Assembly (NCBI GenBank): GCA_019237175.1
Contig: JAFAHP010000140.1
Span: 1 to 34,083, forward strand
Reading direction: 5' to 3'
Length of the DNA: 34,083 bases
Origin: Alphaproteobacteria bacterium
GTDB taxonomy: Bacteria; Pseudomonadota; Alphaproteobacteria; ATCC43930; CGMCC-115725
The position numbers were made by a program, and so were the translations under genes. The notes under the pieces were generated by a model. It did not search any database. It was not told the origin of the DNA and saw only the letters and a program-made list of their open reading frames with translations. Below are positions 1-34,083 of this stretch, one piece after another; position 1 is the stretch's first letter, and every line of letters starts with the position of its first letter.

Positions 1-1
1 C

Positions 2-469
2 GAGACGGCCATCGCGCTCGACCACAGCCGCGCTCCGGCCTATGCCCGGCTGGGCTGGTGCAAATTTCTGACCGGTGCTGTCGACGAGGCGATCCCCTAT
101 TTCGAGGACGCCATCCACCTTGGTCCGCACGAGCCCGGCATCGCGATCTGGTACGGACGAATAGGTGTCATTTCGTTGCTCCAGTCCCATGTCGACGAGG
201 CGATCGGCTGGCTGGAAAAGGCAAACAGTGAAAATCCCCGACTGGGGTATGTCCATGCCTATCTGGCTGCCGGCTATGCGCTGAAAGGGGATCTCGAACG
301 CGCTCGGACCGAGCTGGCCCAGGCGCAGGCTCTGAGCAAGAACTATTCGAGCCTCGCCAGCGTCAAGAAATCGAATTGGTTTGACGACCCCAAGATCCGA
401 GCCTTGGCCGAGGCGAATTTTTTCCCGGCGCTACGCCGCGCCGGATTGCCCGAAGGCGGATCGTCCTAA
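2..469 (+). CDS. TPR-repeat protein, C-terminal part (5'-truncated by window; possibly the TPR tail of an adenylate/guanylate cyclase-type protein)
   Basis: Frame 2 is open from base 2 to the stop at 469. Translation ETAIALDHSRAPAYARLGWCKFLTGAVDEAIPYFEDAIHLGPHEPG...AHAYLAAGYALKGDLERARTEL has TPR periodicity. Confidence 0.75.
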   Translation, partial: ETAIALDHSRAPAYARLGWCKFLTGAVDEAIPYFEDAIHLGPHEPGIAIWYGRIGVISLLQSHVDEAIGWLEKANSENPRLGYVHAYLAAGYALKGDLERARTELAQAQALSKNYSSLASVKKSNWFDDPKIRALAEANFFPALRRAGLPEGGSS

Positions 470-553
470 CCCTGTCGCGAATGCGCCGAACCGGCGATCA
501 CCGAGCGCGTTTGCCGGCAAACGATCGGCGGGATCGACCAAGGCGAGGCGGTG

Positions 554-859
554 ATGGCAAAACTGTCGATAGCGCTCGAAGCGGCGGGGCTGATGGCGGC
601 ACTGCTCGTGGCGGGATGCGAGGGACTGCCCGAGGCAGCCACCCCGCCGCCCACACCGCTCGCGGCTCCCTTTTATCCGCCATGGACCTTGAACCAGTCA
701 CCGGAGCGGATTGCGTTGCGGTGGTACCCCGACGCGACACCTTCGGCCGCGGCCGAACAGGTCGCCCGCGCCCACTGCGGATCATGGAATAGATCCGCCG
801 TACTCGTCTCCGACACGCGCGACGGCAGCGCCGAGATCGCCGAATACCAATGCCGCTGA
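554..859 (+). CDS. small putative lipoprotein
   Basis: MAKLSIALEAAGLMAALLVAGCEGLPE: signal peptide with lipobox LVAGC; purine-rich stretch upstream of the ATG. Confidence 0.55.
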   Translation: MAKLSIALEAAGLMAALLVAGCEGLPEAATPPPTPLAAPFYPPWTLNQSPERIALRWYPDATPSAAAEQVARAHCGSWNRSAVLVSDTRDGSAEIAEYQCR

Positions 860-914
860 AATCGACCGGCACCTTGACTATGCTGCGCCGGTGGAAAATG
901 GCGGAGAGAACGCA

Positions 915-1375
915 ATGGCGTTTGAAGCGAGGCTGAAGGAATTGGGGATCACGTTGCCGCCGGTTGGGGCGCCGTGGGGCAGTTACGTGCACGCCAAACG
1001 CATCGGCGATCTGTTGTACCTGTCCGGCAAGCAGCCGCCCGACGCCGACGGCGGGACGCCGCGCGGGAAGCTCGGCGCCGGCATGTCGGTCGAGGAAGGT
1101 TATCGGCATGCGCGCGGGGTCGGGTTGATGCTGATCGCGGCGATGCGCGACGCGTTGGGCGGCGATCTCGACCGGGTCGAAGACATCGTCAAGGTACTCG
1201 GCATGGTCAACGCGGCCCCTGATTTCGAAGATCACCCAAGGTGATCAACGGCTGCTCGGATTTGTTTGTCGAGGTGTTTGGCGAGCGTGGCCGGCACGCG
1301 CGTTCGGCGGTCGGGATGAGCTCGCTGCCGGGCGGCATCCCGGTCGAAATCGAGGCTATCGTAGCGGTCAAATGA
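915..1375 (+). pseudogene. RidA (YjgF/YER057c/UK114) family protein, frameshifted
   Basis: Frame from 915 gives MAFEARLKELGITLPPVGAPWGSYVHAKRIGDLLYLSGKQPP...VNAAPDFEDHPR then stop at 1244. The next frame continues KVINGCSDLFVEVFGERGRHARSAVGMSSLPGGIPVEIEAIVAVK to a stop at 1373-1375, a typical RidA-like C-terminus. Confidence 0.8.
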
Positions 1376-1443
1376 CCAGTGAGGGTTAGCGCTTCGCTAT
1401 CGGCATGGCCGAGCGGCGACCTGCAGCGCGGCGCGTTTAAACC

Positions 1444-2715
1444 GTGATGAGAGGGGGTCTGGGGCAATCGACCGAGCCCGTGCCGGCAAGCCGGCAGGTC
1501 CGCCGGTTGATGTGGTTTTTCGCATTGGTCTATATCGTCGAGGGTCTGGGGCAGACCGGCGGCTTGATCGCCCAGCCCCTCAACTACTATTTAAAACAGG
1601 TTTTTGACTGGACCCCGCTGCAGGTCACGGCGGGGCTGACGGTGCTCAACCTGCCCTGGATCATCAAACCGGTCTACGGCATCGTTTCGGATTTCGTCCC
1701 GCTGTTCGGGTATCGACGAAAAGCCTATTTGATCCTCGCCAATATCGCGGCGGCCGCGGCGTATTTCTGGGTGACGCGCCTCAGCGCACCGCGCCCGTTG
1801 ATCCTGGTGCTGCTCCTGACCGCTTACGCGATGGCGATCTCGAGCACCTTGTGCGGCGCGGTGCTGGTCGAGAACGGCCAGCGGCTCGGACAAAGCGACA
1901 GGTTCGTCAATCAGCAATGGCTGTGGTTCAACATCGCCGCGGTGGCGAGCGCCTTGCTCGGCGGCGAATTGGTCGCACGATTGTCGCCGCAGGGCGCCCT
2001 GCATATGGCGTCCGCGATCATTGCGATTGCCCCTTTTGCCGCCATCTTCGCCACGCTGTTTCTGATTGACGAAACTCCGAGCCGTCTCAATCTCGCCGAA
2101 CTCAAGGACACCTTTCGCGGATTGTCGGCAACCTTCACGAAGCGGGAGTTGTGGTTGATCGGCGTTTTTCTGTTTCTCTATTACCTCAATCCGGGATTCG
2201 GGTTACCTCTCTATTACTACATGACCGACACGCTGAAGTTTTCGCAGGACTTTATCGGCATACTTGGTGCAGTCAATTCGACCGGTTGGATCGTCGGCGC
2301 CATGCTGTATCGCCGATTGTTCGACCGAATGACATCGCACCGGCTATTAAATATCAGCATTTTAACCGGCGCGATCACGACCGTGGCATTCCTGCTGCTC
2401 TCGAACCACGCAAATGCCGTAGTCATCAACTTTTTCAGCGGTATGGCGGGCATGATCGCGTTTGTCGCGACCCTCAGCCTCGCCGCCGACTTTTGCCCAA
2501 AACGCGCCGAAGGCTTTGCCTTTGCGGCACTGATGTCGGTTCTCAACCTGTCCTCGGCGGCGTCGGACAATCTCGGTTCGTTTTTGTACGAACACGCCTT
2601 TCACAACCGGTTGGCGCCGCTGATTATCGTTTCGGCCGCCTCGACCGCAATAATCTTGCTGTTCGTCCCGCTGTTGCGGCTCGGCGACAAACCTCCCGGG
2701 GTGGCTGCCGGCTGA
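1444..2715 (+). CDS. MFS / BT1 (folate-biopterin transporter-like) family membrane transporter
   Basis: 423-aa polytopic protein; LNYYLKQVFDWTPLQVTAGLTVLNLPWIIKPVYGIVSDFVPLFGYRRKAYL is BT1-family-like. Confidence 0.75.
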   Translation: MMRGGLGQSTEPVPASRQVRRLMWFFALVYIVEGLGQTGGLIAQPLNYYLKQVFDWTPLQVTAGLTVLNLPWIIKPVYGIVSDFVPLFGYRRKAYLILANIAAAAAYFWVTRLSAPRPLILVLLLTAYAMAISSTLCGAVLVENGQRLGQSDRFVNQQWLWFNIAAVASALLGGELVARLSPQGALHMASAIIAIAPFAAIFATLFLIDETPSRLNLAELKDTFRGLSATFTKRELWLIGVFLFLYYLNPGFGLPLYYYMTDTLKFSQDFIGILGAVNSTGWIVGAMLYRRLFDRMTSHRLLNISILTGAITTVAFLLLSNHANAVVINFFSGMAGMIAFVATLSLAADFCPKRAEGFAFAALMSVLNLSSAASDNLGSFLYEHAFHNRLAPLIIVSAASTAIILLFVPLLRLGDKPPGVAAG

Positions 2716-2889
2716 GACCAACCGGCAAAAACATCAACCCCTCGTGCCCGGCTGAAGGCCCACGGGTCGAGCCCGGCCAAGGGGTCATTGCTGAATGCGG
2801 TTGGTATGAACGCGCAACCACCTCCCTGGTGCGCCGAGTGACGAGATCTGTCCCGGAGCACCCAAGCGCCGCGCGGCGGGTGCAGATGC

Positions 2890-4287
2890 TCAGATATGGA
2901 TCGCGCGTCCCGCGACGGTGAGAGCAGCTTCTTTGACCGCTTCGTTCAAGGTCGGGTGAGCGTGAGGAGTGCGGGCGATATCCTCGGCCGAGGCGCCGAA
3001 TTCGATCGCGAGTGCCGCCTCGGCGATCAGGGTCCCGGCGTCAGGTCCGATAATGTGCACGCCCAGTACGCGGTCGGTCGAGACTTCGGCGAGGATCTTG
3101 ACAAAGCCTTCCGTCTCGCCGTTGGCGCGCGCCCGAGGATTGGCGGTAAACGGGAACTTGCCGATCCGATAAGCAATGGCCGCCGATTTCAGCTCTTCTT
3201 CGGTCTTGCCGACCGAGGCAACTTCGGGTGACGTGTAAATCACTGCCGGGACCGCGTCATAGTTGATGAACGGCTTTTGTCCGGCGAGACGCTCGGCGAT
3301 CGCGATCCCCTCCTCTTCGGCTTTGTGCGCCAGCATCGCGCCGCGGATCACATCGCCGATCGCATAAATGCCCGGGATATTGGTGGCAAAGCCGTCATCG
3401 ACGATGATCCGTCCTTGTGCATCGCACGCAACGCCAACCGCATCGAGCCCCAGCCTTTGCGTATACGGGCGGCGGCCGACCGCGATCAACACCGCCTCAG
3501 CCTCCAGGATGCGGCGTTCGACGCCCTCGATCTCGAGCGAGAGGGAATCAGGACTTTCTCGCACGGCGGCGAGTTTGGCGCCGAGTTCGAACCTGATCCC
3601 CTGCCGCGTCAACGCCCGCTGTAGTCCGCCAGAGAGCTCGCGATCCATCGTCGGGACGATACGGTCGAGGAGCTCGATCACCGTGACCTGCGAACCGAGC
3701 CGGTGCCACACCGAGCCGAGTTCAAGCCCGATATAGCCGCCGCCGATCACGGCGAGCCGATTGGGGACGTGGTCGAGCGCCAAGGCGCCGGTCGAGGAGA
3801 GGATCCGCCGCTCGTCGACCGCTATAGCCGGCAATGGGGCACTCTCAGAGCCGGTCGCGATGATAATCGCCCCAGCCTCGATCTCGTGAGCCTCGTTGTC
3901 GGCCGCGCTGAGGACCACCCGTCCCGGCGCCACGAGGCGGCCGGCTCCTTTGAGCCAATCGACCTTGTTCTTGCGAAACAGAAACTCGACGCCGCGCGTC
4001 AGCGTGGTCACAACCCGATCCTTGCGGTCCATCATGCGCGCGAGATCGAGCCGCACCTCGCCGAGATCGACCCCGTGATCCGCCAGCGAATGGCGCGCAT
4101 CGGCGAACTTTTCCGAGGACTGCAGCAACGCCTTCGACGGAATGCAGCCGATATTGAGGCATGTCCCGCCAAGACTCGCGCGCATGTCGACGCAGGCTGC
4201 TCTGAGCCCAAGCTGAGCCGCGCGGATCGCCGCGACATAACCTCCCGGTCCGCCGCCGATAACCACGACATCATAGCGATCGGTCAT
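2890..4287 (-). CDS. lpdA: dihydrolipoyl dehydrogenase (E3)
   Basis: 465 aa; YDVVVIGGGPGGYVAAIRAAQLG, redox motif GGTCLNIGCIPSKALL, C-terminal HAHPTLNEAVKEAAL. Confidence 0.95.
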   Translation of the reverse strand: MTDRYDVVVIGGGPGGYVAAIRAAQLGLRAACVDMRASLGGTCLNIGCIPSKALLQSSEKFADARHSLADHGVDLGEVRLDLARMMDRKDRVVTTLTRGVEFLFRKNKVDWLKGAGRLVAPGRVVLSAADNEAHEIEAGAIIIATGSESAPLPAIAVDERRILSSTGALALDHVPNRLAVIGGGYIGLELGSVWHRLGSQVTVIELLDRIVPTMDRELSGGLQRALTRQGIRFELGAKLAAVRESPDSLSLEIEGVERRILEAEAVLIAVGRRPYTQRLGLDAVGVACDAQGRIIVDDGFATNIPGIYAIGDVIRGAMLAHKAEEEGIAIAERLAGQKPFINYDAVPAVIYTSPEVASVGKTEEELKSAAIAYRIGKFPFTANPRARANGETEGFVKILAEVSTDRVLGVHIIGPDAGTLIAEAALAIEFGASAEDIARTPHAHPTLNEAVKEAALTVAGRAIHI

Positions 4288-4680
4288 GCGAGCTTCTCGT
4301 TGCGCACAAAAGCATTGGAACTAAGAAGCACGCCGTTTGCGGCGAGTCGAGGATGGGGTTGCGCGGCGCCGCTGTGGAGCAGGGCGGCCGGGAGCCTTGA
4401 CGCAAAAATGCGCGCTGCCGGCCCAAGCCTACCCCCGCCTCCTCGGCGAACGCGCCGGCGCCGCCGATGGCGAGATGCGCATTGCGCCGGTCACCCCGCG
4501 GCAAACCCGCTTCGGCCGCCGCTCGAGCGGGGATGTCCCCCGCCCCGATGGTCGCCGCCCCACCCTGTCGCAGACCGCTAGGCCCGGACCCCACTGTGGG
4601 ACCCGGCGATTACCCAACTCGACAAGCCCAAACTGCACCATCAGCAAGCCGGCCTGGCGTAAATATGCCGGCCGCCGCGT

Positions 4681-4863
4681 TCACTCCAGCCCTCGAGCGT
4701 GCACGCTGCCGGGTGGCGTGACGGTCGCAAGGATTTCGCAGTCATCCGAAGGCACTTGCACGGCAGAGAAGTCTCCTTCCCGGCTCCGCACCACGTAAAA
4801 GTCGATACCCATACAGGAGGCGAGCTTTTCGGCCCGATCGCGGGCTTCCACTTCGGTCATCAC
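4681..4863 (-). CDS. small hypothetical protein (60 aa)
   Basis: Short ORF starting GTG/ATG, overlapping the stop of the upstream 64-aa ORF by 4 nt (GTGA). Confidence 0.45.
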   Translation of the reverse strand: MMTEVEARDRAEKLASCMGIDFYVVRSREGDFSAVQVPSDDCEILATVTPPGSVHARGLE

Positions 4864-5054
4864 GTGAGCTCTCCCTTTTCAGAGCCGGTATTACTCACGG
4901 GTGAGCCTTCGGAACACCGCTCGATTTCATCGGCGTAATCGGCCAGCTCCGCGGTCCAAAGCCAAAGCTGCCTACTGACGCTTGGCCTAAGTGAAATGTT
5001 CATCATCGCACGGCATTTTCGTGCAAGGTCACGAAGCTCTTGTGGATCATGCAT
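4860..5054 (-). CDS. small hypothetical protein (64 aa) of the 'LRDLARKCR...QLWLWTAELADYADEIER' type
   Basis: MHDPQELRDLARKCRAMMNISLRPSVSRQLWLWTAELADYADEIERCSE; resembles short proteins common in Rhizobiales-like genomes (recall only) and a fragment near 6.1 kb in this window. Confidence 0.5.
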   Translation of the reverse strand: MHDPQELRDLARKCRAMMNISLRPSVSRQLWLWTAELADYADEIERCSEGSPVSNTGSEKGELT

Positions 5055-5417
5055 TCATTTCCTCCCAAGAGAACAGATGCAAGTGCCACTGCTATACTTG
5101 TAAGCCCTTTGGTTAAGGCAGACAACAAGCGTTTCTGACGCAGGTTCCGTTGTGCGCTGTGGCCAAAAAATGTCAACCCAAGACCGAATCGGCAACCTTG
5201 GAACCGTTTATTTTCAGTTATGTTCAACCCGTAGTCGGATGTTCTCTGTTCCGATTGCTTGATGCTACCGTAGATCTGGACTGGGGTCATACATCACAGC
5301 TTCCCGATCATCAGACTAAAATCCGATGTAAATCTCGGAGAGTAGGGGAACTCGATGGTTGACAATGGCTTGGAGCCGCGGCGTGGCAATCGCCGGGGAA
5401 TTTACGTGGAGGTGACG

Positions 5418-5885
5418 ATGAGAAACTTGATCCGAAACCTGGTCTTAGGGACCGCCTCGGTACTCGCTTTGGGTGCCGGAGGCGCGACCCTGAGCTACTC
5501 TTCCAACGTCGGCAATAGGGCAAATGCCGCAAGCATCCCTGCTGCATGGCAAACTACACGGACTGGCGACAATCTCGGAACCAAAGACAGCCGCTGGGCG
5601 CAGGCGCAGCTGCGCAAAGACGACATCCGCTGGGCGCAGGCCGAACTTCGGTATCGCGGGCTCTATAATGGATCGCTCGATGGCGTCTTGGGTCCCGAGA
5701 CAAAGCACGCCCTGCAACAGTTCCAACAGAAGAACGGTTTACTTCAGACGGCATCGCTTGATGCTCAAACTTGGGAAGTGCTGACCGGCAATGCCAACCT
5801 CGCGGCGGGATCGAGCGCGCCGCCCGATACTGAACGCGGCGGACCCACTACGAAGCCGTCTAAAGAAAGCGATTTGGGTAAATAA
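5418..5885 (+). CDS. exported peptidoglycan-binding domain (PG_binding_1) protein
   Basis: MRNLIRNLVLGTASVLALGAGGATLSYSS signal-like N-terminus; WAQAELRYRGLYNGSLDGVLGPETKHALQQFQQKNGL is a PG_binding_1 motif. ORF extends to 5355 but ATG 5418 fits the signal peptide. Confidence 0.8.
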   Translation: MRNLIRNLVLGTASVLALGAGGATLSYSSNVGNRANAASIPAAWQTTRTGDNLGTKDSRWAQAQLRKDDIRWAQAELRYRGLYNGSLDGVLGPETKHALQQFQQKNGLLQTASLDAQTWEVLTGNANLAAGSSAPPDTERGGPTTKPSKESDLGK

Positions 5886-6059
5886 GGCGGATCAACGTAG
5901 TCGGTTAACGAAGGCTCCGCCGCCGACCACATGGGGGTGGGCGTCTGACAATTCTGTGGTCGGGCCTGCCAACCGGTTAGCCCTGGGAGCGAGCGCGATC
6001 GCTCGGCCGATTAGAGGATGAGTGGCGCTTTGCGGCTTGCGGGCTTCTCCGCAGTGATC

Positions 6060-6223
6060 ACGCAGGCTCCCTCTGCCTGCGGCCGGTCTTATGGCTCGGT
6101 ATGCGTTCGCGACGCCGTTCGATGTGATCTGCCGCGTCAATCAGCTCGACCGCCCAGAGCCGTAACTGTTTGATCTGAGGCGTCGGCAACCGCAGAGCCT
6201 CACCGCCTCGCGAAGGGTTATGA
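6060..6223 (-). pseudogene. fragment related to the small protein at 4860-5054
   Basis: Reverse-strand translation LPTPQIKQLRLWAVELIDAADHIERRRER parallels SVSRQLWLWTAELADYADEIERCSE; no convincing start or N-terminal LARKCR segment in frame. Confidence 0.35.
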
Positions 6224-8575
6224 CCGGCGCGCCGCTCGGATCGCGCGCCAGACCCGCTCGGGGCTGGCGGGCATTTCGACGTGGCGCACGCCCAGTTCGC
6301 AAAGCGCGTCGACAACGGCGTTGATCACAACCGCCAATGCCGGGGTGGTGCCACCCTCGCCGGCAGAACGCACACCCAGCCGGTTTGTCGGTGTTGGCAC
6401 CTCGCTGAGTGCCGTCTGTAGTATCGGGAAGGTGTCGGCGCGCGGCATCGCGTAATCCATAAAGCTCGCCGCCAGCAGTTGTCCGGTGTCCGGGTCATAA
6501 TGGCAATTCTCTAAGAGCGCCTGGCCGACGCCCTGGGCGATGCCGCCATGGGTTTGACCGTGCACGATCATCGGGTTGATGGCACGACCGACATCATCGA
6601 CCGCGCTGTAGCCGACGATATCGACCGCCCCGGTTTCGGGGTCGACCTCGACCTCACAGACTTGCGTGCCGTAAGGAAAACTCGCGACCGGCAGGGTCTG
6701 GTCCGAGATCGCGGCGATCGGCCGGCGCAATTCTTGCGGCAGGTCCTCACGCGTGGCGGCTGCCGCGGCGGCCTCGAAGAGGCCGATGTCGCGATCGGTG
6801 CCGGCCACGCGAAACCGCCCCTCCAGAAACTCGATGTCGGGCTCGCCGGTTTCGAGAAGAAAGCTCGCGATCTTGCGGCCCTGATCGATAATATCGTCGG
6901 TCGCCTGGCCAATGATCGAGGTCGCCAGTTTCATCGAGCGGCCGGAATGTGAGCCGCCGCCGACCTGCACGCGCGCGGTGTCATGCGCGACCAAAGCGAC
7001 ACTGTCAAACGGCACGCCCAGCCATTCGCTGACAAGCTGGGCAAAGCTCGTCTCGTGACCTTGTCCCGAGGCCATGGTACCGATGACAAGCTCGACCTTG
7101 CCGTCGGGCAACACCGCGATTTCGGCGCGCTCGCGCGGCGCGCCCGAGGTGATCTCAATGTAATTGGCAATACCAATGCCGCGCAATTTGCCGCGGCTCT
7201 TGGCTTCGGCGCGGCGCGCCGGGAAACCGTCCCAGTCAGAAAGCGCCAATGCAGTGTCCATCGCCTGCGGGTAATCTCCGCTGTCATAGGTGAGGCCGAG
7301 CGGGTTCGAATAAGGTTGCGACGCGGGCGGGATCAGATTGCGGCGGCGCAGTGCGGCCGGGTCGAGGCCCAATCGGTCGGCCGCCAGATCGATCAGACGT
7401 TCGACCACAAAAATCGCCTCGGGCCGCCCGGAGCTGCGATAGGGGGTGGTCGGCATGGTATTGGAGAGCGCTCCCCGCCCGCGAAAATACGCGGCCGGGA
7501 TGCGATAAACGCTCGACATCAGGCCAAGCCCTTTTTGCAGCGGCCCAAAGGCCACGGCATGGCCGCCGAGATTGCTCAAATTGGCGCCGCGAACGGCAAG
7601 AAACTGGCCGTCGGCATCAAGGGCGAGCTCGGCTGCGACCGTCAGATCGCGGCCCTGCCAGTCGCTGAGAAAGGATTCGCTGCGCTCGCAGGTCCATTTT
7701 ACCGGCCGGCCAGTCCGGCGCGCCGCCCAAGCGAGCAGTGCATATTCGGGGTAGAAAAGATTGCGCGTGCCGAAATTGCCGCCCATGTCATGGCACAGCA
7801 CGCGGACCTGTTCGGTCGCCACTCCCAATATTTGGGCAAGGTCGAACCGGACTTTGGCAACACCGCGGCCGCTGCCGGTGTAGAGCGTGTACTGACCCGT
7901 CGCCGGATGGTAATCGGCGACATTGGTGCGCGGCTCCATTGGCACCCCGGTAACCCGCTGCGCCCAGGTTTCGAGCCGAACAACATGGGCTGCGCGAGAA
8001 AACGCGGCGGCCGTCGCGGCCTCGTCGCCGAGTTCGATATCGATGCAGAGATTGCCGGGGGCGGTCTCCCACAACAGCGGCGCTTCGGGCTTTAAGGCAT
8101 CGCCGGCACGCGTCACATTGCCAACCGGCTGATAGCCGATATCGAGCATTTCGACAGCATCTTTCGCGGCGGCAGTGGTTTCGGCGACGACAATCGCGAC
8201 CGGTTCGCCAACATAGCGGGTCTTGTCGGTCGGCAGCGGGAAGTGGGTTGTTGCGATCGGTTCGATCCCCCGGGTTCGCGCCTGCACATCGGGCGGCGCG
8301 CTCAGCCCTGGATTGTGCGGGATCGGCCCGAGCCCGTCGGCGATATAGTCGGCGCCCGTCAGAATGGCGAGCACCCCCGGTATGGCCAGCGCCATGGTTT
8401 TGTCGATCGGGCCGAGGCGCGCGTGCGCGTGCGGCGAGCGGACAATGACGGCATGGGCCATCCGCGGCAATGCGATGTCATCGGTAAAGCATCCTCTGCC
8501 GGTCAGCAGCCGAAGATCTTCCTTGCGCCGCACCGGCTGCCCGATACCCGTCCCCGCAATCACTGCCGCAACCAT
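6218..8575 (-). CDS. xanthine dehydrogenase family protein, molybdopterin-binding (CoxL/aldehyde oxidase-like) large subunit
   Basis: GIGQPVRRKEDLRLLTGRGCFTDDI, GNFGTRNLFYPEYALLAWAARRTGRPVKW, PYRSSGRPEAIFVVERLID, ASGQGHETSFAQLVSEWLG. Start at 8575 (MVAAVIAGTGIGQPV) preferred over the 913-aa ORF start. Confidence 0.9.
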   Translation of the reverse strand: MVAAVIAGTGIGQPVRRKEDLRLLTGRGCFTDDIALPRMAHAVIVRSPHAHARLGPIDKTMALAIPGVLAILTGADYIADGLGPIPHNPGLSAPPDVQARTRGIEPIATTHFPLPTDKTRYVGEPVAIVVAETTAAAKDAVEMLDIGYQPVGNVTRAGDALKPEAPLLWETAPGNLCIDIELGDEAATAAAFSRAAHVVRLETWAQRVTGVPMEPRTNVADYHPATGQYTLYTGSGRGVAKVRFDLAQILGVATEQVRVLCHDMGGNFGTRNLFYPEYALLAWAARRTGRPVKWTCERSESFLSDWQGRDLTVAAELALDADGQFLAVRGANLSNLGGHAVAFGPLQKGLGLMSSVYRIPAAYFRGRGALSNTMPTTPYRSSGRPEAIFVVERLIDLAADRLGLDPAALRRRNLIPPASQPYSNPLGLTYDSGDYPQAMDTALALSDWDGFPARRAEAKSRGKLRGIGIANYIEITSGAPRERAEIAVLPDGKVELVIGTMASGQGHETSFAQLVSEWLGVPFDSVALVAHDTARVQVGGGSHSGRSMKLATSIIGQATDDIIDQGRKIASFLLETGEPDIEFLEGRFRVAGTDRDIGLFEAAAAAATREDLPQELRRPIAAISDQTLPVASFPYGTQVCEVEVDPETGAVDIVGYSAVDDVGRAINPMIVHGQTHGGIAQGVGQALLENCHYDPDTGQLLAASFMDYAMPRADTFPILQTALSEVPTPTNRLGVRSAGEGGTTPALAVVINAVVDALCELGVRHVEMPASPERVWRAIRAARRS

Positions 8576-8680
8576 CGTTCCTCCGATTTTAGATTTAGAG
8601 GTGTCGGTGTCAGAGAGCATCTTGATCAAAACATAGCGCTGGCCAATATGGTCACCTAAAGACGACCATGGACATACCTG

Positions 8681-8935
8681 ATGACCGAACCCGAGGTTAA
8701 GCACATCCCAGCCGCGAACTTCAAAGCGGAGTGCCTGCGCCTGCTCGATGAAGTGGCGAATACCCGTCGCCCAATTATCGTCACCAAACGAGGGAAGCCG
8801 GTGGCGAAACTGGTGCCAATCGATCAGGACGCGATCGACATTTTTGGGCGAATGGCCGGCACGATCACGATCTGCGGCGATATCATCTCGCCGATCGAGG
8901 ACCTCGACTGGACCGGCGATGCCGACAACATCTGA
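8681..8935 (+). CDS. type II toxin-antitoxin system antitoxin, Phd/YefM family
   Basis: KHIPAANFKAECLRLLDEVANTRRPIIVTKRGKPVAKLVPI is a canonical Phd/YefM motif. Confidence 0.85.
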   Translation: MTEPEVKHIPAANFKAECLRLLDEVANTRRPIIVTKRGKPVAKLVPIDQDAIDIFGRMAGTITICGDIISPIEDLDWTGDADNI

Positions 8936-9350
8936 CCGGCAGAAGTTGTTACTTGACACTCACATCTGGCTTTGGCTGGTCGGCGGAAGTGGTCAGCTTG
9001 ATGCGGCTTCGCGGCAAACGATAAGCCGAGCGTTGGGTTCTGGAAGGTTGTGGATCGCAGCGATTTCACTGTGGGAAATCGCCCTTTTGGCAGCGCGAGG
9101 CCGGATTCTCCTGGGGAAGTCGATAGGCTTGTGGTTCCAAGAGGCGTTAGCCGCGCCCGGGCCAGCTATCGAGGCGTTAAGTCCCTCCATTGCGGTTGAG
9201 AGCTATGCACTGCCCGGGCAATTCCACCATGACCCTGCCGACCGGATGATCGTCGCCACGGCGAGGGTTACCGGGGCAGCCTTGATGACCAGAGATCGGC
9301 GAATTCTCGACTATGCCGCGCGCGGGCATCTGGCGGCGATTGCCGCTTAA
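8919..9350 (+). CDS. type II toxin-antitoxin system PIN-domain toxin
   Basis: ATG at 8919 overlaps the antitoxin end by 17 nt. KLLLDTHIWLWLVGG...AAISLWEIALL...HHDPADRMIVATARVTGAALMTRDRRIL is PIN (VapC-like). Confidence 0.88.
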   Translation: MPTTSDRQKLLLDTHIWLWLVGGSGQLDAASRQTISRALGSGRLWIAAISLWEIALLAARGRILLGKSIGLWFQEALAAPGPAIEALSPSIAVESYALPGQFHHDPADRMIVATARVTGAALMTRDRRILDYAARGHLAAIAA

Positions 9351-9739
9351 TCGGGGCCGGCCTCGCCTCCCAACGCTCCCTTCTCCTTCATCGAGCGTTC
9401 GTCCCACAGACGGATCAAATAGCCGTCGGGATCGGCGAGTTCTGCGCCATAACCCCAAAAGGATTTGCGCGGCGGATGGGTAAACGCGACACCGCGCGCC
9501 GACCAATCGGCAAATGTCGCGTCCACATCATCGACTTGAAACCACAGGGCGCATCCATTCGCAGCAATTGCCGCTGAAACTTCGTGCAAAAAGATCGTGA
9601 ACCCGCCGCTGTCTTGCAGCGCGATGACGCGTCGCTCGGGAAGCTCGAACTCGATTGTCATGCCGAGGGATTCGACATACCAGTCGCGCGAGCGATTTGC
9701 ATCGCTGACCGGGATGCTGAGATGGTCGAATTTCATCAT
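9347..9739 (-). CDS. VOC (glyoxalase/bleomycin resistance) family protein
   Basis: MKFDHLSIPVSDANRSRDWYVESLGMTIEFE...DPDGYLIRLWDE. Confidence 0.85.
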   Translation of the reverse strand: MMKFDHLSIPVSDANRSRDWYVESLGMTIEFELPERRVIALQDSGGFTIFLHEVSAAIAANGCALWFQVDDVDATFADWSARGVAFTHPPRKSFWGYGAELADPDGYLIRLWDERSMKEKGALGGEAGPD

Positions 9740-9937
9740 GACCTGAACCTTGCGTCACTGCTCGCAGGATTTTAGCTGACTGCGCAATTTTCAGGCACCC
9801 TTATTGTCACGGCAGGACGAGTTCCGGCTATCGACAACCCGCCGCATGCGCGCCGCCAGTTTCCGTGGATGCCCGAACAGGTCCGGACATGCCGAGTCTA
9901 TTGCAGTGGGCATGAGCCACCTGAACGGACTTACGCG

Positions 9938-11389
9938 TTACCGCGGCAGCAGGCTCGAGCCCATCAGGAATTCGTCGATCGCGCGGGCGCATTGCCGGCC
10001 TTCACGGATCGCCCAGACGACCAGCGACTGGCCGCGGCGCATGTCGCCGGCGGCGAACAGTTTCGGCACCGAAGTGTGGTAGTCGACGGTGTTGGCGCGG
10101 ACATTGCCGCGAGCGTCCAATTCGGCACACGACTGCTCGATCATTCCGGGTTTGACCGGCCCCAGAAAACCCATTGCCAACAGCACGAGATCGGCCTTCA
10201 ATGTAAATCCACTGTCCGGGATCTCGTGCATCTGATAGCGGCCGTCGGCGCTTTTGATCCAGTCGACGCGAATGCATTCGAGGGCGGCGATAGTCCCGTT
10301 ATCGCCCAGTGCCCGTTTGGTCAACACCGCCCAATCACGCTCGCAGCCTTCTTCCTGTGACGATGACGTGCGCAATTTCATCGGCCAGTCGGGCCAGACG
10401 AGCGCCTTGTTTTCGCGTTCGGGCGGCTTGGGCAGAATTTCAAGCTGAGTGATCGAGGCGGCACGCTGGCGCACCGCAGTGCCGATACAGTCGGAGCCGG
10501 TGTCGCCGCCGCCAATGACGACGACATGCTTGCCCTCGGCGCTGATCGTGCCGTTGGGCGCGGCGCGCTCCTCGCTGTCGCCGGCATTGCGCTTGTTCTG
10601 CTGCGGCAGGTAATCCATTGCGAAATGGATGCCGTCGAGCTCGCGCCCCGGGACCTCGAGATCGCGCGGCATCTCGGCGCCGCCGGTCATCGCTATAGCG
10701 TCGAATTCATCGAGCAGTGCAGCCATTGAGATATCGGCGCCGACCGTGGTTTCGGTGCGGAAGCTCGCACCTTCCGCCGTCATCTGGGCAATGCGGCGAT
10801 CGATCAGCAACTTGTCCATCTTGAAATCGGGGATGCCGTAGCGCAGCAATCCGCCGATGCGGTCGGCCTTTTCGAAGACAGTGACGGCATGCCCGGCACG
10901 TGCCAATTGTTGGGCGCAGGCAAGACCGGCCGGACCCGACCCGACAACCGCGACGCTCTTGCCGGTCAGCCGCACCGGACGCATCGGCCCGATCCAGCCT
11001 TCCCGCCAGCCGCGGTCGACGATCGCGCATTCGATGGTTTTGATCGTTACCGGATTGTCGTCGATATTCAACGTGCACGCCGCTTCGCATGGCGCCGGGC
11101 AGACCCGGCCGGTGAATTCCGGGAAATTATTGGTGGAATGCAATGTCTGCAGCGCTGCGCGCCACTGGTCGCGGTAGACGAGGTCGTTCCAGGTCGGGAT
11201 CAGATTGTTGACCGGGCAGCCGTCGTGGCAAAACGGAATGCCGCAATCCATGCAGCGCGCCGCCTGTTCGCGGGTCTCGGTCTCGGGCAGCGGCTTGACA
11301 AACTCGCGCCAGCTGCGCCGGCGAATATCCGGCTTGTCGTAAGCGCGGTCGCGGCGCTCGATCTCGAGAAACCCCGTCGGTCTACCCAT
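9938..11389 (-). CDS. gltD: glutamate synthase [NADPH] small subunit
   Basis: 483 aa; [73 protein letters not shown]; immediately downstream of gltB. Confidence 0.95.
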
Positions 11390-11430
11390 GACCGCCAGTC
11401 CAGGATATAGATTTCAAGAGGCAATGAAAT

Positions 11431-11514
11431 CCGTCATCTCCGGGCGCGCCCCGGGCATCCACGGAGCACCCTCGTTCGCTGTGCTTGGATGGCCGGAACA
11501 AGTCCGGCCATGAC
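11431..11514. repeat. palindromic repeat element in the gltB-gltD intergenic region
   Basis: Ends CCGTCAT...CATGAC; perfect hairpin GGCCGGA-ACAAG-TCCGGCC at 11491-11509 and a second hairpin in CCGGGCGCGCCCCGG. Confidence 0.65.
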
Positions 11515-11557
11515 ACGCTGTCAAACCATAAGAAGGAAAGCGAATGCAAAGATGGGG

Positions 11558-14500
11558 TCATTCGGCCGCCGCTGTTTGAGCGGCCTCGCGCTCCGCCTGC
11601 AATTCGAGCAGCGCGCGCCGGTAATCTTTTGGTGTGATCTTGACGAACGAGGCCAGGGTGTTGTCCCAGTCTTCGAGGAGGGCACGCGCGCGGGCGCTGC
11701 CGGTGTAAAGGTGATGGCGTTCAAGCACGATGCGCAGCCTCGCCGCGTCGAAGCGCAGCGGATCGCCCATGCCGTTGTCGTACACGCTCGGCGCGCGCTG
11801 CCGCGGCCGATCCTCAGGCTCGGCATCGTCGTCGGCCTCCTCTGCGGCGATCGGTTCGAGTTCGACCTCGGTCCGGTTGCAGAGACTGACGAAACAGCCC
11901 TTCGGATCCCACACATAAGCAATGCCGCCCGACATGCCGGCAGCAAAATTGCGTCCGGTATCGCCGATGACAACGACAACGCCGCCCGTCATGTATTCGC
12001 AGCCATGGTCGCCCGTCCCTTCGACGACCGCGATCGCACCCGAATTGCGTACCGCAAAGCGCTCGCCGGCGACCCCCTCGAAATAGGCTTCGCCGGCAAT
12101 GGCGCCGTAAAGCACCGTGTTGCCGATGATGATGTTTTCGGTCGGCGCGCGCCGCGCTGCCGGCGGCTGGCGCACGATCAGCCGCCCGCCCGACAAGCCC
12201 TTGCCGGTATAGTCGTTGGCATCGCCATAGAGCTCGAGCGTCAGGCCATGCGCCAAAAACGCGCCGAAGCTCTGCCCGGCATTGCCGCGAAATGTTGCCC
12301 AGATCGTGTCCTGCGTGAGGCCGGCATGGCCATACCGCCGCGCCACTTCGCCCGACAGCATCGCGCCGACGGTGCGGTGGACGTTGCGGATCTCGCGTTC
12401 GATGCGCACCGGCTCGCGATGCTCCAGCGCCGGCTGTGCCTCGGCGATCAACTCGTTGTCGAGCGCTTTGTCGAGATGGTGCTGCTGTCGCTCGCAATTA
12501 TAGATCGCGATTCCGGGCTTCGCCGGTTCCTGGTACAAGAGGCGCGAGAGGTCGATCCCTTTGGCCTTCCAGTGATCGATCACCCGCACCATGTCGAGCT
12601 TGTCGACCCGACCGATCATCTCGTTGAAGGTGCGGAAGCCGAGCTTCGCCATCAGCTCGCGTACTTCCTCGGCGACGAAGAAGAAATAATTGATGACGTG
12701 CTCGGGCTGGCCGGTAAAGCGGGCACGCAATACCGGATCTTGCGTCGCAATACCGACCGGGCAGGTATTCAGATGACACTTGCGCATCATGATGCAGCCC
12801 GCGGCGATCAAGGGTGCCGTGGCAAAACCGAATTCGTCGGCGCCGAGCATCGCTCCCACGACCACGTCGCGGCCGGTGCGCAGCCCGCCATCGACCTGGA
12901 CCGCGATCCGGCCGCGCAGCCCGTTGCGCACTAATGTCTGCTGCGTCTCGGCGAGCCCGATCTCCCAAGGCGAGCCGGCATGGGTCAACGAGGTCAGCGG
13001 GCTGGCGCCGGTACCGCCCTCGAACCCGGCGATGGTGACATGGTCGGAACGCGCTTTGCTGACCCCGGCGGCAACGGTGCCGACGCCGACTTCGGAGACG
13101 AGCTTGACCGAGATGCGTGCCCGCGGATTGGCATTCTTCAAGTCATGGATCAGCTGCGCCAGATCCTCGATCGAATAGATGTCATGATGCGGCGGAGGCG
13201 AAATGAGGCCCCCCCCCGGTGTCGAGTAGCGCACCCCGGCGATGATCTTGTCGACCTTGCGGCCAGGCAGTTGACCGCCCTCGCCGGGCTTGGCCCCTTG
13301 CGCCATCTTGATCTGCAGATCGTCGGCGTTGACCAGGTACTCGGCCGTAACGCCGAACCGTCCCGATGCGACCTGCTTGATCGCCGAGCGCATCGAGTCG
13401 CCGTTGTCGAGCGGCTTGAATCGCGACGCCTCTTCGCCGCCTTCGCCGGTATTGGATTTGCCGCCGATGCGGTTCATCGCGATCGCCAATGTCGTGTGCG
13501 CCTCGCGGCTGATCGAGCCAAAGCTCATGGCCCCGGTCGCGAAGCGCTTGACGATCTCGCTCGCCGGCTCGACTTGGTCGAGCGGCACCGGCTCTGAGGC
13601 AAATTCGAACGACATCAAACCCCGGATGGTCAGCAATCGCTCGCTCTGGTCGTTGATCGTCGCTGCAAAAGCCCGGTATTCGGCGAGCGAGTTACCGCGC
13701 ACCGCATGCTGCAGTTTGGCGATCGATTGCGGCGCCCAGGCATGATCCTCGCCGCGCAGGCGAAACGCATAATCGCCGCCGACATCGAGCATGTCGTGGT
13801 AGAGCGGGTCTTCGCCATAGGCATGGCGATGGCGTTCGACCGCCTCTTGGGCGATCTCGCGCAGCCCCACACCCTCGATCGTGGTCGCCGTACCGGTAAA
13901 GTACTTCTCGACAAAATCGCTGGCGAGCCCGACCGCATCAAAGATCTGCGCACCGCAATAGGACTGATAGGTCGATATCCCCATCTTGGATATGACCTTC
14001 AGAATCCCCTTGCCGACCGCCTTCAAATAATTCTTCTGCACGTCTGCGGCGGTCAGCGCCAAATCGTTCTCAACACGGATCTGCTCGAGCGTCGTGAAGG
14101 CGAGATAAGGATTGACCGCTTCCGCGCCGTAGCCGGCGAGCGCGCAGAAATGGTGGACTTCGCGGGCCTCGCCGGTTTCGACGACGATCCCGGTCGAGGT
14201 GCGCAGCCCCTGCCGGATCAGATGATGGTGCACGGCCGAAGTCGCCAGCAAAGCCGGGATCGGCACCCGTTCGGCCGAGGTCGCCCGATCGGACAGGATC
14301 AGAATGTTGTGCCCGGCGTCGACTTTCTCCGTCGCTTCGCGGCACAGCCGGTCGAGTGCCGCCGCCATGCCATCGGCTCCCTCGGCCGCCGGCCAGGTGG
14401 CGTCCAGCGTGTCGGTGCGAAAGGCGGGAACCAGGGTTTCGATCGTGTGGATCTTTTGCAGATCGCGGTCGGTCAGGATCGGCTGCGCGACCTCGAGCCG

Positions 14501-16225
14501 ATAATGGGTTCCGGCTTCGTGACCCAAGAGATTGGGCCGCGGCCCGATCATCGACACCAGTGACATCACCAACTCTTCGCGGATCGGGTCGATCGGCGGA
14601 TTGGTGACCTGCGCGAAATTCTGCTTGAAGTAATTGTAGAGAAGCTTGGGCTTCTCTGACAATGCCGCTATCGGCGTGTCGGTCCCCATCGAGCCGACCG
14701 GGTCGTCGGCGGCGCGCGCCATCGGCTCGAGAAAGAACTGCAAGTCTTCGAGCGTATAGCCAAACGCCTGCTGCAGATTAAGATGCGCGTTGGGATCATT
14801 GGGCAGGGCACTGGCGGCATAAGCCTGCCCCCGCGCGTCACTCGGCAGATCCGGCAGATTGGCGAGCTTGAACTGGGTCGCCTGCAGCCAGGCTTCGTAG
14901 GGGTGTTCGGCGGCCAGATTTCGCTTGATCTCGTCGTCGTCGATAATGCGCCCTTCTTCAAGGTCGATCAGCAGCATCTTGCCGGGCTGCAGTCGCCATT
15001 TGCGGCGGATGTGCTCCTCCGGAACCGGCAGTACCCCGGTCTCGGACGCGAGAATCACATGATCGTCATCGGTGATCGCATAGCGTGCCGGCCGCAGTCC
15101 ATTGCGATCGAGTGTCGCGCCGATCTGGCGGCCATCGGTAAAGGCGATCGCCGCCGGACCGTCCCACGGCTCCATCAATGCTGCGTGGTATTCGTAAAAA
15201 GCGCGCCGCTGCTGATCCATCAGCGGGTCGCCTGCCCATGCCTCGGGGATCAGCATCATCATCGCGTGCGCCAGCGAGTAGCCGCCGCCAATCACCAGCA
15301 ACTCCAGCGCATTGTCGATGCAGGCGGTGTCCGACTGATTGGGGCCGATCAGCGGCACCATCTTGGCGAGATCGGAACCCAGTAACTCCGACGTCATCGC
15401 CTGGCGGCGCGCGTGCATCCAGTTGACGTTGCCGCGGACGGTGTTGATCTCGCCATTATGGCACAAGAACCGATAAGGATGGGCGAGCCGCCACGACGGA
15501 AATGTGTTGGTCGAAAACCGCTGATGAACGAGTGCGAGCGCCGAGACCGTCAGCGGATTGCGCAGGTCTTTGTAAAAACTGCCGACCTGCGGCGCCAGCA
15601 GCAGCCCCTTGTAAACCAGCGTCCGCGTCGAAAATGACGGAATGTAAAGCTCGGGCAGACCGGGCAATCCGTGCTTGGCGGCAAGTGCGGTGACACTGTT
15701 CAGCGCTTGTTTGCGGATCGTCAGGATTTTGCGCTCAAAAGCGTTCTGATCGGGGAGCGCCGGATCGGCTGCGACGATAGCTTGCCGGATCGTCGGCATG
15801 GTTTCGATGACACGCGCGCCGAGCCCGGTCGTATCGGTCGGCACGTCGCGCCAGCCAATTAGCGACTGCCCTTCGGCACGGATAAAATGCTCGACGTGAG
15901 CCGCGGCAAAATCACGCGCCCCCTCGTCGCGCGGCAAAAAGCACATTGCGACCGCATAATGCCCGGGATCGGGGAGGCGCCATCCGCGGCTCCCCGCCCA
16001 GTCGCGCAGCAGCGCGTCAGGCATCTGGATCAGACAGCCGGCGCCGTCGCCGACCAGGGGATCGGCGCCGACTGCGCCACGATGGTCCAGATTTACCAGA
16101 ATTTGCAGCCCGCGCTCGATGATGTCGTGCGATTTTCGCCCTTTGATGTTGGCGACAAAGCCGACGCCGCAGGAGTCATGTTCGTTGCGCGGATCGTAAA
16201 GTCCCTGTCTCCCGGGCACGGCCAT
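11558..16225 (-). CDS. gltB: glutamate synthase large subunit
   Basis: 1555 aa; [21 protein letters not shown] (class II glutaminase N-terminus), [39 protein letters not shown]. Confidence 0.97.
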
Positions 16226-16538
16226 ATCGGATGCTCTTCACCTGAACTAGTTGCAAAAATCACCGCGGCGCATCGCGAGCGACCACAGCAATTTGATAAT
16301 AGCCACGTCCACGCGAGCGAATCGAGGCTTAATCGTGTGCTAACCATGGCAATCGTCTGGATTCCTGTCGGCAAGTCGGCCGCGATGGCGGGACCACCGA
16401 ATTCGTGCGGCATAAAGTCCGAGCGCGCCTGCAAAGTCGACGCCGGAGTTTAATGACAAGATCCGGCAACGCGTTGCGAGGGGATAAAACGATCTCGCCC
16501 GTTTCGATCAGGCATCCGCCGTTTTTCTGTGCATATCG

Positions 16539-18773
16539 ATGCCATCTTTACCAACCGTCCTCCTCTGCGCGCTGACCGAGCTGCTGGTGAGCTTGGGCGT
16601 CGGGTTGCCGGTGACGCGCCGGCTGGTTGCCTCTCGCGCGTCTGCGTTCGCCATCGCGCCGATTGTGGGCTGGGCCGTGTTTAACGGGCTGGCGCTTCCG
16701 GTCCTGACGATGCTCGGCTTTACGCGTCCAACGGCGGTCTTCGTTTGTGCTTCTGCCATTGCTGGCGGGATTGCGGCTTTGCGGCGCGGATCCGTTCGCC
16801 AACAGGTAGTAGCCGAAGGAGTAGAGGTCCCGCTCGGACTCGTCACACCCGCAGCAGTGCTGGCGATTGTTCCGATGCTGGCGGTTTGGCCGAAATATGC
16901 GATGGGTGGGGTGCTTCTCAGCGAGGCGATGTTCGACCACAGCAAGGCCGCGATCGTCGACGAGATCGTCCGCCTCGGCCTGCCACCCGGTAATCCTTTC
17001 TTTGGCGATAGCGGGCCTCGCCTCGTCTACTACTATTTGTGGCATTTCAGCGCCGCTATTCCTGCTGCTATGTTTGGCGCCAATGGCTGGGAAGCCGACG
17101 CCGCGCTGACTTGGTTCAGTGCTTTCGCATCGCTGAGCCTGATGATCGGGCTGGCGCGAATGCTTGGCGGTAACAGGACGGTACCGCTTGTCGTCGTGCT
17201 GCTTAGCCTTTCAGCCTCCCTGAGGCCGGCGCTGAGCCTTGTCTTGCCTCGCGGTTTTCGCGATCAGGCACTATCGCAAAATCCCTGGCCGCAGAGTTGG
17301 TTATTTCAAGCGAGCTGGGCGCCGCAGCACGTAATGTCGGCGGGCTGTGTCGTGGCCGCTGTGTTGGTGCTCTGGCGTCTGGCGGTCTCGCGCGATCGGC
17401 TGATGGTGCCGTTGCTGGCCGTTATCGCCGCGGCCGGGTTCGAGAGTTCTGCCTGGGTCGGCGGTGTCATTTTTGGCGCAGCCGCACCGGCAATCACCAT
17501 CGCGTTTTTAACGATGGCCGAGAATAATCGAGCCCGCGTCGACCTAATTCTCGCCACCGCAACGGCGGCCATCCTAGCGCTGGTGATAGCATTTCCGTTT
17601 ACCCGCGAGGAGTTTGCTGCAACGGCGGCGCGGCATGCCGGCATGCCCATCGCCTTTCGCCCGTTCGCGGTGCTGGGGCAAATGGTCCCGGTGCCGATCC
17701 GTCCGTTTCTAAATCTCGCCGGATATTGGCTGGTCTTGCCGGCGATCGAGTTTCCGGCGGTCTTTTTTGCGGGAACCTGGGCGATTGCCGCCGCTGTTGC
17801 CGCGCGGGGCGCCCCCACCCTAACCCTCCCCTCCCCGGGCGTGACCTGGGGATCACGGGGGAGGGAAGGGTGGGGGGACCGACGGCTGGTGACCGCATTG
17901 GCCCTGCTCGCCGGCACCAGCTTTGCGGTCCCGTGGATTTTTGCCAGTACGATCGCCAACAATGACCTCGGTTGGCGCGGCGTGCTGCCCGGCCTGCTGA
18001 TATTGACGGCCTTCGCCGCCGTCGGCCTCGGCCGCTGGCTAGCGGGGTTTTCGATCGGGGGCCATCGGCACGGGCGGCCCCCCTCACCCTTCCCTCTCCC
18101 CCCTAGGGGGGAGAGGGTTGAGAAGGGTCGGCGAGGCGAACCCCCGGAACGCCCGCCCTCGGCGGGCGGCCGTCCGGGGGCTAACCCGGAGCTGGTTGAG
18201 GGGGGTGGTACCCGATGGGGCCTTGTTTTAGTCAACGCACGAGGGTGGGCTTGGGCGAGCTGCGTGGTCTGGGCGCTGGGCCTGTCCGGCGGTTTGCAGG
18301 TCGCGCGCGATAATGTTTCCGGTCTGCCAGCCCGGTCGGCGAGCGTCTTCGCGCAAGCGCCCGCACTCTGGGCGGCGGTGCGCCGGGATACGGGCCCCAG
18401 CGAGCGTGTCGCCAACAATCCGGCGTTCCTCGCCGACAGTGTGCGGTGGCCGGTCAACATTTCCTGGGCGCTGCTGGCCGACCGCCGGTCCTGCTATGCC
18501 GGCTGGAACCTGGCGCGGGCCTTTGCCCCGTTGCCTGAGGAGAAGATCGACGCGACGGATGCGCTGTTCCAGCGGGTCTTTGCCGGCGACGGCACGCGCG
18601 ACGATATCCGCCTGCTGGCGACCGATTTCGACTGCCACGTGGTCGTCCTGACGCCGAGCGACGGCGCCTGGCTTCATGATCCATTCGCAGCCAGCCGTTA
18701 TTTCCGCTTGGTCGAAGAACACGCCGGCAAATGGCGGGTCTATCGAATTGCCGGCGACGCCGGCCGGGAGTGA
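16539..18773 (+). CDS. large polytopic membrane protein, possibly GT-C / DUF2298 ('YYY')-like
   Basis: 744 aa, many hydrophobic segments; PPGNPFFGDSGPRLVYYYLWHFSAAIPA recalls the DUF2298 YYY motif; C-terminal soluble region. Contains two in-frame repeat-derived segments. Confidence 0.7.
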   Translation: MPSLPTVLLCALTELLVSLGVGLPVTRRLVASRASAFAIAPIVGWAVFNGLALPVLTMLGFTRPTAVFVCASAIAGGIAALRRGSVRQQVVAEGVEVPLGLVTPAAVLAIVPMLAVWPKYAMGGVLLSEAMFDHSKAAIVDEIVRLGLPPGNPFFGDSGPRLVYYYLWHFSAAIPAAMFGANGWEADAALTWFSAFASLSLMIGLARMLGGNRTVPLVVVLLSLSASLRPALSLVLPRGFRDQALSQNPWPQSWLFQASWAPQHVMSAGCVVAAVLVLWRLAVSRDRLMVPLLAVIAAAGFESSAWVGGVIFGAAAPAITIAFLTMAENNRARVDLILATATAAILALVIAFPFTREEFAATAARHAGMPIAFRPFAVLGQMVPVPIRPFLNLAGYWLVLPAIEFPAVFFAGTWAIAAAVAARGAPTLTLPSPGVTWGSRGREGWGDRRLVTALALLAGTSFAVPWIFASTIANNDLGWRGVLPGLLILTAFAAVGLGRWLAGFSIGGHRHGRPPSPFPLPPRGERVEKGRRGEPPERPPSAGGRPGANPELVEGGGTRWGLVLVNARGWAWASCVVWALGLSGGLQVARDNVSGLPARSASVFAQAPALWAAVRRDTGPSERVANNPAFLADSVRWPVNISWALLADRRSCYAGWNLARAFAPLPEEKIDATDALFQRVFAGDGTRDDIRLLATDFDCHVVVLTPSDGAWLHDPFAASRYFRLVEEHAGKWRVYRIAGDAGRE
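17811..17878. repeat. palindromic repeat inserted in frame in the membrane-protein ORF (copy 1)
   Basis: CCCCCACCCTAACCCTCCCCTCCCC...GGGGGAGGGAAGGGTGGGGGG imperfect inverted repeat encoding APTLTLPSPGVTWGSRGREGWG. Confidence 0.75.
18077..18209. repeat. composite palindromic repeat inserted in frame in the membrane-protein ORF (copy 2)
   Basis: 26-nt perfect palindrome CCCTCTCCCCCCTAGGGGGGAGAGGG (18092-18117) plus hairpin CCCCCGGAACGCCCGCCCTCGGCGGGCGGCCGTCCGGGGG (18141-18180). Confidence 0.8.
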
Positions 18774-19471
18774 GCGCTGCGAGCGGTCGCGACCCGAATA
18801 AAGGCTGCGGCGATCCGCAACGCGGCGCGCAGCGATCCGCGCAGCGATCCTGCGACCTTGGAGGCGCCGCCGCGACGCCGGCGATAGGGCATCGGCACTT
18901 CGAGAATGCGCAATCCGGCGCGTGCCGCCCGCATCTGCATTTCGAGATTCCAGCCATAGGTCATCTCGCGCATGTCCAACGCGTCGAGACAGGCTCGGCG
19001 AATGGCGCGATAGGCGCACATATCGGTGTACCACACGCCATAGAGCAGCTTGGTCCCGAGCCCGGCGGCCCGGCCCGCCAACAGCTGATGCCACTTCATC
19101 GCGCCCGGCTCGCGCGCGCCGCGGCTGCGCGATGCGATCACAAAATCGTATTCGTCGCGGCGGATCGGGTCGACGAGCCGCGCCATCAGGTCGCCGCGGT
19201 CGGCGCCGTCGCCATCCATAAACACGATGATCCCACACGCCAGCGGCACCGCGCCGACCCCGGCCATGCAGGCGCGTCCATAGCCCTTGGCGCCCAACTC
19301 AATCACGCGCGCCCCCGTGGCAGCGGCGACCACGGGGGTGCCGTCGCTGCTGCCGCCGTCGACGACAATGATTTCGCGCACGAGGTCACGCGGGATTTCC
19401 GTCACGACACCTCTGATCGACTGCACCTCGTCGAGTGCCGGAATGACGACGGCGACCGCTAAAGGCTCCAT
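18740..19471 (-). CDS. family 2 glycosyltransferase, dolichyl-phosphate-mannose synthase (DPM1)-like
   Basis: MEPLAVAVVIPALDEVQSIRGVVTEIP...IIVVDGGSSDGT...VFMDGDGADRGDL...SRSRGAREPGAM. ORF may start at 19492. Confidence 0.85.
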   Translation of the reverse strand: MEPLAVAVVIPALDEVQSIRGVVTEIPRDLVREIIVVDGGSSDGTPVVAAATGARVIELGAKGYGRACMAGVGAVPLACGIIVFMDGDGADRGDLMARLVDPIRRDEYDFVIASRSRGAREPGAMKWHQLLAGRAAGLGTKLLYGVWYTDMCAYRAIRRACLDALDMREMTYGWNLEMQMRAARAGLRILEVPMPYRRRRGGASKVAGSLRGSLRAALRIAAAFIRVATARSAHSRPASPAIR

Positions 19472-20541
19472 CGCAATCCGCAATTGCGGCACGGCTGGGC
19501 CGGCGCCTCGCTCACCAATGCGGCGCGAAACTCTCGATACGCCGCGCCATTCCAGATCTCGCGCAAGCTCTCTTGGGTGGCATTGCCCAGCGTATAGGTC
19601 TCATAGCCGCGCGCCGAGAATGGTGCAATGCAGCAGGGTAATGCCCGGCCGTGGGCGGTAAAATACATCAACGACCATGGTCGGCGGCAGGCCGACCATG
19701 GCGCTTTTCCCACGCCGCGCTTCAGGCTAGTGCCGGGCTCGGTAGCGCCCGACGCGTCGATTGTAACGCCAAGCGCCCTGCCGAGCGCTTCAGCCGCGGC
19801 AATCGCCTGATCTTCCTCGCGCCGCGTCCTTTCAAACAGCGACGAATCCGCGCGCGCGAGGCCGCGGCCAAGATCGTCGAAGACAAGGCGTTGAAGATAG
19901 ACCTCGCTGATGCCGATCCGTGCCGCCAGCCGGACAAAGTCCGGGAGCTGCGCGATCGTTTCTTTGAGCCCGGTCAGCCACAACGAGACGCGCGGGGTCG
20001 ATGCGCCGAGTTCTCTTTGCAAGGCGACGAACTCGCTGAGGTTGCGGACGATGCGATCGAAGAAGTCCTTGCCGCGCACCTTGAAAAAGCTTTGGGCCTC
20101 GGCCGCGTCGAGCGATACGCGCAGCTCGTCGAGCCCGGTGGCGATGAGGTCCGCGCGTTTGCGCGGTGCCAACAGCGTGCCGTTGGTGTTGAACAGCACA
20201 TAAACGCCGCGTTCTTTGAGATAGCGGATCATGCGCGGCAGGTTCTTGACGAGCATCGGTTCGCCGACGCCGTGCAGCACGGCGCGCAGCAAACCCGGGA
20301 GCTGGTCGACGATCGAGGTAAAAAGCTGCCAGCTCATATCGGCCGGCGGCTCCAGCGCCTCGAAGGTGCGCGGACAGGTTTCGCACAACAGATTGCAGCG
20401 GTTGGTGACTTCGAGATAGACGCAGACCGGTGGCGCCTCGGCGACAGGCGAGCGCTCCTCGCCGACGGCCTCGAAATAGCGGCGGGCCGCAATCGGCGTC
20501 TCCTGCGGTATCTGCTGCATCGGCGGAGGCTCGCGACTCAT
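19459..20541 (-). CDS. radical SAM / SPASM domain protein
   Basis: VYLEVTNRCNLLCETCPRTF has the CX3CX2C radical SAM motif; C-terminal PCCIAPFSARG...PAQPCRNCGLRW is SPASM-like. Confidence 0.9.
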   Translation of the reverse strand: MSREPPPMQQIPQETPIAARRYFEAVGEERSPVAEAPPVCVYLEVTNRCNLLCETCPRTFEALEPPADMSWQLFTSIVDQLPGLLRAVLHGVGEPMLVKNLPRMIRYLKERGVYVLFNTNGTLLAPRKRADLIATGLDELRVSLDAAEAQSFFKVRGKDFFDRIVRNLSEFVALQRELGASTPRVSLWLTGLKETIAQLPDFVRLAARIGISEVYLQRLVFDDLGRGLARADSSLFERTRREEDQAIAAAEALGRALGVTIDASGATEPGTSLKRGVGKAPWSACRRPWSLMYFTAHGRALPCCIAPFSARGYETYTLGNATQESLREIWNGAAYREFRAALVSEAPAQPCRNCGLRWSL

Positions 20542-21329
20542 CGCACCCCTCCCAGGCCATCACCCATGGCCGCGGCGAGTAAACCCTCAAGGTCAAGCCG
20601 ACCAATGCAATCGGCGGTAGCTGCGGGCGAAAACGGATCGAGACCGTTGACCGGCGGTGAGGTCAATTCGCGGCACAGCCGGTACAACGCCGGGGCGTCG
20701 TCAACATCGTACCACGGATCGAGCTCGACCACGGGCAATCCAAGCGTCCGCGCCCGCGCCCTTGTCTGCGCGGCGACGGCGCTCGTGCTCCACTCGACAC
20801 GTTCGAACAAGTGGCAGTGTGGCGCCTTGATGCCCAGCACGTAATAGCCGCCATCCTCGGCCGGGCCGACGACAACCCGGTCACCGTCTTCGGCGAGGGT
20901 GGCGACCGCTCGCGACAGGAGTGCTGTCGGCAAATTCGGGCTGTCGGAATTCAGCAGGCACACCGCACCATATTGTTGAGCGAACAGCGATTGCGCGGCA
21001 TGCAACAGACATCGGCCGAAGCCCACGATATTGGGCGCGGATACCGCAGTCCCGTCGGCGAGGACGAGGCGCGTGCCGGAGGCCAGCATGCCGTCGAACG
21101 AAGTCTCCGATCCTGCCGGTGCGTATGCGACATAGCCCTCGATCGGCATGTCGCGGGCGGCCCGTGCGATGTTCTCGGTGATGTCGCGCAAAAAACTGGC
21201 GCTGAGCGCCGAGGCCATCGCCGGTGTCAACGGCGGCACCAGCCGGGTTTTGACCTGCCCCGGGACCGGCGCCTTCGCCATTACCGCGATCGCACAGCCG
21301 CCGGCGCGACCCGCCACGCTTTTTGTCAC
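20538..21329 (-). CDS. DUF2064 / TIGR04282-type glycosyltransferase-like protein
   Basis: AIAVMAKAPVPGQVKTRLVPPLTPAMASALSASFLRDI...LLNSDSPNLPTALL...VVVGPAEDGGYYVLGIK. GTG start at 21329 overlaps the upstream stop (GTGA). Confidence 0.85.
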   Translation of the reverse strand: MTKSVAGRAGGCAIAVMAKAPVPGQVKTRLVPPLTPAMASALSASFLRDITENIARAARDMPIEGYVAYAPAGSETSFDGMLASGTRLVLADGTAVSAPNIVGFGRCLLHAAQSLFAQQYGAVCLLNSDSPNLPTALLSRAVATLAEDGDRVVVGPAEDGGYYVLGIKAPHCHLFERVEWSTSAVAAQTRARARTLGLPVVELDPWYDVDDAPALYRLCRELTSPPVNGLDPFSPAATADCIGRLDLEGLLAAAMGDGLGGVR

Positions 21330-22066
21330 GATCCGCTGAACCAATTGTAGCCACGATCTGCCCAGAACCCGCCGGGATAACGGTTGGTGACATAAATCGT
21401 CGTCACCCATTTGGGGTTCTTGAACCCGAGCTTGGTCGGGATCCGCACCTTGAACGGGTAGCCATATTTGACCGGCAGGATCTCGTCGGCAAATTTGACG
21501 GCCATAATGGTTTGCGGATGCAGCGCGGTTGGCATGTCGATGCTGCCATAATAACCATCTGCGCACTGAAAGCCGACATATTTCGCGGTAAGGTCGGCTC
21601 CGACGCGCTGCAGGAACGCACCGAGCCTCGGGCCGCTCCATTTGCCGATCATGCTCCACCCTTCGACGCAGACATGGCGCGTGATCTGGCTTTCCTGCGG
21701 CAGGGCATAGAGTTGATCGACCGACCATGGCCGCTTGTCGCCGATCAGCCCCGACAATTCGAGGCGATAATCGGCAGCCGTCAACCTCGGAGCATCCTCG
21801 GCGGGGAAGAATGCATTATAGCGAAAATCCTTGACGACATCGGTTTCGGCAAAGGTCGGGGCCAGCCGCCGATCGCTGAACAGAAACATCTGAGCCCGAT
21901 CATTCCACTGCGACATCAGCTTCAAGACCTTTTGCACGCTGTTATGATCGGAAATGTCGCAGCCGGTCAGCAAAGTCAGCGCTCCCAGACCCAATGTCTG
22001 GCGCAAAAAGAGCCGCCGCTCGATGCCGGCCGCACTCGGGGTGGGCTCCAGCAGCACAGGGCTCAT
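21326..22066 (-). CDS. sulfite oxidase-family molybdopterin-dependent oxidoreductase
   Basis: RRLFLRQTLGLGALTLLTGCD signal/lipobox-like N-terminus; RLELSGLIGDKRPWSVDQLYALPQESQITRHVCVEGWSMIGKWSGPRLGAFLQRVG contains the Mo-ligand Cys region; ATG at 22066 overlaps the upstream stop. Confidence 0.88.
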   Translation of the reverse strand: MSPVLLEPTPSAAGIERRLFLRQTLGLGALTLLTGCDISDHNSVQKVLKLMSQWNDRAQMFLFSDRRLAPTFAETDVVKDFRYNAFFPAEDAPRLTAADYRLELSGLIGDKRPWSVDQLYALPQESQITRHVCVEGWSMIGKWSGPRLGAFLQRVGADLTAKYVGFQCADGYYGSIDMPTALHPQTIMAVKFADEILPVKYGYPFKVRIPTKLGFKNPKWVTTIYVTNRYPGGFWADRGYNWFSGS

Positions 22067-22767
22067 CGCCGTTCCTCCTCGAGGGAATGCGGTGCATCCG
22101 ACGCGAGGCCAAAAACCATCGCAACCAGGGTCTTTGGCACCAGTGCCGTCAGCGCCAGATGCACGACGAGAAACGCGACGATCGCCGCCATGCCAAAGAA
22201 GTGAACGATGCGGGCAAATTCGTAGCCGCCGAACAACCAGGTCAATTCCTGCAATTGCACCGGCTTCCAGATTGCAAGACCGGACAGGATCGTGATCAGG
22301 ATTACGGCGAGGACACCCCAGTAGAACACCTTTTGTACGGCGTTGTACTCGCCCAGTTGATGGCTCAGCCGGCCGCGCAATGCTGCAACAAAGTCGCGCC
22401 AAAACGCATCCACCGTGATGGGAAGGAAATCGCGGCGGAAATGCCCCGACACCAAGCCGACGACGATGTAAGCGAGGTAGTTCAGCACCAGCACCCACAT
22501 CGCGGCGAAATGCCACAACAATGCATTCGCCAGACCGTCGTCGTTGCTGACCGCCTCGGTGACGGTGAAATCGCCTCCCAAGGTCCAGTTGTAGGGGAAG
22601 CCCCAATGGATCGGCAGTGCCGGATAATAGTTATAGATGCGCCAGCCGCTGCCGATCATGACGAAAATCGCCAATGCATTGATCCAGTGCATGATCCGCC
22701 GACTTAGCGGATGGAGTTGCACATTGGCCGCCGGCGACGCGGTATGAAATCGGGCTGGAGCGCTCAC
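22063..22767 (-). CDS. cytochrome b561-like / b/b6 domain membrane protein
   Basis: VQLHPLSRRIMHWINALAIFVMIGSGWRIYNYYP...LLWHFAAMWVLVLNYLAYIVVG...FARIVHFFGMAAIVAFLVVHLALTALV: TM segments with conserved His. GTG start at 22767 overlaps the upstream stop. Confidence 0.85.
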   Translation of the reverse strand: MSAPARFHTASPAANVQLHPLSRRIMHWINALAIFVMIGSGWRIYNYYPALPIHWGFPYNWTLGGDFTVTEAVSNDDGLANALLWHFAAMWVLVLNYLAYIVVGLVSGHFRRDFLPITVDAFWRDFVAALRGRLSHQLGEYNAVQKVFYWGVLAVILITILSGLAIWKPVQLQELTWLFGGYEFARIVHFFGMAAIVAFLVVHLALTALVPKTLVAMVFGLASDAPHSLEEERR

Positions 22768-23606
22768 GACAAAACCTCCAATCCATCGGCGCGCAGCCGC
22801 TGGTGCGCCAGCGCACCCTGCAGGAATGCAATGAATTTCCCGGTGTTGGGGCTCAGTGAATGCTGCGTCTGGGCGAGCCAATAGACGACCGGAGGATAGC
22901 TTGCCGCTGGTAGGCGTTCGGCAATCATCAATGCGGGATCGGCCGCCACGTCGGTGGCGTAGACGATTGCCAGCGGCACTTTGCCTTGAGCCAAAAGATA
23001 TACGGCGTCGGCGGTGCCGACGACACCGATCGATTTGGCGCTGACCGCCTGCCACAGCCCTAGCGATTGCAACGCCTTTTGACTCGCGGCGCCGGCCGTG
23101 GCCGCCCATGGATCGACGATGGCGATCGGTTGTTTGCCCGCGGCCGCCGCCAAGCTTCCGGCGGCTGGAGACCCGGTGCCGGCGGCGCCCGCGCTGCCGG
23201 CAAGTGCGGCAACGACGAGCTGGTTGCGCCACACGCGTTCCAGTGTGCCGGGGCTGATCAACCCGCGCTTCGCCGCGGTGCCGGCGTTCGCCTCGCCTTC
23301 GCCGATCAGCACGTCAGCGCGCGCATGATGCGCGATCTGTTCGAGCAGCACCGCGGTCGGCGAGGCAAACACCCGAACATGGATGCCGGTCTCAGAACGC
23401 CACAAGGCGGCCACATCGGTGATCGCGTACGACAATGTCGGCTCGCAGAACACGACGACATCTGGCGCCACCGGGTAGTCGGCGTGTGCCGGGACGGCGG
23501 CCAGTAAGATAATCGGCAGCAACCACCCAATCGCGGCGGCGCGGCGGTTGTGGAGGATCGACCTGACACCCAGTCTTCCGCCGGAAGATCTCGCCATGTT
23601 CGGCAT
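22764..23606 (-). CDS. ModA-like extracellular substrate-binding protein
   Basis: Signal peptide AAAIGWLLPIILLAAVPAHA; VVVFCEPTLSYAITDVAALWRSETGIHVRVFASPTAVLLEQIAHHARADVLIGEG is ModA-like. ORF extends to 23681; start at 23606 is a guess. Confidence 0.7.
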   Translation of the reverse strand: MPNMARSSGGRLGVRSILHNRRAAAIGWLLPIILLAAVPAHADYPVAPDVVVFCEPTLSYAITDVAALWRSETGIHVRVFASPTAVLLEQIAHHARADVLIGEGEANAGTAAKRGLISPGTLERVWRNQLVVAALAGSAGAAGTGSPAAGSLAAAAGKQPIAIVDPWAATAGAASQKALQSLGLWQAVSAKSIGVVGTADAVYLLAQGKVPLAIVYATDVAADPALMIAERLPAASYPPVVYWLAQTQHSLSPNTGKFIAFLQGALAHQRLRADGLEVLS

Positions 23607-23844
23607 TGCCCTCTTGGCTTCCCTGTTCCGGGATATGCTTGAACTTTCCGGCGGGGTCACGAGCGAATTCGATCGCGACAAATTGGCGACAAATCGCGGT
23701 TAGGGAAGTTCCGGTCACGACAATGTGACGCTTGTCGGTGAGGCGGTCGGGCCACGGGGACTGTATCCCAGGAGCCTCGCTCCGAGGTGACGGCGATGTC
23801 CGCACCCCTGATTGGGCAAACCGAGGCGATGCCGATAGCGCGAA

Positions 23845-24417
23845 CTATCGCGCCTCGGTCCAGCTCTCGGAAAAAGCCAGCGCGCAGGTACTAAACGGCC
23901 GCCCTTCGCGCTGCATCGGCCAGGCGCGACCCGAAGCTTGCACCCCGTCGACGCTGAGCCGCGCGCCCAAGGCCGGGATCAAGAGAGTGCAAACGCCGTA
24001 GCGGCGGCCGCCCTCGCCGGGCTGGGTGTGGATCAACAGCGGTTCGCCGATGTCGTACCAGGTCAGCACGACTTCCTCGTCGGTCGTTACGATCCGCTCG
24101 GTCCAGAAATAATGCGGGTCGCCGGATTTGACGAATTCCGCGTCGGTAACCGGAATCCCGGTGTCGGCGGTCTCGGGATTGAGCATGCCTTGCACCGTGG
24201 TCTGCAACCAGCGCGCCATCGCGATGTTGTCGGAATAGATGCGCCAGCGGTCTTCGGTCAGCTCGCTTTTCACATAAAGGACATGGCCCGGGCCGCCCGG
24301 ACAGGTGATGATCCGCCAAAAGCTGGCGTTTGTGGTTTGCGGGCCGCCATCGGTCCCGCTCAGCCGGATAAAGGGGTTTTCGCCGGTCAGGATTACATGA
24401 TTTGGGTCGGCGGGCAT
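23845..24417 (-). CDS. hypothetical protein (190 aa)
   Basis: ATG at 24417; MPADPNHVILTGENPFIRLSGTDGGPQTTNASFWRIITCPGGPGHVLYVKSELTEDRW... Confidence 0.65.
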   Translation of the reverse strand: MPADPNHVILTGENPFIRLSGTDGGPQTTNASFWRIITCPGGPGHVLYVKSELTEDRWRIYSDNIAMARWLQTTVQGMLNPETADTGIPVTDAEFVKSGDPHYFWTERIVTTDEEVVLTWYDIGEPLLIHTQPGEGGRRYGVCTLLIPALGARLSVDGVQASGRAWPMQREGRPFSTCALAFSESWTEAR

Positions 24418-24597
24418 CCGAACTCCTTTTCGAAAAGAAGCCGCGAGAGGGGGGAAAGCGGCGGGTCGTGTGACCAATGGTAAAGCATCGAGGGCGACGG
24501 CGCTATCGCGGGACGCCGCCGCCACGCCCCACCGCAAGGCCGCGTGTACATTTTTTTCGACGGCCCCAGCGGCGGACAAATAGTTTTTGGTCAGTGG

Positions 24598-24951
24598 TCA
24601 GGCCGACAGCAGGGGACCGTGATCGTCGCAGTGGTCGCCGTGTGGATGATGGAGATGGTCGCCGACACGGTAATCGGTGTGGTCGCCATGCGGCACCGCC
24701 TCGTGGCCGCAACCCGGGCCGTGGACATGCGCGGCATCATGGCCGCCACAGCTATGACCGGAAGTGCAATGGTCGGGGTTGTCGGCCGACACCTCGATCA
24801 CATGCTCGTCGACGTGCCCTTCATGAGGATGGTGGAGATGGCCGTCGTGCAGGTAGTCGGTATGCCCGCCATGGCGCACCGCCGGATGGCTGCAGCCTGG
24901 TCCATGTTGATGGGTGTGGCCGGGATGTTGGCTAGCAGTACAGGTCGGCAT
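24598..24951 (-). CDS. His/Cys-rich putative metal-binding protein with internal duplication
   Basis: 117 aa with 28 His and 6 Cys; repeated module HxHGPGCxHxAVxHGxHTDYxxxxHLHHPHxxH. Confidence 0.8.
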   Translation of the reverse strand: MPTCTASQHPGHTHQHGPGCSHPAVRHGGHTDYLHDGHLHHPHEGHVDEHVIEVSADNPDHCTSGHSCGGHDAAHVHGPGCGHEAVPHGDHTDYRVGDHLHHPHGDHCDDHGPLLSA

Positions 24952-25033
24952 GAGTTCTCTTCCTTTCCATTTTAACTATCTGTCTATACTCAAAGCGACC
25001 GTCAGAGCCGAGATACCGCGTCGTCCGGGCCCG

Positions 25034-25303
25034 CTACTGCCAGGGTCCGGCGCTCTGACTATCCGGGGCAGGCGAAACGCTCGGTAGTTGCGACAGCGCG
25101 GCGCCCAAGGAAGCGTTCTCCCCGCCCGGCAGGTTGCTCAAGCGGCGCTGATCGAGTGTATAGACCGTTGCACCTAGAGGCGGGGCGATTTCGGCGCGTG
25201 CCCGGTCGAGTCGGGCAGCGGGAGCGGCATAATCCGAAGAGGATTCTTGACCAGCGCACGCGCCAACCGCGATCAGCGTGCACATCACGATCGCCTGCTT
25301 CAT
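25034..25303 (-). CDS. small lipoprotein resembling the N-terminal plug segment of a TonB-dependent receptor
   Basis: 89 aa; lipobox in MKQAIVMCTLIAVGAC; ARAEIAPPLGATVYTLDQRRLSNLPGGENASLGAALSQLPSV aligns without gaps to ARINIEPRIGASTYTLGPSAIQNLPEAQNTPIDNAILQMPGV of the adjacent receptor. Confidence 0.7.
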   Translation of the reverse strand: MKQAIVMCTLIAVGACAGQESSSDYAAPAARLDRARAEIAPPLGATVYTLDQRRLSNLPGGENASLGAALSQLPSVSPAPDSQSAGPWQ

Positions 25304-25455
25304 CGTCGGGAGCTGGGCCGGTTCCTTCTTTTTTCAAGCCGAACTCGATCGGGGACGCGGTAAGGAGCAGCCCCCGCATAGGGTGGCCCCGCCAGCTCGC
25401 GCTTCCCGCCGCTATAAATCGGCTACTAGCTCCCTTGTCGAGCGCGGTAGACGTT

Positions 25456-25474
25456 TGTTACGTTATATCATCGC
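25456..25474. promoter_or_regulatory. possible Zur-like operator
   Basis: TGTTACGTTATATCATCGC, about 50 nt upstream of the receptor start; partial match to the GTTATgTTATAACA-type Zur core as I recall it. Confidence 0.3.
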
Positions 25475-25523
25475 GACCGATCAATTCCGATTCCGAACCT
25501 GCGATCAACGTGAGGCAAGGGGT

Positions 25524-27797
25524 ATGGGTCACATATTCAAGCGCGCAGGAGCTGCGCTCGGGCTCGCCGTCCTGGTCGCACTGGCCATTTCTGATGGCGC
25601 CAAAGCGGACGATGCACCGGTGTTGTTGACCGGGCTGCCTCCGATCACGAACGGCGCGCCCGGCGGGTCAAATGGGCTGCTTGTTCTCGGCGCAAATTCG
25701 CCCACCGACAGCACCGCACCCGCCTCGTCGCAGGGCAATGTCTCGCTCGACATCAACGTAATTGCCAAACAATTAAATGAGGCGCGAATCAACATCGAGC
25801 CGCGCATCGGCGCCTCGACATACACCTTGGGGCCGAGTGCCATCCAAAACCTGCCGGAAGCACAAAACACGCCGATCGATAATGCCATCCTGCAAATGCC
25901 CGGCGTCGACCAAGATAATTTGGCGAATGGCGGGCTCCATATCCGCAACGAGCACTTGAACGTCCAGTATCGCATCAACGGCGTCATCATTCCGGATGGT
26001 GTGAGTTTCTTCGGTCAGGATTTGAGTATTCGCTTTGTCGATTCGATGTCGCTGATTACGGGTTCTTTGCCCGCCGAATACGGTCTGCGAACCGCCGGCA
26101 TCATCGATATCCAGAGCAAGAGCGGCCTCGGAAACCCGGGCGGCTCGGTCGAAATGTACGGCGGCAGTTATACTACCCTCAACCCCAGCATGGAGGTCGG
26201 TGGCGCGGTCGGCAACTACAACTATTTCGTAACCAGCAATTACTACCAAAGCATAAATGGGATAAATGACGTAACGTCAAAATATTACCAGATACATGAC
26301 GACACTCAGCAGGTCCATGCCTTCGCCTATATCGATAAAATTCTCGATCCTCACAACAGAATCAGCGTGATGGGCGGCGAGTTCAACGGTGACTTTCAGA
26401 TACCAAACAACCCCGGCCAGTCGACGTTTCCTGGCATTACAGAAATCAATGGTCTCCCTTCATCGCAGTTCAACTCCGCTCACCTCACCGAGTTTCAGGT
26501 CGAGGGCAGCCAGTTCGGGGCGGTCTCATTTTTGCACTCATTGGGGCCTCTCGACTTCCAGATCTCGGATATAGTCAAGTACAGTTTCCTGCATTATTAT
26601 CCCGATCTGTTCGGTGACCTCGCGTTCAACGGCATCGGCGAGAATGCCGGCCGGACCAGCTTGGCGAACTTTGTTCAGGCAGAAGGGACTTACCGGTGGA
26701 CAGCCAACCACACGGTGCGCGGCGGTATCCTCTTCACCACCGAACACGTGACCTCAAACGAAAACGCGGCGGTGCTAGACCAGATCGGGGCCGACAGTTT
26801 TGGAAATCCGATCTATGCGACAGTCCCTTCATTTATAGCCCAGAGCAGCGCCCAGACGAGTTTTACCTATAGCGGCTATCTCCAGGACGAATGGAAAGTA
26901 TTGCCGGCGGTGACCGTCAACTATGGGGTCCGCGGCGATGTCATAAACGGTTTCACCACCGGACAGCACCTCAGCCCGCGTGTTAACGCGGTGTGGCAGG
27001 CGACGCCGACGACGACCTTTCACGCGGGCTATGCCACTTATTACACACCACCGCCGCAGGAGCTGGTTGCAACCGAGAATATCTCTGCGTTCGCGAATAC
27101 GACCGGGGCGCCCGCTTCTACTCAGAATTCCCCGATCAAGAACGAAACGGCCCAATATCTGGATGTCGGGGTAAAGCAGCAGGCGCTCCGCGGGCTCACA
27201 ATAGGCGTCGATGTCTATTACAAGCACGCGAACAATCTGCTCGACGAGAGCCAGTTCGGCGCACCCATCATTCTGACGCCGTTCAATTATCGCGTCGGCA
27301 TCAACAAGGGCGTCGAGCTGACGACCGAATATAACGTTGGAAATTTCACTTTCTACGGCAATCTCGCGATTGCAAACCAGCTGGCAAGCGGTATCGAATC
27401 AGCGCAGTTCAATTTCACTCCGGCGCAGCTTGCCTCGGCCGACAGCATGTTTGTCAACACCGATCACAGCCAGCTCAAAACCGAATCGGCCGGTGTAGCC
27501 TATCTGTGGCACGGGACACGGTTTACCGCTGACATAGTCGCCGGCTCCGGCCTGCGAACCCAGCCGCCCAACGATCCGACCTTCAATGGTGAGACGGTCC
27601 CGTCCTACGAACAGGTAAATCTGGGCATCTCCCATGTCTTTCCGGCGAGTTTTGGTGGCCCGGTGACCGTGCGTCTCGCTCTCATCAATCTGTTCGACAA
27701 GATCTACCTGTTGCGCAGCATGACTGGGGTTGGCGAGTTTGCCAATCAATTCGGACCACGCCGTGCCCTCTACGCGGGTCTCAAAAAGGAGTTCTGA
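25524..27797 (+). CDS. TonB-dependent receptor
   Basis: 757 aa from ATG 25524; signal peptide; plug NLPEAQNTPIDNAILQMPGVDQDNLANGGLHIRNEHLNVQYRINGV; C-terminal VRLALINLFDKIYLLRSMTGVGEFANQFGPRRALYAGLKKEF ending in aromatic F. Confidence 0.92.
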   Translation: MGHIFKRAGAALGLAVLVALAISDGAKADDAPVLLTGLPPITNGAPGGSNGLLVLGANSPTDSTAPASSQGNVSLDINVIAKQLNEARINIEPRIGASTYTLGPSAIQNLPEAQNTPIDNAILQMPGVDQDNLANGGLHIRNEHLNVQYRINGVIIPDGVSFFGQDLSIRFVDSMSLITGSLPAEYGLRTAGIIDIQSKSGLGNPGGSVEMYGGSYTTLNPSMEVGGAVGNYNYFVTSNYYQSINGINDVTSKYYQIHDDTQQVHAFAYIDKILDPHNRISVMGGEFNGDFQIPNNPGQSTFPGITEINGLPSSQFNSAHLTEFQVEGSQFGAVSFLHSLGPLDFQISDIVKYSFLHYYPDLFGDLAFNGIGENAGRTSLANFVQAEGTYRWTANHTVRGGILFTTEHVTSNENAAVLDQIGADSFGNPIYATVPSFIAQSSAQTSFTYSGYLQDEWKVLPAVTVNYGVRGDVINGFTTGQHLSPRVNAVWQATPTTTFHAGYATYYTPPPQELVATENISAFANTTGAPASTQNSPIKNETAQYLDVGVKQQALRGLTIGVDVYYKHANNLLDESQFGAPIILTPFNYRVGINKGVELTTEYNVGNFTFYGNLAIANQLASGIESAQFNFTPAQLASADSMFVNTDHSQLKTESAGVAYLWHGTRFTADIVAGSGLRTQPPNDPTFNGETVPSYEQVNLGISHVFPASFGGPVTVRLALINLFDKIYLLRSMTGVGEFANQFGPRRALYAGLKKEF

Positions 27798-27946
27798 ATC
27801 CGGCGCTTCGTTGGCGGCTTCGCTCCGCTGGAAAGCGGGAATCGAGCCGATCGGCTGACGATCGATTCAGGCTCCACTAAATTGCCACGATGATCGTCAC
27901 GTCTAGTGGTACGAAACAGACAGATGGCTCCCAATTCTTCTTTTTC

Positions 27947-28028
27947 CGTCACCCCCGCGCAAGCGGGGGCCCAGGGCTGCGAGTGCAGTGTTTGGCCGCT
28001 CTGGGTTCCCGCTTTCGCGGGAATGACG
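27947..28028. repeat. palindromic intergenic repeat element
   Basis: CGTCA...TGACG ends with internal hairpins CCCCCGC-GCAA-GCGGGGG and TCCCGC-TTTC-GCGGGA. Confidence 0.75.
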
Positions 28029-28149
28029 ATAAGAGAATGCAGGTACCATCCGTTAGAATTGCACCACTAGATAGGATTACCCAGCGGCTCCGAGGGATAT
28101 ATGGTCGGCTCAAATCGGCCCCCAACGACTTGTTCGCAGAGGCTTGCCC

Positions 28150-28833
28150 GTGCCCAATTCTCCCGTCTCACTTTCGGTTGTCAGCCTTTTTCTGCACGCT
28201 GATATCGTCGTCAAGGGTGTGTTGTTGCTATTGCTCGCCGCCTCCGTGTGGAGCTGGGCGGTCATTATCGACAAGTTGTGGCGCCTTGCCGCGGTCGGGC
28301 GGTCGGTTGAGGCGCATGAGGCGCTCCTCGCCGCGGCACATGGCGCACCCGACCTGATGGCACCATCTCGCCGACCGGGCGGCGGCGACCCGGCCGGCGC
28401 GGTGCTGGCGGCCGGCTTGCACGAGAGCGCCGAAGCGGCATGGGTTGCGCCCGAAAGCCCGGCCGAGCGGCGCGAGCGCATCGAGCGGGCGATGCGGCTG
28501 GTGCTGAACGCGGAATTGCGCCGGCTTGAAGCCCGCTTGCCATTCCTCGCAAGCCTGGCCTCGGCGGCGCCGTTTATCGGGCTGTTCGGCACGGTGTGGG
28601 GGATCATGCGCAGCTTTACCGGCATCGCCGCCGCCAACAATACCAGCCTTGCCGTCGTCGCCCCCGGCATCGCCGAAGCCTTGTTCGCCACGGCCATGGG
28701 GCTCGCCGCGGCGATCCCCGCAGTCGTCGCTTACAACAAGATCACCGTTGATCTCGGCCGCTTTGCCGGACGCATGAACGGTCTGATCGGGCGCTCGAGC
28801 ACCATCCTTTCGCGCGTCGCGGCGGAAACCTGA
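28150..28833 (+). CDS. exbB: MotA/TolQ/ExbB proton channel family protein
   Basis: LFLHADIVVKGVLLLLLAASVWSWAVIIDKLWRL; LASLASAAPFIGLFGTVWGIMRSFTGIAAANNTSLAVVAPGIAEALFATAMGLAAAIPAVVAYN. Start GTG 28150 or TTG 28144. Confidence 0.88.
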   Translation: MPNSPVSLSVVSLFLHADIVVKGVLLLLLAASVWSWAVIIDKLWRLAAVGRSVEAHEALLAAAHGAPDLMAPSRRPGGGDPAGAVLAAGLHESAEAAWVAPESPAERRERIERAMRLVLNAELRRLEARLPFLASLASAAPFIGLFGTVWGIMRSFTGIAAANNTSLAVVAPGIAEALFATAMGLAAAIPAVVAYNKITVDLGRFAGRMNGLIGRSSTILSRVAAET

Positions 28834-28835
28834 CC

Positions 28836-29270
28836 ATGGCGATGGCAACGCGGCCCGTCGGCGAGAGTAGCGAGGAGCGCTATCAGCCGCTGGCCGAGAT
28901 CAATGTGACGCCGATGGTCGATGTCATGCTGGTGCTGCTGGTGATCTTTATGGTGACGGCACCGCTGTTGATGGTCGGCGTGCCGCTCGATCTGCCAAAG
29001 ACGCGCGCCGCGGCGATCACCGAGCACAAGAAGCCGATCATCCTCAGCCTCGACCGCGGCGGCGAAGTATTCATCGGTGACGATAAGGTGGCGCCAGGCG
29101 AGCTTGAACCCCGGCTTGCGGCACTCGCCGCCGAAGATCCCAAACGCATCGTCTTTGTCCGCGGCGACAAGACGATCACTTACGCGCAGCTGATGGACAT
29201 GTTGGGCGAGGTCAATCGCGCCGGTTTTGCGAAAGTGTCGCTGGTCGCCGAAGCCTCCGGGTCGAAGTGA
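28836..29270 (+). CDS. exbD: ExbD/TolR family biopolymer transport protein
   Basis: LAEINVTPMVDVMLVLLVIFMVTAPLLMVGVPLDLPKT...VFVRGDKTITYAQLMDMLGEVNRAGFAKVSLVAE. Confidence 0.92.
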   Translation: MAMATRPVGESSEERYQPLAEINVTPMVDVMLVLLVIFMVTAPLLMVGVPLDLPKTRAAAITEHKKPIILSLDRGGEVFIGDDKVAPGELEPRLAALAAEDPKRIVFVRGDKTITYAQLMDMLGEVNRAGFAKVSLVAEASGSK

Positions 29271-30019
29271 ACGGGTTCAGGCTGCCGCTCATTCTCTCGC
29301 TGGCGGCCCATGCGATCATCCTGGGACTGCTGGTGATGCTGCCGGCGCCGATACCGCCGGCGGCACCTTCGCTCCCGAGCGGGATTGAGGTCGCGTTCGC
29401 ACCGTCGTTGCCGGCGCCGCCGCCCCCGCCTGCGCCTCCCCCGGTCAAGGCCGAACCACCGCCGCCACCCCCGAAAACCGACACACCGCGTCCAGTGGCC
29501 CCGATCGAGCCACCGCCGCCTGCTCCCGAAGCGGCGGTCGTGGTTCCGGAACCGCTCCTGCTACCGCCGCCGCCAAAGCCGCCGGTCCCGCCGCGGCGGG
29601 TCGCGGTTCGGCGCGTCGAGCGGCCAGTGACGCGCCCGGAGGAAGCGCCGGTAGCGCCGGTTGTTCCCGTGGCGCCGGCCCAGCAGGCGGCACTCGCGCC
29701 GGCGCGGGTGCGCCCACCTGCGTCCGCGGCTGTCAGTCCGGGATATCAAGCGCTGCTCGGCGAATGGCTGAATAGCCATAAGCGCTATCCCGAGGGTGCC
29801 CGCGAACACGGCGAGCAGGGCCGCGCGATATTACATTTTGCGGTCGAACGCAGCGGCCGGGTCACCGAATTCGCGGTTGTCAAAAGCTCCGGTTACCCGG
29901 ATCTCGACCAAGGGCTGGAGGAGATGATGCGGGGTGCGATTTTGCCGCCTTTTCCTGCCGACATGCCGCAATCCAGCATCAGCGTCTCGGTGACGATCCG
30001 CTTCACGCTCGAGCAATGA
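29267..30019 (+). CDS. tonB: TonB family energy transducer
   Basis: N-terminal TM, long Pro-rich linker, C-terminal KRYPEGAREHGEQGRAILHFAVERSGRVTEFAVVKSSGYPDLDQGLEEMMRGAILPPFP; 4-nt overlap (GTGA) with exbD. Confidence 0.9.
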   Translation: MNGFRLPLILSLAAHAIILGLLVMLPAPIPPAAPSLPSGIEVAFAPSLPAPPPPPAPPPVKAEPPPPPPKTDTPRPVAPIEPPPPAPEAAVVVPEPLLLPPPPKPPVPPRRVAVRRVERPVTRPEEAPVAPVVPVAPAQQAALAPARVRPPASAAVSPGYQALLGEWLNSHKRYPEGAREHGEQGRAILHFAVERSGRVTEFAVVKSSGYPDLDQGLEEMMRGAILPPFPADMPQSSISVSVTIRFTLEQ

Positions 30020-30047
30020 ACGGATCGATCCACCGGGTGGCCGAGCC

Positions 30048-30398
30048 TTACAGGTTGGCGTTGATCGTGGCGCCGGGCTCGACATAGGCGCGGTCCCAGT
30101 CCGACCACCGCCCGAGGACCGGCTGGTCGGGATCGCGGTCGCGTCGCCAGCAGACCTCATCGCCCGGCGGTACGTCGATGATCTTGGTGGCGTTGTTGGG
30201 CAGCACGAATTCGAGGGTCGATAAATAGCCGGGTCCTCGCGACGCGCAATCCGGGTTGGATGTGATCACTGCCTCGACGTTGGTTGGGCCAAAATGCGGA
30301 TTGTTTAGCAGCAGAGTTCCCGGCGGAGGTGGCTGCGGCTGCCGCAATGCGCACGCGGCGACGCAAAAAAGCACAAAGGTCAACAGGATCGATCGCAC
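30048..30398 (-). CDS. putative lipoprotein (117-codon ORF)
   Basis: VRSILLTFVLFCVAACALRQPQPPPP lipobox; GTG start at 30398 inferred (ORF extends to 30470). Confidence 0.55.
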   Translation of the reverse strand: MRSILLTFVLFCVAACALRQPQPPPPGTLLLNNPHFGPTNVEAVITSNPDCASRGPGYLSTLEFVLPNNATKIIDVPPGDEVCWRRDRDPDQPVLGRWSDWDRAYVEPGATINANL

Positions 30399-30569
30399 GG
30401 ACTTGCTCTTTCGGTCGACGGGAACCGCGGCTCGGCGAACGCGGCGCCCGCACCCGCGCTGTGGAACCACGGCCTGCCCTCGCCCTCGGTTTAATCAATG
30501 CGAAGACCTTCTACCGGAACGCTGGCGACCGCACAATTCACCCGAGAACCGCGGCGCGACGATCACCTC

Positions 30570-31436
30570 TCATGCTCCGCCGAGATACTCTCTGATCCAG
30601 CGCTGGTAATTGTCGGCACGGGTGACCCGCCGCATCAATTCGGGAGGGGCTATGTTTTTGAGGTCGCGGGGGGATACGCCCTCGCGCAGCGCCTTCAAGG
30701 TGTCGTAGACCGCTTGTACCGCGGCCGAAAACGGGGCATGGGTCTGCAGCGCGACGCGGACGCGTCGCGCCGCCAGCCAATCGGGATCGCCGAGCTGACC
30801 GCTGCCGCCGCCGAGAATCAGCGGGATGGCGATCGCAGCCGACACCACTTCCACCGCTTCGACCGTAACCCCGCCGGCAAGAAACACCGCGTCGACGCCG
30901 GCCGCTTCATAGGCTTTGGCGCGCTTTACCGCCTCGTCGATGTTGGCGATTGCCAAGGCGCTGGTGCGACCGGCGATGACGAGGTTTTTGTCCTGGCGAG
31001 CCGACAACGCCGCCTTCATCTTGCCGACCCCTTCTTCGATCGAGCTGAGGCGCGGCTTGCCGTCGCTGCCATAGGGCCGCGGCAGCACCGTGTCCTCGAT
31101 CGACATCGCGCAAATGCCGGCGGTTTCCAGTTCCTCGACGGTGCGCCGCACACTGAGCGCGTTTCCGTAGCCGTGATCGGCGTCGACCAGCAGCGCCAGA
31201 TTGCCGGCGCGGCAAATTCGGTTCGCTTGATCGGCAAATTCGCTCAGGGTCAGGACAACGAGATCGGGGGCGCCGAGCACCGCCATCGATCCGATCGATC
31301 CCGAAAACATGCCGACCTCAAACCCCAGATCCTCGGCAATGCGCGCCGATATCGCGTCATACACGGAAGCCGGATGCACGCAGCGGGTTCCGGAAAGGAT
31401 TGCACGAAAACGCTCGCGCCGCTCGGTCCAGTTCAT
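30570..31436 (-). CDS. isocitrate lyase/PEP mutase family protein, oxaloacetate decarboxylase-like
   Basis: RCVHPASVYDAISARIAEDLGFEVGMFSGSIGSMAVLGAPDLVVLTLSEF...LLVDADHGYGNALSVRRTVEELETAGICAMSIEDTVLP. Confidence 0.88.
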   Translation of the reverse strand: MNWTERRERFRAILSGTRCVHPASVYDAISARIAEDLGFEVGMFSGSIGSMAVLGAPDLVVLTLSEFADQANRICRAGNLALLVDADHGYGNALSVRRTVEELETAGICAMSIEDTVLPRPYGSDGKPRLSSIEEGVGKMKAALSARQDKNLVIAGRTSALAIANIDEAVKRAKAYEAAGVDAVFLAGGVTVEAVEVVSAAIAIPLILGGGSGQLGDPDWLAARRVRVALQTHAPFSAAVQAVYDTLKALREGVSPRDLKNIAPPELMRRVTRADNYQRWIREYLGGA

Positions 31437-31570
31437 CTTGGCTCCTCCGGGTGTTGCATCGTCTAAAGTCAGCTTATCATGCCGAGCCGCGGGCCAAAGT
31501 GAATGATCGATCGCTCACGCGGGCACCCGAAAGCGAAAACCCGGCACCCCCAACGTTCCGTCCTCGCTCG

Positions 31571-32011
31571 TCATCCATCGCTCTCGATCACGTGAAGCGC
31601 GGCCCTGCCCCGGCGAACGGCGTTGGCCGACAAGCGGCGATCGAGTGTGGCCAATTGTCCGCGCCGTGCGACCGCCAGGGCCAGCAGATAAGTATCGGTG
31701 ACCCGCGCTGATGTCAGGATCCGACCCGGATCGACGATATCGGAACCCATCAGGCTGAAATTGTCCTTCCAGAACACATGTCCGGGCAGTGCGCGTAGCT
31801 GCGCGACAAGCGGTGCCACCGCAGCGGGCGAACCAGCCGAATTTGGATATCTCGGGTGACCGACGATCCGAATGACGCCGTTCTCAGTGATAGGGCATGT
31901 TGCCCAGGACGCCGCACCGGTTGCACCAAACCAACGGTGCGCCGCCTCGTGGCCAACATGGGTGGGATCAATCAGCGCTATCAAAAGATTGACATCGAGC
32001 AAAAAAGTCAC
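31571..32011 (-). CDS. type II toxin-antitoxin system VapC-like PIN toxin
   Basis: MTFLLDVNLLIALIDPTHVGHEAAHRWF...ITENGVIRIVGHPRYP...VTDTYLLALAVARRGQLATLDRRL. Confidence 0.88.
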   Translation of the reverse strand: MTFLLDVNLLIALIDPTHVGHEAAHRWFGATGAASWATCPITENGVIRIVGHPRYPNSAGSPAAVAPLVAQLRALPGHVFWKDNFSLMGSDIVDPGRILTSARVTDTYLLALAVARRGQLATLDRRLSANAVRRGRAALHVIESDG

Positions 32012-32238
32012 GGCAGCTCGTCACGCAGCGCATTGACGATGTCGAGCGTGACAACGGCATCGGGCCGGTGCACGGGCAGCAATGGGACGCCATTGCGCTC
32101 GGTTGAGGGGGCCGGCGGGCGCAGTGAACGGCGCGCTAATTCCGAGACCACTTGGCCGATGGTCTGGTTGTGCTGCCGCGCGATCGCTCGGGCTGCCAAC
32201 AGGACATCGTCATCGATGGCAAGGGTAGTGCGCATCAC
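32008..32238 (-). CDS. ribbon-helix-helix type antitoxin
   Basis: MRTTLAIDDDVLLAARAIARQHNQTIGQVVSELARRSLR; ATGA overlap with the toxin. Confidence 0.8.
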   Translation of the reverse strand: MMRTTLAIDDDVLLAARAIARQHNQTIGQVVSELARRSLRPPAPSTERNGVPLLPVHRPDAVVTLDIVNALRDELP

Positions 32239-32382
32239 GAACTTCCAACCGTTGCATCACTCATCATACATCACATACGAGACTTCGGGATAGCGAGGGA
32301 TTCGGGTCGGAAGTCGCGTCATTGCCTCTCAGCGTCGCGAACTTTAAGGTTCGGCCAAAAGGCCGAGATGATGGAGATGATA

Positions 32383-33441
32383 ATGGACAAGCGGATTGCG
32401 GTGATCGGCGCCGGCGCCATTGGCGGATATACCGGTGGTCATCTGGCCCATAACGGGTTCGACGTGACCTTGATCGATCCGTGGCCCGAGCACCTCGAGA
32501 CGATCCGCCGCGACGGCTTCGCCCTCGAAGGCATGACGCCGGAGGAGTTTGTCTGCGCCCGCCCGAAAACCATGCACCTGACCGAGGCGCAACAGCTTGC
32601 GAAGCAAACACCCATCGACATCGCAATGGTCGCGGTCAAATCCTACGACACCGAATGGGCGACCCGGCTGATCGCGCAATATCTGGCGCCCGACGGCTAC
32701 GTCGTGTCGTTGCAGAATTGCATGAACGAAGAGCGGATCGCCGGGATTGTCGGCTGGGACAAGACGGTGGGCTGCATCCCGGCGCTGCTCGGCGCCGAGC
32801 TTTACGCCCCCGGCCGGGTACGACGGACCGCGGCCCGCGGCGCCTCACCCTACGAAGTGTACCGGGTCGGCGAGGTCCACAGCCGCATCACCCCGCGGCT
32901 CGAAGAACTGGCGGCGATGATCGCCACGGTCGATACCGTCAAGGCGACAACGAACCTGTGGGGCGAGCGCTGGTCAAAGTTATGTGTCAACGGGATGGCC
33001 AACGGGGTTGCCGCTGCCACCGGCATGTCCGGCAACGAGATGAACCGCGACGAGAAAATTCGCCGTCTCAGCATCCGGCTCGCAGGGGAGGGGGTGCGCG
33101 TCGGGCAGGCGCTCGGATATCAGCTCGAACATATCCGCATGCACGAGCCCGAAACCCTGGCCCGGGCGGCCGAGGGCGACCGCGCAGCGCTCGACGAGAT
33201 CGAAACCCAGATCATGGCGACACTGAATTCGAACACGCGCAGCGAACTGGCACGCCCGTCGATGGGCCAGGACATGTACAAAGGCCGGCGCACCGAGATC
33301 GATTTCATCAACGGCGTCATCGCCGCCAAGGGCGCCGAGACCGGCGTGCCCGCGCCGACGCATGTAAAGCTGATCGCCGCGGTCAAAGAGGTCGAGCATG
33401 GCAAGCGAGCGGCAGCGCCGGAAAATCTTTACGGGATCTGA
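32383..33441 (+). CDS. ketopantoate reductase family protein (2-dehydropantoate 2-reductase-like)
   Basis: MDKRIAVIGAGAIGGYTGGHLAHNGFDVTLID; SLQNCMNEERIAGIVG; KLCVNGMANGVAAATGM. Alternative ATG at 32368. Confidence 0.88.
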   Translation: MDKRIAVIGAGAIGGYTGGHLAHNGFDVTLIDPWPEHLETIRRDGFALEGMTPEEFVCARPKTMHLTEAQQLAKQTPIDIAMVAVKSYDTEWATRLIAQYLAPDGYVVSLQNCMNEERIAGIVGWDKTVGCIPALLGAELYAPGRVRRTAARGASPYEVYRVGEVHSRITPRLEELAAMIATVDTVKATTNLWGERWSKLCVNGMANGVAAATGMSGNEMNRDEKIRRLSIRLAGEGVRVGQALGYQLEHIRMHEPETLARAAEGDRAALDEIETQIMATLNSNTRSELARPSMGQDMYKGRRTEIDFINGVIAAKGAETGVPAPTHVKLIAAVKEVEHGKRAAAPENLYGI

Positions 33442-33686
33442 TTGATGCCGGCTGTGGGCGACGCCCCAATCATGGGGTTTCCGCCGACCGGCAGGTCTCC
33501 GAAATCCGACGCTTTAGCGTATTGCGAAAATACGTAATCGACTGGATCGGCGGTGGTATCGTCCGGCGGCGGCGCGGCTCGCGGCCGCGATGATACTGGG
33601 TCGCCTGCGGCAAGAGCGAGGAGCAGTGCGACACACAGCAAAATGGCCGCACCACTTCCATCGGCGATCAAGCCAAGTGTCATCAA
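33429..33686 (-). CDS. small hypothetical secreted/membrane protein
   Basis: 85 aa with hydrophobic N-terminus GAAILLCVALLLALAAG; convergent 13-nt overlap with the upstream reductase. Confidence 0.4.
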   Translation of the reverse strand: MMTLGLIADGSGAAILLCVALLLALAAGDPVSSRPRAAPPPDDTTADPVDYVFSQYAKASDFGDLPVGGNPMIGASPTAGINQIP

Positions 33687-33694
33687 ATCAGAGT

Positions 33695-33970
33695 CTGGGC
33701 AGGAATCCGCTGCATGAGGCGCATTGCGTCTCTTCGAGACGCGCCACGGCGGAGGTTATTCTCGGGCCGCGCATAGAGGCTGGGCAAGAAACTCAAATGA
33801 GCTGGATCTGCGCCGTACGTCCTTCGAGGCCTCGCTTCGCGAGGCACCTCAGGATGAGGCATTTTTCTTAATGCCATCAATAATGTATTCCTCATGCTGA
33901 GGAGCGATCCGGCACAGCCGGAGCGCGTCTCGAAGCACGAATGCGCTTCATGCAGCGGATTCTTGCCCAG
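33695..33970. repeat. nested inverted-repeat (MITE-like) element
   Basis: About 48-bp near-identical inverted arms 33695-33743 and 33924-33970, with further inverted pairs inside. Confidence 0.7.
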
Positions 33971-34083
33971 CCTCGAAGCGCGGACCCGGGGGCTCGCAAT
34001 GACACCATAAAATATGCTGCGAATTTCTGGCTCAGGACGCTCGCCAACATGGTGCGCAGCTTCTGGCCGTCCCAAGACAGAGC

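Follow-up and report, generated by a model that had tools for sequence, protein, structure and literature searches.

A soil alphaproteobacterium encodes a small, probably lipid-anchored protein of 89 residues which appears to be built from the beginning of the plug of a TonB-dependent receptor and to be maintained as a protein in its own right. Comparison with the receptors and with a second genome of the same genus, here called G004, establishes that the gene is real and descends from a receptor plug, that it has a stand-alone ortholog and that it is under purifying selection. The means of action is proposed more cautiously. At somewhat below even confidence, we favour the reading that this selected, receptor-derived lipoprotein acts from the periplasm on a TonB-dependent receptor encoded at its own metal-uptake locus, and we infer its binding to such a receptor more weakly, by analogy. 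The window, that is the whole stretch of DNA analysed here, comprises 34,083 nucleotides, and its relevant features are the following:

23845 to 24417, minus strand: gene of the 190-residue neighbour, no Pfam match; 92% identical in G004, where it also lies downstream of the lipoprotein gene
25034 to 25303, minus strand: small lipoprotein gene, 89 codons and a stop, ATG start, TAG stop; ortholog in G004, dN/dS 0.28
25037 to 25075, minus strand: tail, residues 77-89, weakly constrained (pN/pS 0.70, from the alignment)
25076 to 25216, minus strand: plug-like core, residues 30-76; 17/42 identical to the receptor, pN/pS 0.34 against G004
25256 to 25303, minus strand: signal peptide and lipobox, residues 1-16, with Cys16 as predicted lipid site (from the sequence; GACAGQ kept in G004)
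25304 to 25523, no strand: intergenic region common to the divergent genes (from the coordinates); its receptor-side part is conserved before the G004 receptor
25460 to 25471, plus strand: Zur-like box ACGTTATATCAT, a motif match in the intergenic region
25524 to 27797, plus strand: TonB-dependent receptor, 757 residues (PF00593, E = 2.4e-27)
28144 to 28833, plus strand: exbB (PF01618)
28836 to 29270, plus strand: exbD (PF02472)
29267 to 30019, plus strand: tonB (PF03544)

The original prediction had described a minus-strand frame with a lipobox, about 220 bp away from a divergent receptor gene, and both points hold. The frame runs from 25303 to 25034, its lipobox reads MKQAIVMCTLIAVGAC followed by AGQ (V at -3, G at -2, A at -1 and C at +1), and the start codons of the two genes lie 220 bp apart, head-to-head. 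By inspection, a cysteine follows the hydrophobic segment, as is required of a lipoprotein, in the context VGAC in the window and LGAC in G004. Translation, lipidation and location are predictions from these features; the mature lipoprotein is expected to comprise about 74 residues, and its mature part contains no second cysteine. With alanine and not aspartate at position +2, a lipid on Cys16 would be expected to anchor the protein in the inner, periplasm-facing leaflet of the outer membrane, under a sorting rule which comes from E. coli and is applied here to an alphaproteobacterial lipoprotein. The frame belongs to no family in Pfam, NCBIfam or PHROGs, a PDB sequence search gave no meaningful match, and a search for a sigma-70 promoter of the gene found no match. 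The structure model of the lipoprotein is poor (pLDDT 61, pTM 0.34), and a fold search of the PDB with this model, meaningless at such confidence, returned no match.

The count of identities with the receptor plug, previously made by eye, is correct: 42 residues of the frame align without gaps to receptor residues 87-128, with exactly 17 identities. The match scores 86, the best of 2000 segment shuffles scored 41 and 0/2000 reached the observed value, and BLASTP of the frame against the receptor gives E = 1e-9. When the receptor was compared with the entire window by tblastn, the only matches were the receptor itself and the 89-residue frame, so that no plug or barrel coding lies beyond the latter, as had been claimed. 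A hidden continuation of the plug via a frameshift was also considered and rejected, with no plug or barrel coding in any frame after the small gene. In the related receptor of G013, a genome of another genus, a match to the Pfam plug profile (below the curated cut-off) begins at residue 106, which corresponds to profile position 15, and the aligned segment is found there at residues 85-126; the frame thus represents the linker and about one third of the plug, from its start.

Compared with the start of the receptor plug (PF07715/PF00593), the lipoprotein is homologous over about 47 residues, with best identities, among the receptors compared, of 23/47 for the window copy and 26/47 for the G004 copy. 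It keeps the plug consensus residues GA-x-x-Y, PG-x-N and L-x-Q-x-P-x-V. The differences are equally marked: a TonB-dependent receptor carries plug and C-terminal 22-strand barrel in one chain, whereas the lipoprotein ends roughly one third of the way into the plug, bears a lipobox and has no barrel. The TonB box is also missing by inspection, the receptor reading SLDINVIAK where the lipoproteins read SSDYAAPAA (window) and SPDYAT-AA (G004). As the TonB-box pattern is not retained, a function as a decoy that captures TonB is unlikely and was rejected.

The second stand-alone copy is located in G004 (G004:C387:9904-10170), on a contig which is evidently JAFAOB010000239.1 of the Alphaproteobacteria MAG CP_BM_ER_1. 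It encodes 88 residues, 63% identical over residues 1-83, and shares with the window copy the lipobox and the residues that follow it (GACAGQ), the stop position and the 190-residue gene downstream; the sole indel between the copies is one codon, in frame. The suspicion that homologs exist only as the 5' part of full-length receptors is contradicted by this copy, if narrowly. For the one ortholog pair, dN/dS (Nei-Gojobori) is 0.284 over 88 codons with a dS of 0.97, with 0.216 for the mature core against 0.545 for the tail; the 83 differences are distributed over codon positions 1/2/3 as 22/20/41. Among 3000 neutral simulations with 83 differences each, 20% stayed free of stops and none had a pN/pS as low as observed. 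With a dN/dS of 0.28 and no matching neutral simulation, the frame can be regarded as a selected coding gene, as the original prediction had favoured, and not as an unconserved frame under neutral evolution. The constraint is moderate, since the dN/dS of the gene of the 190-residue neighbour is 0.064. Furthermore, the residues AEIAPP, DxRR and LG are common to both lipoproteins and absent from the receptors compared. The two lipoproteins are therefore placed in a separate clade, and the truncated form should be older than the split between the window genome and G004. The short form is represented by two sequences, each from a fragmentary metagenome-assembled genome, and from these it looks like a real, lineage-restricted gene derived from a receptor fragment.

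The short form was searched for in the family and the order of the genome and in samples of its class and phylum, roughly 780 distinct genomes in all, where no more than 13 candidates were scored for any one genome of the two largest samples. Within this scope no stand-alone copy was found beyond G004, and the remaining strong matches among the candidates scored are receptor-length frames, receptors cut by contig ends or a frameshifted receptor. Because these other strong matches all belong to receptors, the short form is known from two of nine genomes of one genus; the 190-residue neighbour is present in 9/9. A protein scan of the contig collection using the window sequence alone gave no matches, and a two-sequence profile of the window and G004 copies recovered only the G004 contig. 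Several apparent short forms were rejected: a 231-residue frame in G024 is actually a frameshifted receptor, the short frames of G001 and G008 are cut by contig ends, and the matches at G009 C53 and G021 C447 look like chance frames. The G024 sequence (G024:C47; L019, L069) represents a receptor of the same class broken by a frameshift within the plug. A phage or plasmid origin of the lipoprotein found no support; it matched nothing in PHROGs, in phage records or among viral contigs, and these searches showed no sequence relation to phage lipoprotein families.

The divergent neighbour of the lipoprotein gene is a receptor with its own exbB-exbD-tonB, and the locus is probably a metal-uptake cluster with zinc as its putative substrate. 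The box ACGTTATATCAT differs by two mismatches from ATGTTATAACAT, with one match across the window versus 0.19 expected. The sequence GTTA-N5-TAAC, which is the Zur motif used for Caulobacter (PMC4176598), occurs in exact form before the receptors of G004 and G029, the window's own box being imperfect; with at most one mismatch it precedes 4/11 receptors, versus 0.52 expected from shuffles. In G009, znuA (PF01297, E = 8.8e-84) lies directly upstream of the receptor, and a gene similar to znuA appears to lie upstream of the receptor in G019. The Zur-like boxes and the position of znuA beside related receptors make zinc the likeliest substrate, and the window receptor belongs to a class that is probably Zur-regulated and may be compared with Caulobacter ZnuK and ZnuL (PMC4176598). 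The 190-residue protein is strongly conserved; all nine of the genomes searched in this genus have it, as do six from another genus in the family. Between its gene and that of the lipoprotein, positions 24598-24951 encode a 117-residue protein in which His is very abundant, alongside Gly, Asp and Cys; it has no Pfam match and was not found at the homologous loci of G004 and G002. The G004 ortholog, the Zur-like box, the exbB, exbD and tonB genes downstream of the receptor and the absence of the TonB-box pattern all extend the original prediction.

The tie between the lipoprotein and this particular receptor is a separate matter. The window receptor, judged over 25304-25600 and 25524-27797, looks like a mosaic: its 5' untranslated region and its leader with the first approximately 60 residues resemble the G004 receptor, and its body is closest to the G013 receptor (66%) and is not the usual body of its genus. 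For this reason, the receptor that now adjoins the lipoprotein may not be its original neighbour. In G004, the contig breaks off 232 bp upstream of the lipoprotein gene, before any receptor; the nearest receptor sits alone on a 2.8-kb contig, and the exbB contig terminates in a DDE transposase. By eye, the upstream end of the lipoprotein contig resembled the end of an IS630-type transposase, which Pfam did not confirm. The genome search that had been proposed found a conserved lipobox in G004, and the contig ends make a receptor linkage there no more than possible. In G002, which has the locus in common with the window, both the receptor and the lipoprotein have been lost, which is weak evidence of linkage because one deletion could have removed them together. 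This genome carries a TonB cluster in decay (G002:C306, L087, positions 3-1515), in which the 41-codon 3' end of a receptor lies between the 190-residue gene and exbB; a frameshift divides exbB, exbD is intact, and tonB is cut by the contig start.

An alternative, which we consider nearly as likely as an action on the receptor, is that the selected lipoprotein has a role unrelated to receptors, for example as an envelope-stress or surface lipoprotein, and that its plug likeness reflects ancestry only. Selection and ancestry follow from the comparisons above, and receptor interaction is the more conjectural step; no plug-like lipoprotein was found upstream of receptor relatives among those examined, the body of the window receptor is closest to that of another genus, and the TonB box has been lost. 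However, the gene stands head-to-head with a receptor of its source class, and the plug consensus residues have been kept, without free drift. The original prediction had offered a plug-mimic lipoprotein or a receptor remnant, and both readings are partly true, since a functional gene and descent from a receptor fragment are both supported; a mimic or regulator of this very receptor was not borne out, the short form being absent beside the relatives examined.

A slowly decaying remnant, that is a truncated receptor gene which would have stayed under constraint for some of the period after the two genomes diverged and would now be drifting, seems improbable to us. It would agree with the patchy occurrence of the gene (2/9 genomes), with its faster change than that of the 190-residue neighbour, with a tail that is nearly free to vary and with the decay of the same locus in G002. 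In addition, the tail of the window copy stops where the VRG strand of the plug would sit, a strand lost there and retained as VLVRGQ in G004. Against such decay, both copies are intact at a dS of about 1 with lipobox and stop position in common, the observed pN/pS was not reached in any neutral simulation, the lipoprotein-specific residues common to both copies place the truncation before the split, and the lipobox signal is no receptor leader. An artefact, either a chance frame or a misassembled or frameshifted full-length receptor, is very improbable: the sources are metagenome assemblies and split receptors of the same class do occur (G024), but gene and neighbour recur in two independent assemblies, the sequence after the gene encodes no plug or barrel in any frame, and the shuffles rule out a chance match.

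The action on a receptor of the locus, which we prefer, would begin with a receptor 5' fragment, comprising the linker that follows the TonB box and the strand-helix(-strand) with which the plug opens, that was put behind a lipoprotein signal and then retained as a separate protein. Its N-terminal lipid would hold it on the periplasmic face of the outer membrane, in the inner leaflet, on the side on which plugs and TonB operate. From this periplasmic side the lipoprotein may bind the receptor, either in place of the N-terminal segment of the plug or paired with it, and binding may damp, hold or gate the receptor, much as Llp of phage T5 acts on FhuA. Llp is a small periplasm-facing lipoprotein which touches FhuA at the N-terminal segment of its plug and jams this receptor (PMC9586334). 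Like Llp, and like Cor of T1 and phi80, the window lipoprotein is a small outer-membrane lipoprotein facing the periplasm, by predicted placement; unlike the phage-borne Llp with its disulphide, it is plug-derived and chromosomal and has a single cysteine in its mature part. The parallel concerns the proposed action only, and Llp and the window lipoprotein show no sequence match. The most specific version, in which a chromosomal lipoprotein of a metal locus, made from the receptor's own plug, would gate or block that receptor periplasmically as a self-derived counterpart of Llp, appears rather doubtful to us.

Several lipoproteins are encoded beside an outer-membrane barrel or work with one, including TbpB, HpuA, SusD and LptE. 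These are mostly larger than the window lipoprotein and have an unrelated fold, and we know of no lipoprotein partner of this type that copies the plug. Lipoproteins acting on TonB-dependent receptors are already known, but our literature searches found no selected, stand-alone lipoprotein made from the plug segment of a receptor. If receptor binding is true, the lipoprotein would illustrate a simple route by which a regulator can evolve from a piece of its target, and it would provide a minimal tool for addressing the role of the first plug elements in TonB-driven opening. If the lipoprotein does not bind a receptor, it would still exemplify how a piece of a receptor can give rise to a new gene.
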